Shown: one piece after another, positions 1 through 64,000 of the stretch
Numbering within the stretch: position 1 is the first letter of the stretch
Layout: every line of letters starts with the position of its first letter
NCBI RefSeq assembly: GCF_900112815.1
Contig: NZ_FOND01000011.1
Span: 62,001 to 126,000, forward strand
DNA: 64,000 nt
Source of the DNA: Blastococcus tunisiensis
GTDB lineage: Bacteria > Actinomycetota > Actinomycetes > Mycobacteriales > Geodermatophilaceae
Direction of reading: 5' to 3'
Translations under genes and position numbers: made by a program
Notes under the pieces: model-generated
The model's database searches: none
What the model was told of the DNA's origin: nothing
Seen by the model: the letters and a program-made list of their open reading frames with translations, nothing else

Positions 1-240
1 CTCGCCCGCGGCGACGTCGACCGCCACCGCGCGCTCGTCGACCGGATGGGCCTGCCCACCCGGTACGCCGGCCACTGGGCCACGCTGCAGTCGGTGATGC
101 GGGTGGACAAGAAGGCCCGCGGCGCCACCCTGCGCTTCGTCGTCCTCGACGGCCTCGGCAATCCCACGATCCTGACCGATCCCGACCAGGCCTGGCTCGA
201 CGCCGCCTGGGCCGCCGTCTCTGCCGAAGGAACCCCATGA
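1..240 (+). CDS. aroB: 3-dehydroquinate synthase, C-terminal fragment (cut by window edge)
   Basis: Reading frame 1 is open from the first base and gives 79 residues ending in a normal stop. The fragment has the C-terminal pattern of AroB: a GLPT turn, then MRVDKKARG and [10 protein letters not shown], in which the lysine/arginine-rich DKK segment contributes to substrate and NAD binding in the family. AroB closes the first carbocycle of the shikimate pathway by converting DAHP to 3-dehydroquinate. The next gene, aroQ, starts inside the aroB stop region (ATGA overlap), so the two consecutive pathway steps are translationally coupled. The true start lies outside the window. Confidence 0.9.
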
Positions 241-671
241 CCATCCAGGTGCTCAACGGCCCGAACCTCGGCCGGCTCGGGCTGCGTGAGCCGCAGAAGT
301 ACGGCACGACGACCTACGCCGAGCTCGTCGAGCTGGTGGAGGCCACCGGCCGGGAGATGGGCGTGGAGGTGCGGGTCCGTCAGACCGACGACGAGGGCGA
401 GATGCTGCGCTGGGTGCACGCCGCCTCCGACGCCGGCGACCCGGTGCTGATCAACCCCGGCGGCTGGTCGCACACCTCCGTGGCGCTGCGCGACGCCCTC
501 GCCGGGCTGAACGCCCCCCTGGTGGAGGTGCACCTCACCAACATCCACGCCCGCGAGGAGTTCCGGCACCACTCCTACGTCTCCGGGGTGGCCGACGGCG
601 TGATCGCCGGGCTCGGGGTCAGCGGCTACATCCTGGCGCTGGGCTGGCTGGCGCAGCAGGGCGTGCGTTGA
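237..671 (+). CDS. aroQ: type II 3-dehydroquinate dehydratase
   Basis: The product is 144 residues, the usual length of type II dehydroquinases, which dehydrate 3-dehydroquinate to 3-dehydroshikimate as dodecamers in the cytosol. All family signatures are visible: [10 protein letters not shown] near residue 6, the lid tyrosine in [22 protein letters not shown] around residues 77-92, and [18 protein letters not shown] with the conserved His, Arg and Glu. The ATG at 237 overlaps the aroB stop by 4 bp, and the aroQ stop overlaps the TTG start of pepQ. The order aroB-aroQ-pepQ-efp-nusB is the standard actinobacterial arrangement, which supports the call. Confidence 0.97.
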
Positions 672-1768
672 GGACGGCGGACCGCCGCGACGCGCTGCGG
701 CGGACGGCGGCCGAGCGCGGGCTCGACGCCGTCCTGGTCACCAACCTGCTGAATGTGCGGTACCTGACCGGGTTCACCGGGTCCAACGGCGTGCTGCTGG
801 TTTCGACTTCCGGCGCCGACCTGTTCGGCACCGACGGGCGGTACACCACCCAGGCCGCGGCCCAGGTGCCCGGCGTGGAGGTGCTCGTCGACCGCGGCAC
901 CGTGGCCGCGGTCGCCCGCGAGGCGGTGCGCCGTGGCCTCGGCCGCCTCGGCTACGAGTCCCACCACCTCACCGTCGACGGGCTGGCGCACCTGGAGAAG
1001 GTGCTCGCCGATGCGGCCGCCGGGGGCACCCTGCCGGAGCTGGCCTCGGTCCGCCGGGCCGTGGAGGCGCAGCGCGCGATCAAGGACGACGACGAGATCG
1101 AGGCCCTCCGCCGCGCGTGCGCGGTGGCCGACCAGGCGCTGGCCGAGCTCGCCGCCGAGGGGGCACTGCGGCCCGGCCGCACGGAGCTGGAGGTCGGGCG
1201 CGAGCTCGACGCCCGGATGCTGCGCCTGGGCGCGGAGGCGCCGTCGTTCGAGACGATCGTGGCCGCCGGCGCCAACTCCGCGATCCCGCACCATCGGCCC
1301 GACGCCACCGTGCTGCGGGACGGGGACTTCCTCAAGCTGGACTTCGGCGCCACCGTCGACGGCTACCACTCCGACATGACCCGCACCGTCGTGCTCGGGC
1401 ACGCCGCCGACTGGCAGCGGGAGGTCTACGCGCTCGTCGCCGCCTCCCAGGCTGCCGGCCGGGCGGCCCTGGCGGTCGGGGCGGACGTCGTCGCCGTGGA
1501 CGCCGCCGCCCGGGACGTCATCGTCGACGCGGGCCACGGCGAGCACTTCTCCCACGGGCTGGGGCACGGGGTCGGGCTGGAGATCCACGAGGCGCCGGGC
1601 ATCGGTCCGCTCGGCGCGGGTACCCTGGCCGCCGGCATGGCCGTCACCGTGGAGCCGGGCGTCTACCTGCCCGGCCACGGCGGTGTCCGGATCGAGGACA
1701 CCCTGGTCGTCACGGACGACGCGCCCGAACTGTTGACCCTCACGAGCAAGGAACTGCTGGTTCTCTGA
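668..1768 (+). CDS. pepQ: M24 family Xaa-Pro peptidase (PepQ/PepP-like)
   Basis: This 366-residue cytosolic metallopeptidase has an N-terminal creatinase-like domain (about residues 1-130) and a C-terminal pita-bread catalytic domain. The five dinuclear metal ligands are visible: two Asp in [17 protein letters not shown], His in [13 protein letters not shown], Glu in VTVEPGVY and Glu in VRIEDTLV. The family cleaves peptides at Xaa-Pro bonds. The start is TTG at 668, overlapping the aroQ stop. The protein aligns from its first residues (a [20 protein letters not shown]-type N-terminus), so no longer start is needed. Its stop overlaps the efp ATG by one base (TGATG). The pepQ-efp pairing matches the mycobacterial order. 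Confidence 0.93.
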
Positions 1769-2328
1769 TGGCTACCACCAACGACCTGAAGAACGGCATC
1801 GTCCTCAACCTGGACGGCCAGCTCTGGACGGTGACCGACTTCCAGCACGTCAAGCCGGGCAAGGGTGGCGCGTTCGTCCGCACCACGCTGAAGAACGTGC
1901 TGTCGGGCAAGGTCGTCGACAAGACGTTCAACGCCGGCACCAAGGTGGAGACCGCCAACGTCGACAAGCGGTCGATGACCTACCTGTACAAGGACGGCAC
2001 CGACTTCGTCTTCATGGACGGCGACACCTACGACCAGATCCACGTGTCGTCGGAGGTCGTCGGCGGGGGTGCCGACTACCTGCTGGAGAACACCGAGGTC
2101 ATCGTGGCCGTGCACGACGGCACCCCGCTCTACGTCGAGCTGCCGGTGACCCTGGAGCTCGTCGTCGAGCACACCGACCCGGGCCTGCAGGGCGACCGCT
2201 CCACCGGCGGCACCAAGCCGGCCACGCTGGAGACCGGCGCGCAGATCCAGGTCCCGCTGTTCATCACCACCGGCGAGAAGCTGAAGGTCGACACCCGCGA
2301 CGGCCGGTACCTCGGCCGGGTCAACTGA
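1768..2328 (+). CDS. efp: elongation factor P
   Basis: The product is 186 residues, a normal EF-P length, with three beta-barrel domains. EF-P enters the ribosomal E site and relieves stalling at polyproline stretches. The N-terminal KOW-like domain ends in the loop [13 protein letters not shown], whose tip lysine (PGKGG) is the residue that faces the P-site tRNA. The C-terminal OB domain ends in [18 protein letters not shown], a family signature. The start is the ATG sharing its A with the pepQ stop. An upstream longer frame in the same phase is only the shadow of pepQ. I see no dedicated modification gene nearby. Confidence 0.98.
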
Positions 2329-2359
2329 GCTGCGTCGGCTGAGCGAGGCACCTCGTCCC

Positions 2360-2767
2360 ATGGCTGCCCGTACCAAGGCGCGCAAGCGTGCCGTCGACGT
2401 CCTCTACGAGGCCGACCTGCGGGGGGACGACCGGCTCGCCGTCCTCCGCGACCGGATCGGGACGGCGAACCCCCCGGTTCCCGAGCACACCGTCCGGCTG
2501 GTGGAGGGCGTGGCCGAGCACGCCGCCCGCATCGACGGGCTGATCGACGCGCACGCGGCCAACTGGTCGATCGACCGGCTGCCCGACGTCGACCGGGCGA
2601 TCCTGCGGATGGCCGTGTTCGAGCTGCTGTGGGTCGACGACGTGCCCGACGTCGTCGTCATCGACGAGGCGGTCGAGCTGGCCAAGGCGCTGTCCACCGA
2701 CGACTCACCGGCCTACGTCAACGGTGTCCTGGGCGCGATCCTCGCCGCCGAGGTGCCCACCGCCTGA
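2360..2767 (+). CDS. nusB: transcription antitermination protein NusB
   Basis: This 135-residue all-helical RNA-binding protein, with S10/NusE, supports antitermination of rRNA operons. The motifs ARTKARKRAVDVLYEADLR at the N-terminus, WSIDRLPDVDRAILRMAVFEL in the middle and AVELAKALSTDDSPAYVNGVLGAI near the end are typical. The ATG at 2360 follows efp by 31 bp, so nusB probably closes the operon. The 266 bp after its stop contain no gene I can support, only the upstream region of the epoxide hydrolase gene. Confidence 0.96.
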   Translation: MAARTKARKRAVDVLYEADLRGDDRLAVLRDRIGTANPPVPEHTVRLVEGVAEHAARIDGLIDAHAANWSIDRLPDVDRAILRMAVFELLWVDDVPDVVVIDEAVELAKALSTDDSPAYVNGVLGAILAAEVPTA

Positions 2768-3033
2768 CGGCGGGCGCACGTGCGCCCCAGGGTGTCGCTC
2801 CAGGCGCTGCATGACGGTGCGGCATCGTCCATGACCAGGTGCCACGGCGCGCCCGGGGTGGTTGACGGGTCGTCGACGGCGGCGCTTCGATCGTCCACGG
2901 GTAGGGGCAGCTCTCTGGATGGAGCGTCGGTCGCCGGCTGACCCGTGGAACCCACTCTCGATAGCGCAACGGGGGCACCGAAGCCTCCCTGGCGCGGACG
3001 TCCCGGCGCGATCCCTCGTACGAGGAGATGCAC

Positions 3034-4290
3034 ATGTCCGTGCCCGTCGACCCCACCCCACGTACGGCGACCGTCGCCGCCGTGCCCGAACCGCGCGCCG
3101 AGGCCGACCTGACCGCGGTCCGCCCCTTCGAGGTCCACGTCCCGGATGCGGAGCTCGCCGAGCTGCGCCGCCGTCTCGCGGCCACGCGCTGGCCCACCCG
3201 GGAGCTGGTGCCGGACCGCGCGCAGGGCGTGCAGCTGACGACGATGCAGGAGCTCACCCGCTACTGGGCGAGCGAGTACGACTGGCGCCGGTGCGAGGCC
3301 CGGCTGAACGCGCTGCCGCAGTTCACGACCGAGATCGACGGGGTCGACGTCCACTTCGTCCACGTGCGGTCGCCGCACGCGGACGCGATGCCGCTGATCA
3401 TCACGCACGGCTGGCCGGGGTCGGTCCTGGAGCTGCTCGACGTCATCGGCCCGCTCACCGACCCCACCGCGCACGGCGGGCGCGCCGAGGACGCCTTCGA
3501 CCTCGTGCTGCCATCGCTGCCCGGCTACGGCTTCTCCGGCGAGCCGTCGGTGCTCGGCTGGGACTCGGGCCGGGTGGCACGCGCATGGGCGGAGCTGATG
3601 CACCGCCTCGGCTACACCCGCTACGTCGCCCAGGGCGGCGACGTGGGCGCCCTCGTCACCGACCTCATGGGACGACAGGCGGTGGCCGGTCTCGTCGGCT
3701 ACCACCTCAACCTGCTCACGGCAGTGCTGGCGATCGGCGACCACCTGCCGAAGGAATCCGACCAGGAACGCGCGGCGGCCGAGGCCTTCGCGACGTTCCG
3801 GCAGGACGGCTTCGGCTACTTCCTCGAGATGGCCACCCGGCCCCAGACGATCGGCTACGCACTGCTGGACTCACCCGTGGCGCTGGCGGCGTGGCTGCTC
3901 GACCACGACACGGACAGCTACCAGAAGATCTCCCGCGCGTTCGTCGACGGGCAGCCCGTGGGCAGGCTCACCCGGGAGAGCATCGTCGACAACGTCACGC
4001 TGTACTGGCTCACCCGCACCGCGGCGTCGGCGGCCCGGTCGTACTGGGAGGACGCACGAGCGCTGGCCGCGGCGCTGGCGAGCGGTCAGCCTCCTCCGGC
4101 CGTCACGGTGCCGGTCGGCTTCACCACGTTCCCCGGCGAGATCTGGGCCTCCCCCCGCAGCTGGGTGGAGGCGGTCTACCCCGGCCTCGCCTACTTCCAC
4201 GAGGCCGAGAGGGGCGGCCACTTCGCCGCATGGGAGGAGCCCGAGGTCTTCACCAGGGAGGTCAGGGCGGCGTTCCGGCACCTGCGCTAG
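3034..4290 (+). CDS. epoxide hydrolase, EHN-domain alpha/beta hydrolase
   Basis: This is a roughly 418-residue alpha/beta hydrolase of the microsomal-type epoxide hydrolase family, which opens epoxides through a covalent ester on an Asp nucleophile. The N-terminal EHN segment (VRPFEVHVPDAELAELRRRL) is followed by the oxyanion motif HGWPGS, the nucleophile elbow GGDVGA and the C-terminal catalytic His in RGGHFAAWEEPE. The start is ATG 3034, six bases after GAGGAG at 3022-3027. An ATG two codons upstream abuts that Shine-Dalgarno sequence. The gene stands alone between nusB and bldD and ends in a strong hairpin. Its natural substrate cannot be read from the sequence, and no cytochrome P450 or monooxygenase lies beside it. 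Confidence 0.9.
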   Translation: MSVPVDPTPRTATVAAVPEPRAEADLTAVRPFEVHVPDAELAELRRRLAATRWPTRELVPDRAQGVQLTTMQELTRYWASEYDWRRCEARLNALPQFTTEIDGVDVHFVHVRSPHADAMPLIITHGWPGSVLELLDVIGPLTDPTAHGGRAEDAFDLVLPSLPGYGFSGEPSVLGWDSGRVARAWAELMHRLGYTRYVAQGGDVGALVTDLMGRQAVAGLVGYHLNLLTAVLAIGDHLPKESDQERAAAEAFATFRQDGFGYFLEMATRPQTIGYALLDSPVALAAWLLDHDTDSYQKISRAFVDGQPVGRLTRESIVDNVTLYWLTRTAASAARSYWEDARALAAALASGQPPPAVTVPVGFTTFPGEIWASPRSWVEAVYPGLAYFHEAERGGHFAAWEEPEVFTREVRAAFRHLR

Positions 4291-4297
4291 CCGCGGC

Positions 4298-4331
4298 GTC
4301 GGGAAGGTCCGCCGGCGCGGGCCTTCCCGAC
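4298..4331. terminator. bidirectional hairpin terminator between epoxide hydrolase and bldD
   Basis: GTCGGGAAGG (4298-4307) pairs perfectly with CCTTCCCGAC (4322-4331). Two further G-C pairs and one G-U pair extend the stem to 13 bp around an 8-base loop. It lies between two convergent genes, so it can end transcription from both sides. There is no U tract, as is common for actinobacterial terminators. Confidence 0.8.
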
Positions 4332-4395
4332 AGGCGGGTCGAGGCGGTGCGGGGTGGAGCCGACCTCGCAGCAGCCACCCGTCGCCGATGCCGGT

Positions 4396-4944
4396 TCAGC
4401 GGGGGGAGCGGCGGCGCTCCCAGTTGGGGTCGAGCTCCTCGTCGTCGTCGCCGCCGAAGCCGACGACGCTCTCCATGCCGGGGGAGAGGACGCCCCACTC
4501 GATCAGCCGGGTGGTCAGCTCGTCGGGGCTCATGTCGTAGATGATCGCCAGCGACTTGAGGTCCTCGGCGCGGATCGAGAGCACCTTGCCGTTGTAGTCG
4601 TGCCGCTGTGCCTGGATGGTCGAGGCGTAGCGGGCCAGCGGGCCGGCCTCGTCGGCGGGCAGCGAGCCCAGCGACTCCAGGTTCAGCACGATCTTGGTGC
4701 TGGAGGTGACCGCGGAGCTGGGCCGCGGGTCGGGCAGCAGCTCGGAGACGGGGACGCCGTAGAACACGGCCAGCTCCGAGAGCCGCTGCACGGTGACGGC
4801 GCGGTCCCCGCGCTCGTAGGAGCCGACGACGACTGCCTTCCAGCGGCCGTGCGACTTGTCCTCCACCCCCTGCAGCGACAGGCCCTGCTGATTGCGGATG
4901 GCGCGGAGGCGGGCACCGAGGGCCCGTGAGTAGTCGGTGCTCAT
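4396..4944 (-). CDS. bldD: developmental regulator BldD (c-di-GMP-responsive)
   Basis: The 182-residue product has an N-terminal XRE helix-turn-helix (about residues 5-65, with [12 protein letters not shown] and [15 protein letters not shown]) and a C-terminal ligand domain. In Streptomyces a c-di-GMP tetramer glues two BldD C-domains together so that the dimer represses sporulation genes. The binding signature RXD-X8-RXXD is intact here as RHD, eight residues, then RAED (within [11 protein letters not shown] and VLSIRAEDL). I chose the ATG at 4944 because family similarity begins at [15 protein letters not shown]. The longer open frame to 5154 has low-complexity coding unlike BldD. A C-terminal tail of about 25 residues rich in Asp, Glu and Arg is longer than in Streptomyces BldD. 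A GGDEF-EAL protein at 54967 could help set its ligand level. Confidence 0.95.
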
Positions 4945-4987
4945 CGCTGTCTGCTCACTGTCCGTCGTCTCGGGAACGTCATGTTGG

Positions 4988-5000
4988 TCACTGAGCGTAC
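4988..5000 (-). promoter_or_regulatory. bldD promoter with candidate BldD autoregulatory box
   Basis: On the minus strand TACGCT (4999-4994) is a plausible -10 box about 50 bases upstream of the bldD ATG. The plus-strand 13-mer TCACTGAGCGTAC here agrees with the published BldD consensus TNACNC(A/T)GNGTNA at 7 of 9 defined positions. The minus-strand reading also agrees at 7 of 9. It overlaps the -10 box, as expected for autorepression, which is known for Streptomyces bldD. The match is imperfect, so this is a candidate only. Confidence 0.45.
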
Positions 5001-5129
5001 TGGTCGCGGGCGGCGCGCAACAGGCGGCGTCCCGTCCTTCGTCGGTGGCTCTCCGGTGGGCGCGCCCGGCCCATTCCGGTCCCGACCTGGGGCGGAACAG
5101 GCGGCGGTCGGGGCGGTCGGCGGGTGCAG

Positions 5130-5135
5130 TACCGT
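5130..5135 (+). promoter_or_regulatory. pyr operon promoter -10 box
   Basis: TACCGT fits the actinobacterial TANNNT -10 pattern. It would start transcription near 5142, giving a leader of about 54 bases that contains the PyrR hairpin. No clear -35 element is visible. Confidence 0.45.
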
Positions 5136-5153
5136 CGGCGTCGGTCCCACCCA

Positions 5154-6738
<1,585 letters not shown>

Positions 6739-6742
<4 letters not shown>

Positions 6743-8028
6743 CCACGTACCTCATCACGGGCTCGCGGCCCTACGGCGGGGACGCCACGGACATCCTGAT
6801 CGCGGACGGGCGGATCACGGCCGTCGGCGACTCGCTGTCGGCTCCCGGTGCCGAGGTCGTCGACGCGGCCGGGCTGATCGCCCTGCCCGGACTGGTCGAC
6901 CTGCACACCCACCTGCGCGAGCCCGGCCGGGAGGACGCCGAGACCGTCGAGACCGGCAGCCGCGCCGCCGCGCTGGGCGGCTTCACCGCCGTGCACGCCA
7001 TGGCCAACACCGACCCGGTCGCCGACACCGCGGGTGTCGTCGAGCAGGTGTGGCGGCTCGGCGAGCAGGCCGGCCTGGTCGACGTCGTCCCGGTGGGTGC
7101 GGTGACCGTCGGGCTCAGGGGCGAGCGGCTGGCCGAGCTCGGCGCGATGGCGGACTCGGCGGCCCGGGTGCGGGTGTTCTCCGACGACGGGCTCTGCGTC
7201 AGCGACCCGGCGCTCATGCGCCGGGCGCTGGAGTACGTGAAGGCCTTCGACGGCGTGGTGGCCCAGCACGCCGAGGAGCCGCGGCTCACCGCCGGCGCCC
7301 AGATGCACGAGGGCGACCGGTCGGCGCGCCTGGGCCTCACCGGCTGGCCGGCCGCCGCCGAGGAGGCGATCATCGCCCGCGACGTGCTGCTGGCCGGCCA
7401 CGTCGGCGCCCGGCTGCACGTCTGCCACGTCTCCACGGCCGGCTCGGTGGAACTGCTCCGCTGGGCGAAGGCGCGCGGCGTCCAGGTGACCGCCGAGGTC
7501 ACCCCCCACCACCTGCTGCTCACCGACGCCTGCGCGGAGAGCTACGACCCGGTGTTCAAGGTCAACCCGCCGCTGCGCACCGACGAGGACGTCGCCGCGC
7601 TCCGGCAGGGGCTCGCGGACGGCACGATCGACGCCGTCGCCACCGACCACGCCCCGCACGCGGTCGAGGACAAGGAGAGCGAGTGGGCCCAGGCCCGGCC
7701 CGGGATGCTCGGGCTGGAGCAGGCCCTGTCGGTCGTCGTCGAGACGATGGTCGAGACCGGCCTGCTCGACTGGGCCGGCGTCGCCGACCGCATGTCCGTC
7801 CGCCCCGCGGCGATCGGTCGCCTCGCCGGTCACGGCCGGCCACTGGCCGTCGGCGAGCCGGCCAACCTGCTGCTGCTGGACCCCGCGCACCGGGCTCCCG
7901 TCGACCCGGCCGCACTGGCCAGCCGCAGCCGCAACAGCCCCTATGCCGGCCGGGAGCTCCCCGGCCGGGTGGTCGCGACGTTCCTGCGGGGGACGCCGAC
8001 CGTTCTGGACGGAAAGGCAACACGGTGA
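6739..8028 (+). CDS. pyrC: dihydroorotase, class I
   Basis: This 429-residue amidohydrolase cyclises carbamoyl aspartate to dihydroorotate. The metal-binding motif [10 protein letters not shown] places the two histidines near residues 56 and 58. FSDDGLCV supplies the aspartate of the active site, HVCHVST and the catalytic VATDHAPH (near residue 300) follow, and [10 protein letters not shown] closes the family pattern. The ATG overlaps the pyrB stop by 4 bp. In many actinobacteria a small membrane-protein gene separates pyrC from carA. Here only about 76 bp of GAGCG-rich spacer does. Confidence 0.97.
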
Positions 8029-8029
8029 G

Positions 8030-8092
8030 GCGACAGCGAGTGAGCATCGCAGCGAGGGACGAGCGAGGAGCGGAGCGAGCGCGGAGCCGAAC
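8030..8092. repeat. GAGCG-rich low-complexity spacer between pyrC and carA
   Basis: This is a purine-rich stretch with repeated GAGCGA / GCGAGG / GAGCGG words, unlike the surrounding coding DNA. It is the only sizeable gap inside the otherwise overlapping pyr operon. It ends just before the carA Shine-Dalgarno AGGAG at 8093-8097. Its role is unknown, and it could be a dispersed spacer element of this genome. Confidence 0.4.
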
Positions 8093-8104
8093 AGGAGTTG
8101 CGGA

Positions 8105-9270
8105 GTGAGTCAGGCGATCCTCGTGCTCGAGGACGGCAAGACGTTCCGGGGCGAGGCCTACGGCGCGGTCGGGACGACGGTCGGCGAGGCGGTCTTCGCC
8201 ACCGGGATGACCGGCTACCAGGAGACGCTGACCGATCCCAGCTATCACCGGCAGGTCGTCGTCATGACCGCCCCGCACGTCGGCAACACCGGCGTCAACG
8301 GCGAGGACGACGAGAGCAGCCGCATGTGGGTGGCCGGCTTCGTCGTCCGCGACCCGGCCCGCCGGTCCTCGAACTGGCGGGCCACCGGCAGCCTGGACGA
8401 CGAACTGGTGCGACAGGGGATCGTCGGCATCAGCGGGATCGACACCCGTGCGCTGACCCGGCACCTGCGCGACCGCGGCGCGATGCGCGCCGGCATCAGC
8501 TCGGTGCTCACCGACCCGGACGAGCTGCTGGCGCAGGTGACCGCGGCCGACAGCATGACCGGGGCGGACCTCGCCCCGCAGGTGAGCACCGGGGCGGCCT
8601 ACGTCGTCCCGGCGGTGGGGGAGAAGCGGTACACGATCGCCGCCCTCGACCTCGGCATCAAGACGGCCACCCCGCGGCACCTGGCCGAGCTCGGTGTCGA
8701 GACCCACGTCCTCCCGTCCACCGCCACCGCCGAGGAGCTGCTGGCGGCCGGCCCGGACGGCGTCTTCCTCTCCAACGGCCCCGGTGACCCGGCCGCCGCC
8801 GACTACGCCGTCGAGGCGGTCCGCGGGGTGCTGGACGCGCGACGGCCGCTGTTCGGCATCTGCTTCGGCAACCAGATCCTCGGCCGGGCCCTGGGCCTGG
8901 GCACCTACAAGCTGCGCTTCGGCCACCGGGGCCTGAACCAGCCGGTGCTCGACCGGGTCAGCGGCACGGTGCGGGTGACCAGCCACAACCACGGCTTCGC
9001 CGTCGACGCCCCGCTCGACCGGCCGACCGACACGCCCTACGGGCCGGTGGAGGTCAGCCACGTCGGGCTCAACGACGACGTGGTGGAGGGCCTGCGGCTG
9101 ACCGGGGCGCCGGCGTTCAGCGTCCAGTTCCACCCGGAGTCCGCGGCCGGGCCGCACGACGCCGCGCCGCTGTTCCAGCGGTTCGTCGACCTGATGGAGA
9201 CCGCACGCCGCGACGGTGCGGCGGTCAGCCCGCCACCCGTGGTGGAGCACAGCACGGGGGAGGACGCCTG

Positions 9271-9271
<1 letters not shown>
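8105..9271 (+). CDS. carA: carbamoyl-phosphate synthase small (glutaminase) subunit
   Basis: The 388-residue subunit hydrolyses glutamine and channels ammonia to CarB for carbamoyl phosphate used by pyrimidine and arginine synthesis. The N-terminal CPSase domain ([33 protein letters not shown]) is followed by a class I glutaminase domain. That domain carries the nucleophilic Cys in [17 protein letters not shown], and the His and Glu of FSVQFHPE. The start is GTG 8105, seven bases after AGGAG. The longer upstream frame reads through pyrC and spacer and is rejected. The stop shares one base with the carB ATG. Confidence 0.97.
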
Positions 9272-12575
<3,304 letters not shown>

Positions 12576-12579
<4 letters not shown>

Positions 12580-13451
12580 CCCCGCTGACCACCCCGGCCC
12601 CGCGCGCGGCCCGGCCGCCGGTGCAGCGCGTGGTACGGGTCGCCGGTCGCCGGCCGGTCGGCGACTACGTCGAGCTGACCCTGGCCGCGCCGGAGATCGC
12701 CGAGCGCGCCGAACCGGGCCAGTTCGTCGCCTTCGCCGTCGGGGGCCCGACGTCCGGGCTCCTGCTGCGCCGCTCGATCGCGATCGCGACCGCCCGGGAC
12801 GGCGAGGTGAGCGTGGTGGTGTCCGCCGCGGGGCCCGGGTCCACCTGGCTCACCGAGCGGCAGGTGGGCGACACCGTGGACGTGGTGGGCCCGCTGGGCC
12901 GGCGGTACCCGATGCCGCCCCCGGGCACCCCGGCGCTCGTCGTCGGCGGGGGGTACGGGTCGGCCGCGCTGCTGGGCCTGACCGCGGCCCTGCGCGACGC
13001 CGGCTCGGCGGTCGTCGCCGTCGTGGGCGCGGCCACGGCCGGGCGGCTGTGCTCGGTGGACGACCTGGGGGAGCTGGCCGAGGTGGTCGTCACGACCGAC
13101 GACGGCAGCGCCGGGCAGCGGGGGTGGGTGACCGACGCCGTCGCTCGCGTGATCGGCCGGGCCGGGATCGTCTACGCGTGCGGGCCGATGGGCATGCTCC
13201 GGGCGGTCGCCGAGCAGGCGACCGCCGCCGGCGTGCCGTCCTACGTCGCGGTGGAGGAGTCGATGGCCTGCGGGATCGGGGTCTGCATGACCTGCGTGCT
13301 GCCGGTGGTCGGGGAGGACGGGCGCACCCGGTTCTCCCGCTCGTGCACCGAGGGGCCCGTGTTCGGCGGGGACCGGGTGCGCTTCGCCGACGTCGGCACC
13401 CTGCCGTGGGACGTCGTCGGCGCCGACGCGATGGGAGTGGTGCAGCCGTGA
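12576..13451 (+). CDS. pyrK: dihydroorotate dehydrogenase B electron-transfer subunit
   Basis: The 291-residue product has a ferredoxin-reductase-like FAD/NAD fold and a C-terminal [2Fe-2S] site. [12 protein letters not shown] and LRRSIAIA match the FAD region. [15 protein letters not shown] and YACGPMGML match the NAD side. [13 protein letters not shown] plus a later Cys in SRSC give the four cluster ligands in the PyrK spacing. PyrK passes electrons from PyrD to NAD. The GTG start overlaps the carB stop, and the stop overlaps the pyrD GTG. It makes this a class 1B dihydroorotate dehydrogenase, in contrast to the quinone-linked class 2 enzyme of mycobacteria and corynebacteria. Confidence 0.93.
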
Positions 13452-14395
13452 CCGCCGTGGACACCGCCGTCGACATGTCGACCGCGCTGGGGGCCGCACC
13501 GATCCCGAGCCCGGTGCTCACCGCGTCCGGCTGCTCGGCCAACGGCGCGGAGCTCGAGCCGTTCGTCGACCTCACCGCGATCGGCGCGGTGGTGACCAAG
13601 TCGGTGCAGCTGCGCCCCCGGTCCGGCCGGCCGACGCCGCGCATGGCCGAGACGCCCAGCGGCATGCTCAACTCGATCGGCCTGCAGGGCCCGGGCATCG
13701 ACGGTCTGCTCGCCGACGACCTGCCGTGGCTGGCCGAGCGCGGGGTCCGGGCGTTCGTCTCGATCGCCGGCACCCGCGTGGAGGACTTCGCCGAGCTGGC
13801 CCAGCGGCTGCGTGGCGTCCCGGGGGTGCTGGGCCTCGAGGTCAACATCAGCTGCCCGAACGTCGAGAGCCGCGGCGAGGTGTTCGCCTGCGACCCGGTC
13901 GCCGCCTCCGACGTGGTCTCCGCGGTGCGCGCCGTCGCGGACCCGGCGCACCCGGTCTACGCCAAGCTCAGCCCCGACGTCACCGACATCGTGAGCGTGG
14001 CCCGGGCGGTCACCGACGCGGGCGCCGACGGCCTGTCGATGATCAACACGCTGCTGGGCCTGGTCATCGATCCCGACACCATGCGCCCGGTCCTCGGCGG
14101 GGTGACCGGTGGCCTCTCCGGGCCGGCGATCCGGCCGGTCGCGCTGCGGTGCGTCTGGCAGGTGCACCGAGCGCTGCCCCACGTGCCCATCCTGGGCATG
14201 GGCGGCATCCGCACCGGCCTCGACGCCCTGCAGTTCGTGCTCGCCGGCGCGTCGGCGGTCTCCGTCGGGACGGCGGTCTTCCACGATCCGTCCGCGGTCG
14301 CCCGGGTCCACGAGGAACTCGCCGTCGCGCTCGCCCAGCGGGGCTTCGCGAGCCTGCGGGACGCCGTCGGCTTCGCACACCGGGAGGCGGCGTGA
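13448..14395 (+). CDS. pyrD: dihydroorotate dehydrogenase, class 1B catalytic subunit
   Basis: The 315-residue FMN TIM barrel oxidises dihydroorotate to orotate in the cytosol. PVLTASGCSANG at the N-terminus, TKSVQLRPRSGRPTPRM with the FMN-binding lysine, the catalytic Cys in EVNISCPNV, YAKLSPDV, GGLSGPAIRPVAL and GMGGIRTGLDALQF are all typical of class 1B. The cysteine base separates it from class 2 enzymes, which use serine. Four-base overlaps join it to pyrK upstream and pyrF downstream. The long same-phase frame upstream is a shadow of carB and pyrK. Confidence 0.96.
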   Translation: MTAVDTAVDMSTALGAAPIPSPVLTASGCSANGAELEPFVDLTAIGAVVTKSVQLRPRSGRPTPRMAETPSGMLNSIGLQGPGIDGLLADDLPWLAERGVRAFVSIAGTRVEDFAELAQRLRGVPGVLGLEVNISCPNVESRGEVFACDPVAASDVVSAVRAVADPAHPVYAKLSPDVTDIVSVARAVTDAGADGLSMINTLLGLVIDPDTMRPVLGGVTGGLSGPAIRPVALRCVWQVHRALPHVPILGMGGIRTGLDALQFVLAGASAVSVGTAVFHDPSAVARVHEELAVALAQRGFASLRDAVGFAHREAA

Positions 14396-15234
14396 CCGCC
14401 GACCGCGTCGAGCCCTTCGGCGCCCGGCTGGCCCAGCGGGTCGGCGAGCGGGGCCCTCTGTGCGTGGGCATCGACCCGCACCGTGAGCTGCTGACCGGCT
14501 GGGGCGTCGGGGACGACCTCGACGGCCTGCGCCGGTTCACCGACGCCGTCGTCGACGCCCTCGCCGGGACCGTGGCGGTGCTCAAGCCGCAGATGGCCTT
14601 CTACGAGCGGTTCGGGGCGCGCGGGATCGCCGTCCTCGAGGAGGCCGTCGCCGCCGTCCGCGCCGCGGGCTGCCTGGTGCTGCTCGACGCCAAGCGCGGG
14701 GACATCGGCTCGACGATGGCCGCCTACGCCGACTACCTGCGCGCCGGGCACCCGATGCAGGTCGACGCCATGACGGTGAGCCCGTACCTCGGGCCGGAGT
14801 CCCTGGCCCCCGCGGCCCGCACGGCGAAGGACGCCGGTGGCGGGCTCTTCGTCCTCGCGCGCACGTCCAACCCCGACGCCGGCACCTTCCAGCACGCCCG
14901 GGTGGGGGAGCGGTCGGTGGCCCAGGCGGTCGTCGACACCGTGGGTGGCTGGAACGACGGTGGGGTCGGCTCGTGGGGATCCTCCACCGGCTCCTTCGGC
15001 GTCGTCGTCGGTGCCACGCTCGCCGACCTCGACGTCGACCTGGACGGGCTCCGCGGGCCGATCCTGGCGCCGGGGCTCGGCGCGCAGGGCGGTTCGGTGG
15101 CCGACCTGCGGCGGCTGTTCGGCCCCGACCGCGCCGTCGTCCCGACGGTGTCGCGGGACGTGCTGGCCGCCGGGCCCGACGCCACCGCCCTGCGGGCCGC
15201 GGCTGACCGGTGGACGGCGGAGCTCGCGGGGTGA
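14392..15234 (+). CDS. pyrF: orotidine-5'-phosphate decarboxylase (mycobacterial type)
   Basis: The 280-residue enzyme makes UMP, the end product that PyrR senses. LCVGIDPHRELL, VLKPQMAFYERFG and the catalytic LLDAKRGDIGST are present, with the extended C-terminal half (APGLGAQGGSVADLRRLF, VPTVSRDVL) of the longer actinobacterial PyrF group. The GTG start overlaps the pyrD stop by 4 bp. The stop in turn overlaps the GTG of a small membrane-protein gene, so the operon runs on without a break. Confidence 0.96.
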   Translation: MTADRVEPFGARLAQRVGERGPLCVGIDPHRELLTGWGVGDDLDGLRRFTDAVVDALAGTVAVLKPQMAFYERFGARGIAVLEEAVAAVRAAGCLVLLDAKRGDIGSTMAAYADYLRAGHPMQVDAMTVSPYLGPESLAPAARTAKDAGGGLFVLARTSNPDAGTFQHARVGERSVAQAVVDTVGGWNDGGVGSWGSSTGSFGVVVGATLADLDVDLDGLRGPILAPGLGAQGGSVADLRRLFGPDRAVVPTVSRDVLAAGPDATALRAAADRWTAELAG

Positions 15235-15542
15235 GACGAGCCCTGCCGGCGCTGCTGGTCGCGTCCGGGGGACTCCTCGTCGGCGCGGGCATCGCCGTCT
15301 TCTGGCTGACCAACACCCGGCGGTGGACCCACTACGACGGCAGCTACGCGCCCCTGCGGCCGGGATCGGCCTACGAGAGCCGGCTCACGCTCACGTTCGA
15401 CGACCGCTGGACGGTGCTCTGGACCACCGGCCACCTGGTCGGCGCACTGCTCGCGGTGGCCGGACTGCTGGTCCTGGCCGCGACGGGTGGCTGGTGGCTC
15501 GGGCGTCGAGGCGGCCGCCGGAGGGGCGCGCGCGACGCCTGA
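15231..15542 (+). CDS. small membrane protein, unknown function
   Basis: The 103-residue product has two predicted membrane segments. The first is near residues 4-25 (a LLVASGGLLVGAGIAVFWL type). The second is near residues 66-88 (LVGALLAVAGLLVLAATG). Between them lies an exported or cytosolic loop with several Trp, Tyr and Asp, and the tail is very Arg/Gly-rich and probably cytoplasmic. I do not recognise the family. I took the GTG at 15231 because it gives the same 4-bp overlap with pyrF seen throughout this operon. A GTG 21 bases upstream is possible. Its position suggests cotranscription with pyrF, but nothing links it to pyrimidines. Confidence 0.7.
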   Translation: MRRALPALLVASGGLLVGAGIAVFWLTNTRRWTHYDGSYAPLRPGSAYESRLTLTFDDRWTVLWTTGHLVGALLAVAGLLVLAATGGWWLGRRGGRRRGARDA

Positions 15543-15857
15543 CCGGCGTGTCGTCCTGCGGCGTGTCGTCGTCCCCACGGACAGCTCCGAGCCCGGGCGC
15601 CGGAGGTGCGCGAACCGGAACGGAAACGCACGGTTCCGGTCTCGACCTGCGAAGATCCGTGATCGCCGCCGCGTAGGTGAACACCATGTGAACCGCGACG
15701 ACACGCGAGCAGCGGATTTCCCGGCGGGGATGCGCGTGACCAGCGGATTTGCCGGGAACTAGGTTGATCGTGAGGCTCAGAGGCGAGCCACCCCTACGAC
15801 TCCCTGCGACGACTGACCGGCCGAAATCCGCGCCGGCACCGACACGATTGGGTCGCC
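15543..15857 (+). promoter_or_regulatory. 315-bp gap: hairpin, direct repeats and promoter of mihF
   Basis: No gene is supported here. ACCGGAAC (15614-15621) and GTTCCGGT (15633-15640) form an 8-bp hairpin that may end the pyr operon. The 14-mer AGCGGATTTNCCGG occurs twice in direct orientation, at 15711-15724 and 15742-15755. A -10 candidate TAGGTT (15760-15765) follows, so the second repeat covers the usual -35 and spacer zone. That is where an operator would sit. Transcription would start near 15772, with a leader of about 85 bases before mihF. Confidence 0.45.
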
Positions 15858-16187
15858 ATGCCTTTGCCAGATCTGTCCCCCGAACAACGCGCAGCGGCCC
15901 TCGAGAAGGCCGCCGCGGCCCGCAAGACCCGTGCCGAGCTGCGCGAGCGGCTCAAGAGCAAGGGCGCCACCGTCGCCGACGTCCTGAAGCAGGGCGAGAC
16001 CGACGAGGTGATCGGGAAGATGCGGGTCTCGGCCGTCCTGGAGTCCCTGCCCGGAGTGGGCAAGGCCCGGGCTGCGAAGATCATGGAGCGCCTGGAGATC
16101 TCCCCGACCCGCCGCGTGCGCGGCCTGGGGGCCAACCAGCGAAAGGCGCTCGAGGCCGAGTTCGCGGACGCGAAGGTCGAGCCCTGA
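15858..16187 (+). CDS. mihF: integration host factor, actinobacterial type (mIHF)
   Basis: The 109-residue nucleoid protein is rich in Lys, Arg and Ala and carries the mIHF pattern: an N-terminal helix LSPEQRAAALEKAAAARK, then LKQGETDEVIGKMRVSAVLESLPGVGKARAAKIME and the tail ISPTRRVRGLGANQRKALE. The helix-two-turn-helix DNA contact region around LPGVGKARA and the RRVRGLG stretch are conserved. In mycobacteria this factor is essential and was first found as an aid to phage L5 integration. The gene has its own upstream region and is followed 35 bp later by gmk, its usual neighbour. Confidence 0.95.
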   Translation: MPLPDLSPEQRAAALEKAAAARKTRAELRERLKSKGATVADVLKQGETDEVIGKMRVSAVLESLPGVGKARAAKIMERLEISPTRRVRGLGANQRKALEAEFADAKVEP

Positions 16188-16222
16188 GGCGCCCCCGTAG
16201 CTAGACCGAGCGAGGACGGCGA

Positions 16223-16810
16223 GTGGTTGCAGGTGATGTGGCACGGCTGACCGTGCTGTCCGGCCCCTCCGGGGTCGGCAAGGGCACGGTCGTGGCGGAG
16301 GTCCGACGGCGGTATCCCGGCGTCTGGGTCTCGGTGTCGGCCACCACTCGCCGTCCGCGTCCGGGCGAGGTCGACGGCGTGCAGTACCACTTCGTGGACG
16401 ACGCCGAGTTCGACCGGCTGATCGCCACCGACGGGCTGCTCGAGTGGGCCGAGTACGCGGGCAACCGGTACGGCACCCCGGTCGCGCCCCTCCGGGAGCG
16501 GCTCGCCGCGGGGGCGCCGGCCCTGCTGGAGATCGAGCTCCAGGGCGCGCGCCAGGTCCGGGCCCGCGATCCGCAGGCGCAGCTGGTCTTCCTGGCCCCG
16601 CCGTCGTGGGCGGAGCTGGTCAGCCGGCTGGCCGGCCGCGGCTCCGAGCCGCCCGCCGTGCAGGAGCGCCGGCTGGCCCTGGCGCAGGCGGAGCTGGACG
16701 CCGCGGGGGAGTTCGACGTGGTCGTCGTCAACGACGACGTCGCCCGCGCCGCCGACGAGTTGGTAGGCTTGCTGACTGCGCCCTCGCCCGGCCTCGTGCC
16801 GGGGGAGTAG
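16223..16810 (+). CDS. gmk: guanylate kinase
   Basis: The 195-residue enzyme phosphorylates GMP or dGMP with ATP. The P-loop GPSGVGKGT begins near residue 14. The GMP-binding segment [36 protein letters not shown] and the lid region with [10 protein letters not shown] are all conserved. The start is GTG at 16223, a few bases after a weak GAGGACGG site. The order mihF-gmk-rpoZ-coaBC-metK-priA is the normal actinobacterial arrangement. Confidence 0.96.
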
Positions 16811-16887
16811 CGCCCACGAGGAAGAGCCTCGCCGGGGTCCCGCGCCGGCGCCTTCCTCCCGCTTACGAATGAGGAGCACGCCCGCCC

Positions 16888-17151
16888 GTGTCCGGAGTCG
16901 CACCCGCCCCTGAGGGCATCACCAACCCGCCGATCGACGAGCTGCTCGAGCGCACCAGCAGCAAGTACGGCCTGGTCATCTTCGCCGCCAAGCGCGCGCG
17001 GCAGATCAACGCGTACTACAGCCAGCTCTCCGAGGGCCTGCTCGAGTACGTCGGCCCGCTGGTCGACACCGCGCCGCAGGAGAAGCCGCTGTCGATCGCG
17101 CTCCGCGAGATCAACGAGGGTCTGCTGACCCACACCGCCGGCGAGAACTGA
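16888..17151 (+). CDS. rpoZ: RNA polymerase omega subunit
   Basis: The 87-residue subunit assists beta' folding and polymerase assembly. The conserved region [29 protein letters not shown] and the Tyr-rich YYSQL that follows match actinobacterial omega. The C-terminal [13 protein letters not shown] helix is also typical. The GTG start follows GAGGAGC with suitable spacing. The stop is followed at once by a dispersed hairpin element and then by a strong 14-bp terminator-like stem. Confidence 0.96.
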
Positions 17152-17213
17152 AAGAGGACCCCGGTCCCCCTCATCCCCTCGCAGGCTCGGGGACGAGCCT
17201 CTGGACCGGGGCC
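17152..17213 (+). repeat. dispersed stop-codon-proximal hairpin element, copy A (after rpoZ)
   Basis: The outer stem is 17157-17167 with 17203-17213 (CCCCGGTCC/GGACCGGGG plus one A-C mismatch and a closing G-C). The inner stem CCC (17175-17177)/GGG (17190-17192) flanks the core CTCGCAGGCTCG. The element starts directly after the rpoZ stop. Four related copies follow hisE, the SSI-like gene, pucR and the TreS-like gene. Confidence 0.8.
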
Positions 17214-17254
17214 TTGCGCCGGGTACCCACCCGCGCGAGGGAATCCGTAGTGAT

Positions 17255-17288
17255 GAGAAGGCACCCGGCTGCTGCCGGGTGCCTTCTC
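17255..17288. terminator. strong hairpin terminator between rpoZ and coaBC
   Basis: GAGAAGGCACCCGG (17255-17268) pairs perfectly with CCGGGTGCCTTCTC (17275-17288) around a 6-base loop, a 14-bp stem followed by GTGTTG. It lies just before the coaBC start, so it may also act as an attenuator for coaBC. Confidence 0.8.
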
Positions 17289-17308
17289 GTGTTGGGAGGA
17301 TGAACGGC

Positions 17309-18535
17309 GTGAGTTCGATCGTGCTCGGTGTCAGCGGGGGAGTGGCCGCGTACAAGGCCGCCTTCGTGCTGCGTGCGTTCACCGAGGCCGGCCACGACGT
17401 CCGCGTCGTCCCGACGCCCGGGGCCCTGCACTTCGTCGGCGCCGCCACCTTCGAGGCGCTGTCGGGCAACCCGGTGACCACCGACGTCTGGTCCGACGTC
17501 CCCGAGGTCGCGCACGTGCGGATCGGGCAGCATGCCGACCTCGTCGTGGTGGCGCCGGCGACAGCGGACCTGCTCGCCCGGGCCGCCGCGGGCCGCGCCG
17601 ACGACCTGCTCACCGCCACCCTGCTGACCGCCTCCTGCCCGGTGGTCTTCGTGCCCGCCATGCACACCGAGATGTGGCTGCACCCGGCCACGCAGGACAA
17701 CGTGGCCACCCTCCGCCGTCGCGGCGCGGTCGTGCTGCCGCCTGCCGTGGGCCGGCTGACCGGGCCCGACTCGGGACCCGGCCGGCTGCCGGAACCGGCC
17801 GACATCGCCGCGCTGGCCATGGTCGTCCTCGAGCACGGCGCCGGGGCGCTCGCGCCCGATCTCACCGGACGGCGGGTGGTGATCAGCGCCGGCGGCACCC
17901 GTGAGCCCCTGGACCCCGTCCGGTACCTGGGCAACCGGTCCTCGGGCCGGCAGGGCTGGGCGCTCGCCCGGCTCGCCGCCGCACGGGGCGCCGACGTGGT
18001 CCTGGTGGCGGCCAACGTCGAGGCCGCCGCGCCGTTCGGCGTCCGCGTCGTCGCGGTGGGCACGGCCGACGAGCTGCGCACCGCGATGCACGCCGAGGCC
18101 GCGAACGCCGACGTCGTCGTCATGAGCGCGGCGGTGGCCGACTTCCGGCCGTCGGCCGTCGCGGGCAGCAAGCTGAAGAAGGGCTCCGCGGGCGAGCCGG
18201 ACTCGGTCGCCCTGGTGCGCAACCCCGACGTCCTCGCCGAGCTCGTGGGCAGCCGGGCGGCCGGGCAGCTGGTCGTCGGGTTCGCCGCCGAGACCGGGGA
18301 CGCCGACGCCGACGTGCTCACCCATGCCCGGGCCAAGCTCGCGCGGAAGGGCTGCGACCTGCTGGTGGTCAACGACGTCTCGGCCGGCCAGGTGTTCGGC
18401 CAGGCGGACAACACCGTCGTGGTGCTGGCCCCCGACGGCTCGGCCACGGAGCTGCCGCACGGCAGCAAGGACGCGGTCGCGGCCGGCATCTGGAGCACCG
18501 TGGCCGACCGGCTCCCGGCGGCCGCGCAGAGCTGA
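17309..18535 (+). CDS. coaBC: bifunctional phosphopantothenoylcysteine decarboxylase / synthetase
   Basis: The protein is about 408 residues with two enzymes of coenzyme A synthesis. The N-terminal CoaC flavoprotein half (GVSGGVAAYKA, IGQHADLVVVAPATADLLA, PAMHTEMWLHPAT) decarboxylates phosphopantothenoylcysteine. The C-terminal CoaB half (ISAGGTREPLDPVRYLGNRSSGRQG, SAAVADFRP, KLKKG) is a CTP-dependent ligase. I favour GTG 17309, eight bases after GGGAGGA. An in-frame ATG at 17300 overlaps that Shine-Dalgarno sequence and is less likely. The start lies just downstream of the hairpin at 17255-17288. Confidence 0.93.
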   Translation: MSSIVLGVSGGVAAYKAAFVLRAFTEAGHDVRVVPTPGALHFVGAATFEALSGNPVTTDVWSDVPEVAHVRIGQHADLVVVAPATADLLARAAAGRADDLLTATLLTASCPVVFVPAMHTEMWLHPATQDNVATLRRRGAVVLPPAVGRLTGPDSGPGRLPEPADIAALAMVVLEHGAGALAPDLTGRRVVISAGGTREPLDPVRYLGNRSSGRQGWALARLAAARGADVVLVAANVEAAAPFGVRVVAVGTADELRTAMHAEAANADVVVMSAAVADFRPSAVAGSKLKKGSAGEPDSVALVRNPDVLAELVGSRAAGQLVVGFAAETGDADADVLTHARAKLARKGCDLLVVNDVSAGQVFGQADNTVVVLAPDGSATELPHGSKDAVAAGIWSTVADRLPAAAQS

Positions 18536-18641
18536 GGAGCCCTCGGGGGGTGCGCGGGCAGGGATGCGCAGCCGGTAGCGTTCCGCCCGGGCCGTGCTCC
18601 GATCGGCCCGACGACTTGTCCACCACGTTAGGGAGTGCCGC

Positions 18642-19838
<1,197 letters not shown>

Positions 19839-19885
19839 TTCCGCTGGACGCCCCCGTTCCACCCGACGACCCGGGCCGCCCGCTG

Positions 19886-21841
19886 GTGGCCCGGGTCGTC
19901 GTCGACGTGCCGCTGGCGCACCTGGACCGGCCCTTCGACTACGCCGTCCCGGAGAAGCTCGCCGGCACCGTGCAGGCCGGCTGCCGGGTCCGGGTGCGGT
20001 TCCACGGCCGGCTGGTCGACGGCGTCGTCTGGGAGCTGGGGGACACCACCGACTTCCCCGGCTCCCTGCAGCCGCTGTCCCACGTCCCCTCCGGCGAGCC
20101 GGTGCTGACCCCCCAGGTCGCGCGGCTGGTCCGGACCGTCGCCGACCGCTACGCGGGGACGGCCACCGACGTGCTCCGGCTCGCCCTCCCACCGCGCCGC
20201 GGCGCCGCGGAGAAGCGGCCGACGCCCACCCCGGACGCCCTTCCCGGCCCGCCGGATCCCGCCGGCTTCGCCCGCTACCGGGCGGGGCCGGCCCTGCTGG
20301 ACGCGCTGGCCGACGGCCATCCGGCCCGGGCGGTCTGGACCGCGCTGCCCGGCGGGGACTGGCCGGCCCGGCTGGTCGAGCTGTGCCGGGCCGCGCTGTC
20401 GGGCCGGCGGGGGGCGCTGGTCGTCGTCCCGGACGGCAAGGACCTGGACCGGCTCGCCGCCGCGGCCGAGGGGCTGCTGCCGGAGCACTCCTGGACCGTG
20501 CTGCGGGCCGACGACTCGCCCGAGAAGCGCTACCGGCGGTTCCTGGCGGCCTCGCGCGGCGCGGCCCAGGTGGTGCTCGGCACCCGGGCGGCGATGTTCG
20601 CCCCCGTCCGCGACCTCGGGCTCGTCGTGGTCTGGGACGACGGCGACGACCTGCACGCCGACGAGCGCGCGCCCTATCCGCACGCGCGCGACGTCCTCGT
20701 CCAGCGGGCCTGGCTGGACAACTGCGCCGCCGTCGTCGCGGGCACGTCGCGCACCGCGGAGGCCGCGCTGCTGGTGCAGTCGGGCTGGGCGCACGAGCTG
20801 GTGGCCGAGCGCGCCGTCCTCCGCGCGGCCGCCCCCCGCGTGCAGGCGCTCGGCGAGGACGCCGAGCTGGCCCGCGACCCGGCCGCACGGTCGGCCCGGC
20901 TGCCGTCGCTGGCCCACGAGGTGGCCCGCCGGGCGCTGGCCGCGGACGCCCCGGTGCTGGTGCAGGTGCCCCGGCGCGGCTACGTGCCCTCCCTGGCGTG
21001 CGCACGCTGCCGGGCGCCGGCACGGTGCGCGCACTGCGCCGGTCCGCTCGGGATCTCGCCGCGGCCGGGCCCGGGCGGGACGCGGATCCCGGCCTGCCGG
21101 TGGTGCGCCCGTCCCGCGGCCACCTTCGACTGCCCGCACTGCCACGGCACGAAGCTGCGGGCGTCGGTGGTCGGGGAGTCGCGGACGGCCGAGGAGCTGG
21201 CCCGGGCCTTCCCCGGCGCCACGGTCCGCACGTCCGGCAGCACGTCGGGGGTCCTGGCCACGGTGCCGGGCGGACCGGCGCTCGTCGTCGCGACGCCGGG
21301 CGCCGAGCCGGTCGCCGAGGGTGGCTACGGCGCCGCGCTGCTGCTCGACTCGTGGGCGCTGCTGGGCCGCGCCGACCTGCGCGCGGGCGAGGAGACCCTG
21401 CGTCGCTGGATGAACGCGGCGACGCTGGTCCGCCCGGCCTCCGCCGGTGGCCGCGTGATCGTCGCGGCCGACGCCGCGCACCCCGTCGTCCAGGCGCTGG
21501 TGCGCTGGGACCCGGGCTGGCTCGCCGACCGCGAGCTCGCCGACCGCGGCGAACTGGGCTTCCCGCCGGTCACCCGCATCGCGTCGGTGGCCGGTTCCCA
21601 GGCGGCCCTGGGCGAGTTCCTCGACGCGCTGCGGCTGCCGGCCGACGCCGACCTGCTGGGGCCGGTGCCCGAGCGGCCCCGTCCGGGCCAGGAGGGGGAG
21701 CGGGAGCGCTACCTGGTCCGGGTGCCCCGCAGCGAGGGCGGTGCCCTGGCCCACGCGCTGGCCGAGGTGCAGGGCGTGCGCAGCGCGAAGAAGTCGCAGG
21801 AACACGTGCGAGTCCAGCTCGACCCGCTCGACCTCGTGTAG
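19886..21841 (+). CDS. priA: PriA-like primosomal protein N', helicase-dead actinobacterial form
   Basis: The roughly 650-residue protein aligns with PriA from ARVVVDVPLAHLDRPFDYAVP through the 3' DNA-binding domain (RVRVRFHGRLVDGVV). It keeps a zinc region of CARCRAPARCAHC, CRWC and CPHC. The helicase core is degenerate: I find no GXGKT Walker A, and the DEXH position reads WDDGDD. Actinobacterial PriA proteins are known to lack detectable helicase motifs, so it more likely has a structural role in replication restart. The start is uncertain. GTG 19886 begins at the conserved region, while GTG 19787 overlaps metK by 52 bp and would add 33 residues. Confidence 0.85.
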   Translation: MARVVVDVPLAHLDRPFDYAVPEKLAGTVQAGCRVRVRFHGRLVDGVVWELGDTTDFPGSLQPLSHVPSGEPVLTPQVARLVRTVADRYAGTATDVLRLALPPRRGAAEKRPTPTPDALPGPPDPAGFARYRAGPALLDALADGHPARAVWTALPGGDWPARLVELCRAALSGRRGALVVVPDGKDLDRLAAAAEGLLPEHSWTVLRADDSPEKRYRRFLAASRGAAQVVLGTRAAMFAPVRDLGLVVVWDDGDDLHADERAPYPHARDVLVQRAWLDNCAAVVAGTSRTAEAALLVQSGWAHELVAERAVLRAAAPRVQALGEDAELARDPAARSARLPSLAHEVARRALAADAPVLVQVPRRGYVPSLACARCRAPARCAHCAGPLGISPRPGPGGTRIPACRWCARPAATFDCPHCHGTKLRASVVGESRTAEELARAFPGATVRTSGSTSGVLATVPGGPALVVATPGAEPVAEGGYGAALLLDSWALLGRADLRAGEETLRRWMNAATLVRPASAGGRVIVAADAAHPVVQALVRWDPGWLADRELADRGELGFPPVTRIASVAGSQAALGEFLDALRLPADADLLGPVPERPRPGQEGERERYLVRVPRSEGGALAHALAEVQGVRSAKKSQEHVRVQLDPLDLV

Positions 21842-21890
21842 CCCGGCGGAGCCGCCGCGCGCCCGGTCATCGTGCCCGGGGGGGTGCAGG

Positions 21891-21960
21891 CCGAAAGGGC
21901 AGTCGTGGTCGCCCCCGCCGGCGAGTCGACGCGTGTCGGCGACCACAACTGCCTTCTCGG
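21891..21960. repeat. dispersed inverted repeat, family 2, copy 1
   Basis: The 23-base arms 21891-21913 and 21938-21960 pair with 20 Watson-Crick pairs, one G-U pair and two mismatches around a 24-base loop. The outer word is CCGARAGGGCAGT on the left and AACTGCCTTCTCGG on the right. The same words flank a hairpin at 39252-39321. It lies between priA and the def promoter and may end priA transcription. Confidence 0.75.
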
Positions 21961-21998
21961 CCTGCGACGGGGGACGACGACGCCGAGCAGGCCACGCC

Positions 21999-22004
21999 TA
22001 CGAT
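21999..22004 (+). promoter_or_regulatory. def promoter -10 box, leaderless layout
   Basis: TACGAT ends exactly six bases before the def GTG at 22011, so transcription should start at or next to the start codon. No Shine-Dalgarno sequence is present. Confidence 0.6.
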
Positions 22005-22010
22005 CGTCCG

Positions 22011-22556
22011 GTGAGCGTGACCCCCATCCGGTTGTTCGGCGACCCGGTGCTGACCACCCCCGCCGCGCCGGTGGTCGACTTCGACGCCGAGCTGCGGCAG
22101 CTCGTCGACGACCTGACCGAGACCATGCACGCGGCCGGGGGCGCCGGGCTGGCCGCCCCGCAGATCGGTGTCGGCCTGCGGGTGTTCACCTGGTACGTCG
22201 ACGGTGAGGTCGGGCACCTGGTCAACCCGGACGTCTCGCCGGTCGGCGCGGAGACCGAGGAGGGCCCCGAGGGCTGCCTGTCCATCCCCGGTTTCCGCTG
22301 GGACTGCCGCCGCCACCTGCACGTGGTGGCCAGCGGCTGGAACGTGCACGGCGACCCGGTGCGCGTGGAGGGCTCGGAGCTGCTGGCCCGCGCCATCCAG
22401 CACGAGACCGACCACCTCGACGGCGTGCTGTTCGTCGACCGGCTCGACCCCGACGCCCGGGCGGCGGCGCTGGCCGAGCTGGCGGCCGCGGAATGGGCCG
22501 GTGCCGCCGCGTACCTGCCCAGCCCGCCGCCGGTCGTGAAGGTGAGCCCGCACTGA
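22011..22556 (+). CDS. def: peptide deformylase
   Basis: The 181-residue metallohydrolase removes formyl groups from nascent proteins. The three family motifs are present: [11 protein letters not shown] (motif 1), EGCLSIPG with the metal Cys (motif 2) and QHETDHLDG with the two metal His and catalytic Glu (motif 3). The GTG start at 22011 is preceded by a -10 box at leaderless distance. The gene overlaps fmt, so the enzymes that add and remove the formyl group are coupled. The long upstream frame in this phase belongs to priA shadow and repeat sequence. Confidence 0.96.
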
Positions 22557-23482
22557 GGCTCCTGTTCGCCGGTACGCCGGCGCCCGCCGTCCCGTCGCTG
22601 GAGGCGCTGCTGGCCTCCGGGCACGAGGTCGCCGCCGTCCTCACCCGTCCCGACGCCCGCTCGGGGCGGGGGCGCCGGGTGAGCCGCTCGCCGGTGGCCG
22701 AGACCGCGGACGCGGCCGGGCTGCCGGTCCTGCAGCCCCGGTCGCCCCGCGAGCCGGAGTTCCTCGAGCAGCTGGCCGGGCTGGCCGTCGACTGCGTCCC
22801 GGTGGTGGCCTACGGCGCGCTCGTGCCGCCGGCCGCGCTCGGCGTCCCGGAGCACGGCTGGGTCAACCTGCACTTCTCGCTGCTGCCGGCCTGGCGCGGC
22901 GCCGCGCCCGTGCAGCACGCGATCATGGCCGGCGACGAGATCACCGGTGCCTCGACGTTCCGGCTGGAGGCGGGCCTGGACACCGGGCCGGTCTACGGCA
23001 CCGTCACCGAGCCGATCGGCCCGCGGGACACCGCCGGCGACCTGCTCGGCCGGCTGGCGATCAGCGGTGCCCTCCTGCTGGTGGCCACGCTCGACGGCAT
23101 CGCGGCGGGCACGCTGGTCGCCGAACCGCAGCCCGCCGAGGGGATCAGCCTGGCACCCAAGCTGGAAGCGGCCGACGCGCAGGTGGACTGGTCCCTGCCG
23201 GCGCACGTGGTGGACCGGCGCGTCCGCGGGGTCACCCCGGTGCCCGGTGCGTGGACGACGTGGCGCGGGGACCGGCTCCGGCTCGGCCCGGTGGTCCCGG
23301 TCGCCGAGCGGTCCGACCTCGCTGCCGGTGAGCTGTCGGCCGGCCCGGACGGCGTCCTCGTCGGCACCGGCCGCGGCGCGGTGCGGCTGGGCGACGTCCA
23401 GCCCGCGGGCAAGCGGATGCTCCCGGCCGCCGACTGGGCGCGCGGCGCGCGCCCGGCCCCCGGCGAGCGGGTGGGTCCGTGA
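22553..23482 (+). CDS. fmt: methionyl-tRNA formyltransferase, probable CTG start
   Basis: The roughly 309-residue enzyme formylates initiator Met-t[23 protein letters not shown] is the canonical N-terminus. [19 protein letters not shown] holds the catalytic Asn and His, and [11 protein letters not shown] holds the catalytic Asp. The C-terminal OB domain follows ([14 protein letters not shown]). In this frame the conserved region starts at CTG 22553, which overlaps the def stop as CTGA, exactly like the GTGA/ATGA overlaps nearby, and GAAGGTGAG lies upstream. The only standard start is ATG 22493, which would add 20 unconserved residues overlapping def by 64 bp. CTG initiation is therefore inferred. 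Confidence 0.9.
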
Positions 23483-24846
23483 CCCCGCCGAAGCGGCGCC
23501 ATCCGGCCGCCCGACGACGCAACCTGGACGGTGCCCGGCTGACCGCCTTCGACGTGCTCGACGGCGTCTCCTCGCGGGCCGCCTACGCCAACCTCCTGCT
23601 GCCGCAGCTGCTGCGGGAACGACCCGAGCTCGACGAGCGGGACGCCGCCTTCGCCACCCAGCTGGCGTACGGGGCGCTGCGCGCGCAGGGCGCCCTGGAC
23701 GCGATCCTGGCCGGGCTGGTGTCCCGCCCGCTCGGCGAGCTCGACCCGAGAGTGCTGGACCTGCTGCGGCTGGGGACCTACCAGCTCATCGACCTGCGGG
23801 TGCCTGCGCACGCCGCCGTCGACACCACCGTGGACCTGACCCGGGCCATCGTCGGCACGGGCGCGTCCGGGCTGGTCAACGCGGTGCTGCGCAAGGTCGC
23901 GGCGGGTGGGGCCCGGGAGCAGTGGCTCGACGCCCTCGGTGGGGACGACGCCCGGCGGCTGGCGCTGGCCACGAACCACCCCGCCTGGATCGTGGACGCC
24001 TGGCGCGACGCGCTCGGCGGCGACGCGGAGCTCGAGCCGGCGCTGCTGGCCGACGACGCGGCACCGGAGGTGCACCTGGTGGCCCGGCGCATGGCGCGCG
24101 ACGAGCTGGCGGCAGAGTCCGGCGGCGAGGCGGGGCCGTGGTCCCCGTACGCGGTGCGCCTGCACGGCGGCGACCCGGGGCGGCTGGCCTCGGTGCGCTC
24201 GGGCGCCGCCGCGGTGCAGGACGAGGGCAGCCAGCTCGCCGGGCTGCTGCTCGCCCGCGCACCGCTCGAGGGCAGGGACGAGGCGTGGCTGGACGTCTGC
24301 GCCGGCCCCGGGGGGAAGGCCGGTCTGCTGGCCGCCGTCCGGCCCGCCGGCGTGCGGCTGACCGCCGCGGACCGGGCGACGCACCGGGCGGAGCTGGTCC
24401 GCGCCGCGCTGCGGGACGCGGCCGACGTCGAGGTGCTGACCGCTGACGGGCGCGAGCCGCCGTGGGCGCCCGGCTCGTTCGACCGGGTGCTGCTCGACGC
24501 CCCGTGCACGGGGCTGGGCGCTCTCCGGCGGCGGCCCGAGGTCCGCTGGCGGCGGACGCCCGAGGACGTCGCCCCGCTGGTGGAGCTGCAGCTGGAGCTG
24601 CTGGCCGCGGCGCTCGCGGCGGTCCGCCCCGGGGGAGTGGTCGCCTACGTGACCTGCTCCCCGCACACCGAGGAGACCGTCGGCGTGGTCGACGTGGCGG
24701 CGGCCCGGGACGACGTCGAGGTCCTGCCCGTGGCTCCGCTGTTCCCCGAGGTGCCGGGGCTGGCGCGCGGGCGGTACGGCCAGCTCTGGCCGCACCGGCA
24801 CGGCACCGACGCGATGTTCATGGCGCTGCTCCGCCGCACGAGCTAG
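23479..24846 (+). CDS. rsmB: 16S rRNA (cytosine-967-C5)-methyltransferase
   Basis: The 455-residue enzyme has an N-terminal NusB-like RNA-binding domain (about residues 15-150, [19 protein letters not shown]) and a C-terminal SAM methyltransferase. [16 protein letters not shown] is the SAM loop. [20 protein letters not shown] and [10 protein letters not shown] provide the two cysteines used in m5C chemistry. The GTG start overlaps the fmt stop by 4 bp. def-fmt-rsmB, followed by rpe and ribD, is a common actinobacterial order, here interrupted by two minus-strand genes. Confidence 0.95.
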
Positions 24847-24866
24847 GGGGCGGCCGGCCCGCCCGC

Positions 24867-25652
24867 TCAGGCCGCGAGGGTCAGCACGACGACGACCAGG
24901 ACGTAGGCGGCCAGCAGGCCGAGCAGCCGGCGGCCGCCGAGCCAGGGCTCCCACCACGGGATCGGTGGCCCGGCCCGGGGCGGGCCGGGCGGATCCGCCG
25001 CCCAGCGGGATGCGGCGGCGACCTGCCGGTGGTGCCACCCGGCGAGAACGGCGTAGGCCACGACGAGTACGACCGCTGCCGGCAGCGCGCGGGCGCCGTC
25101 CCAGTCGGCCTGCACCAGCACCGACAGCGGCAGCAGGGGCAGCGCCCGGCCCGTCCACCGGAGCCGCAGCGACCGGCGGGCGAGCACGTCGACCCGCGCG
25201 CGCAGGCCGGGCCCGGGATCGACGTGTGCGCGCAGCGCGTGCTGCACCCGTACGGCGGTGTCCCGGAGCGCCCGCAGCACGGGGACGGTCGCGGCGGCCA
25301 ACGGAGCCGCCAGGACCAGTCCCACGACGGCGAGCAGCAGCGACCGTGCCGCCGCACCGTGGAGGCCGGCGTAGTCGCCGGTCAGCAGCACCCGGCACGC
25401 ACCCAGGACGACCACCAGCGCGGGGAGCAGGAGCCCGGTCACCCGACCGCGGCGCTCCACCTCCACCCAGTCGACGTCCGCGCCGTCGGCGACCGCCGGG
25501 GCGGGGTACGCCGCACCGCCGACGTCCTGCGCCCGGTTGCCGGCCACGACCACCCGACGGACGCCGGCCGTCCCCTCACCCTCGGTGATCTGATCGCCCG
25601 ACGGCCAGGTCGGACGTCGATCGGACGGGGACGGACGGGCCTGCACGGTCAC
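24867..25652 (-). CDS. multi-pass membrane protein, unknown function
   Basis: The roughly 261-residue product has about five hydrophobic segments. They begin near residue 72 (LLLPALVVVLGACRVLL) and continue with LLLAVVGLVLAAPLAAATV, a PLLPLSVLV stretch, AVVLVVAYAVLAGW and a C-terminal LLAAYVLVVVVLTL. The first 70 residues are polar. I recognise no family. The start is uncertain: GTG 25652 is the first candidate that avoids overlap with the aldehyde dehydrogenase, and GTG 25646 is another. It converges with rsmB (20-bp gap) and lies downstream of the aldehyde dehydrogenase on the same strand. Confidence 0.6.
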   Translation of the reverse strand: MTVQARPSPSDRRPTWPSGDQITEGEGTAGVRRVVVAGNRAQDVGGAAYPAPAVADGADVDWVEVERRGRVTGLLLPALVVVLGACRVLLTGDYAGLHGAAARSLLLAVVGLVLAAPLAAATVPVLRALRDTAVRVQHALRAHVDPGPGLRARVDVLARRSLRLRWTGRALPLLPLSVLVQADWDGARALPAAVVLVVAYAVLAGWHHRQVAAASRWAADPPGPPRAGPPIPWWEPWLGGRRLLGLLAAYVLVVVVLTLAA

Positions 25653-25723
25653 CGACCGTAGGGGGCGGGAGCCGGTGCCCGCGCCTCGTGCACCCGCCCG
25701 GGTGAACGGACGGGCGCCGACGA

Positions 25724-27199
25724 TCAGAAGGGGAACGCCCGGCGGGTGTGCTGGACGCTGACCCAGTGGTCGCTGGTGAACTCGTCGATCGCCCACTCGC
25801 CCCCGAAACGGCCCAGACCCGACTCCTTCTCCCCGCCGAACGCGGTGTTGTTCTCGTCGTTGAGCGGGGAGTCGTTGACGTGCGTCATCCCGGCCTCGAC
25901 CCGCAGCGCGAAACGGACACCTCGCTCGGTGTCGCGGGTGAAGACGGCGCTGGAGAGCCCGTACTCGGTGTCGTTGGCGATCGCGAGGGCGTCGTCCTCG
26001 CCGCGCGCCCGGATGATGGTGGCCACCGGGCCGAAGACCTCCTCGCGGGCGGTCGTGACGTCGTTGGTGCCCAGCAGCACGTGCGGCGGCAGCACCGAGC
26101 CGATCGGTCCGGTCGGGTCGCCCCCGAGGACCTGCTGCGCCCCGTCGGCCAGGGACCGGGAGACCTTGTCCTGGATGCCCTCGAGCTGCTTCGCGTTGAT
26201 GATCGGCCCGATCACGGTGTCCTGCTCGGACGGGTCGCCGGCCTTGAGGCCGCGCACCTTCGCCACGTACCGCTCGACGAACTCGTCGTGCACCGCGTCG
26301 TCGACGACGATCCGGTTGGTGATCATGCAGACCTGGCCCTGGTGGAAGAACTTCCCGAACGTCGCGGCGTCGACGGCGTACTCCAGGTCGGCGTCGTCCA
26401 GGACCACGAGCGGCCCGTTGCCGCCCAGCTCCAGGGAGAGCTTCTTCAGGCCGGCCTTCTCCGCGATGCCCTTGCCGACCGGGGTGGACCCGGTGAAGGA
26501 CACGACGCGCGGCGTGGGGTGGGAGACGATCGCGTCGCCGATGTCGCTGCCGGAGCCGATGACGACCGACAGCAGCCCCTCGGGCAGCCCGGCCTCCTCG
26601 TAGACCTTGGCGAGCAGCAGCCCGCCGGTCACCGGCGTGTCCCCGGCCGGCTTGAGGACGACGGCGTTGCCCAGCGCCAGCGCCGGCGCGACCGAGCGGT
26701 TGGACAGGTGCATGGGGACGTTCCACGGGCTGATGACGGCGACGACGCCCACCGGCCGCTTGTAGACCCGGCTCTCCTTGCCCTCGACGTCGGCCGGGAG
26801 GATCCGGCCCTCCATCCGGTACGGGTAGGAGGCGGCCTCGTGGAAGTCGCGCAGGGTGATCGCGTACTCGAACTCCGCGGCGGGTGCGGCGGCGCCGCTC
26901 TCCCGGACGTGCCAGTCCACGATCTCGTCCTTGCGGGCCACCATGATGTCGGCGGCGCGGCGCATCACGTCCGCGCGCCCGCTGGGCAGCCGGGCGAACC
27001 ACTCCCGCTGCGCCTCCGTGGCCCGGGCATAGGCCTCGTCGAGGTCGTCGGCGTCCGCGAGGGGGATCTCGGTGAGCGTCTCGCCGGTGTAGGGGTCGGT
27101 GTCGGTGGCGGTCTTCCCGGAGCGCCCGGCACGCCAGGTGCCGGCGATGGGCATGCGGTCGAAGCCGTCGTAGCGGGGCGGGGGAGTGTCGGAAGCCAT
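25724..27199 (-). CDS. NAD(P)-dependent aldehyde dehydrogenase
   Basis: The 491-residue protein has full ALDH architecture. SPWNVPMHLSNRSVAPALALGNAVVLKP covers the cofactor site, FTGSTPVGKGIAEKAG the Rossmann turn, LSLELGGNGPLVV the general-base Glu, and FFHQGQVCMITNR the catalytic Cys near residue 290. REEVFGPVATI and ESGLGRFGG complete the family pattern. It oxidises an aldehyde to an acid. The overall look is closest to benzaldehyde- or salicylaldehyde-type enzymes, but the substrate cannot be assigned. The ATG at 27199 is where similarity begins. It is divergent from rpe and probably unrelated to it. Confidence 0.92.
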   Translation of the reverse strand: MASDTPPPRYDGFDRMPIAGTWRAGRSGKTATDTDPYTGETLTEIPLADADDLDEAYARATEAQREWFARLPSGRADVMRRAADIMVARKDEIVDWHVRESGAAAPAAEFEYAITLRDFHEAASYPYRMEGRILPADVEGKESRVYKRPVGVVAVISPWNVPMHLSNRSVAPALALGNAVVLKPAGDTPVTGGLLLAKVYEEAGLPEGLLSVVIGSGSDIGDAIVSHPTPRVVSFTGSTPVGKGIAEKAGLKKLSLELGGNGPLVVLDDADLEYAVDAATFGKFFHQGQVCMITNRIVVDDAVHDEFVERYVAKVRGLKAGDPSEQDTVIGPIINAKQLEGIQDKVSRSLADGAQQVLGGDPTGPIGSVLPPHVLLGTNDVTTAREEVFGPVATIIRARGEDDALAIANDTEYGLSSAVFTRDTERGVRFALRVEAGMTHVNDSPLNDENNTAFGGEKESGLGRFGGEWAIDEFTSDHWVSVQHTRRAFPF

Positions 27200-27292
27200 G
27201 GGTTGCGCCCTACCCGGTCGTCTGCGGCGAACACGTCCCCCGCCGGGGTGCCGACCGGGCTCCTGCCGGGCCGATGCACGGTGCCGCCCACC

Positions 27293-27298
27293 TACGAT
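27293..27298 (+). promoter_or_regulatory. rpe promoter -10 box, leaderless layout
   Basis: TACGAT ends six bases before the GTG at 27305 and decides the rpe start over the ATG at 27320. No Shine-Dalgarno sequence precedes either codon. Confidence 0.6.
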
Positions 27299-27304
27299 GC
27301 AGCC

Positions 27305-27976
27305 GTGCCCCGGGAACCGATGATCGCGCCCAGCCTGCTGTCGGCGGACTTCGCCCGGCTCGGCGAGGAGGCCCGGCGGGTGGCCGACGCCGACTGGCTG
27401 CACTTCGACGTCATGGACGGGCACTTCGTGCCGAACCTGACCTTCGGCCTCCCGGTGATGGCGGCGGTCCAGGCGGTCAGCCCGGTGCCGCTGGACTGCC
27501 ACCTGATGATCGAGGAGCCCGGGCGCTGGGCGCCGGGCTACGCCGAGGCCGGCGCGCGCAACGTCACGGTGCACGCCGAGGCGTGCACCGATCCCCGGGC
27601 CGTGGCCCGCGACATCCGGGCGGCCGGTGCCCTGGCGGGCCTGGCGATCAAGCCGGGCACCCCCCTGGAGGGCTACCGGGACGTCCTGCGGGACTTCGAC
27701 ACCCTGCTGGTCATGAGCGTCGAGCCGGGGTTCGGCGGCCAGTCCTTCATCCCCGACGTCCTGGACAAGGTCCGGACGGCGCGGCGGCTCGTCGACGCCG
27801 GCGAGCTGACCCTGATCGTCGAGATCGACGGTGGCATCAACGCCGACACCATCGAGCAGGCCGCCGAGGCCGGCGTCGACATGTTCGTCGCCGGGTCGGC
27901 CGTGTACGGCGCCGACGACCCCGGGAAGGCGATCGCCGCCCTGCGCGACCGGGCCGCGGCGGCGATGCGCGGGTGA
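27305..27976 (+). CDS. rpe: ribulose-phosphate 3-epimerase
   Basis: The 223-residue TIM barrel interconverts ribulose-5-phosphate and xylulose-5-phosphate. Signatures are IAPSLLSADFARL, LHFDVMDGHFVPNLTFG with the catalytic Asp and metal His, LDCHLMIEEP, MSVEPGFGGQSFIP and VEIDGGINADT. The GTG 27305 start is supported by the -10 spacing. It leads the riboflavin block, which is meaningful because ribulose-5-phosphate is the substrate of the RibBA enzyme encoded downstream. The stop overlaps the ribD GTG by 4 bp. Confidence 0.96.
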   Translation: MPREPMIAPSLLSADFARLGEEARRVADADWLHFDVMDGHFVPNLTFGLPVMAAVQAVSPVPLDCHLMIEEPGRWAPGYAEAGARNVTVHAEACTDPRAVARDIRAAGALAGLAIKPGTPLEGYRDVLRDFDTLLVMSVEPGFGGQSFIPDVLDKVRTARRLVDAGELTLIVEIDGGINADTIEQAAEAGVDMFVAGSAVYGADDPGKAIAALRDRAAAAMRG

Positions 27977-29034
27977 GCGTTCCCGCGGCCGAGCTGCGGG
28001 CCATGCTCCGGGCACGCGAGCTCGGTGCCTCCGTCCTCGGCACGACCAGCCCCAACCCGGCGGTGGGTGCGGTGGTCCTCGCCGCCGACGGCACGCCGGT
28101 GGGTGAGGGCGCCACGGCCCCGCCCGGCGGTCCGCACGCGGAGGTCGCCGCCCTCGCCCGGGCCGGCGAGCGCGCCCGCGGGGGCACCGCCGTCGTCACC
28201 CTGGAGCCTTGCGCGCACACCGGCCGCACCGGCCCCTGCGCGGACGCGCTGATCGCGGCCGGCGTCGCCCGCGTGGTGGTGGCCGTCCCCGAGCCGACCG
28301 AGCTGGCCGGAGGGGGCGCGGACCGGCTGCGTGCCGCCGGGATCGACGTCGAGCTCGGCGTCGATCGGGACGCCGCCGAGGAGGGCGCGCTCGCGGCCTG
28401 GCTCACCGGCGTGCGCGAGCAGCGGCCCTTCGTGGTGTGGAAGGTCGCGGCGACCCTCGACGGCCGGGTCGCCGCCGCCGACGGCACCAGCCGGTGGATC
28501 ACCGGCGAGCGGGCGCGGGCCGCGGTGCACCGGCTGCGGGCCACCTGCGACGCCGTCGTCGTCGGGTCCGGCACGGCCCTCGCCGACGACCCGCAGCTCA
28601 CCGTCCGCGACGCCGCGGGCGCGGCCACCGGCCGGCAGCCGCTGCGGGTGGTCGTCGACCGCCGGGGCCGCGTCCCCGCCGCCGCCCGGGTGCGCGACGA
28701 CGCCGCGCCGACCCTGGTCAGCCGTGCCGGCACCCCGGCCGAGCTGCTGGCCGAGCTCTACGCCCGCGACGTCCGCCGGGTGCTGCTGGAGGGCGGCCCC
28801 ACGCTCGCCGCGGAGTTCCTGCGCGCGGAGCTGGTGGACGAGGTGCTGGTGCACCTGGCGCCGGTCGTCCTGGGCGCGGGGCCGTCCCTGGTGGGCGACC
28901 TGGGAATTCCCACGATGGCCGACGCGCTGTCCCTGCGGATCGTCGATTCCATCCCGCTGGACGGGGACCTGCAGATCCGGCTGCGGCCCACCCGGCACAC
29001 TGGTGGCGACCAGCACGCCGGCGGAGGGAGTTGA
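27973..29034 (+). CDS. ribD: bifunctional riboflavin deaminase / reductase RibD
   Basis: The 353-residue enzyme performs the second and third steps from GTP toward riboflavin. The N-terminal deaminase (residues 1-145) has the zinc motif PHAEV and LEPCAHTGRTGPC. The C-terminal reductase (about 150-350) has VWKVAATLDGRVAAADGTSRWITGE, VVVGSGTALADDPQLTVR and VLLEGGPTLAAEFL. The GTG overlaps the rpe stop. The ribE GTG follows one base after the ribD stop, so the two are coupled. Confidence 0.96.
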   Translation: MSVPAAELRAMLRARELGASVLGTTSPNPAVGAVVLAADGTPVGEGATAPPGGPHAEVAALARAGERARGGTAVVTLEPCAHTGRTGPCADALIAAGVARVVVAVPEPTELAGGGADRLRAAGIDVELGVDRDAAEEGALAAWLTGVREQRPFVVWKVAATLDGRVAAADGTSRWITGERARAAVHRLRATCDAVVVGSGTALADDPQLTVRDAAGAATGRQPLRVVVDRRGRVPAAARVRDDAAPTLVSRAGTPAELLAELYARDVRRVLLEGGPTLAAEFLRAELVDEVLVHLAPVVLGAGPSLVGDLGIPTMADALSLRIVDSIPLDGDLQIRLRPTRHTGGDQHAGGGS

Positions 29035-29035
29035 G

Positions 29036-29658
29036 GTGTTCACCGGGATCGTGGAAGAGGTGGGCACCCTCGTCGTCCGCGAGGAGCGGTCGGACTCGGC
29101 GGTGCTGCGGATCCGGGCGTCCCGCGTGCTCGAGGGAGTCGCGCTCGGCGACTCGATCGCGGTCGACGGCGTCTGCCTCACCGTGACCGCCGTCGACGGC
29201 GACGTCTGGAGCACCGACGTCATGGCCGAGACCCTCTCCCGCAGCAGCCTCGGCGGCGCGGGAGCCGGGCAGCCGGTCAACCTCGAGCGCGCCGTCACCC
29301 CGCACACGCGGCTCGGCGGGCACCTGATGCAGGGCCACGTCGACGGTGTCGGCCGCGTCCTGGCGCGCAGCGCGGGGGAGCAGTGGGAGGTCGTGCGGAT
29401 CGCGCTGCCCCCCGGCCTGGCCCGCTACGTCGTGGAGAAGGGCTCGATCGCCGTCGACGGGGTCTCCCTCACGGTCAGCGCGGTCAGCGCCGTCCCGGAG
29501 CCGGACGCCCACCCCGACGCCGAGGCATGGTTCGAGGTCAGCCTCATCCCCACCACCCTCCGCGAGACCACGCTCGGTGGGCGCGCCCCGGGGGAGCCCG
29601 TCAACCTGGAGGTCGACGTGATCGCGAAGTACGTGGAACGCCTGCTGGGGGACCGGCG

Positions 29659-29662
<4 letters not shown>
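29036..29662 (+). CDS. ribE: riboflavin synthase alpha chain
   Basis: The 208-residue trimeric enzyme converts two lumazines to riboflavin. It consists of two similar beta barrels. The first starts [13 protein letters not shown] with [15 protein letters not shown]. The second has [11 protein letters not shown] and [15 protein letters not shown]. The GTG 29036 is seven bases after GGAGGGA. It overlaps ribBA by 4 bp. No FMN riboswitch is visible in front of this gene or rpe, so flavin control of the block is not evident. Confidence 0.96.
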
Positions 29663-31528
<1,866 letters not shown>

Positions 31529-31529
<1 letters not shown>

Positions 31530-31792
31530 TGAAGACCTTCGACGAGCTGTTCGCCGAGCTGTCGGCCAAGGTCGCCGCCGCCGACCCGGCGTCGGGCACC
31601 GTGCAGGCGGTGCGCGACGGAGTGCACGCGGCCGGCAAGAAGGTCGTCGAGGAGGCGTCGGAGTCCTGGATGGCCGCCGAGCACGAGACCGACGAGCGGA
31701 CCGCCGAGGAGATCAGCCAGCTCCTCTACCGGGTGCAGGTGCTCATGCTGACCCGGGGCCTGACCCTGGACGACGTCTACGCTCACCTCTGA
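31529..31792 (+). CDS. hisE: phosphoribosyl-ATP pyrophosphatase
   Basis: The 87-residue helical enzyme hydrolyses PR-ATP in histidine synthesis. [32 protein letters not shown] with the Mg-binding glutamates, and [14 protein letters not shown] are typical of HisE. The start is ATG 31529, overlapping the ribH stop as TGATG. A GTG one codon upstream is possible. hisE-hisG is a standard actinobacterial pair, here fused to the tail of the riboflavin operon. Confidence 0.95.
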
Positions 31793-31797
31793 GAAGT

Positions 31798-31857
31798 CGA
31801 AGGACCCCGCTGCCCCCCACGGCTCGCAAGCTCGCCGCGGGCCCCTGCACCGGGGCC
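31798..31857 (+). repeat. dispersed stop-codon-proximal hairpin element, copy B (between hisE and hisG)
   Basis: The outer stem 31803-31809/31851-31857 (GGACCCCG/CGGGGCC with the same A-C mismatch as copy A) encloses an inner stem CGG/CCG around the core CTCGCAAGCTCG. The element starts a few bases after the hisE stop and fills most of the hisE-hisG gap, so it may control read-through into hisG. Confidence 0.8.
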
Positions 31858-31887
31858 GTTCCATCACGTCACCGAGGAGTTCCTCCA

Positions 31888-32754
31888 GTGCTGCGCATCG
31901 CCGTGCCCAACAAGGGGGTCCTGAGCGAGCCCGCTGCGGAGATGCTCGCCGAGAGCGGTTACCGGCAGCGGCGCAGCACCAAGGACCTCGCCGTCTACGA
32001 CCCGGACAACGACACCGAGTTCTTCTACCTCCGGCCGCGCGACATCGCCGTCTACGTCGCCGCCGGGACGCTGGACGTGGGCATCACCGGACGCGACATG
32101 CTCCTGGAGACCGCGCCGGACGCCGGCGAGGGGCCGGCCGCGGTCGAGGTGATGCCGCTGGGGTTCGGCCGGTCCTCCTTCCGCTTCGCCGCGCCCGTGG
32201 AGTCCGGGATCGAGCGGGTGGACCAGCTCGCCGGCAAGCGGATCGCGACCGCCTACCCGGTGCTCCTCCAGCGCTTCCTCGAGGAGTCGGGGATCAAGGC
32301 CGACGTGGTCAAGCTCGACGGCGCGGTGGAGACCGCGTGCCGCCTCGGTGTGGCCGACGCGGTCTGCGACGTCGTCGAGACGGGGACGACGCTGCGCGCC
32401 GCCGGCCTGCACATCATCGGTGAGCCGGTCCTCACCAGCGAGGCCGTCCTGGTCCGGCGCGAGGGGGCCGAGGAGATCCCGGCCGTCGCCCAGCTGCGCC
32501 GCCGGCTCAAGGGTGTGCTCGTGGCCCGCCAGTACGTGATGCTCGACTACGACTGCCCGGACGAGATCCTGGCCGAGGCCACCGCCATCACGCCCGGGAT
32601 CGAGGGGCCCACGGTCAGCCCCCTGCAGCGGGCCGGGTGGTCGGCGGTGCGCGCCATGGTGGCGCAGTCGGACACCAACCGCGTCATGGACGAGCTCTGG
32701 GAGCTCGGCGCCCGCGCGATCCTGGTCACGAGCATCCACGCCTCCCGCGTCTGA
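31888..32754 (+). CDS. hisG: ATP phosphoribosyltransferase, long form
   Basis: The 288-residue enzyme catalyses the first step of histidine synthesis from ATP and PRPP. LRIAVPNKGVLSEPA opens the protein. VDVGITGRDML-type and DAVCDVVETGTTLRAAGL segments carry the PRPP site. The C-terminal ACT-like domain (about residues 210-288, MLDYDCPDEIL, GPTVSPL) is the histidine feedback site of long-form HisG. The GTG start follows GAGGAG at suitable spacing. Confidence 0.96.
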   Translation: MLRIAVPNKGVLSEPAAEMLAESGYRQRRSTKDLAVYDPDNDTEFFYLRPRDIAVYVAAGTLDVGITGRDMLLETAPDAGEGPAAVEVMPLGFGRSSFRFAAPVESGIERVDQLAGKRIATAYPVLLQRFLEESGIKADVVKLDGAVETACRLGVADAVCDVVETGTTLRAAGLHIIGEPVLTSEAVLVRREGAEEIPAVAQLRRRLKGVLVARQYVMLDYDCPDEILAEATAITPGIEGPTVSPLQRAGWSAVRAMVAQSDTNRVMDELWELGARAILVTSIHASRV

Positions 32755-32766
32755 GGCGCAGCCGCC

Positions 32767-33249
32767 GTGCCTGCCGCCGCCCGACCGTTCGCCGTCCTCG
32801 CCGTCCTCGCGACGCTGGCCCTGCTGGCCGGCTGCGCCGACGGGCCGGCCGACGACCCGACCGCGGCGACCGGGTCCCCGTCCGCCGGGCCCACCGACGA
32901 CGCCGCGGCGGGCGGCGGCATCCGGCAGGCCGACAACGACCTGCAGCTGACCGTCGACCCGGGCGACGGCGCGCCCCCGGAGGAGTGGACGCTCACCTGC
33001 GTGGGGTTCGTGGAGGGCAGCCATCCCGAGGCGGAGGCCGCCTGCGAGCACCTGCGCGCGATGGACGAGCCCTTCGAACCGCTGCCGGAGGACGTCGTCT
33101 GCACGGAGCAGTACGGCGGCCCCCAGACCGCGCACGTGACCGGCCGCTGGGGCGGGGAGCCGGTCGACCTGCAGCTGTCCCGCACGAACGGCTGCCGGAT
33201 CTCCCAGTGGGACAGCCTCGGGCCGCTGCTGCCCATCCCGGTGGGCTGA
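32767..33249 (+). CDS. lipoprotein of the subtilisin-inhibitor-like (SSI) family
   Basis: The 160-residue product has a lipoprotein signal ending LALLAGCAD, so Cys near residue 22 would be lipidated. A Thr/Asp/Gly-rich linker follows. From about residue 60 the sequence follows the SSI pattern: LTCVGF, a GSHPEAEAACEHL helix, VCTEQYGGPQTAHVTGRWGG and NGCRISQW. The four cysteines have the two-disulfide spacing of SSI proteins. SSI proteins inhibit secreted subtilisin-like proteases. The usual reactive-site region is not clearly conserved here, so the inhibitory role is inferred. It lies 12 bp after hisG and is followed by a dispersed hairpin. Confidence 0.75.
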   Translation: MPAAARPFAVLAVLATLALLAGCADGPADDPTAATGSPSAGPTDDAAAGGGIRQADNDLQLTVDPGDGAPPEEWTLTCVGFVEGSHPEAEAACEHLRAMDEPFEPLPEDVVCTEQYGGPQTAHVTGRWGGEPVDLQLSRTNGCRISQWDSLGPLLPIPVG

Positions 33250-33309
33250 CGAAGGACCACCCTTCCCCCCACGCCTCGCAGGCTCGGCGCGGGCCCCTGG
33301 AGGGTGGCC
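33250..33309 (+). repeat. dispersed stop-codon-proximal hairpin element, copy C
   Basis: The outer stem is CCACCCT (33257-33263)/AGGGTGG (33301-33307) with the same A-C mismatch and closing G-C. The inner stem is CGC/GCG around CTCGCAGGCTCG. Compared with the other copies both stems changed in a compensated way. The element begins at the SSI-like gene stop and ends one base before the stop of the convergent AllH-like gene. Confidence 0.8.
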
Positions 33310-34317
33310 TCAGCGGGGGCGGGTGGTCCGCTCCACCAGGTCGATGGCGGTGGACAGGCCCAGGGCCATCGCCCGGCCGCTGGTCGAGCCGGTGGACAGC
33401 AGCCGCGCCACGGCCGGCGCGAGGGGGCGCTCCCCGACGAGCCCGTGGAGCACGGCGGCGTACTCGGCGCTGACCCGGCCCGAGGCGGCGTGCCGGAGGA
33501 GGGCCCGGGACAGCTCGGTGGTGCGCCCGGCGGCCAGCGCGTAGACACCCGCGGCGAACCGCTCGGCCGACGGGTGGCCCAGCAGCACCAGCCCGGCGAT
33601 CGTCCCGGCCATCACGTCGTCCCCGGCCGGGGTCAGCCCGGGGCCGAGGCCGATCAGCCGGGTGGCGGTGCGCAGCGCGGCCTCGAGATCGGCCCGGCGC
33701 ACCGCCCCGCGCAGGGCGGCCAGCGGACCGCCCGGGCCGACCGGCAGGCCGGGCAGCGTGAAGGCGCTGTGCGGGACGCCCTCGCCGTAGAGCGCGTTGC
33801 GGAGCTGGCGCACGCCCTCGGGGAGGAGCGCCGGCCGCAGGCTGGGCAGCTTCGGCCGCGGGTTCCACCAGGCAGCCGCGCTCACCGCCAGGTCCCCCAC
33901 GACGATGCGGCCGCCGCCGACCTCGGCCGGTGCGCCGACCGGCAGGGCGACCAGCGGCCGGCCGTTGCTCGGCCGGAACAGCACGCAGCCCAGCGGCAGC
34001 CGCGCGGCATCGTTGGTCATGACCCCCACGACGTCGCCGCCGCGGTCGTTCGGGACGTGCAGGTACACCGCGGCCGGCAGGCTCAGCAGCACCCGGGCCG
34101 GACGGACCGGGCCCCGCAGCAGCTCGGCGATCCCCGTGCTGGCCGCCGCGGGCACGGCCGTGGCCGCACGGGCGGGGCGCGCGGTGCGTGCGGCCGCCTG
34201 GGCCGAGTCGCGGGGGAGCGGGAAGGTGGGAACTCCTGCGCGCGCGGCGCGACCGCGCTGCGCGTCGTCCGTCTGCGGGCGGCTGCCCGGGGCGGTGGTT
34301 CCATCGATCGTGCGCAT
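33310..34317 (-). CDS. DUF2877 / AllH-family protein (oxamate carbamoyltransferase subunit-like)
   Basis: The roughly 335-residue protein carries the DUF2877 hallmark GLGPGLTPAGDDVMAG near residue 230, followed by a helical C-terminal half. Members include AllH, linked to oxamate carbamoyltransferase in allantoin breakdown. I see no AllF, AllG or other allantoin gene beside it, so the precise role is open. The first 70 residues are low-complexity and probably disordered. The ATG 34317 is preceded by GAAGGG. It is divergent from a PucR-type regulator, and PucR regulators often control purine and allantoin genes, which makes the pairing suggestive. Confidence 0.72.
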   Translation of the reverse strand: MRTIDGTTAPGSRPQTDDAQRGRAARAGVPTFPLPRDSAQAAARTARPARAATAVPAAASTGIAELLRGPVRPARVLLSLPAAVYLHVPNDRGGDVVGVMTNDAARLPLGCVLFRPSNGRPLVALPVGAPAEVGGGRIVVGDLAVSAAAWWNPRPKLPSLRPALLPEGVRQLRNALYGEGVPHSAFTLPGLPVGPGGPLAALRGAVRRADLEAALRTATRLIGLGPGLTPAGDDVMAGTIAGLVLLGHPSAERFAAGVYALAAGRTTELSRALLRHAASGRVSAEYAAVLHGLVGERPLAPAVARLLSTGSTSGRAMALGLSTAIDLVERTTRPR

Positions 34318-34495
34318 CGGTGCGACCCTTCGGCGGAGGGGCGACGGGAGGTGCCCAGTACCCCCCGCTCGGCCCCGGCCCATTCCGGCCCGCGGCAGGA
34401 GGGGCGGTGGCCGCCGGGGTCCGACGACCGCCTACCATCCAGCGAAACGGGATGGACCGGGTCTCGAACCTATTCGGCGCGTCGCACGGCGTCTC

Positions 34496-34606
34496 ATGGC
34501 GGAACTCGCCAAGAATGAACCGCAGCGTCCAGGGACTCCTGACAGCCACGAGTGGTGTGGCAACCTGAACCGCGACAAGAAGGGGATATGTCGTGACCCA
34601 GGGTGA
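34496..34606 (+). CDS. candidate 36-residue small ORF upstream of pucR
   Basis: ATG 34496 opens 36 codons that end 14 bases inside the pucR gene. The peptide is polar and Lys/Asn/Asp-rich, with two Cys (EWCGNLNRDKKGIC). About one third of its third positions are A or T, far from the GC-saturated pattern of all neighbours. That argues either for a real but unusual leader peptide or for a non-coding leader. TATTCG near 34471 could be a -10 box. No good Shine-Dalgarno sequence is present. Low confidence. Confidence 0.25.
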   Translation: MAELAKNEPQRPGTPDSHEWCGNLNRDKKGICRDPG

Positions 34607-36530
34607 TGCTTCGCTCGTCGTGCCGACGCACCGTGACGGGTCCCTCCCTTTCCGGCGTAACTGGGCCGTCGACGAGTCGCGGGTCGAGGTGCCGCGCGAC
34701 GACCGGACCAGCTGGCAGGAACGGATGGGTCTCACGGTCGAGGAGGCGCTGCAGCTCCCCGGCCTCGCCGGTGCCTCGGTGGCCGCCGGTGCCGCGGGGC
34801 TGGGCCGCGTCGTCCGCCACATGGTCGTCGACGACCCGGCGAACCCGCTCTCGGCGGCCGGCCCGGACGTCCTCGTCGTCCTCGGGGCACGGCTGCCGCC
34901 GGCCGATCCGGCGAACTACCGAGCGCTGGTCGAGCGCCTGGACTCGATGGGCACCGCCGCCCTGGCCTTCCGCCGGACGGAGGGCCCGGCGCCCGTGCCC
35001 GGGGAGGTCCTCGCCGAGGCCGAGCGCCGGGGCCTCCCGGTGCTCGCGCTGCCGGGTGGGGTCCGCGCCGACGAGATGGTGTCCGAGGTGCTGGGCGCCG
35101 TCGTCGCCAAGCAGAGCCAGGCGCTGGCGCTCTCCTCCCGGATGGACGACGAGTTCATCGGCGTCGCGCTCAGCGGCGGGGGGCTGGCCGAGGTCACCCA
35201 GCGGCTGGCCGTGATGCTCGAGGGGGCCGCCGTCCTGGGGCTCGGGCCCGACCGCGAGGTGGTGACCAGCGCGGGGCCGCGGGACGACGTGGTGGAGATC
35301 AGCGACTGGCTGTGGCTGCTCGACGCCGCGGCCGACGACGAGCTGGCGGCCATGACGCCGTCCGGCCGGCTGTCCGGCGTCCGCGCGGACCAGACGGTGG
35401 TGACCCCGGCCGACCTGGACGCCGACCTGTCACCGGCCGACGGCATCCTGCTGGTGCCCGGTCACCACCAGCTGCCGGGCGGGGTGGGGGAGTACGCGGT
35501 CGCCCCGATCATGGCCGGCGACCAGCGGCACGGCTGGCTGGTGGCGGTGCACCGCACCGGCGAGCTGATGCTCGGCGCCGGTGGCGTGCTCGAACGTGCC
35601 GCGGTCATCGCCGCCCTCTCGGTCATCCGGCTGCAGGCGGTCCACTCGGTGGAGCTGCGCTTCCAGGGTGACCTGGTGCGCCGGCTGGTCGGTGGCGCGG
35701 TCGGCCACACCGAGCGGACGCTGGCCTACACCCGGTCGTTCGGCTGGCGGCTCGACGGGCCGGTCGCCGTGCTGGTCACCGCCACCGAGACCGTCGCGGA
35801 CGCGGCCGCCGACCCGACCAAGGCCCTCGACGTCCTCGACCGGCTGGCCGACGGGTGGCGCGCCGCGCTGGAGCCCGAGGTCGCCGGGGCCGCCGTCGCC
35901 GGGCTGGCCACCGAGATCGTCACGTTGCTGCCGCTGGACGGCCGGACCGCCGAGGAGCTGTCCGCCCTGGTCTCCGCCGTCACCTCGCGGGTGAACGGCC
36001 GGCTGCGCCGCGTGGGCCGGCTGCTCGGCACCGGCATCGGCCGCCCGGCGACGTCGCTGTCGGCGCTGCAGGAGGCCCACCGCCAGGCGCAGCGGGCGCT
36101 CGGCGTCGGCCAGGAGATCCACGGCGGCTCCGCGGTGACGCACTTCGACCAGCTGGGCGTGTTCCGGTTGCTGTCGCTCATCCCCGACAGCACCGAGCTG
36201 CGGACCTACGTCGACGAGGTGCTCGGCCCGCTGGCCGACGCCGCCGACGCGGATTCCGCGGACCTGCGCGACACCCTGCGGGTGCTGCTGGAGACCAACC
36301 TCAACGTGGCGGAGTCGGCCCGGCGACTGCACTTCCACTACAACACCATGCGGTACCGGATCGGCAAGCTCGAGCGGCTGCTGGGCCCGTTCACCACCGA
36401 CCCGACGCTGCGGCTGAACCTGCTGCTGGCGCTGCACGCCGCCCGCATGCGCGGGCTGGACCAGCCGCACCGGCCGCCGGTCGACGCCGTGGGTCCGTCC
36501 CCGGACGACGGCCTCGACGCCCTGCTCTGA
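34593..36530 (+). CDS. PucR family transcriptional regulator
   Basis: The 645-residue regulator has an N-terminal PucR-type domain (about 45-170, starting LTVEEALQLPGLAGASVAAG), a central region of the CdaR GGDEF-like type (about 360-520), and a C-terminal helix-turn-helix of the PucR family (LRVLLETNLNVAESARRLHFHYNTMRYRIGKLERLLG, about residues 570-610). Such proteins activate catabolic operons for purines, amino acids or similar substrates. The effector is unknown. The GTG start follows GAAGGGGATA. It is divergent from the AllH-like gene, its most likely target. A Gln-rich N-terminal tail precedes the first domain. Confidence 0.9.
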   Translation: MTQGDASLVVPTHRDGSLPFRRNWAVDESRVEVPRDDRTSWQERMGLTVEEALQLPGLAGASVAAGAAGLGRVVRHMVVDDPANPLSAAGPDVLVVLGARLPPADPANYRALVERLDSMGTAALAFRRTEGPAPVPGEVLAEAERRGLPVLALPGGVRADEMVSEVLGAVVAKQSQALALSSRMDDEFIGVALSGGGLAEVTQRLAVMLEGAAVLGLGPDREVVTSAGPRDDVVEISDWLWLLDAAADDELAAMTPSGRLSGVRADQTVVTPADLDADLSPADGILLVPGHHQLPGGVGEYAVAPIMAGDQRHGWLVAVHRTGELMLGAGGVLERAAVIAALSVIRLQAVHSVELRFQGDLVRRLVGGAVGHTERTLAYTRSFGWRLDGPVAVLVTATETVADAAADPTKALDVLDRLADGWRAALEPEVAGAAVAGLATEIVTLLPLDGRTAEELSALVSAVTSRVNGRLRRVGRLLGTGIGRPATSLSALQEAHRQAQRALGVGQEIHGGSAVTHFDQLGVFRLLSLIPDSTELRTYVDEVLGPLADAADADSADLRDTLRVLLETNLNVAESARRLHFHYNTMRYRIGKLERLLGPFTTDPTLRLNLLLALHAARMRGLDQPHRPPVDAVGPSPDDGLDALL

Positions 36531-36638
36531 CGAAGGACCCCGTTGTCCCGACTGCTCGGAGAAGGATCCCGTCCTCCCGACCCCTCGCACGCTCGGGGCG
36601 AGCCTCTCGAGGGAGCCGGGATCCCTGCACCGGGGGCC
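36531..36638 (+). repeat. dispersed stop-codon-proximal hairpin element, copy D (compound)
   Basis: This is a nested double copy. GGATCCCG (36564-36571) pairs perfectly with CGGGATCC (36617-36624). An outer GGACCCCG (36535-36542) pairs with CGGGGGCC (36631-36638). The core CTCGCACGCTCG is flanked by CCC/GGG. A truncated first half (36531-36559) precedes the complete unit. It starts directly after the pucR stop. Confidence 0.75.
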
Positions 36639-36643
36639 GGGAC

Positions 36644-37378
36644 GTGACCGAGGCCGTCGCCGCCGTGGTGGCGCGCATGGAGGCGCTGCTCGCCCCGCTG
36701 GAGGCGGCGGGCGATCCGGCGCGCTGCTTCCTCGGCACCTACCTGCGCACCACGCGGGCGGTCGGGGTGGCGCTCGCCCGGGGCCGGTTCGAGGACCCGG
36801 AATGGGTCGCCGCCTGGGACGTGGACTTCGCGGGGCTCTACCTCGACGCGCTCGAGATCTCCCGGCACTCGCCGGACGCGGTCGCCGCCCCGTGGCGGCG
36901 GGCCTTCGGCGCAGATCCGGGACTGCGGCCCGAGGCGCACGTCCTGCTCGGCATGAACGCGCACATCAACTACGACCTGCCCCAGTCGCTGCTCGCCGTC
37001 ATCCCGCCCGACGACTTCGCCTCGCCGTCCCTGCTGGACCGGCGCCGGCGCGACCACGAGCGGATCGACGACGTCCTGGCCGCCCGGATCGGGGAGGAGG
37101 ACGTCGCGCTGCAGGGCGCGGGCGGTCGCCGCACGCCGCTGGACCGCCTGCTCGCGCCGGTGAACCGCCGGGCGAGCCGGACCTTCCTGCGCGAGTCCCG
37201 CCGGAAGGTGTGGGCCAACACCTCCGCGCTGCACGCCGCGCGGATGCAGGGGGAGGCGGCCTACGCCGTGCGGCTGGCCGACCTGGAGGCGGCCAGCGCC
37301 GAGCGGGTCGCCGACCTCCTCCGCCCGGGACCGGTGCTGGTGCGGCTGGCCCTGCACGGGTTCGGCGTCACCGTCTGA
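36644..37378 (+). CDS. DUF5995 family protein
   Basis: The 244-residue soluble protein matches the actinobacterial DUF5995 pattern: ARCFLGTYLRTTRAV, WDVDFAGLYLDAL, PWRRAF, then the conserved LLGMNAHINYDLPQSLLAV around residues 104-122. A basic C-terminal half has helical SRTFLRESRRKVWANTSALH. No biochemical function is established for the family. The conserved His, Asn and Asp in the central motif suggest a ligand or metal site. The GTG at 36644 follows the hairpin element closely. It ends just before a 30-bp tandem repeat. Confidence 0.8.
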   Translation: MTEAVAAVVARMEALLAPLEAAGDPARCFLGTYLRTTRAVGVALARGRFEDPEWVAAWDVDFAGLYLDALEISRHSPDAVAAPWRRAFGADPGLRPEAHVLLGMNAHINYDLPQSLLAVIPPDDFASPSLLDRRRRDHERIDDVLAARIGEEDVALQGAGGRRTPLDRLLAPVNRRASRTFLRESRRKVWANTSALHAARMQGEAAYAVRLADLEAASAERVADLLRPGPVLVRLALHGFGVTV

Positions 37379-37380
37379 GC

Positions 37381-37518
37381 CCGCTCCGGACCCACGCATC
37401 CGTCCCGGGCCCGCTCCGGACCCACGCACCCGTCCCGGGCCCGCTCCGGACCCACGCACCCGTCCCGGGCCCGCTCCGGACCCACGCACCCGTCCCGGGC
37501 CCGCTCCGGACCCACGCG
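37381..37518. repeat. 30-bp tandem repeat, about 4.6 copies
   Basis: Unit CCGCTCCGGACCCACGCACC plus CGTCCCGGGC is repeated at 37381, 37411, 37441 and 37471, with a partial fifth copy at 37501. The first copy has one C-to-T change and the next three are identical. Near-identity implies recent expansion or homogenisation. The array starts two bases after the DUF5995 stop. It has no spacers, so it is not a CRISPR array. Confidence 0.95.
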
Positions 37519-37569
37519 CCCCGCCTGCTCCCGTAGGGCTCGCCCCGGCGCGTCCTCCCTCGCCGTAGC

Positions 37570-37629
37570 GCGTCCTCCCTCGCCGTCCACCGTGGGGGAG
37601 GACGCCCGATGATCAGGGAAGCTGATCAT
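37570..37629. terminator. convergent-end hairpins between DUF5995 gene and murA-like gene
   Basis: GCGTCCTCCC (37570-37579) pairs with GGGAGGACGC (37596-37605). A second perfect stem, ATGATCA (37609-37615) with TGATCAT (37623-37629), follows at once. A 20-bp unit ending CGTCCTCCCTCGCCGT is also directly repeated at about 37549-37588. The block lies downstream of both convergent genes. Confidence 0.65.
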
Positions 37630-37644
37630 GGCGGGCGGGGCGGG

Positions 37645-39195
37645 TCAGTCGTGGAAGACCTCGATGGCGGCGCCCATCTCGATGAGTCGCTCGTAGAGCT
37701 GCTCGTAGCCGCGGGCGATGATGTCGACGTTGCGCAGCACCGAGGTGCCCTTCGCGGCCAGCATCGCCAGGAGGATGACCACCGCCGGGCGCAGCGCGGG
37801 CGGGCAGATGACCTCCGCGCTCGACCAGTGGGTCGGGCCGTTGACCAGCACGCGGTGCGGGTCCATCAGCCGCACGTCGGCGCCCAGGCGGGTCAGGTCC
37901 GACAGGTGGATGGCCCGGTTGTCGTAGACCCAGTCGTGGATCAGCGTCGACCCGGCGGCCTGCGCCGCGATGACGGCGAAGAACGGCAGGTTGTCGATGT
38001 TGAGGCCCGGGAACGGCATCGGGTGGATCTTGTCGATCGGCGCGCGCAGCTCCGACGGGTGGATCGTGATGTCGGCGAGCCGGGTGTGGCCGTTGTCGGC
38101 GAGGTACTCCGCGGACAGCTCGTAGCGCAGCCCCATCTCGGCCAGCACGGCGAGCTCGATCTCCAGGAAGTCCACCGGGGCCCGCTGGACGGTCAGCTCC
38201 GAGCCGGTGACGATGCCGGCCGTCAGCAGGCTCATCGCCTCCACCGGGTCCTCGCTGATCGTGTAGTCCACGTCGGCGTCGAGCACCGGGCGCCCGTGCA
38301 CGACCAGCGTCGTGGTCCCGAGGCCCTCGATGCCGACGCCGAGCAGCTCCAGGTACAGGCAGAGGTCCTGGACCATGTAGTTGGAGCTGGCGTTGCGGAT
38401 GACCGTCGTGCCGTCGGTGCGGGCGGCGGCGAGCAGGGCGTTCTCGGTGACGGTGTCGCCGCGCTCGGTCAGCACGATGGCGCGAGCCGGGGCGCCGGTG
38501 TGCTGCACGGTCGCGTGGTACTCCCCGGCGCGCGCCTCGATCTCCAGGCCGAACGGGCGCAGCGCGATCATGTGCGGCTGCACGGTCCGGGTGCCGAGGT
38601 CGCAGCCCCCGGCGTAGGGCAGCTCGAAGGTCTGCGCGCGGTGCAGCAGCGGCCCCAGGAACATGATGATGCTGCGGGTCCGCCGGGCCGCGTCGGCGTC
38701 GATCGCGGCCAGGTCGAGGGCGTCCGGGACGACGAGGGTGAGGTCGTGCCCCTCGTCGTCCCACGTCGCCGAGACGCCGATGGACCGGAGCACGTCGAGC
38801 AGCCGTTCCACCTCGACGATCCGGGCCACGTTGCGCAGCGTCGTCCGGCCGCGGTTGAGCAGGGCCGCGCAGAGCAGGGCGACGGCGGCGTTCTTCGACG
38901 ACTTCACCGCCACGCTGCCGCGCAGCGGGTGTCCCCCCGCGACGCGCAGGTGGGTCGGACCCGTCGGGCCCAGGCTGATCAGCTCGCTCTCCAGCGCCGC
39001 GGACAGCCGGCCGAGCAGCTCGAGGGTCAGGTTCTGGTTGCCCTGCTCGATCCGGGCCACGGCGCTCTGGCTCGTGCCCAGCCGGGCGGCCAGCTGCTGC
39101 TGGGTGAGGCCCCGGTGCAGCCGGGCGTCGCGGACGAGCGAGCCGATGCGCGTCGTGGTGTGGGCGGTGTCGGTCGGGATGTCCGTGGGCGTCAC
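37645..39195 (-). CDS. XRE-family DNA-binding domain fused to UDP-GlcNAc 1-carboxyvinyltransferase (MurA-like)
   Basis: The 516-residue protein has an XRE helix-turn-helix at residues 16-70 (LTQQQLAARLGTSQSAVARIEQG) joined to a full EPSP-synthase-type MurA domain. The enzyme half keeps the catalytic Lys (KSSKNAA, Lys101, equivalent to MurA Lys22) and the fosfomycin-target Cys in AGGCDLGTRT (Cys198), plus RTRSIIMFLGPLLHR and DWVYDNRAIHL. MurA transfers enolpyruvate from PEP to UDP-GlcNAc at the start of peptidoglycan synthesis. The GTG 39195 start is fixed because no start codon lies between it and the promoter. A housekeeping murA presumably exists elsewhere. A sensor-regulator role for the fusion is inferred. 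Confidence 0.88.
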   Translation of the reverse strand: MTPTDIPTDTAHTTTRIGSLVRDARLHRGLTQQQLAARLGTSQSAVARIEQGNQNLTLELLGRLSAALESELISLGPTGPTHLRVAGGHPLRGSVAVKSSKNAAVALLCAALLNRGRTTLRNVARIVEVERLLDVLRSIGVSATWDDEGHDLTLVVPDALDLAAIDADAARRTRSIIMFLGPLLHRAQTFELPYAGGCDLGTRTVQPHMIALRPFGLEIEARAGEYHATVQHTGAPARAIVLTERGDTVTENALLAAARTDGTTVIRNASSNYMVQDLCLYLELLGVGIEGLGTTTLVVHGRPVLDADVDYTISEDPVEAMSLLTAGIVTGSELTVQRAPVDFLEIELAVLAEMGLRYELSAEYLADNGHTRLADITIHPSELRAPIDKIHPMPFPGLNIDNLPFFAVIAAQAAGSTLIHDWVYDNRAIHLSDLTRLGADVRLMDPHRVLVNGPTHWSSAEVICPPALRPAVVILLAMLAAKGTSVLRNVDIIARGYEQLYERLIEMGAAIEVFHD

Positions 39196-39201
39196 GGACG
39201 C

Positions 39202-39226
39202 ACACGCTATCTCTTCTGTGAGATAG
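39202..39226 (-). promoter_or_regulatory. promoter and palindromic operator of the XRE-MurA gene
   Basis: CTATCTC (39207-39213) and GAGATAG (39220-39226) form a perfect inverted repeat with a 6-base spacer, in an AT-richer patch. On the minus strand the right arm runs into TAGCGT, a -10 box eight bases before the GTG. An XRE dimer bound here would block the promoter, so autorepression is likely. Confidence 0.65.
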
Positions 39227-39251
39227 GGATCGGTCCGGACCCGACTCCGGC

Positions 39252-39321
39252 CCGAGAGGGCAGTTCCGGTCGCCGGGGTCGGCGTGTCCGAGCGTGTCGC
39301 CGACGCCAACTGCCTTCTCGG
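39252..39321. repeat. dispersed inverted repeat, family 2, copy 2
   Basis: CCGAGAGGGCAGTT (39252-39265) pairs with AACTGCCTTCTCGG (39308-39321), 14 pairs including one G-U pair. A 3-base internal mismatch and a further short stem follow. The outer words match the hairpin at 21891-21960 while the loop differs. It lies between the divergent XRE-MurA and SDR genes. Confidence 0.7.
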
Positions 39322-39403
39322 TGTCCTGCACGTGGCCGACCACCGCGTCGTGCCGTGGGCGGGAGGGGTGTTCCGGCGCGGCCTGTCGCGAGAGACTGCG
39401 GTC

Positions 39404-40153
39404 ATGGACGTACTCGTCACCGGTGCGACCGGTCGGCTCGGCACCCGGCTCGTGGAACCGCTGCAGGCGGCCGGGCACTCCGTGCGGCGGATGTCGCGCC
39501 GTGGCGCCGGGCCCGGTGGCGTCCGCGGGGACCTCGCCACCGGCTTCGACCTGGCGACGGCGCTGGCCGGTGCGGAGGTGGTCGTGCACGCCGCCAGCGA
39601 CCCGCGCGGCGATCCGTGGCAGGTCGACGTCGCCGGCACCCGGCGCCTCGTGCAGGGCGTGGACCGCGACCGCCTCCGCCACCTGGTCTACGTGTCGATC
39701 GTCGGGGTGGACCGCATCCCGTACGGCTACTACCGCGCGAAGTTCGCCGCCGAGCAGGTGCTGCTGGCCTCCGGGCTGCCGGTGACGCTGCTGCGCATCA
39801 CCCAGTTCCACGACTTCGTCGACGACCTGCTCGACACCGCCCGCCGGGGCCCCGTGCTGCCGGTGCCGATGGGCTGGCGCGTGCAGCCGGTCGACGTGGG
39901 GGAGGCGGCGCAGCACGTGGTCGACGTCGTGGGCCGGCCACCGACCGGCGACGTCGTCGAGTACGGGGGTCCCGAGGACCTGTCGGCCGCCGACCTGGCC
40001 CGTGCCTGGGTCGCCGCGCGGGCGCCGGGCACGCACGTGGTGGCGACCCCGGTGCCCGGGAAGCTCGGAGCGGCCTTCCGCGACGGAGCCGCCGTCTCCA
40101 CCGGCGGCGAGCGGGGCCGGCGGACCTACGCGGAGCACCTGCACGGCTCCTGA
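39404..40153 (+). CDS. NAD(P)-binding SDR-type oxidoreductase
   Basis: The 249-residue protein is an atypical short-chain dehydrogenase of the NmrA/epimerase-like group. VLVTGATGRLGTRLV is the dinucleotide-binding turn at the N-terminus. HAASDPRGDPWQVDVAGTRRLV and YVSIVGVDRIPYGYYRAKFAAEQ carry the usual central region, with a Tyr-X3-Lys-like YYRAK. The substrate is unknown. The ATG 39404 lies six bases after GAGACT, a weak -10-like hexamer, so the gene may be leaderless. A longer frame from 39284 runs through the inverted repeat and is rejected. Confidence 0.8.
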   Translation: MDVLVTGATGRLGTRLVEPLQAAGHSVRRMSRRGAGPGGVRGDLATGFDLATALAGAEVVVHAASDPRGDPWQVDVAGTRRLVQGVDRDRLRHLVYVSIVGVDRIPYGYYRAKFAAEQVLLASGLPVTLLRITQFHDFVDDLLDTARRGPVLPVPMGWRVQPVDVGEAAQHVVDVVGRPPTGDVVEYGGPEDLSAADLARAWVAARAPGTHVVATPVPGKLGAAFRDGAAVSTGGERGRRTYAEHLHGS

Positions 40154-40286
40154 GGGACCGGCCGCGTCCGCAGGGCGCGGCGCTCGTGCGCTCCGGGACC
40201 GAGGCGTTCCTGCCAGGTCCCGCGGCAGGACGGACGGGTGACGGTGCGACGACCGGAAACCGCCGGAAAGCGTCGTCCCTGCCGCC

Positions 40287-40292
40287 TACGGT
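40287..40292 (+). promoter_or_regulatory. promoter -10 box of the EamA transporter gene, leaderless layout
   Basis: TACGGT ends exactly six bases before the GTG at 40299. No Shine-Dalgarno sequence is present. Confidence 0.55.
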
Positions 40293-40298
40293 CCCTCC

Positions 40299-41243
40299 GT
40301 GAGCATCCAGACCCCGGCCCGCGCCCTGCCCTCGGCTGCGCCGGACGGCCGCACGGTCGCGGCCGTCGTCGTCACCGTCCTCGCCTGGGCCTCGGCCTTC
40401 GTCGCCATCCGGGGGGTGGGCCAGGACATCTCGCCGGGGGCGCTCGCGCTGGGCCGGCTGCTGATCGGGACGGCGGTCCTCGGCCTGCTCATGGTGGGCC
40501 GCGGCTGGGTGCGCCCGCAGGGGCGGGAGTGGGGCCTGCTCGCCGTGTGCGGGATCGGCTGGTTCGGCGTGTACAACGTGGCGCTCAACGCCGCCGAGCA
40601 GCACCTGGACGCCGGCACCACCGCGATGCTGGTGAACATCGGGCCGATCCTCATCGCCGTCTTCGCCGGGCTGCTGCTGGGCGAGGGGTTCCCGCACTGG
40701 CTGATCGCCGGGATCACCGTCGCCTTCGCCGGCGTCGTCCTCATCGGAGCCGCCACCCGCAGCTCGGAGACCGACCTCGTGGGAGTGGCGCTCTGCCTGG
40801 TCGCGGCGGTCACCTACGCCGCCGGCGTGGTGGCCCAGAAGCCGCTGCTGCGCCGGCTGCCCGGCCTGCAGGTGACGTTCCTGGCCTGTGCGACGGGCGC
40901 GGTGTGCTGCCTGCCGTGGGCCGGCGTCCTCGCCGACGACCTGGCGGCCGCGCCGGCGGGCTCGATCCTCGGCATGGTCTACCTGGGTGTGGTGCCCACC
41001 GCCGTGGCCTTCAGCACCTGGGCGTACGCGCTGCGCCGCATGGACGCCGGCCGCCTCGGGGTCACGACCTACCTGGTGCCACCGCTGGTCATCCTGCTGG
41101 GCTGGCTGCTGCTGGCGGAGGTGCCACCGGCGCTCGCCCTGGTCGGCGGCGCCGTCTGCCTCGTCGGCGTGGCGCTGTCCCGCCGCCGGGAGCGGGTGCG
41201 GACACCGGTGCCGGTCGCGCAGGAAGCCGGCCCGACGGTCTGA
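40299..41243 (+). CDS. EamA/DMT-family transporter
   Basis: The 314-residue inner-membrane protein has about ten membrane helices in two EamA repeats. The first repeat runs from VAAVVVTVLAWASAFVAIRG to about residue 150. The second begins LVGVALCLVAAVTYAAGVVAQ. The motif ALNAAEQHLDAGTTAMLVNIGPI and the second-half GMVYLGVVPTAVAFSTWAYAL are typical of drug/metabolite exporters. The substrate is not predictable. It converges with the PPOX gene with a single base between the stops. Confidence 0.88.
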   Translation: MSIQTPARALPSAAPDGRTVAAVVVTVLAWASAFVAIRGVGQDISPGALALGRLLIGTAVLGLLMVGRGWVRPQGREWGLLAVCGIGWFGVYNVALNAAEQHLDAGTTAMLVNIGPILIAVFAGLLLGEGFPHWLIAGITVAFAGVVLIGAATRSSETDLVGVALCLVAAVTYAAGVVAQKPLLRRLPGLQVTFLACATGAVCCLPWAGVLADDLAAAPAGSILGMVYLGVVPTAVAFSTWAYALRRMDAGRLGVTTYLVPPLVILLGWLLLAEVPPALALVGGAVCLVGVALSRRRERVRTPVPVAQEAGPTV

Positions 41244-41244
41244 C

Positions 41245-41709
41245 TCAGCGGTAGGCCCGGGGGTCGACGGCCGGCGGCAGCTCGCCGGGCACGATCCGCC
41301 GGCCGGAGATGTCGTGGGTGATCAGCCGCAACCAGGTGCCGTGCTCGCCGGGGGCCCACGGCTGGACACCCGTCGCCAGCGTGCGGGCGACGAGCTCGGC
41401 GCGGTGCTCCTCGCCCACCTCCTCGGCCTGGCCCCGGACCAGCACGCTCCACCCGCTCCGCGTCTGCCGGTCGATCTCGTCGACCTCGAAGGTGACGTTG
41501 GCGTGGGGAGCGGCGCGCAGCAGGGTCCCCGGCCGGGTCCGGACGACCACCGTCGTGCCGTCCAGCCCGTAGTTCACCGGCAGGATGAGGGGATAGTGCT
41601 CGGCGTTGATGCCGATCCGGCCGATCTCGTGCGTGGCCAGGAGGCGGTAGCACTCGTCGGTGGGGATGGTCTGCATCGAAGCTCCGGGCCGGCCCGCGGC
41701 GTTCGTCAT
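41245..41709 (-). CDS. pyridoxamine 5'-phosphate oxidase family protein
   Basis: The 154-residue split-barrel flavoprotein reads ECYRLLATHEIGRIGINAEHYPLILPVNYGLDG, TTVVVRTRPGTLLRAA and GWSVLVRGQAEEV, the pattern of small PPOX/FMN-binding proteins common in actinobacteria. Members bind FMN, F420 or haem and reduce varied substrates. The cofactor here is unknown. ATG 41709 is the first start, and an internal ATG 11 codons later (before QTIPTDE) is a good alternative. It is divergent from an Acg-type nitroreductase, a pairing that recalls mycobacterial dormancy genes. Confidence 0.82.
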   Translation of the reverse strand: MTNAAGRPGASMQTIPTDECYRLLATHEIGRIGINAEHYPLILPVNYGLDGTTVVVRTRPGTLLRAAPHANVTFEVDEIDRQTRSGWSVLVRGQAEEVGEEHRAELVARTLATGVQPWAPGEHGTWLRLITHDISGRRIVPGELPPAVDPRAYR

Positions 41710-41868
41710 GGGCCCATCCTGGCGAGCGCCGGCGGCTCCTGCAGCCCGCCGTGCGGCGACGGCCCCCGGGCCGGGCCGAGCGCGCGTCCGCGAAGATGGG
41801 GTAGGCAGGGACCAGGGCCGGAGCGCGGACGTCGTGTCGCCGGTGCACGGACGAGCCAGGAGGTCGGC

Positions 41869-42882
41869 GTGGAGGAGCAGGGCTGGACGCAGGTGGTGGC
41901 CGCGGCCACGCGGGCGCCGTCGATCCACAACACGCAGCCGTGGCGGTTCGTCGCCACGCCCGACCGGCTCGAGGTGTTCTTCGACCGCGACCGCGCCCTC
42001 CCGGTGCTCGACCCGACCGGCCGGCAGCAGGTGATCAGCTGCGGGAGCGCGGTGGAGTTCGCGGTCGTGGCGCTGTCCGCGGCCGGCTACGACGGCGAGG
42101 TCGACCTGCTCACCGACGACGGCGATCCCGACCACCTGGCGTCGATCGAGGTCACCGGCACCCGCCCGGCCACGGACGAGGACCGGGCGCTGGCCGCGGC
42201 GATCGGGCAGCGGCACACCGTGCGGGCGCCCTTCCAGCCACGCGCGGTGCCGCCCGAGCTGGTGGACCGCCTGCAGCAGGAGGCGCGGCTGCACGACACC
42301 TGGGTCAAGCCGATCACCCGCTCCGAGGAGGAGGTCGCAACCGTCTTCCTCATCTCCCGGGCGGAGGAGATGGAGCAGGGCGACCCGGCCTACCGGGAAG
42401 AGCTGGAGCGCTGGATGCGCACCGATCCCACCGCGGTGGACGGCGTCCCCGTCGAGGCGGTGCCCAGCGACGACCCGCACACGCGTCCCTCCAACTGGCT
42501 GATCCGGGACTTCGTCGTCGGTCAGCGGGAGCAGCACGCCTTCCTGCCGCCGGGCGACCCGGATGCGCCTCCGCCGGAGGTGGAGCGGCCGACCGTCGTC
42601 CTGCTGGGCACCGCGGGGGACGACCGGTTCGCGTGGCTGCAGGCCGGCCGTGCCCTGGGACGCCTCCTGCTGGTCGCCACCGCGACCGGCCTGGCGGCGT
42701 CGCCGCTCACCCAGGCCCTCGACTGGCCGGCCACGCGCACCAGGATGCAGTCCCGCCTCTCGCTGGTGGGGCATCCGCAGATGCTGCTGCGCATGGGCTA
42801 CCCGCCCGACACCTCCACGGGTGCGGTCAGCGGTCGCCGGCCGGTCGCCGACGTGCTGCGCTTCGAGCCTGCCGGGAGCTGA
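41869..42882 (+). CDS. Acg-family FMN-binding nitroreductase-like protein
   Basis: The 337-residue protein has two degenerate nitroreductase folds. RAPSIHNTQPWRFVATPDRLEVFFDRDRALPVLDPTGRQ at the N-terminus is the signature of the Acg/Rv3131 group, and QAGRALGRLLLVATATGLAASPLTQALD marks the second fold. In Mycobacterium tuberculosis these proteins are DosR-induced and thought to sequester or use flavin. GTG 41869 follows CAGGAGG by five bases. TAGGCA at about 41802 could be the -10 box. The divergent PPOX neighbour supports a redox-stress theme. Confidence 0.85.
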   Translation: MEEQGWTQVVAAATRAPSIHNTQPWRFVATPDRLEVFFDRDRALPVLDPTGRQQVISCGSAVEFAVVALSAAGYDGEVDLLTDDGDPDHLASIEVTGTRPATDEDRALAAAIGQRHTVRAPFQPRAVPPELVDRLQQEARLHDTWVKPITRSEEEVATVFLISRAEEMEQGDPAYREELERWMRTDPTAVDGVPVEAVPSDDPHTRPSNWLIRDFVVGQREQHAFLPPGDPDAPPPEVERPTVVLLGTAGDDRFAWLQAGRALGRLLLVATATGLAASPLTQALDWPATRTRMQSRLSLVGHPQMLLRMGYPPDTSTGAVSGRRPVADVLRFEPAGS

Positions 42883-42895
42883 GCGGCGTCCGCGG

Positions 42896-43690
42896 TCAGT
42901 CGCGCCGGCCGCGCGACCCCCACAGGTCCTCCGACTCGTCGGTCTCCGGCCGGCCGCCGGCGTCCCGCCGGGCGGCGGCTGCCAGGGCGGCGTCCCGTTC
43001 GCGGTCCCGGGCCGCCTTCGCGGCCCGTTCCTGCGCGCGCTCCTCCCGCCGGCTTCCCGGCGCCGAGGGGTCCCGGTCGGCCGCGCCCGGCGCCTCGGGC
43101 CCGAGCCGCCAGAGCGCGGCGGCGGCCACGGCCAGCCCGAGCGGCAGAGGGTAGGCAGCGGCCCGTTCGGTGCCGCCCTCGCCCAGATAGCCGGTGACGC
43201 CGGTCAGGAAGAAGACGGTCGCTGCGGTGGCCACGAGCCCGAGCAGCGCCAGGGTCGTGCCCACCGCCTCAGACCGGGAGCGGACGGCGTAGGCCAGGGC
43301 GATGAGGCCCAGGCCGCCGCCGACGAGGTAGAGGACCGCGCCGACCGCGTGCAGGGTGGAGTTCCCGTCGGTCGGGAACACGCCCACGAGCAGGACCCCG
43401 AGCGACGCGGCGCCCAGCAGCACCGGAACCGCCGTGGCGGCGCCCCGGAGGAGGGCCGGGCGGAGCAGCAGGGCCCCGGTGAGGATCAACGCGCTCTGGA
43501 CCACGAAGGAGGCGTTCATCAGCTCCCGCCCGGCCGAGTCCGAGGCGCCGAGCGCACTGATGACGTCGTCGATCCGGCTGTACGGGCCGTCGACGCGGGC
43601 CTGCGCGATCGCCTCCAGCACGAAGAACTGCAGGGTCAGCAACCACGCGATCGCGCCCCAGCGCAGACGGTTCCGGTTCACGGCGCCCAT
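42896..43690 (-). CDS. DUF998 family membrane protein
   Basis: The 264-residue product has about six membrane helices in residues 1-195 (WGAIAWLLTLQFFVLEAIAQ, ALILTGALLLRPALL, VLLGAASLGVLLVGVFPTD, AVLYLVGGGLGLIALAYA and others). The FPTDG motif typical of DUF998 sits near residue 105. The last 65 residues are a highly charged Arg/Glu/Ala-rich tail that may be a cytosolic coiled coil and is unusual for the family. Function is unknown. It converges with the Acg-like gene. Confidence 0.75.
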   Translation of the reverse strand: MGAVNRNRLRWGAIAWLLTLQFFVLEAIAQARVDGPYSRIDDVISALGASDSAGRELMNASFVVQSALILTGALLLRPALLRGAATAVPVLLGAASLGVLLVGVFPTDGNSTLHAVGAVLYLVGGGLGLIALAYAVRSRSEAVGTTLALLGLVATAATVFFLTGVTGYLGEGGTERAAAYPLPLGLAVAAAALWRLGPEAPGAADRDPSAPGSRREERAQERAAKAARDRERDAALAAAARRDAGGRPETDESEDLWGSRGRRD

Positions 43691-43736
43691 GGTCCCAGGC
43701 CGGCCCTGCGCGCCCCGGCCCGAGTCGGTCGGGATG

Positions 43737-43937
43737 TCAGTCGGTCGCGGAGTGGAACTCGGCGCCGGCCGGGTCCGCGTCGTCCGAGCCCACCGCCTGG
43801 CGTTCCTGCTCGGTGCGGTGCTCGAGGACCTCGTCGCCCGGGCGCGGGTCCTTGGCGTGCTGCGTGCGGTCGCGGGTCACGTTCTCCTCGGGCGTGATGA
43901 CGTCGTCGAGGTTCGGGGTGTCGTGCGGGCCGGTCAT
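43737..43937 (-). CDS. small acidic hydrophilic protein, unknown
   Basis: The 66-residue product is rich in Asp, Glu, Thr and Gln, without hydrophobic segments or Cys. It looks intrinsically disordered (VITPEENVTRDRTQHAKDPR, EQERQAVGSDDADPAG). Similar short acidic proteins are frequent in actinobacteria and have no known role. ATG 43937 is preceded on the minus strand by GACGGAGCACCG, a weak ribosome binding site. Codon choice is GC3-rich as expected for a real gene. Confidence 0.55.
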   Translation of the reverse strand: MTGPHDTPNLDDVITPEENVTRDRTQHAKDPRPGDEVLEHRTEQERQAVGSDDADPAGAEFHSATD

Positions 43938-44015
43938 CGGTGCTCCGTCCGGTTCGAGCGGTCAACGGTCGGCAATCCCATAGCCGCCCCGGGAGGGGCC
44001 TAACCGCCGGCGAGG

Positions 44016-44372
44016 TCAGCGCGGTTCCAGCCGGGCGGCGGGCAGCCAGGCCTCGACCAGAGCGGCGCCGTGCGGACCGGTGACGGAGTAGACGACGCGG
44101 CCCTGCCAGGTTCCTGCCCGCTGCCGCCATTCCACGAGCAGCCCCGGCCAGGTCCCGGGAGCCCCGGCCGGGTCCCGCACCCAGCAGTGCCGGCCCTCGC
44201 CGCCGTCCCCGGCCGCGGCGTAGCCGTCGGGGCGCCCGTCCGCCGGCGGCGTGGTGGGCCGGCGGGGACCGGCCTCGAGCGGGCCCGGGGAGGCCCCGGA
44301 GGCGACGCCGGAGCTCGCGGCACGCTCGCCCAGCGAGCGCCCGGAGCGCCCTCGTTGCATGCCGCCGGCCAT
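44016..44372 (-). CDS. conserved small protein under a LexA box
   Basis: The 118-residue product has a disordered Gly/Pro/Ser-rich first half and a compact C-terminal half. That half reads HCWVRDPAGAPGTWPGLLVEWRQ, a TWQGRVVYSV strand pair and VEAWLPAARLEP. It looks like a small beta-rich domain with conserved Trp residues. I recognise it only as an actinobacterial hypothetical. The ATG at 44372 lies 22 bases from a perfect SOS box, so a DNA-damage role is likely. Which step it serves cannot be read from the sequence. Starts further inside the disordered half are possible. Confidence 0.65.
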   Translation of the reverse strand: MAGGMQRGRSGRSLGERAASSGVASGASPGPLEAGPRRPTTPPADGRPDGYAAAGDGGEGRHCWVRDPAGAPGTWPGLLVEWRQRAGTWQGRVVYSVTGPHGAALVEAWLPAARLEPR

Positions 44373-44393
44373 GGGAGCAGTCTCGCACGGCGA

Positions 44394-44409
44394 TCGAACA
44401 CACGTTCGA
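44394..44409 (-). promoter_or_regulatory. LexA-binding SOS box (perfect consensus)
   Basis: TCGAACACACGTTCGA matches the mycobacterial/actinobacterial LexA consensus TCGAAC-N4-GTTCGA at all 12 defined positions. It is 22 bases upstream of the small gene at 44016-44372 and overlaps its likely promoter (TTCGAT on the minus strand). It is 284 bases from the exeM start, too far to be its main operator. Confidence 0.85.
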
Positions 44410-44692
44410 GACGCGGCGCGCGGACGCGACGGCGCGTCCTGCAGACACGCGGGGCGTGTCGGGTTGTGACAACGACCACTCGGTCTCGGGTCAAGGTCCC
44501 CGTCCGGCCGCCGTATGCGGCCGCGAGTGCCCGCGCCGCGCCGTCACTGTCCGGAGCTGAACCTGGACGCCACGTGGGGACGTTGTGCGGTGAACCGGTA
44601 CCCCGCCCCAGATCGTGGGCAACGCGTCACCCAATGGTCACTGAGCGCTCCTACGGTCCCGCCGTCATCTCTTCCTCCGGAAGGAACAACGC
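44410..44692 (+). promoter_or_regulatory. upstream region of the secreted nuclease gene
   Basis: With the SOS box this makes a 320-bp gene-free gap. GACACGC-GGG-GCGTGTC (44444-44460) is a 7-bp hairpin. GGTGAAC at 44589-44595 is a GTTCACC heptamer in reverse. TACGGT at 44652-44657 is a -10 candidate. GGAAGGA at 44679-44685 is a good Shine-Dalgarno sequence for GTG 44693 and can fold with CTTCC at 44671-44675. Confidence 0.5.
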
Positions 44693-47665
44693 GTGCCCGC
44701 ACATCCCGGCACCACGTCACGCCGAACCGCTCGTGCGGTGGCGCGACGTGCCGCCCTCGGCACCGCGGCTGCGTCCCTCGCAGTCGTGGGCATGCCCGCC
44801 ATCGCTCTCGCAGCGCCGCCGACCACTCCGTTCATCTCCGAGATCCACTACGACAACACCGGTGCGGACACCGAGGAATTCGTCGAGGTGCAGCTCCCGC
44901 CCGGCACGAGCTCCGCCGGCATGTCGATCGTTCTCTACAACGGCAGCAACGGCACCGCGTACGGCACGCTCGCCCTCCCGGCCGCGACCGCACCTGCAGA
45001 CCGGCCGGCCGTGGTGTCCGTCGACGGTCCCTCCGGCGGCATCCAGAACGGCGACCCGGACGGACTGGCGCTGATCAGCGGCGGCGCCGTCGTGGAGTTC
45101 CTCTCCTACGAGGGCGTCTTCCCAGCGACCGACGGCCTCGCCGCGGGCATGACGAGCACGGACATCGGCGTCGCGGAGGAGCCGGTGCCCCCCGTGGGCC
45201 AGTCGCTGTCCCGCGGCTACGACGCAGGATCCGACGCGCTCGTGTGGTCGGGCCCGGCCGCCGCGACGCGGGACACGGTGAACTCCACCGGTCCGGATGA
45301 GGAGGAGCCGCCGCCGGACGCCGAGGTCTGCGACGTGACGCCGACGCACGAGATCGGGGCGGTCCAGGGCACCGGGGACACCACCCCGCTCGACGGCCAG
45401 CAGGTCACCGTGCAGGGCGTCGTGGTGGGCGACCTGCCGGGCATGTCGGGCTTCTTCCTCCAGGACGCCGACGGTGACGGCGACCCCGCCACGTCCGACG
45501 GCGTCTTCGTGTTCAGCCCCCTCGCGGTCGACCTCGGCGACACCGTCGCCGCGACCGGCACCGCCGAGGAGTACTTCCTGCAGACCCAGGTCAGTGCCGG
45601 CAGCTCCGCCGAGGTGTGCACGGACGGCACGGCCACGGACCTTCCCGGGCCCACGGCACTGGACCTGCCGGCCGACGACTCCGCCCGCGAGCGGCTCGAG
45701 GGCATGCTGGTCGCCCCCGCGGACACCCTCACCGTGAGCGAGGTCTACGACCTCACCAGCTTCGGTGACCTGACCCTGTCCGAGGGCGGCCTGCTCGTGC
45801 AGCCGACCGAGCTCGCCCGCCCGGGCGAGGCAGCCGAGGCCATCGCCGAGCAGAACGAGCTGCGCCGCATCGTGCTCGACGACGGGGTCAGAGGCCGGCT
45901 CAGCGTGGAGACCGCCCCCTACCTGACGCCGGAGACGCCGGTCCGGGTCGGTGACGAGCTCGACCTCACCGAGCCGCTGGTCCTGGGGTACGGCTTCGAC
46001 CTGTGGCGGCTGTTCCCGGCCGACGGCACGGCGGAGGGGGTGTTCGCCCCGCAGAACACCCGGCCGGAGTCGCCCGACGAGGTCGGCGGCGACGTCCAGG
46101 TCGGCGCCTTCAACGTGCTGAACTACTTCCTGACGTTCGGCGACAGCAGCACCGCCCGCGGCGCCGCGAACGCGGCGGAGTTCGAGGAGCAGGCCGCCAA
46201 GATCGTCACGGCGATCAACGAGATGGACGCCGACGTCCTGGCCCTCATGGAGATCGAGGACACCGCCTCCACCGGGTACGGCGACGGCACCCCCGACCAG
46301 GCGGTGGCCGACCTCGTCCGGCGGCTGAACGAGGCCGCGGGCACGGAGAAGTGGGCCTTCGCCGCCTTCCCGGAGGAGCTGCTCGCCGTCGACCGGGACG
46401 TCATTCGCAACGCGATCATCTACCAGCCCACCGCGGTCACCCCGGTCGGCGACCCGGTGGGCCGGGTCGACGAGGAGAACTTCGACAACGCTCGCGAGCC
46501 GATCGCCCAGACGTTCGAGGCCGCGGGGGACCGGTTCACCGTCATCGCCAACCACCTGAAGTCCAAGGGCGGGAGCGGTGCCGGCGGCGACAACGTGGAC
46601 ACCGGTGACGGGCAGGGCGCGTACAACGCCGACCGCACGCGGCAGGCACGGTCCCTGGCGGCCTTCGTCGAGGAGCTCCGCGCGGGCACCGGCGACGACG
46701 ACGTCATGGTGCTCGGCGACCTCAACGCCTACAGCCAGGAGGACCCGATCGAGGTGCTCCGGGCGGCCGGTCTGACCGACCTGGGCACGCAGTTCGACGA
46801 GGGCCGGTACAGCTACGTGTTCGACGACAAGTCGGGGTCCCTGGACCACGCCATGGCCACCGCGAGCCTGACGGCCAAGGTCACCGACGTGGCGCACTGG
46901 AACATCAACTCGGTCGAGTCGTTCGCCTACCAGTACGAGGGCGACCCGGAGCTGTACGCACCGCACCAGTTCCGGTCCAGCGACCACGACCCGATCCTCG
47001 TCGGCCTCGACCTCGGCGAATCGGCGGAGCCGGAGCCCGAGGTCGGCAACCCGACCGGGCCGGCGAACGGCAACAGCTGGGTGCACCCGCAGGACCGGGT
47101 GGCCTACATCGCCGGCTACTTCGTGAACACCGACAGCGTGCCGGTGGACGTCCGGCTGCTGACCGACCACGGCCAGTCGGAGGCGCAGCGGGTGGCCCCG
47201 GGCGCGGCGGCCTACCTCACGGTGAACACGGGGCTGGCCGAGCTGCCGGCGGGCACGGCGACGCTCCGGGTGTACAAGAACGTGGGCGGCAAGGGCTACC
47301 AGTCGCTGTTCCCGGTCACCTATCCGGGCCGCAGCGCCACCGGGAACCCGCCTGCGACGGGCAACCCGACGGGCGTGGCCAACGGCAACAGCTGGGTGCA
47401 TCCGCAGGAGCAGGCGGCCTACATCGCCGGCCACTTCGTGAACACCGACGGCGTGCCCGTCGACGTCCGGCTGCTCACCCCGCACGGCCAGTCGCAGGCG
47501 CAGCGGGTGGCCCCGGGCGCGGCGGCCTACCTCACGGTGGACACGCAGCTGGCCGAGCTGCCCGCGGGTACCGCCACCTTCCGCGTCTACAAGAACGTGG
47601 CCGGCAAGGGCTACCAGTCCCTCTTCCCGGTCGCCTACCCGGCGCGGAGCGCCGCCGGCGAGTGA
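44693..47665 (+). CDS. ExeM/NucH-type secreted endonuclease with two C-terminal repeat modules
   Basis: The 990-residue exported protein has a twin-arginine-like signal (TARAVARRAALG then a hydrophobic stretch ending IALAAP). It continues with a lamin-tail-like domain (FISEIHYDNTGADTEEFVEV, about 45-170), an OB-fold region (about 225-340) and an endonuclease/exonuclease/phosphatase domain (about 465-775). That domain has GAFNVLNYF, MEIED, NHLKSKGG, LGDLNAY and SSDHDP as catalytic motifs. ExeM/NucH proteins degrade extracellular DNA. Two 98-residue modules (residues 785-882 and 890-987) end the protein and recur in the next gene. No sortase motif is present. A hairpin terminator follows, so the 5'-nucleotidase has its own promoter. 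Confidence 0.88.
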   Translation: MPAHPGTTSRRTARAVARRAALGTAAASLAVVGMPAIALAAPPTTPFISEIHYDNTGADTEEFVEVQLPPGTSSAGMSIVLYNGSNGTAYGTLALPAATAPADRPAVVSVDGPSGGIQNGDPDGLALISGGAVVEFLSYEGVFPATDGLAAGMTSTDIGVAEEPVPPVGQSLSRGYDAGSDALVWSGPAAATRDTVNSTGPDEEEPPPDAEVCDVTPTHEIGAVQGTGDTTPLDGQQVTVQGVVVGDLPGMSGFFLQDADGDGDPATSDGVFVFSPLAVDLGDTVAATGTAEEYFLQTQVSAGSSAEVCTDGTATDLPGPTALDLPADDSARERLEGMLVAPADTLTVSEVYDLTSFGDLTLSEGGLLVQPTELARPGEAAEAIAEQNELRRIVLDDGVRGRLSVETAPYLTPETPVRVGDELDLTEPLVLGYGFDLWRLFPADGTAEGVFAPQNTRPESPDEVGGDVQVGAFNVLNYFLTFGDSSTARGAANAAEFEEQAAKIVTAINEMDADVLALMEIEDTASTGYGDGTPDQAVADLVRRLNEAAGTEKWAFAAFPEELLAVDRDVIRNAIIYQPTAVTPVGDPVGRVDEENFDNAREPIAQTFEAAGDRFTVIANHLKSKGGSGAGGDNVDTGDGQGAYNADRTRQARSLAAFVEELRAGTGDDDVMVLGDLNAYSQEDPIEVLRAAGLTDLGTQFDEGRYSYVFDDKSGSLDHAMATASLTAKVTDVAHWNINSVESFAYQYEGDPELYAPHQFRSSDHDPILVGLDLGESAEPEPEVGNPTGPANGNSWVHPQDRVAYIAGYFVNTDSVPVDVRLLTDHGQSEAQRVAPGAAAYLTVNTGLAELPAGTATLRVYKNVGGKGYQSLFPVTYPGRSATGNPPATGNPTGVANGNSWVHPQEQAAYIAGHFVNTDGVPVDVRLLTPHGQSQAQRVAPGAAAYLTVDTQLAELPAGTATFRVYKNVAGKGYQSLFPVAYPARSAAGE
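47045..47338 (+). repeat. 98-residue module, copy 1 (in secreted nuclease)
   Basis: It runs from GNPTGPANGNSW to YPGRSA. Conserved landmarks are NGNSWVHPQ, YIAG-FVNTD, VPVDVRLLT, HGQS-AQRVAPGAAAYLTV, LAELPAG, RVYKNV-GKGYQSL. It is predicted mostly beta-stranded and has no Cys. By hand count it shares 84 of 98 residues with copy 2 and 85 of 98 with copy 3, with no gaps. Confidence 0.95.
47360..47653 (+). repeat. 98-residue module, copy 2 (end of secreted nuclease)
   Basis: It is the same length as copy 1 (294 bases) and is separated from it by a 7-residue Thr/Pro-rich linker. It ends three codons before the nuclease stop. Differences from copy 1 cluster at positions 6, 17-19, 25, 31, 41, 46 and the last ten residues. 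By hand count it shares 83 of 98 residues with copy 3. Confidence 0.95.
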
Positions 47666-47717
47666 CCCGGGCCCGGTGGCGAGCGTTCCGCGTCACCGGG
47701 ACCCGGCTGCGCACCAG

Positions 47718-47757
47718 GTGCCGGACCGGATCTCCGTGAGGGGATCCGGCCCGGCAC
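47718..47757 (+). terminator. hairpin terminator after the secreted nuclease gene
   Basis: GTGCCGG (47718-47724)/CCGGCAC (47751-47757) and CCGGATC (47726-47732)/GATCCGG (47743-47749) stack into a 14-bp stem with one internal A/C mismatch and a 10-base loop. Confidence 0.75.
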
Positions 47758-47831
47758 GGGGCGGGCCGACGGGCCGGTCGTGATCCATCCCACGCGGCGT
47801 GCCCCACGTGTCCGCCCCGCCGTCAGTTCGC

Positions 47832-47860
47832 GTTCACCATGGGACGGAACGGTTCGTCCC
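47832..47860 (+). promoter_or_regulatory. candidate control region of the 5'-nucleotidase gene
   Basis: GTTCACC at 47832-47838 resembles one unit of the Streptomyces PhoP box. Next to it GGGACGGAAC-GGTTCGTCCC (47841-47860) is a near-palindrome. A second properly spaced PhoP unit is not seen, so phosphate control is only a suggestion. Confidence 0.3.
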
Positions 47861-47902
47861 GGAACGACCCCTCACCCTCACCTGAAGCTCGGAGAGTTCT
47901 CG

Positions 47903-50356
47903 ATGCAATCTGTTCATCGGACGGCGCGCGGAGTCGCCGTCGTCACCGCTGCCGTCGTGGGCGGCGGACTGCTCGGGGTGTCGCCTGCACTGGCTGCCCC
48001 CGTCGACGCCCCGGCCGTCACCGGATCCCAGGCCGCCGGCGCTGCGGCGCCGGCGGAGGTCGGCAACCCGACCGGCACCGCCAACGGCAACAGCTGGCTG
48101 CACCCGCAGGACCAGGTGGCCTACATCGCCGGCCACTTCGTGAACACCGACAGCGTGCCCGTCGACGTCCGGCTGCTCACCCCGCACGGCCAGTCGGAGG
48201 CGCAGCGGGTGGCCCCGGGTGCCGCCGCCTACCTCACGGTGAACACCGGGCTGGCCGAGCTGCCGGCGGGCGAGGCCGAGCTCCGCGTGTACAAGAACGT
48301 GGCCGGCAAGGGCTACCAGTCGCTGCTCCCGATCTCCTACCCGGCGCAGAGCGCCGGCGACGGCGGCGGGGACGACGACGGCGTCACGGAACTGCAGCTG
48401 CTGGGGATCAACGACTTCCACGGCCGGCTGGACGACGCCGTCGCCCTCGCCGGCACGGTGGAGGAGCAGCGGGCCGCCGAGGGCGTCGACGCGACGCTGC
48501 TGCTGTCGGCGGGGGACAACATCGGCGCCTCCCCGTTCGTGTCCTCCGTCCAGCAGGACGTGCCGACGATCGAGGTGCTGAACGAGATGGGCCTGCAGGC
48601 CTCCGCCGTCGGCAACCACGAGTTCGACCGCGGGTTCGACGACCTGGTCGGCCGGGTCGGCGTCGACGGGGAGAGCGGTCTGGCCGCCTTCGACTACCTG
48701 GGCGCGAACGTCTACCGGGACGGCACCACTCCGGCGCTGCCGGAGTACGCGCTGCTCGACGCGGCGGGCGTGTCCGTCGGTGTCATCGGCGTGGTCACGG
48801 AGGAGACCAGCTCCCTGGTGTCGCCGGCCGGCATCGAGGGGATCACCTTCGGCGACCCGGTGGCGGCCACCAACCGCGTGGTCGGGGAGCTCACCGACGG
48901 GGTCGGCGACGAGGCGGACGTGATCGTCCTGCTCGCGCACGAGGGCGCTCCGGGCAGCGACTCCGTCGAGGAGGCGCTGGCCGAGGACACCGCGTTCGCC
49001 GCCATCGTCAACGGCGTGGACGCCCAGGTGGACGCGATCTTCACCGGCCACACCCACCGGAGCTACGCCTGGGAGGCGCCGGTCCCCGGCGGCGACGACA
49101 CCCGCCCGGTGATCCAGACCGGGTCCTACGCGGACGCGCTGGGCCGGATCGGGCTGACCTACGAGGCCGCGACCGACGACGTGACCGCGTTCACGGTGGA
49201 GAACCTGCCGCTCACCGCCACCCCGGCCGACGAGCTCACCGCGACCTACTCGACGGTCGCCGAGGTGGCCGCGACCGTGGCCGCCGCACAGGCGTACGCC
49301 GAGGAGGTGGGCAGCGAGGTGGTCGGGTCGGTGACGGCCGACATCACCCGGGCCTTCACCGAGGCCGGCGCCGAGGACCGCGGGTCCTACTCCGGTCTCG
49401 GCGGCCTGGTCGCCGACACCTACGTGTACGGCTCCGAGCTCAGCGCCATCGAGCCGGCCGACCTCGGCCTGGTCAACCCCGGCGGCCTGCGGGCCGACCT
49501 GCTGTACGGCGAGAACGGGGAGATCACGCTGGCCGAGGCCAACGAGGTGACGCCGTTCGCCAACGACCTGGTCATCGTGTCGCTGACCGGCGCCCAGCTG
49601 GTGCAGGTCCTCGAGCAGCAGTGGCAGCCCGAGGGCAGCTCGCGGCCGTTCCTGGCGCTCGGCACGTCCGAGGAGCTGACCTGGTCCTACGACCCGGCCG
49701 CGCCCGCCGGCGAGCGGATCCACAGCGTGCGGATCTCGGACGAGCCGATCGACCTCGGGGCGACCTACCGGGTGGCCACCAACAGCTTCCTGGCCTCCGG
49801 TGGGGACAACTTCACCACCTTCGCCGAGGGCACCACCGAGCTGACCGGGCTGATCGACTTCGACTCCTTCCAGGCCTACCTGGAGGACAACTCGCCGCTG
49901 AGCCCGGAGGACTACACCGGCCGGGTCACCGTCGGCGAGGCCGAGGAGCCGGCGCCCGCCGCCGGGGTGACGGTGTCGTCGACGACGGTCGCGGTGCGCG
50001 AGCGCGTCACGGTCTCGGTCACCGGCTTCGGACCCGCCGAGCGGGTCACGGTGACCCTGGGCGGCGACCGGCTGGGCCGCATCCGCACCGACGCCGACGG
50101 CGCCGGCTCGGCGACGGTCCGCATCCCGCGCGGCGCCGGAACCGGTCCGGCCGAGATCGTGGCCACCGGGGCGGACACCGAGCGCGTGGCGACGGTCCCG
50201 GTGGAGATCACCGGGCCGCAGCAGCCGGGCAACGGCAACGGGAACGGGAACGGCAACGGGAACGGCGGCACCGTCGGCAGCCCCGCGCCGGGCCAGTTCC
50301 TGACCACCCTCCAGGAGCTGCTCCGCACCCTCCTGCGCGGCTGGTTCGCCGGCTGA
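47903..50356 (+). CDS. UshA-type secreted 5'-nucleotidase / metallophosphatase
   Basis: The 817-residue exported protein has a signal peptide ending SPALAAP. The third copy of the 98-residue module (residues 54-151) is at its N-terminus. A calcineurin-like metallophosphatase domain (about 160-430) has NDFHGR, GDNIGAS, GNHEFDRG and HTHR as metal motifs. A 5'-nucleotidase C-terminal domain (about 470-665) has VNPGGLRADL and ASGGDNF. An Ig-like domain (about 685-775), an (Asn-Gly)n tract and a short amphipathic tail follow. UshA enzymes dephosphorylate nucleotides outside the membrane. ATG 47903 follows GGAGAG. The longer frame from 47780 lacks a signal-peptide start and is rejected. Confidence 0.9.
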   Translation: MQSVHRTARGVAVVTAAVVGGGLLGVSPALAAPVDAPAVTGSQAAGAAAPAEVGNPTGTANGNSWLHPQDQVAYIAGHFVNTDSVPVDVRLLTPHGQSEAQRVAPGAAAYLTVNTGLAELPAGEAELRVYKNVAGKGYQSLLPISYPAQSAGDGGGDDDGVTELQLLGINDFHGRLDDAVALAGTVEEQRAAEGVDATLLLSAGDNIGASPFVSSVQQDVPTIEVLNEMGLQASAVGNHEFDRGFDDLVGRVGVDGESGLAAFDYLGANVYRDGTTPALPEYALLDAAGVSVGVIGVVTEETSSLVSPAGIEGITFGDPVAATNRVVGELTDGVGDEADVIVLLAHEGAPGSDSVEEALAEDTAFAAIVNGVDAQVDAIFTGHTHRSYAWEAPVPGGDDTRPVIQTGSYADALGRIGLTYEAATDDVTAFTVENLPLTATPADELTATYSTVAEVAATVAAAQAYAEEVGSEVVGSVTADITRAFTEAGAEDRGSYSGLGGLVADTYVYGSELSAIEPADLGLVNPGGLRADLLYGENGEITLAEANEVTPFANDLVIVSLTGAQLVQVLEQQWQPEGSSRPFLALGTSEELTWSYDPAAPAGERIHSVRISDEPIDLGATYRVATNSFLASGGDNFTTFAEGTTELTGLIDFDSFQAYLEDNSPLSPEDYTGRVTVGEAEEPAPAAGVTVSSTTVAVRERVTVSVTGFGPAERVTVTLGGDRLGRIRTDADGAGSATVRIPRGAGTGPAEIVATGADTERVATVPVEITGPQQPGNGNGNGNGNGNGGTVGSPAPGQFLTTLQELLRTLLRGWFAG
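48062..48355 (+). repeat. 98-residue module, copy 3 (N-terminal in 5'-nucleotidase)
   Basis: It is 294 bases with no indel against copies 1 and 2, although here the module is N-terminal rather than C-terminal. It shares 85 of 98 residues with copy 1. Long runs of identical codons (around FVNTD, VPVDVRLLT, GQS and AQRVAPG) suggest duplication or gene conversion rather than ancient divergence. Confidence 0.95.
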
Positions 50357-50391
50357 GCACCGTGCCGACCGGCCACCCCGGCCGGCACGCC

Positions 50392-50446
50392 CAGCACGAC
50401 GGCCGGAGGCCGGCTCCCGCACGGGAGCCGGCCTCCGGTCGTGCTG
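50392..50446. terminator. large bidirectional hairpin between 5'-nucleotidase and malQ
   Basis: Bases 50392-50418 pair with 50423-50446: 16 continuous pairs (GGCCGGCTCCC side against GGGAGCCGGCC side), then 8 more after a 3-base bulge, with a 4-base loop. It separates two convergent genes. A smaller stem (GTGCCG... CGGCAC) precedes it at about 50362-50388. Confidence 0.85.
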
Positions 50447-50465
50447 CGCCACGAGGGGTGGCGGC

Positions 50466-52304
50466 TCAGTCCCCGGACGCCGCGCCCACCCCGTCGGCGA
50501 GGGTCTTCGCGACCTGTTGCAGCAGGGGGTGGCCGGCCAGGTCCTCCACGAGGACCGGCAGGGGCAGCGACCAGTTGGGCCGCTCGGTGGTCCCCGGCAT
50601 GTTCGGCCGGCGGAGCTCCCCGAGCGCGTCGTCGAGCGTGGCGGACAGCAGGGTCGACGGCGCCTGCGCCAGCAGCTCGTGGGCCCGCGTCACGGCGTCC
50701 TCCACCGACGCGCCGTCCTCGAGGCCGGGCAGGTGCGCGAGCAGCGACGTCCGTCCGCGAGCCAGCTCCTCCTCGGTGCCGGTGCCGTGCTCCCGCTGCT
50801 CCTCGACGTCCTTCCCCGTCCACAGGCCGGCGACCGTCGGCAGGTCGTGCGTGGTGATGGCCGCCATCGCCTCGGCGGGCCACTCCGCCGGGTCGTCCTC
50901 CTCGAACCAGAGCAGCCGGTAGGACAGCACGCCGTGCTCGGCCATGGCCTCGCGGACACCGTCCTCGACGGTGCCGAGGTCCTCGCCCACGACGAGCGCC
51001 CGCGCGCGGGAGCTCTCCAGCGCGACGATGTCCAGCAGGTCCTCGGCCGGGTAGCGCACGTATGCGCCGTCGGCCGCACTGCCGTCGGACGGCACCCACC
51101 ACAGCCGGAACAGCCCCATGACGTGGTCGATCCGCAGCCCGCCGGCGCCGGCCATCGTGGCGCGGATCGACTGGACGAACGGCTCGTAGTCGGCGTCCCG
51201 CAGCCGCCACGGGATCAGCGGCGGTGAGCCCCAGTCCTGGCCCTGGCTGTTGAACGCGTCCGGCGGCGCACCGACGCTCACGCCCTCGGCCAGCGCCTCC
51301 TGCCACGCCCAGGCATCGGCGCCACCGCCGGCGAACCCGATGGGCAGGTCCTGGATGACGGTCATGTCGCCGCTGGCCGCAGCGAGCTGCAGGTCGAGAG
51401 CCCACTGCAGCCAGGCGTGGAAGGCCACGACGGCGCCGTGCTGCTCGACGTACGCGGTCAGCTCCGGGCCCTCCGGACGGCGGAGCCCGGCCGGCCAGGT
51501 GTGCCAGTCGCCGCCGTGCTCCTCCGCGATCGCCGCCCAGGTCGCCCAGTCCTGCAGCGGCTGGCCCTGCTCCTCGCGCCAGCGGGCGAACGCCTCGCCG
51601 CCGCCGTGGGCGAAGAAGATCCGCATCAGGACCTCCCGCTTGCGGGCCCAGATCGCGTCCCGGTCGATCAACGGGCCCCCGGACAGGGCGCGGCCGGCGT
51701 CCTCCTCGAGGTCGACGGCGTCGGCGCCCGGCACCTCGGCGACGCGGAGGTAGAGCGGGTTGCGGAACCGCCGGGTCGCCGGCAGGTAGGGGCTTGCCTC
51801 CTGCCCCGCGGTGGGGGCGACGGCGTGCAGCGGGTTGATCAGCACGAAGCCGGCGCCCTGCTCGGCGGCCATCCGGCGGATCGCGCGCAGGTCGGCGAGG
51901 TCGCCGATGCCCCAGCTCTCGCGGCTCCGGGTCGCGTAGAGCTGGACCGCCCACCCCCAGGAACGGCCCTCCGGCAGCCAGCACCGGCCGGGGGAGACGA
52001 TCAGCCGGCGGCGGTGCCCCTCCGGCGACTGCAGCCAGTGGTAGCCGAGCGGGAAGTCCGCGGGTAGCTCCCCGTCGACGTGCCGCACCTCGCCGTCCTC
52101 GCAGACGACGTCGGCCTCGTCGACCTCGAGCGCGTCCCCCGGCCTGGCCACGATGGGCGCCCGGTCCTCCAGGTCGGCCGGCGGCCGCCCGATCACCTCG
52201 CGCAGCCGGTCGATCGTGGCCGGGGCGACCTCGTGCTCGGTGTCGAGGGCGTCCAGCCAGCTCGCGTCGATGCCCCACTCGTCGGTGGTCGGTGTCGGTG
52301 TCAC
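50466..52304 (-). CDS. malQ: 4-alpha-glucanotransferase (amylomaltase)
   Basis: The 612-residue GH77 enzyme moves glucan segments between maltodextrins. SWGIGDLADLRAI and INPLHAVAP fit the N-terminal barrel. AFNSQGQDWGSPPLIPW, GLRIDHVMGLFRLWWVP with the nucleophile Asp, VGEDLGTV with the acid Glu and TTHDLPT with the third Asp are all intact. The first 100 residues are the extra N-terminal domain found in actinobacterial MalQ. GTG 52304 follows GAGGA at seven bases. It lies 37 bp downstream of hrpB on the same strand. The TreS-like enzyme at 58673 belongs to the same carbon-storage theme. Confidence 0.95.
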   Translation of the reverse strand: MTPTPTTDEWGIDASWLDALDTEHEVAPATIDRLREVIGRPPADLEDRAPIVARPGDALEVDEADVVCEDGEVRHVDGELPADFPLGYHWLQSPEGHRRRLIVSPGRCWLPEGRSWGWAVQLYATRSRESWGIGDLADLRAIRRMAAEQGAGFVLINPLHAVAPTAGQEASPYLPATRRFRNPLYLRVAEVPGADAVDLEEDAGRALSGGPLIDRDAIWARKREVLMRIFFAHGGGEAFARWREEQGQPLQDWATWAAIAEEHGGDWHTWPAGLRRPEGPELTAYVEQHGAVVAFHAWLQWALDLQLAAASGDMTVIQDLPIGFAGGGADAWAWQEALAEGVSVGAPPDAFNSQGQDWGSPPLIPWRLRDADYEPFVQSIRATMAGAGGLRIDHVMGLFRLWWVPSDGSAADGAYVRYPAEDLLDIVALESSRARALVVGEDLGTVEDGVREAMAEHGVLSYRLLWFEEDDPAEWPAEAMAAITTHDLPTVAGLWTGKDVEEQREHGTGTEEELARGRTSLLAHLPGLEDGASVEDAVTRAHELLAQAPSTLLSATLDDALGELRRPNMPGTTERPNWSLPLPVLVEDLAGHPLLQQVAKTLADGVGAASGD

Positions 52305-52341
52305 CGGGTGATCCTCGCCGGGGCCGGAGAACCGCGCAGCC

Positions 52342-54876
52342 TCAGGGGCGGGGGCGCGACCGTGACGTCGCTCGCTTCGTCGCCGGCGCGGTCGCCGGGT
52401 CCTCCGGCCAGGGGTGGCGGGGATAGCGGCCGCGCAGCTCGCTGCGGACGGCGGGGTACCCGGTTACCCAGAACCCGGCCAGGTCGGCGGTGGTCGCGAC
52501 GACCCGCTGTGCGGGGGACAGCAGCTGCAGCCGCAGCGGGCGGCCGGCGACGCGGGGTGCCTGCGGCCAGCCGAACACCTCCTGGACCCGGACGGAGAGG
52601 GTGGGGACCGCCGGATCGGTGTAGTCCACCCGGATCCGCGAGCCGGTGGGCACCGGAACGTGGTCGGGCACGACGGCGTCGAGGTCGCCGGCCAGCTGCC
52701 AGGGCACGAGCGCCCGCAGCGCCGCGACGACGTCCAGCCGGGCCAGCTCGGCGCGGCTGCGGGCGCCGGAGACGTCGATGGCCGCGAGCAGGGCCTCGTC
52801 GTCCACGGCCGGCCACGGCTCCCCGAGCCCGTCGCGCGCGGCCGCCAGGCGGGCGCGCAGCCGGCTGCCGGCCGGCGTCCAGTGCAGCAGGCCCAGCCCC
52901 TCCTGGCGCAGGCCCTCGGCCACCGCGGCGCGCACGCCGGCCGGGTCCGGGTCCGGCAGCGGGCGTTCGGCCAGCACGATCGCGCCGAGCCGCTCGACCC
53001 GCGCGCTGCGCACGTCGCCGTCGCGCCAGGACACCTCGTCGCCGTCGGTGTGCAGCGGGCCGCCGGCCTCCAGGGCGGTGGCCTCGTCGATCGCCACGGC
53101 CGAGCGGATGCGGGCGTCGCGGCGTCCGGGGGACCGGTCGGCGACGGCGACGGCCAGCCACGGTGCACCGGCCAGCGCCGTCCCGGGGGCGAGCTCGGCC
53201 CCGGTGCCGGCGGCCATGAGGTAGGTCGCGGTGCCGCCCGGCCGTCGCCGGGCCAGCCGTTCGGGATGGGCCAGCCCCACCACCAGGCCGGCCACCGTGT
53301 CGTCGGGAAGAGTGCCGTCGGGAGGCCCGGCGTCGGGAGGGCCGGCGCCGTCCCCGGCCGGCCGCTCGAGCCGGGCGACCTCGTCCCGCCACCGGGCGGT
53401 CGCGCCGCGGTCGGTGCCCGCGCGCAGGCCCCGCCAGGCGGCGACGAGGTCGTCGCCGCGGACGGGGAGGTCCGCGGACAGCAGGGCGACCACCTCGGCG
53501 GCGCGCCGGCGGCCGACCAGCGGGGTGCCGTCGAGCAGCGCGCGGGCCAGTCGCGGGTGCACGCCGGCCGCGGTCAGCGCACGGCCCCGGGCGGTCACCC
53601 GGCCGTCGCCGTCGACCGCACCGAGGGTCTGCAGCGTCCGGACGGCGACCAGCAGGGCGGCCGGCGGGGGAGCGTCCAGCAGGCCGAGGCCCCGCCCGCC
53701 CGGCGCGCCCCAGCAGGCGAGCTCCAGGGCGAACGCGGTGAGGTCGGCGGTGGCGACCTCCGGCTCCTCGTGCGCGGGGAGCCGGTCGTGCTCGGCGGCG
53801 GTCCAGCAGCGGTAGACCGCCCCCGGTCCCTCCCGGCCGGCCCGGCCGGCGCGCTGGGTGACCGAGGCCCGGGAGGCCCGGACGGTGACCAGCGAGCCCA
53901 GGCCGCGGGACAGGTCGGCGCGCGGCACCCGGGAGAGCCCCGCGTCGACGACGACCCGGACACCGGGCACGGTCAGGCTGCTCTCGGCGAGGGCGGTGGC
54001 CAGGACGACGCGACGACGGGGCCCGGGTTGCAGCGCGGCGTCCTGCGCCCGGGCCGGCAGCCGGCCGTGCAGCGGCAGGACGTCGGCGTCGACGCCGTGC
54101 AGGGAGCCGGCCACGGTGCCGATCTCCCCGGCGCCGGGCAGGAAGACCAGGACGTCCCCGGATCGCTCGGCCAGCGCGCGGCGGACGGTCGCGGCCACGT
54201 GCGCGAGCAGCCGCGGGTCGACGCGCAGGCCGTGGGGTGGGTCGACCGGGCCGGGCGGCGGGGTCCAGACGACGTCGACGGCGTGCTGCGCCCCCGTGGC
54301 CTCGACGACGGGTGCGGGCCTCCCGGCCCCGCCCAGCAGGGCGGCCAGCCGCTGCGCCTGGGCCGTCGCCGACATCGCGAGCAGCCGGAGGTCGGGACGC
54401 AGCGCCGCCCGCACATCGAGGCAGAAGGCCAGCGCCAGGTCGGTGTCCAGGTGGCGTTCGTGGCACTCGTCCAGGACCACGGCCGCCACGCCGGCCAGCT
54501 CCGGATCGGCCTGCAGCCGGCGGACCAGCAGCCCGGTGGTGACCACCTCGACGCGGGTGCCGGCGCTGCGCCGGCGCTCGCCCCGCACGCTGTACCCGAT
54601 CCGGCCGCCGACGGGCTCGCCCAGCAGCGCGGCCATCCGGCGGGCGGCCGCCCGCGCGGCGACCCGGCGCGGCTCGGCCACGACGACGCGGCCGGGGAGG
54701 TCCCCGGCCAGCGCCAGGGGGACGAGGGTCGTCTTCCCAGTGCCGGGCGGGGCCACGAGCACGGCCGCGCCGGAGGAGGACAGTGCCCCGGCCAGCCCGG
54801 GCAGGGCGGAGCGCACCGGGAGGTCGGTCCCCGGTCTCCCCGGCGGTGGCAGCACGGGGCCCAGTGTCGCGGTCAC
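52342..54876 (-). CDS. hrpB: ATP-dependent helicase HrpB
   Basis: The roughly 844-residue DEAH-type helicase has motif I VAPPGTGKTTLVPLAL, the Walker B variant VVLDECHER, motif III MSATAQ and motif VI SVTQRAGRAGREGPG. The HrpB-specific C-terminal region (RSELRGRYPRHPWPEDP) follows, and length and layout match the family. The substrate is uncertain, since HrpB proteins are poorly characterised. GTG 54876 is where similarity starts (GPVLPPPGRPGTDLPVRSALP). The same phase is open far upstream only as a shadow of the GGDEF-EAL gene. It is divergent from that gene, with 90 bp between them. Confidence 0.93.
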   Translation of the reverse strand: MTATLGPVLPPPGRPGTDLPVRSALPGLAGALSSSGAAVLVAPPGTGKTTLVPLALAGDLPGRVVVAEPRRVAARAAARRMAALLGEPVGGRIGYSVRGERRRSAGTRVEVVTTGLLVRRLQADPELAGVAAVVLDECHERHLDTDLALAFCLDVRAALRPDLRLLAMSATAQAQRLAALLGGAGRPAPVVEATGAQHAVDVVWTPPPGPVDPPHGLRVDPRLLAHVAATVRRALAERSGDVLVFLPGAGEIGTVAGSLHGVDADVLPLHGRLPARAQDAALQPGPRRRVVLATALAESSLTVPGVRVVVDAGLSRVPRADLSRGLGSLVTVRASRASVTQRAGRAGREGPGAVYRCWTAAEHDRLPAHEEPEVATADLTAFALELACWGAPGGRGLGLLDAPPPAALLVAVRTLQTLGAVDGDGRVTARGRALTAAGVHPRLARALLDGTPLVGRRRAAEVVALLSADLPVRGDDLVAAWRGLRAGTDRGATARWRDEVARLERPAGDGAGPPDAGPPDGTLPDDTVAGLVVGLAHPERLARRRPGGTATYLMAAGTGAELAPGTALAGAPWLAVAVADRSPGRRDARIRSAVAIDEATALEAGGPLHTDGDEVSWRDGDVRSARVERLGAIVLAERPLPDPDPAGVRAAVAEGLRQEGLGLLHWTPAGSRLRARLAAARDGLGEPWPAVDDEALLAAIDVSGARSRAELARLDVVAALRALVPWQLAGDLDAVVPDHVPVPTGSRIRVDYTDPAVPTLSVRVQEVFGWPQAPRVAGRPLRLQLLSPAQRVVATTADLAGFWVTGYPAVRSELRGRYPRHPWPEDPATAPATKRATSRSRPRP

Positions 54877-54966
54877 CCGTCGGAGGGGTGCGCACCACCC
54901 GCCGGCTCCAGCGGCGGAGCCGGGCGCCCGACACAAGGGGGGACGACCACGGACAGGGCGGTACCC

Positions 54967-57600
54967 ATGGGCGAGCGAGCCCCGCGAGGACCGAGCCGGC
55001 CGGCGCGCACGCGCGGCTGGTTCGTCGTCGTGCTCGCCGCCCTGGCCGGGCACCTGCTCCTCGCCGGCACGGGAGCGTCCGACGGGATCTACTTCCTCGT
55101 CGTCGTCGGCGCGGCCGCCGCGTCGTGGTTCCTGGTCGGGACCGGGGCGGGTCGCACGTCCGGGGTGCTGCTCGCCCTGGGGCTGACCGCGAACGCCGGC
55201 GCCGACCTGGTGTGGCAGGTGCTGGTCTGGCGGGGCGTCGACGTGGACGTGTCGGCCGCCGAGGTGCTCTACCTCACCAGCTACGTCCTGGTCGCCGCCG
55301 CACTCACCCGCATGGCGGACGCGACGGGCCGGCCGGCCCGCGCCCGCGTCGATGGCTGGATCGACGCCGTCATCGTCTTCGTCGCCGTGCTCCTGCTCAT
55401 GGGGGAGCTCACCCTCGCCGACACGCTGGCCGATGCTTCGCAGCCCTGGGTCGTCCGCGTCACGTGGGCGCTGTACCCCGCCCTGGACGCCGCGCTGATC
55501 GCGCTGGTCTTCCGGCTCGTCGCCGGCTCGGGGCGCTACGACCGCCGGGCTCTCGCGGTGGCAGCGGGCGCGGTGTGCTGGCTGGCGTCGGACGTGGGGT
55601 ACCTGCTCACCGCCGATCCGGAGGCGCCACCCGTCCTGCTCGAGTCCGGCTGGATGCTCGGCGCCGTCCTGCTCGCCGTGGCGAGTCGCCGGCGGCCCGA
55701 CCGGCCGGTCCCGCGGGACCGGCCCGAGAGCGGTGGCCTGGCCCGCCTCGCGGTGTGCCTGGGGGCGCTGCTCGTGCCCGCCACCATCGAGCTCGTCCAC
55801 GACCTCACCGACGGGGCGGAGTCCCCGCTGTCGATGTTCGGCGCGACGCTGGTCCTGGTCCTCCTCGTCTTCCTGCGCACCGCCCGGCTGCTGCAGGCGG
55901 AGTCCGCGGCCCGCGCGCTGGTGCGCTCCCAGGCCCGCTACAGCGCCGCCCTCGCCGCGCACTCCTCCGACGCGGTGATCGTCGTCGACCGGCTCGGCCG
56001 GCTGCAGAGCGATCCCGCGCCGCTGGCCGCGCTGCTCGGCGCGGACCTCGCGGCCGACCTGGCGGTCTCCGCCCTGCTCGCGGGCGCCGGCCTCGACGCC
56101 GTGGAAGGCCGGATGGCCTTCCGCCGCGCGCTGGACGCCGGGGGCGCCGTCGTGAGCGCCGAGCTGCCCCGCCGGACCGCGGACGGGGAACGCTGGCTCG
56201 GGGTCCGCCTGGTCGACCTCTCCGACGACCCGGACGTGCGCGGTGTCGTCATCCACGCCACGGACATCACCGAGCGCAAGCGCGCCGAGCAGACCCTGGC
56301 CCACCAGGCCTTCCACGACGGCCTGACCGGGCTGGCGAACCGGGCGCTGTTCACCGACCGGGTGGAGCAGGCCCTCCGGCACAACGCCCGGCACGGCGAC
56401 ACCGCCGCCGTCGTCTACATCGACCTCGACGGCTTCAAGGCGGTCAACGACAGCCTGGGCCACCAGGCCGGGGACCGGCTCCTGCAGAAGGTCGCCGAGC
56501 GCCTGGCAGCCACCGTGCGCGGCGGCGACACCCTGGCGCGGCTGGGCGGCGACGAGTTCGCCATCCTCGTCGAGCAGACCACCGGTGCGGCCGAGGCCTC
56601 CGCCGCCGGCGAACGGGTGCTCGCGGCCCTGGAGGGCCCCATCCGGATCGGACGCCAGTCGGTCACGGTCTCGGGCAGCATCGGCATCGCGGTCAGCGAC
56701 GGCGAGGCGACCAGCGACTCCATGATCCGCGACGCCGACAACGCCATGTACGCCGCCAAGGCCGCCGGGCGTGGCCGGGTCGTGGTCTTCGACCCCGCGA
56801 TGCGCGCGGCCGCCGTGGAGCAGCGGGAACTGGAGCGGGAGCTGCAGGGGGCGCTGGCCGGGGGGCAGCTGCGACTGGTCTACCAGCCCGTCATCGACCT
56901 CGCCGACGAGGCGGTGGTGGGGTTCGAGGCACTGCTGCGCTGGCGCTCACCCGCTCTCGGCAGCATCCCGCCGGACCGCTTCGTCCCGCTCGCCGAGGAC
57001 CTCGGGCTGATCGGGGAGATCGGCTCGTGGGTGCTCCGGGAGGCCTGCACCACCGCGGCCGCCTGGCGCCGGCAGGACCCGGCCGCGGACCTGACGATCG
57101 CGGTCAACGTCTCGGCGGTGCAGCTGGCCTCGCCCGACCTCGTCGGCCATCTCGCCGAGGCGCTGCGGGTGAGCGGGCTGCCGGCGTCCGCGCTGGTGCT
57201 CGAGGTGACCGAGACCGCCCTCGTGCGCGACCCGGACGCCGCCGCCGACCAGCTGGCCGCCCTGCGGGCACTCGGGGTGCGCCTGGCGCTGGACGACTTC
57301 GGTACCGGCTACTCGTCGCTGAGCTACCTGCGCCAGTTCACCGTCGACATCCTGAAGATCGACCGCTCGTTCATCTCGACCATCCAGGGCGCCGCGCTCC
57401 CGCCGATCGTCCGCGGTCTGATCGACCTGGGCCGCACCCTGGACCTGGAGATCGTCGCCGAGGGGGTGGAGCTGGAGGTCCAGCGCGACCAGCTGCGCAA
57501 CGCCCGCTGCGATCTCGCGCAGGGCTACCTGTTCGCCGCCCCGCTCGAGCAGGCCGACGCCGGGGCGCTCCTCGGGCGCCGTCCGGCGCCCTTGAGGTAG
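54967..57600 (+). CDS. membrane-bound PAS-GGDEF-EAL protein (c-di-GMP turnover)
   Basis: The 877-residue protein has about ten membrane helices (residues 15-310), a PAS-like domain (about 325-430, ending ATDITERKRAEQ), a GGDEF domain (about 440-600) and an EAL domain (about 620-870). The cyclase site is intact (ARLGGDEF) with an inhibitory I-site RGGD five residues upstream. The phosphodiesterase site is intact too (GFEALLRW, ALDDFGTGYSSLSYL, LKIDRSFI, AEGVE, AQGYLF). It could therefore make or break c-di-GMP. The net direction cannot be read. The N-terminus looks like a sensor for a membrane or small-molecule signal. BldD, encoded at 4396, is a likely downstream effector. Confidence 0.92.
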   Translation: MGERAPRGPSRPARTRGWFVVVLAALAGHLLLAGTGASDGIYFLVVVGAAAASWFLVGTGAGRTSGVLLALGLTANAGADLVWQVLVWRGVDVDVSAAEVLYLTSYVLVAAALTRMADATGRPARARVDGWIDAVIVFVAVLLLMGELTLADTLADASQPWVVRVTWALYPALDAALIALVFRLVAGSGRYDRRALAVAAGAVCWLASDVGYLLTADPEAPPVLLESGWMLGAVLLAVASRRRPDRPVPRDRPESGGLARLAVCLGALLVPATIELVHDLTDGAESPLSMFGATLVLVLLVFLRTARLLQAESAARALVRSQARYSAALAAHSSDAVIVVDRLGRLQSDPAPLAALLGADLAADLAVSALLAGAGLDAVEGRMAFRRALDAGGAVVSAELPRRTADGERWLGVRLVDLSDDPDVRGVVIHATDITERKRAEQTLAHQAFHDGLTGLANRALFTDRVEQALRHNARHGDTAAVVYIDLDGFKAVNDSLGHQAGDRLLQKVAERLAATVRGGDTLARLGGDEFAILVEQTTGAAEASAAGERVLAALEGPIRIGRQSVTVSGSIGIAVSDGEATSDSMIRDADNAMYAAKAAGRGRVVVFDPAMRAAAVEQRELERELQGALAGGQLRLVYQPVIDLADEAVVGFEALLRWRSPALGSIPPDRFVPLAEDLGLIGEIGSWVLREACTTAAAWRRQDPAADLTIAVNVSAVQLASPDLVGHLAEALRVSGLPASALVLEVTETALVRDPDAAADQLAALRALGVRLALDDFGTGYSSLSYLRQFTVDILKIDRSFISTIQGAALPPIVRGLIDLGRTLDLEIVAEGVELEVQRDQLRNARCDLAQGYLFAAPLEQADAGALLGRRPAPLR

Positions 57601-57620
57601 CCGCCGGGGCCGGACCTGGG

Positions 57621-57626
57621 TAGGCA
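57621..57626 (+). promoter_or_regulatory. promoter -10 box of the LLM oxidoreductase gene, leaderless layout
   Basis: TAGGCA ends exactly six bases before the ATG at 57633, only about 20 bases after the stop of the GGDEF-EAL gene. Confidence 0.5.
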
Positions 57627-57632
57627 TGACGG

Positions 57633-58676
57633 ATGCCGGTCCTGGGATTCCACAACTCGCACGAGCAGGTCCACCCCGCCGAGCTGCTGCGTGCGGTCCA
57701 GCACGCCGAGGAGGTGGGCTTCACCGCGGCGATGAGCTCCGACCACTTCTCGCCCTGGAGCGAGCGACAGGGCCAGTCGGGATTCGGCTGGTCCTTCCTC
57801 GGGGCCGCACTGGCGACCACGTCCCTGCCGTTCGGTGCGGTCAACGCGCCCGGCCAGCGCTACCACCCCGCGATCGTCGCCCAGGCGATCGCCACGCTCG
57901 GCGCGATGTTCCCGGGACGGTTCTGGGTCGCCCTGGGCAGCGGGGAGGCGTCCAACGAGCACATCACCGGGCAGGGATGGCCGCGGAAGGAACTGCGGGA
58001 CGCCCGGCTGCGGGAGTGCGTCGACGTGATCCGCGCGATGCTGGCCGGCGAGGAGGTCAGCCACGACGGCCTGGTCACCGTCGACCGGGCCCGGATCTGG
58101 ACCCTGCCGGAGATCCAGCCGGCGCTGGTCTGCCCGGCGGTCAGCGTGGCCACGGCCCGCGCCGGCGCGGACTGGGCCGACGGCCTGGTCACCGTCAACC
58201 AGCCGCACGACAAGCTCCGGGAGATGATCGCCGCCTACCGGGACGCCGGCGGGCGGGGAAAGCTGGCCATCCAGGTGCACCTCTCCTGGGACCCGGACCC
58301 CGACCGGGCCGTCGCCATCGCCTACGACCAGTGGCGCAGCAACGTCTTCCCGCCGCCGATCTGCTGGGACCTGGACCACGTGGCGGCCTTCGACGTCGTC
58401 AGCGAGAAGGTCACGCCCGAGGACGTCGCGGAGGTGGTCAACGTCTCCGCGGACTTCGGGCAGCACACCGCCTGGCTGGCCGAGTACGCCGACCTGGGCT
58501 TCGACGAGATCTACCTCCACCACGTGGGCCAGGAGCAGCGCGCGTTCCTCGACGCGTTCGGCGAGCACGTCCTGCCGCAGCTCGGGGTCACCGCCCCGGA
58601 GCCGGCGGTCGCCATCGACCCACCGGGACCGGCCGGGAACCGTCGTCCGGACCTCGACCCGGTGCCGGCGCCGTGA
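57633..58676 (+). CDS. LLM-class flavin oxidoreductase (TIGR03885-like)
   Basis: The 347-residue protein has a luciferase-like TIM barrel. LGFHNSHEQVHPAELLRAVQHAEEVGF, SDHFSPWSERQGQSGF, PGQRYHPAIVAQAIATL and FWVALGSGEASNEHITG follow the TIGR03885 group, described as FMN-dependent rather than F420-dependent. The substrate is unknown. The last 25 residues are a Pro-rich tail. It overlaps the downstream GH13 gene by 4 bp (GTGA), so the two products are made together. That hints at a shared, undescribed sugar-related reaction. Confidence 0.85.
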   Translation: MPVLGFHNSHEQVHPAELLRAVQHAEEVGFTAAMSSDHFSPWSERQGQSGFGWSFLGAALATTSLPFGAVNAPGQRYHPAIVAQAIATLGAMFPGRFWVALGSGEASNEHITGQGWPRKELRDARLRECVDVIRAMLAGEEVSHDGLVTVDRARIWTLPEIQPALVCPAVSVATARAGADWADGLVTVNQPHDKLREMIAAYRDAGGRGKLAIQVHLSWDPDPDRAVAIAYDQWRSNVFPPPICWDLDHVAAFDVVSEKVTPEDVAEVVNVSADFGQHTAWLAEYADLGFDEIYLHHVGQEQRAFLDAFGEHVLPQLGVTAPEPAVAIDPPGPAGNRRPDLDPVPAP

Positions 58677-60343
58677 GGATCACCGACACCAGCGATCTCT
58701 GGTGGAAGAACGCCGTCGTCTACTGCCTCGACGTCGAGACCTACATGGACTGGAACGGCGACGGCATCGGCGACTTCGAGGGGCTCGCCCAGCGCATCGA
58801 CCACTTGGCCGACCTCGGTGTCACCTGCCTGTGGCTGATGCCCTTCTACCCGACCGCCGAGCGCGACGACGGCTACGACATCACCGACTTCTACGGCGTG
58901 GACCCGCGGCTGGGCACCCACGGCGACCTGGTCGAGGTGATCCGGACGGCCCAGGACCGTGGCATGCGGGTGATCGCCGACCTGGTCGTCAACCACACCT
59001 CCCGCAAGCACCCGTGGTTCCGGTCGGCCGAGGCGTCGAAGGAGTCGCCGTACCGCGACTACTACGTCTGGCGCTCGGACCCGCCGCCGGACACCTCCGG
59101 CCAGGTCGTCTTCCCCGACCAGGAGAACAGCATCTGGACGCTGTCGGAGAAGACGGGGGAGTGGTACCTGCACAAGTTCTACAAGGAGCAGCCCGACCTG
59201 GACGTGACCAACCCGAAGGTCCGGGACGAGGTCGCCAAGGTGATGGGCTTCTGGCTGCAGCTGGGTCTGGACGGGTTCCGGGTGGACGCCGTCCCGTTCT
59301 TCCTGGAGACCGCCGGTGCCGACGGCGACGCACTGCCCCGGCCGCACGACTACCTGCGGAGCCTGCGTTCGCTGGTCAGCCGGCGCTCCGGCGCCGGCGT
59401 GCTGCTGGGCGAGGTGAACCTGCCCTTCGAGCAGCAGCTGGAGTTCTTCGGCGGCACCGACGGCGACGAGCTGACCATGCAGTTCGACTTCAACGGCATG
59501 CAGGCCCTCTACCTCTCCCTCGCCCGCGCCGACGCCTCGCCGCTGGCCGCCTCCCTGGCGCAGCGCCCGGAACTGCACCCGGACTCGCAGTGGGCCACGT
59601 TCGTGCGCAACCACGACGAGCTCACCCTCGACAAGCTCACCGACGACGAACGCGCCGAGGTCTTCGCCGCGTTCGGACCCGAGGAGCGCATGCAGGTCTA
59701 CGGCCGCGGGCTTCGCCGCCGGCTGCCGCCGATGCTGGACGGCGATCCGCGACGGGTGCGGATGGTCTACAGCCTGCTGTTCTCGCTGCCCGGCACCCCG
59801 GTGCTGTTCTACGGCGAGGAGATCGGCATGGGGGAGGACCTCGACGCCGAGGGCCGGCTCGCCGTCCGGACGCCGATGCAGTGGACGTCCGGCCGCAACG
59901 GGGGCTTCTCGGCCGCCGCACCCGGGAAGCTGCCCGGCCCGGTCGTGGACGGCGGCTTCTCCCCGGAGTACGTCAACGTCGCCGACCAGCGCAACGACCC
60001 GGACTCGCTGCTGTCGTTCATGAAGCTGCTGATCCGCCGGTACCGCGAGTCGCCGGAGCTGGGCTGGGGCGGTTTCCAGGTGCTGGAGCACCCGTGCCCG
60101 GAGGTGCTGGCGCACCTGTGCACCTGGGACGACGGTGCGCTGGTGGCCCTGCACAACCTCTCACCCGAACCGCGGACGGTGCCGATCCGGCTCGAGCGCT
60201 GCGACTCCTCGCACCGGCTGGTCGACCTGCTGGAGCGGGGTAGCACGCCGGTCGGTGACGACGGGACCGTGGAGCTCCCGCTCGGCGGCTACGGGTACCG
60301 CTGGCTGCGGGTCGTCGCCCAGGACAGCCGCCGGCTGGTGTGA
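58673..60343 (+). CDS. TreS-like GH13 alpha-glucan/trehalose enzyme
   Basis: The 556-residue protein is a GH13 barrel of the trehalose synthase type. WWKNAVVYCLDVETYMDWNGDGIGDF and VTCLWLMPFYPTAERDDGYDI open it. The catalytic triad is in LDGFRVDAVPFF (Asp nucleophile), LLGEVN (Glu acid) and TFVRNHDELT (Asp). TreS interconverts maltose and trehalose. This group is a divergent relative, with a GEVN motif and no maltokinase domain, so an activity other than TreS is possible. It ends in a short beta-sandwich domain and is coupled to the LLM oxidoreductase upstream. A dispersed hairpin follows its stop. Confidence 0.87.
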   Translation: MRITDTSDLWWKNAVVYCLDVETYMDWNGDGIGDFEGLAQRIDHLADLGVTCLWLMPFYPTAERDDGYDITDFYGVDPRLGTHGDLVEVIRTAQDRGMRVIADLVVNHTSRKHPWFRSAEASKESPYRDYYVWRSDPPPDTSGQVVFPDQENSIWTLSEKTGEWYLHKFYKEQPDLDVTNPKVRDEVAKVMGFWLQLGLDGFRVDAVPFFLETAGADGDALPRPHDYLRSLRSLVSRRSGAGVLLGEVNLPFEQQLEFFGGTDGDELTMQFDFNGMQALYLSLARADASPLAASLAQRPELHPDSQWATFVRNHDELTLDKLTDDERAEVFAAFGPEERMQVYGRGLRRRLPPMLDGDPRRVRMVYSLLFSLPGTPVLFYGEEIGMGEDLDAEGRLAVRTPMQWTSGRNGGFSAAAPGKLPGPVVDGGFSPEYVNVADQRNDPDSLLSFMKLLIRRYRESPELGWGGFQVLEHPCPEVLAHLCTWDDGALVALHNLSPEPRTVPIRLERCDSSHRLVDLLERGSTPVGDDGTVELPLGGYGYRWLRVVAQDSRRLV

Positions 60344-60452
60344 GGACCCCAGAAGGACCCCGTCCTCCCCACCGCTCGCACGCTCGCGGCGGTGCCCTGG
60401 ACGCGGCCGCTCGGCACTCGCTCCGCTCGCGCCGGGTCCCTGCGACGGGGCC
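60344..60452 (+). repeat. dispersed stop-codon-proximal hairpin element, copy E (extended)
   Basis: The outer stem 60356-60362/60446-60452 (GGACCCCG/CGGGGCC with the family A-C mismatch) encloses an inner stem CCG/CGG around CTCGCACGCTCG at about 60375-60386. An insertion of about 45 bases rich in CTCGCTCCGCTCG words separates the inner hairpin from the right arm. It begins right after the TreS-like stop. Confidence 0.75.
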
Positions 60453-60504
60453 GCTCCAGCACGTCGCCAGGGTGTCGGTCCGGGGAACCGGGGGCGGGCG
60501 CTCG

Positions 60505-60510
60505 TAGCGT
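60505..60510 (+). promoter_or_regulatory. promoter -10 box of the HNH lipoprotein gene, leaderless layout
   Basis: TAGCGT ends exactly six bases before the GTG at 60517. No Shine-Dalgarno sequence is present. Confidence 0.55.
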
Positions 60511-60516
60511 CCGGGG

Positions 60517-61227
60517 GTGCCCCGCTCCGCTGTCGTCGTCCTGCTCGCCGTCCTGCTCGCGCTGACCGGATGCGAGTTCGAGTGGGAGATCGAGTCCGGC
60601 CCGCCCGAGCCGGCGGCGTCGGTGGGGCAGGGCGACGTCCCCGCGGGAACGCTCGACCCGGTCGCGGCATCGACGGCGCTGGCGGCGCTGCCGGTCGCGG
60701 AGAAGACCGCGCTCGACGGCTACGAGCGCGGCTGCGGCGAGGGCGAGGGGTGCGTGTTCGGGCCGGCCTGGTCCGACGTCGACCGCAACGGCTGCGACCA
60801 GCGCAACGACGTGCTGCACCGCGACCTCACCGACATCGAGGTCCGCGAGGGGACCCGGGGCTGCGTGGTTATCGCCGGGCTGCTCGAGGATCCCTACACC
60901 GGGCAGCCGGTCGTGTTCGAGAAGGCCGACGCCGCCCAGGTGCCCGTCGACCACGTCGTCCCGCTCGCCGCCGCGTGGGTGCAGGGGGCCGACGCATGGT
61001 CGGATGCGCAGCGGGAGGTCTTCGCCAACGACCTGGGCAACCTGCTGGCCACGACCCGGGCGGAGAACTCGTCGAAGGGCGACTCGACGGCCGACGAGTG
61101 GGTGCCGCCCGACCCCGCGTACGGCTGCTCCTACGCGACCGTGGTCATCACGGTGAAGTCGACCTACGCGCTCTCGGTGACCCCGGCCGAGTGGGATGCG
61201 CTGCGGTCGCTGCTCGCCACCTGCTGA
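60517..61227 (+). CDS. secreted HNH-endonuclease lipoprotein (DUF1524-like)
   Basis: The 236-residue product has a lipoprotein signal ending ALTGCEF, so Cys near residue 19 would be lipidated on the outer face of the membrane. The C-terminal half holds an HNH-type nuclease domain: PVDHVVPLAAAW with the catalytic His, FANDLGNLLATT, then SSKGDSTADEW. Six further Cys suggest disulfides, in keeping with export. Such proteins are common in actinobacteria and thought to cut extracellular or incoming DNA. The -10 box at 60505 puts transcription at the GTG. It is the third secreted DNA- or nucleotide-degrading enzyme in the window. Confidence 0.85.
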   Translation: MPRSAVVVLLAVLLALTGCEFEWEIESGPPEPAASVGQGDVPAGTLDPVAASTALAALPVAEKTALDGYERGCGEGEGCVFGPAWSDVDRNGCDQRNDVLHRDLTDIEVREGTRGCVVIAGLLEDPYTGQPVVFEKADAAQVPVDHVVPLAAAWVQGADAWSDAQREVFANDLGNLLATTRAENSSKGDSTADEWVPPDPAYGCSYATVVITVKSTYALSVTPAEWDALRSLLATC

Positions 61228-61335
61228 GCTCGCGGTCCGACCGGCGCGGCATCACGCTGCGTGAGCGGGTCGTCGGGGCGGCGTCCCGTGTGCCCGGGAC
61301 GGCTGCGCCTAGCGTGACGGGTGAGGTGATCAGTC

Positions 61336-61920
61336 ATGAGTGAACGCAACGGAAGCCCGACCGCCGGCACGGGGACCGCCGAGATCCCGGTCGTCCGTCC
61401 CGCCGCGCCCGCATCCGCATCTCCGGAGCCGACGCCGCCGCCGCCCGCCGAGCCGGGCGATGCGGCCACGGCCGGCGACCGGTCGGCCGACGACCGGTCC
61501 CCGGAGGAGGACGACGTCGTCCCCGGCATGCAGCCCACGGCGCCGGTGACCGTCCGGCCGCGGCCGCGGATGCCGCGGCGCGGCCCGCTGACCGTGATGG
61601 GCCCGTGGGCGCCGGTGGCCGGGGGGCTGCTCGGCCTCGTGCTGGGTGCGATCGCCGTGCTGGTGCTCGCCGGGACCGCGGAGAGCTTCGAGGACCGGCT
61701 CGCCCTCGTGTTCGTCGTGGTGGGGCTGGGCATGCTCGGCAGCGCGGGCGTGCTGCTGGCCGACGAGGTGCGGATGATGCGCCAGCGTTCCCGGGATGCC
61801 GTCGTCCGGCCGCAGTGGGTGGAGGCCACGGCCGGCCTGGTCAACGGGCTGACGCCGGCCCGCCTGCTGCTCCTGGGCAGCGGGTTCGTGCTCTTCCTGG
61901 CGGCCTTCGTCAGCCGGTGA
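61336..61920 (+). CDS. membrane protein with disordered N-terminus, unknown
   Basis: The 194-residue product begins with about 85 residues rich in Pro, Ala, Thr, Asp and Glu, predicted cytosolic and disordered. Three membrane helices follow: a GLLGLVLGAIAVLVLAG segment near 98-115, LALVFVVVGLGMLGSAGVLLA near 125-145 and LLLLGSGFVLFLAAFV at the end. The family is not recognised. ATG 61336 follows GAGGTGA at a proper distance, and TAGCGT at 61310-61315 is a likely -10 box. It converges with the permease genes. Confidence 0.65.
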   Translation: MSERNGSPTAGTGTAEIPVVRPAAPASASPEPTPPPPAEPGDAATAGDRSADDRSPEEDDVVPGMQPTAPVTVRPRPRMPRRGPLTVMGPWAPVAGGLLGLVLGAIAVLVLAGTAESFEDRLALVFVVVGLGMLGSAGVLLADEVRMMRQRSRDAVVRPQWVEATAGLVNGLTPARLLLLGSGFVLFLAAFVSR

Positions 61921-61941
61921 CGGGCCGGGCGCCCGCCGGCG

Positions 61942-62712
61942 TCAGCCGCCGAACGCCTGGATCGCCAGGTGGACGGCGAGGCCGAGGCCGGCGACGGCGA
62001 TGACCCGGCGCAGGCCCGCCTGCGGGGCGCGGCGGACCACGGTGGGGCCGATCCGTCCGCCGATCAGGCAGCCGATCGCCAGCGGCAGCACCGCTGACCA
62101 CGCGACCGACGTGAACAGCACGTAGCCGAGGGCCGCGACGGCGTTGGCGACCCCGAGGACGACGTTCTTCATCGCGTTGCCACGGGGGAGGCCCTCGCCG
62201 GTGCTCAGCAGGTAGTACGCCAGCAGCAGGACGCCGGCGGCCGCGCCGAAGTAGCCCCCGTAGATGGCGACCGCGAACGTACCCAGCGGCAGCCACCACG
62301 GGTCGCCGGCGCCGGCGTGCTGCCGCGCCCCCTCGAGGGCGAGCTCCCGCGGGGGGCGCTGGACGAGGATCGCCGCGGACGCCCCGGCGATCAGGAACGG
62401 CACGATCCGCTCGAAGGCCGCCGACGGGGTGAGCAGCAGCAGGACGGCTCCGGCGACACCGCCGAGCACGGCCGCCCCGGCCAGCGGGAGCAGGCGGCGG
62501 GCCTGCCCGCGGAGCTCCGGCCGCGAGGCGCTGACCGAGCCGACGCTGTTGAGCACGAGGGCGACGGTGTTGGAGACGTTCGCGGTGATGGGCGGCAGGC
62601 CCGTGGCCAGCAGCGCGGGGTAGCTGATCAGCGAGGCGAGGCCGGCGATGCTGCCGGTCAGCCCCGCCCCGACGCCGGCGAGGACCAGGAAGCCGAACTC
62701 CCAGACGTTCAC
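61942..62712 (-). CDS. TauE/SafE-family permease (second of pair)
   Basis: The 256-residue membrane protein has about eight helices in the TauE/SafE repeat pattern. GVGAGLTGSIAGLASLISYPALLATGLPPITANVSNTVAL is the first signature and AIYGGYFGAAAGVLLLAYYLLS the second. These permeases export or import sulfonates, sulfite or related anions. The substrate is not assignable here. The GTG overlaps the stop of the paralogous gene upstream by 4 bp, so the pair may form a heteromer or be a recent duplication that kept coupling. Confidence 0.88.
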   Translation of the reverse strand: MNVWEFGFLVLAGVGAGLTGSIAGLASLISYPALLATGLPPITANVSNTVALVLNSVGSVSASRPELRGQARRLLPLAGAAVLGGVAGAVLLLLTPSAAFERIVPFLIAGASAAILVQRPPRELALEGARQHAGAGDPWWLPLGTFAVAIYGGYFGAAAGVLLLAYYLLSTGEGLPRGNAMKNVVLGVANAVAALGYVLFTSVAWSAVLPLAIGCLIGGRIGPTVVRRAPQAGLRRVIAVAGLGLAVHLAIQAFGG

Positions 62713-63479
62713 CCGGTCACCAGCACGACGATGGCGACGACGCCGAGGACGACGATGGCCCCCCGCAGGACCGCCGCCGGGAGACGCCGGCCGTAGCGCG
62801 AGCTGACCGCCCCGCCGACGAGGGAACCCGCGGCCAGCAGCCCGGCGGCCGCCCAGTCGATGCGGTCGGCGGCGACCACGACGTAGGCGCCGGCGGCGAC
62901 GGCGTTCACCGTGAGGGTGAGGACGTTCTTCAGGGCGTTGAGCCGCTGCAGGGACTCGCGCAGCAGGAGCCCGAAGATGCCGATCTGCAGGACGCCCTGG
63001 CTGGCGGCGAAGTAGCCCCCGTAGGTGCCCGTGGCGTACGCGCCGGCGAAGAGTGCGGCGAGCCGCCCGCCGGTGACGGGGGCCGACGGGCCGCCGCGGG
63101 CGGGGAGCCTGCGCTGCACCAGCGGCTGGAGGGCGACGAGCACGACGGCGAGGCCGATGAGCACCGGGACGACCGCCTCGAAGGTGGCCGCGGGCAGGTG
63201 CAGGAGGAGGAAGGCGCCGGTGAGCGCCCCCAGGATCGACGCGGGCATCAGCCGCAGGAGCAGCCGGCGCTGGCCGCGCAGCTCCCGCCGGTAGCCGATC
63301 GAGCCGCTCAGGTTGCCGGCGACCAGGCCCAGGGAGTTGCTGATCGTGGCCGGCACGGGCGGCAGGCCAACGGCCAGCAGCACCGGGAAGCTGACCAGGG
63401 TGCCCGACCCGACGACGGCGTTGATGCCCCCTGCGCCGAACCCGGCCGCGGCCACCGCGACCATCTCCCACCCGGTCAT
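62709..63479 (-). CDS. TauE/SafE-family permease (first of pair)
   Basis: This 256-residue paralogue of the next gene is the same length and has the same two signatures: GAGGINAVVGSGTLVSFPVLLAVGLPPVPATISNSLGL and GTYGGYFAASQGVLQIGIFGLLL, again with about eight helices. Overall similarity to the partner is moderate by eye, with the repeats of both halves lining up. ATG 63479 is the first start. It is transcribed away from the DUF3516 helicase fragment, on the same strand, with a 92-bp gap. Confidence 0.88.
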   Translation of the reverse strand: MTGWEMVAVAAAGFGAGGINAVVGSGTLVSFPVLLAVGLPPVPATISNSLGLVAGNLSGSIGYRRELRGQRRLLLRLMPASILGALTGAFLLLHLPAATFEAVVPVLIGLAVVLVALQPLVQRRLPARGGPSAPVTGGRLAALFAGAYATGTYGGYFAASQGVLQIGIFGLLLRESLQRLNALKNVLTLTVNAVAAGAYVVVAADRIDWAAAGLLAAGSLVGGAVSSRYGRRLPAAVLRGAIVVLGVVAIVVLVTG

Positions 63480-63571
63480 GCGTTCATCGGCGTCGAGCCT
63501 GGCACGCTGCGGCCCTGGTCCGCCGCGTGTCGAGGGTGGATCCGCTCACACCGGGCGCCGCCCGGTCCGCG

Positions 63572-64000
63572 TCAGTCCTTGCGGCCGGCGTCGACGACGC
63601 GCAGCACGGCGGTGCCCTCCTCGTCGGAGGCCTCGAGGTCCACCTCGACGTCGATGCCCCAGTCGTGGTCGCCGGCCGGGTCGTCGAGGATCTGCCGCAC
63701 CCGCCAGAGGCCCGGCTCGTCCTTGTCGACGATCAGCAGCGCCGGACCGCGGGCGTCGGCGCCGGTCTGCACCTCGTCGTGCTCGGCGAAGTAGGCCCGG
63801 ACGACGGTCTCCCAGCGGTCGGCGTCCCAGCCCGAGCCGGAGTCCAGCTCGCCCAGGTCGTACCAGCGGCGCCGGGCGAACAGCTCGACCCGGCGGAACA
63901 GGGCGTTGCGCACCATCGCGGTGAACGCGCGCACGTTGCCGGTGAGCGGGCGCGGCCGCGCCGGGACGGCGACCTCGGCGACCGGCCCGTCGTCGGGGTT
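63572..64000 (-). CDS. DUF3516-type DEAD/DEAH RNA helicase, C-terminal fragment (cut by window edge)
   Basis: The minus-strand frame is open from the window end and gives about 142 residues ending at a stop. It reads PLTGNVRAFTAMVRNALFRRVELFARRRWYDLGELD, RAYFAEHDEVQTGADARGPALL, WRVRQILDDPAGDHDWGI and an acidic C-terminus. This matches the C-terminal DUF3516 domain of large actinobacterial Ski2-like helicases. The helicase core is outside the window. An internal GTG at 63934 is not the real start. Confidence 0.85.
   Translation of the reverse strand, partial: NPDDGPVAEVAVPARPRPLTGNVRAFTAMVRNALFRRVELFARRRWYDLGELDSGSGWDADRWETVVRAYFAEHDEVQTGADARGPALLIVDKDEPGLWRVRQILDDPAGDHDWGIDVEVDLEASDEEGTAVLRVVDAGRKD

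Follow-up and report, generated by a model that had tools for sequence, protein, structure and literature searches.

The T9SS C-terminal domain is a strictly C-terminal sorting or retention domain, and actinomycetes are not known to have a T9SS. Carbohydrate-binding modules (CBMs) are usually more freely placed within proteins. Among extracellular nucleases, the ExeM of Shewanella oneidensis is reported to remain in the membrane fraction even when the putative anchor at its C-terminus is missing (PMC6085458), and another report mentions a C-terminal putative CBM on EndoMA1 (PMC10509167). The window (the whole 64,000-nucleotide stretch of Blastococcus tunisiensis DNA that was analysed) contains two adjacent genes for secreted enzymes that resemble, and depart from, these systems. 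The host of the three module copies described below is a soil bacterium.

The nuclease gene (44693..47665, forward strand; 990 residues) has a GTG start at 44693 with GGAAGGA 5' of it and a signal-like leader, both read from the sequence. Along with a match to PF03372, its catalytic region (45410..47014; residues 240-774 of P0001) scored 575.9 bits against the NCBIfam cut-off of 300 for NF033681, placing it in the ExeM/NucH family. It differs from the ExeM-GG model NF033680 (241.1 bits, cut-off 1300) and from the Shewanella enzyme, as by eye it has no C-terminal transmembrane anchor or GG-CTERM and carries two copies of a 98-residue module instead. The downstream nucleotidase gene (47903..50356, forward strand; 817 residues, ATG start) shares with UshA-type and surface-anchored Nt5e enzymes a metallophosphoesterase domain (PF00149, 36.1 bits; 48398..49060, residues 167-387 of P0002) and a 5'-nucleotidase C-terminal domain (PF02872, 117.6 bits; 49364..49828, residues 489-643). 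It fell below the cut-offs of the UshA equivalog NF007109 (159 bits against 600) and the surface-anchored models (117.5 and 154.3 bits, each against 1050), lacks the LPXTG of anchored Nt5e by eye, and has a module ahead of its catalytic part; it is named UshA-like because NF007109 was below its cut-off and the two Pfam domains were above theirs. From their sequences, the two enzymes are predicted to convert DNA jointly to nucleosides. A CdiA C-terminal tRNase match (PF18664) was rejected, at 17.9 bits against a gathering threshold of 26.5 and over 28 residues only.

Three module copies in two enzymes

A repeat search, an own-genome search and a protein alignment placed module copies m1 (47045..47338) and m2 (47360..47653), both on the forward strand, at the C-terminal end of the nuclease frame, m1 internally and m2 stopping three residues short of the protein end. 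The third copy, m3 (48062..48355, forward strand), is N-terminal in the nucleotidase, after the signal sequence and ahead of the catalytic part. An earlier sequence-only reading had described three gap-free copies of 294 nucleotides, two C-terminal in the nuclease and one N-terminal in the nucleotidase, and this description held: all three are 98 residues long and align in register without gaps, and m3 as query recovered m1 at E 1.6e-54 and m2 at E 9.4e-54, which excludes chance likeness. The hand-counted protein identity of about 85% was close to the 85-87% obtained by alignment (87-89% for nucleotides), and the repeat search grouped the copies as one family (300 nucleotides, 84-88%). The same reading was also right that the module is free of cysteine (m1-m3) and that neither window protein has a sortase motif (LPXTG) or transmembrane anchor, inspection by eye showing none at the end of either.

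Raw synonymous and nonsynonymous changes among the copies were similar (20/18, 15/17 and 13/20). The synonymous rate per site was higher (dN/dS 0.28-0.53 among m1-m3; 0.16-0.41 against same-position copies in two other genomes), which indicates constraint at the protein level.

A domain family on secreted actinomycete enzymes

No Pfam-A or NCBIfam model covers the module or four distant members of its family, in keeping with its first description as unrecognised, and no paper naming the module or the fused nuclease-nucleotidase was found in the open-licence literature. The proposed search of other secreted proteins in the same genome found no copies besides m1-m3, as far as searched, and confinement to the locus, named beforehand as part of what would refute the tether reading, applies to that genome in this sense. 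It does not extend beyond it, as the domain was present in 35 of the 394 class genomes searched, including two that gave profile rows, with at most 12 candidates scored per genome, so that per-genome copy numbers are lower bounds. The suggested profile search reached a wider actinomycete family. A profile of eight Blastococcus module rows matched all 20 wider-family rows (E from 7e-14 to 3e-5, compared to 0.74 for the best among 5000 shuffled decoys), rows initially found using a profile that included the Blastococcus modules, and the reverse profile matched all eight module rows (E 6e-20 to 4e-15; best decoy, 1.4). Judged by homology in both directions, the module belongs to this family.

Carriers were taken from 40 regions picked from the match lists and biased to places with several matches, giving 80 proteins, of which 45 were scanned. 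As a rule the domain forms the last ~95 residues, with 68 of the 80 proteins stopping 0-3 residues beyond it; a signal-like leader was found in 64 of 72 carriers by a crude rule, and neither a C-terminal transmembrane-like segment nor an LPxTG near the end was present in any of the 80. Among 100 distinct domains, a cysteine pair at the start and end of the domain was all-or-none (both, 84; neither, 16; one, 0). It is absent from the Blastococcus modules and from six other domains, making it frequent and not universal. This is apparently an undescribed family of ~95-residue domains on secreted actinomycete enzymes, mostly as the very last domain. It resembles the T9SS C-terminal domain and similar domains in being short, possibly Ig-like, usually last and borne by many unrelated secreted enzymes, and differs in that no NCBIfam sorting or retention model matched the window proteins or the four distant members (E up to 1) and that the module is N-terminal in the window nucleotidase.

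An Ig-like fold is possible: a PDB profile search gave 6num as its best match (E 0.45), and with 30 rows the designed Ig proteins 8bl3 (4.6e-4) and 8bl6 (7.4e-4), each value being a sum over two repeats that individually gave about 4-6. None of these was convincing as a solved relative. A probable distant member is the domain on the nuclease of two further genomes (L150/L151 in G026 and G080), with family-profile E values of 6e-5 and 1.7e-4, module-profile values of 0.04 and 0.03, and an hhalign probability of 21% (E 0.001); its rows were included in profiles A3 and A5, and its membership was not counted as certain. A weak match in G040 (L005) was rejected, its frame being probably spurious.

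Adjacent secreted enzymes with the domain in common are a recurring pattern. Because the carrier regions were hand-chosen and favour multi-match places, neighbours were counted on the full class-genome list minus G000 and G026 (at least 129 matches in 33 genomes), where 70 matches lay within 6 kb of another, one such pair inside a single protein. Under random placement in the five genomes with at least nine matches, a mean of 0.2-0.4 matches clustered compared to 4-7 observed, though in G492 the observed four were reached in at least one of 5000 draws.

Fused and split forms of one locus

In two relatives, G012 and G073, the nuclease and nucleotidase are fused through a short linker without a module. 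Two others, TF02A-30 and G105, are fused with a single module as the linker, G105 having this same form despite belonging to a different genus group. Three genomes have the split form, with two modules on the nuclease and one on the nucleotidase in each. Orthologous flanks are common to the window, G011, DSM 44205, TF02A-30, G012, G073, G090 and G033, and fused and split forms share one orthologous locus, G105 excepted. The sequence-only reading had supposed that the module passed from one end of an enzyme to the opposite end of an unrelated one; the fused one-module relatives, and the presence of fused and split forms at one locus, speak against this, and a self-moving module was dropped once the fused relatives were found. 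That the module is an independent unit is nevertheless supported, by homologues that other actinomycetes carry on many secreted enzymes unrelated to one another.

Gene fission at the linker probably best accounts for a module common to both enzymes, given the one-module fused relatives and the occurrence of both forms at one orthologous locus. A nucleotidase lies in the same frame in 10 of 59 ExeM regions, spread over three genus groups, and two carriers from other families (L209 and L214) are also fused, with the domain placed after the nucleotidase, which makes fusion the likely older state. We infer an order of events in which a copy lacking the cysteine pair would have become, in some Geodermatophilaceae, the linker of a secreted ExeM nuclease/UshA-like 5'-nucleotidase fusion and, in an ancestor of the split lineages, would have multiplied. 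Between module copies there would then have come a stop and, beyond an intergenic stretch, a start with a signal sequence, so that two modules stayed with the nuclease and one with the nucleotidase. Family membership, linker and fission taken together are held with considerable confidence.

The intergenic stretch between the split genes (47666..47902, forward strand) consists of strong GC hairpins that lack a T run, followed by the region preceding the nucleotidase start. The fold of 47654-47780 had a z of -3.85 (-4.65 and -4.83 at the equivalent place in two other split genomes), and a simple scan of the stretch found no T-tailed terminator or sigma-70 match. The two signal sequences may share an origin, as duplication of the whole fused gene would give: comparing them yielded scores of 40, 40 and 34, with p values by shuffling of 0.018, 0.025 and 0.12, but 7% of 29 unrelated leaders matched the window leader equally well.

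The trees were not uniform. G012 was nearest to the window in the rpoB tree (taken without DSM 44205) and paired with it in the ExeM protein tree (88/99), whereas the ExeM and UshA DNA trees paired the window with G073 (95/97 and 96/99), in conflict with the flanking genes; the module trees do not resolve. These conflicts suggest that exchange between lineages blurs polarity at the locus.

Retention and competing readings

As for function, we tentatively infer, at rather less than even odds, that the module keeps secreted enzymes from drifting away from the cell or the matrix around it; after loss of the covalent link, the modules would still let nuclease products reach the nucleotidase at short range. 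Retention as such is supported by G090, G033 and G099, where the nuclease is fused to another nucleotidase and a sortase-anchor-like tail is seen by eye at the end. The module-free fusions of G012 and G073 argue against any need for the tether to cell wall, matrix or DNA that the sequence-only reading proposed. The absence of the cysteine pair from the window modules, together with the non-terminal positions of m1 and m3, suggests that these copies may no longer do what the family usually does. The whole account, from family membership through linker and fission to retention, is on balance favoured.

The strongest competitor, though improbable, is that the module is a mere folded spacer derived from the old linker and left on both sides of the split, with no binding role. 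Fused relatives manage with a short G/D-rich linker, the fusions of TF02A-30 and G105 have just one linker module, and module dN/dS resembles that of the catalytic parts and is not lower, all as expected of a spacer, but a nuclease with two copies in all three split genomes seen is not, and homologues on many other secreted enzymes point to general use.

Slightly less probable still is a CBM aiming the enzymes at polysaccharide. The family domain is, like CBMs, an accessory on glycoside hydrolases, with a GH43 match in 24 of the 45 scanned carriers and, among the matches listed, single carriers matching GH127, GH95 and GH123 and two matching GH39, and carriers are often near one another. However, some carriers are not carbohydrate enzymes, with nuclease-nucleotidase fusions, multicopper oxidases and M6 and M28 peptidases among the matches listed (carrier families seen being the best 25 of 54 and the best 25 of 52), several have a CBM_6, CBM_4_9 or F5/8 type C match of their own (7-8 of 45 each), the near-constant last place contrasts with the freer placement of CBMs, and no Pfam CBM model matched the module or the four distant members.

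It is unlikely that the split form is old and that TF02A-30 was re-fused by recombination between copies, leaving one hybrid module. The MalQ tree does set TF02A-30 beside the split DSM 44205 (87/90), the copies are 78-89% identical in nucleotides and by eye look partly homogenised within genomes, and at the DNA level the TF02A-30 module is not clearly closest to m3 (86% to window m2, 85% to m3; the G105 module ties m1 with m3). Set against this, the single module of TF02A-30, like that of G105, is nearest m3 by protein identity, not m1 or m2, in each of the three split genomes, a windowed comparison of the TF02A-30 module found no clear m1-to-m3 switch, and G105 has the same fused form in a different genus group. 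A DNA-binding part feeding the nuclease is very improbable, for although the module sits on the nuclease, its net charge (-2 to +4, near neutral; median -1 in wider-family rows) argues weakly against DNA as ligand and most scanned carriers are not nucleases.

Fission followed by retention remains the preferred account. As a speculative extension, with the odds well against it, the domain could be the recognition tag of an undescribed actinomycete surface-retention or sorting route, in which a disulfide-stapled Ig-like end docks to one envelope component; the Blastococcus tag, minus the staple, would then have been reused to hold the halves of a split enzyme together.

Naming a domain common to glycoside hydrolases and DNA degraders, and covered by no Pfam-A or NCBIfam model, would annotate many proteins, and it raises a clear question of how actinomycetes hold their secreted enzymes. 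At this locus, the module marks the point where one double-function enzyme gene probably split in two. The fused form without a module, the fused form with one and the split form with two plus one make up a natural series for testing what fission does to an extracellular pathway of two steps.

Three module copies in two adjacent enzymes

The 98-residue module is encoded in the window by three gap-free copies of 294 bases. Copies m1 (47045–47338) and m2 (47360–47653) form the end of a 990-aa ExeM/NucH nuclease (NF033681, 575.9 bits), and m3 (48062–48355) lies after the signal sequence in a UshA-like 5′-nucleotidase (PF00149 and PF02872 matches). Pairwise identities of 85–87% in protein and 87–89% in DNA bear out the shared three-copy module of the sequence-only reading. 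Raw synonymous and nonsynonymous counts between copies were roughly equal, and dN/dS (0.28–0.53) was near that of the catalytic parts (0.22–0.35, versus five relatives). No Pfam-A or NCBIfam model spanned the module, and no further copies were found in its own genome (13 of 13 candidates scored; 45 of 75 with a 30-row profile). A CdiA tRNase match was rejected, its score falling under the model's cut-off.

A wider family of terminal domains

A 12-row profile, built from 10 Blastococcus copies and similar domains of genomes G026 and G080, had matches in 24 of 298 genomes across the order, including four sources of profile rows. Whether the G026 and G080 rows drove these matches was checked with eight Blastococcus rows only, which recovered 20/20 wider-family rows (E 7e-14 to 3e-5; best decoy 0.74, 5000 shuffled); with the reverse profile, E-values for the modules ranged from 6e-20 to 4e-15, against 1.4 for the best decoy. 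At class level, the 30-row profile had matches in 35 of 394 genomes, two of them sources of profile rows; the 35 represent 13 of 138 genera. The phylum search matched 7/396 genomes, with one weak match outside the class (6.8e-5), and the bacterial family itself had matches in 8/112 genomes, among them the Cys-bearing form of the domain at the C-terminal end of an M28 peptidase (G074). Named carriers with plasmid records were Clavibacter phaseoli (GH43 protein on pCCh) and Cellulosimicrobium protaetiae (60% of query covered); a match on a Nonomuraea gerenzanensis plasmid record lay at a site without an annotated gene. The earlier proposal of an unmodelled and independent unit is thus supported, its independence by the domain's occurrence on unrelated enzymes.

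Among 80 carriers sampled from 40 chosen regions, the domain lay 0–3 residues from the protein end in 68, and neither a C-terminal TM-like segment nor LPxTG was found in any of the 80. Where the start of the frame was intact, a crude rule gave a signal-like leader in 64 of 72 cases, versus 16 of 186 other long frames, mostly non-genes. GH43 was matched in 24 of 45 scanned carriers, with further matches to GH127, GH95, GH123, GH39, multicopper oxidase, Metallophos plus 5_nucleotid_C, and peptidases M6 and M28. Cysteines near the start and near the end of the domain were both present in 84 of 100 distinct domains, both absent in 16 and never single; this covariation suggests an intramolecular disulfide. 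Ten of the 16 domains lacking the pair were Blastococcus rows or the nuclease domains of G026 and G080 (L150/L151), and one Asn was invariant across a 110-row alignment that contains some duplicate rows.

Outside G000 and G026, 70 of 129 matches lay within 6 kb of another, one pair inside a single protein. Four loci (L229–L232) held runs of 4–5 closely spaced genes, mostly or entirely encoding secreted enzymes, each with the domain at or near its end. A 469-aa frame (L267:1423-2829) combined a long NGNGNG repeat with a terminal family domain (E 2e-13); the stretch just ahead of that domain scored only 0.39 as a second copy.

Fused and split relatives at the locus

The ExeM set comprised 59 regions, 56 fetched from the bacterial family plus L008, L009 and L010 (L010 being the L042 locus), and in 10 of them a nucleotidase lay in the nuclease's open frame. 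Blastococcus sp. TF02A-30 (genus group g12; frame, 1537 aa) and G105 (g7; 1584 aa) share a fused layout in which exactly one module forms the linker. G012, G073 and four fusions of another genus group are joined by a short G/D-rich linker without the module, and those of G090, G033 and G099 carry a different nucleotidase (33–35% identity to the window's). B. haudaquaticus (G011), of the window's genus group, and Blastococcus sp. DSM 44205 are split with two plus one modules, like the window. Marker genes gave one orthologous place for the locus in the window, G011, DSM 44205 (10 kb compared), TF02A-30, G012, G073, G090 and G033, with MalQ downstream in all eight; for G105, neither the upstream markers nor MalQ had a match within the surrounding 20 kb.

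In one genus group, five fusions (L068, L071, L072, L073, L266) had a nuclease half ~46% and a nucleotidase half ~81% identical to the window's, the front half probably having been swapped. By eye, many ExeM relatives in the bacterial family (L046, L049, L053 and others) end in RTX-like glycine/aspartate repeats without the module, and those of G032 and G069 in a short charged amphipathic helix.

Given fused relatives at the orthologous locus, the sequence-only reading's movement of the module between unrelated enzymes gives way to gene fission: its presence on both Blastococcus enzymes is best explained by division of one bifunctional protein. The fused state is likely the older, because fusions occur in three genus groups and, with the domain after the nucleotidase, in two carriers of other bacterial families (L209 and L214; NF033681 matched two of 45 members, L209 by name and L214 presumably the second). 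By protein identity, the TF02A-30 and G105 linker modules resembled m3 most closely of the three copies in 3/3 split genomes. At the DNA level they were closest to m3 in the other two split genomes; in the window the TF02A-30 module was 86% identical to m2 and 85% to m3, and the G105 module 85% to both m1 and m3. This likeness is weakly consistent with m1 and m2 being later copies; module trees lacked resolution.

By rpoB, the module-less fused G012 was the window's nearest among 13 other genomes (100/99), and the ExeM protein tree paired the two (88/99). The ExeM and UshA DNA trees paired the window with G073 (95/97 and 96/99), contrary to flanking genes, and the UshA protein tree did not settle its placement. 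Because of these conflicts, exchange of the locus among lineages is probable; independent loss may also have occurred, as may re-fusion. Strong hairpins lie between the genes in all three split genomes (z −3.85 in the window, −4.65 and −4.83), so the two genes are probably separate transcription units. In the window these are two strong GC hairpins past the nuclease stop (47654–47780), where a simple scan found no T run.

Possible retention of the enzymes

The nucleotidase C-terminus in the window (50294–50353) is a short amphipathic helix-like tail, LQELLRTLLRGWFAG, preceded by a variable Gly/Pro-rich stretch and alike in split and fused relatives (for example LVSWFQGFVTNLLRGWFIR in DSM 44205, LISWVQQVITNLIRGWFTR in TF02A-30); the tail may itself bind membranes. 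At L045, L051 and L063 (three genomes), fusions with a different nucleotidase (33–35%) have a Gly/Asp-rich end, then a tail of LAYTG, hydrophobic stretch and basic end. Retention of such enzymes at the cell by other means has precedent, since Shewanella ExeM remains in the membrane fraction despite loss of its putative anchor (PMC6085458), and the tails of these three fused relatives look sortase-anchor-like by eye. In the Blastococcus pair the shared module may still hold the two enzyme activities together; near relatives manage without it. The module family is an accessory domain of secreted enzymes, usually last in the chain. Its last place on unrelated enzymes, several with their own binding modules, suggests a role in retention at the cell or matrix rather than in substrate binding, and for the Blastococcus module a tether role is plausible.
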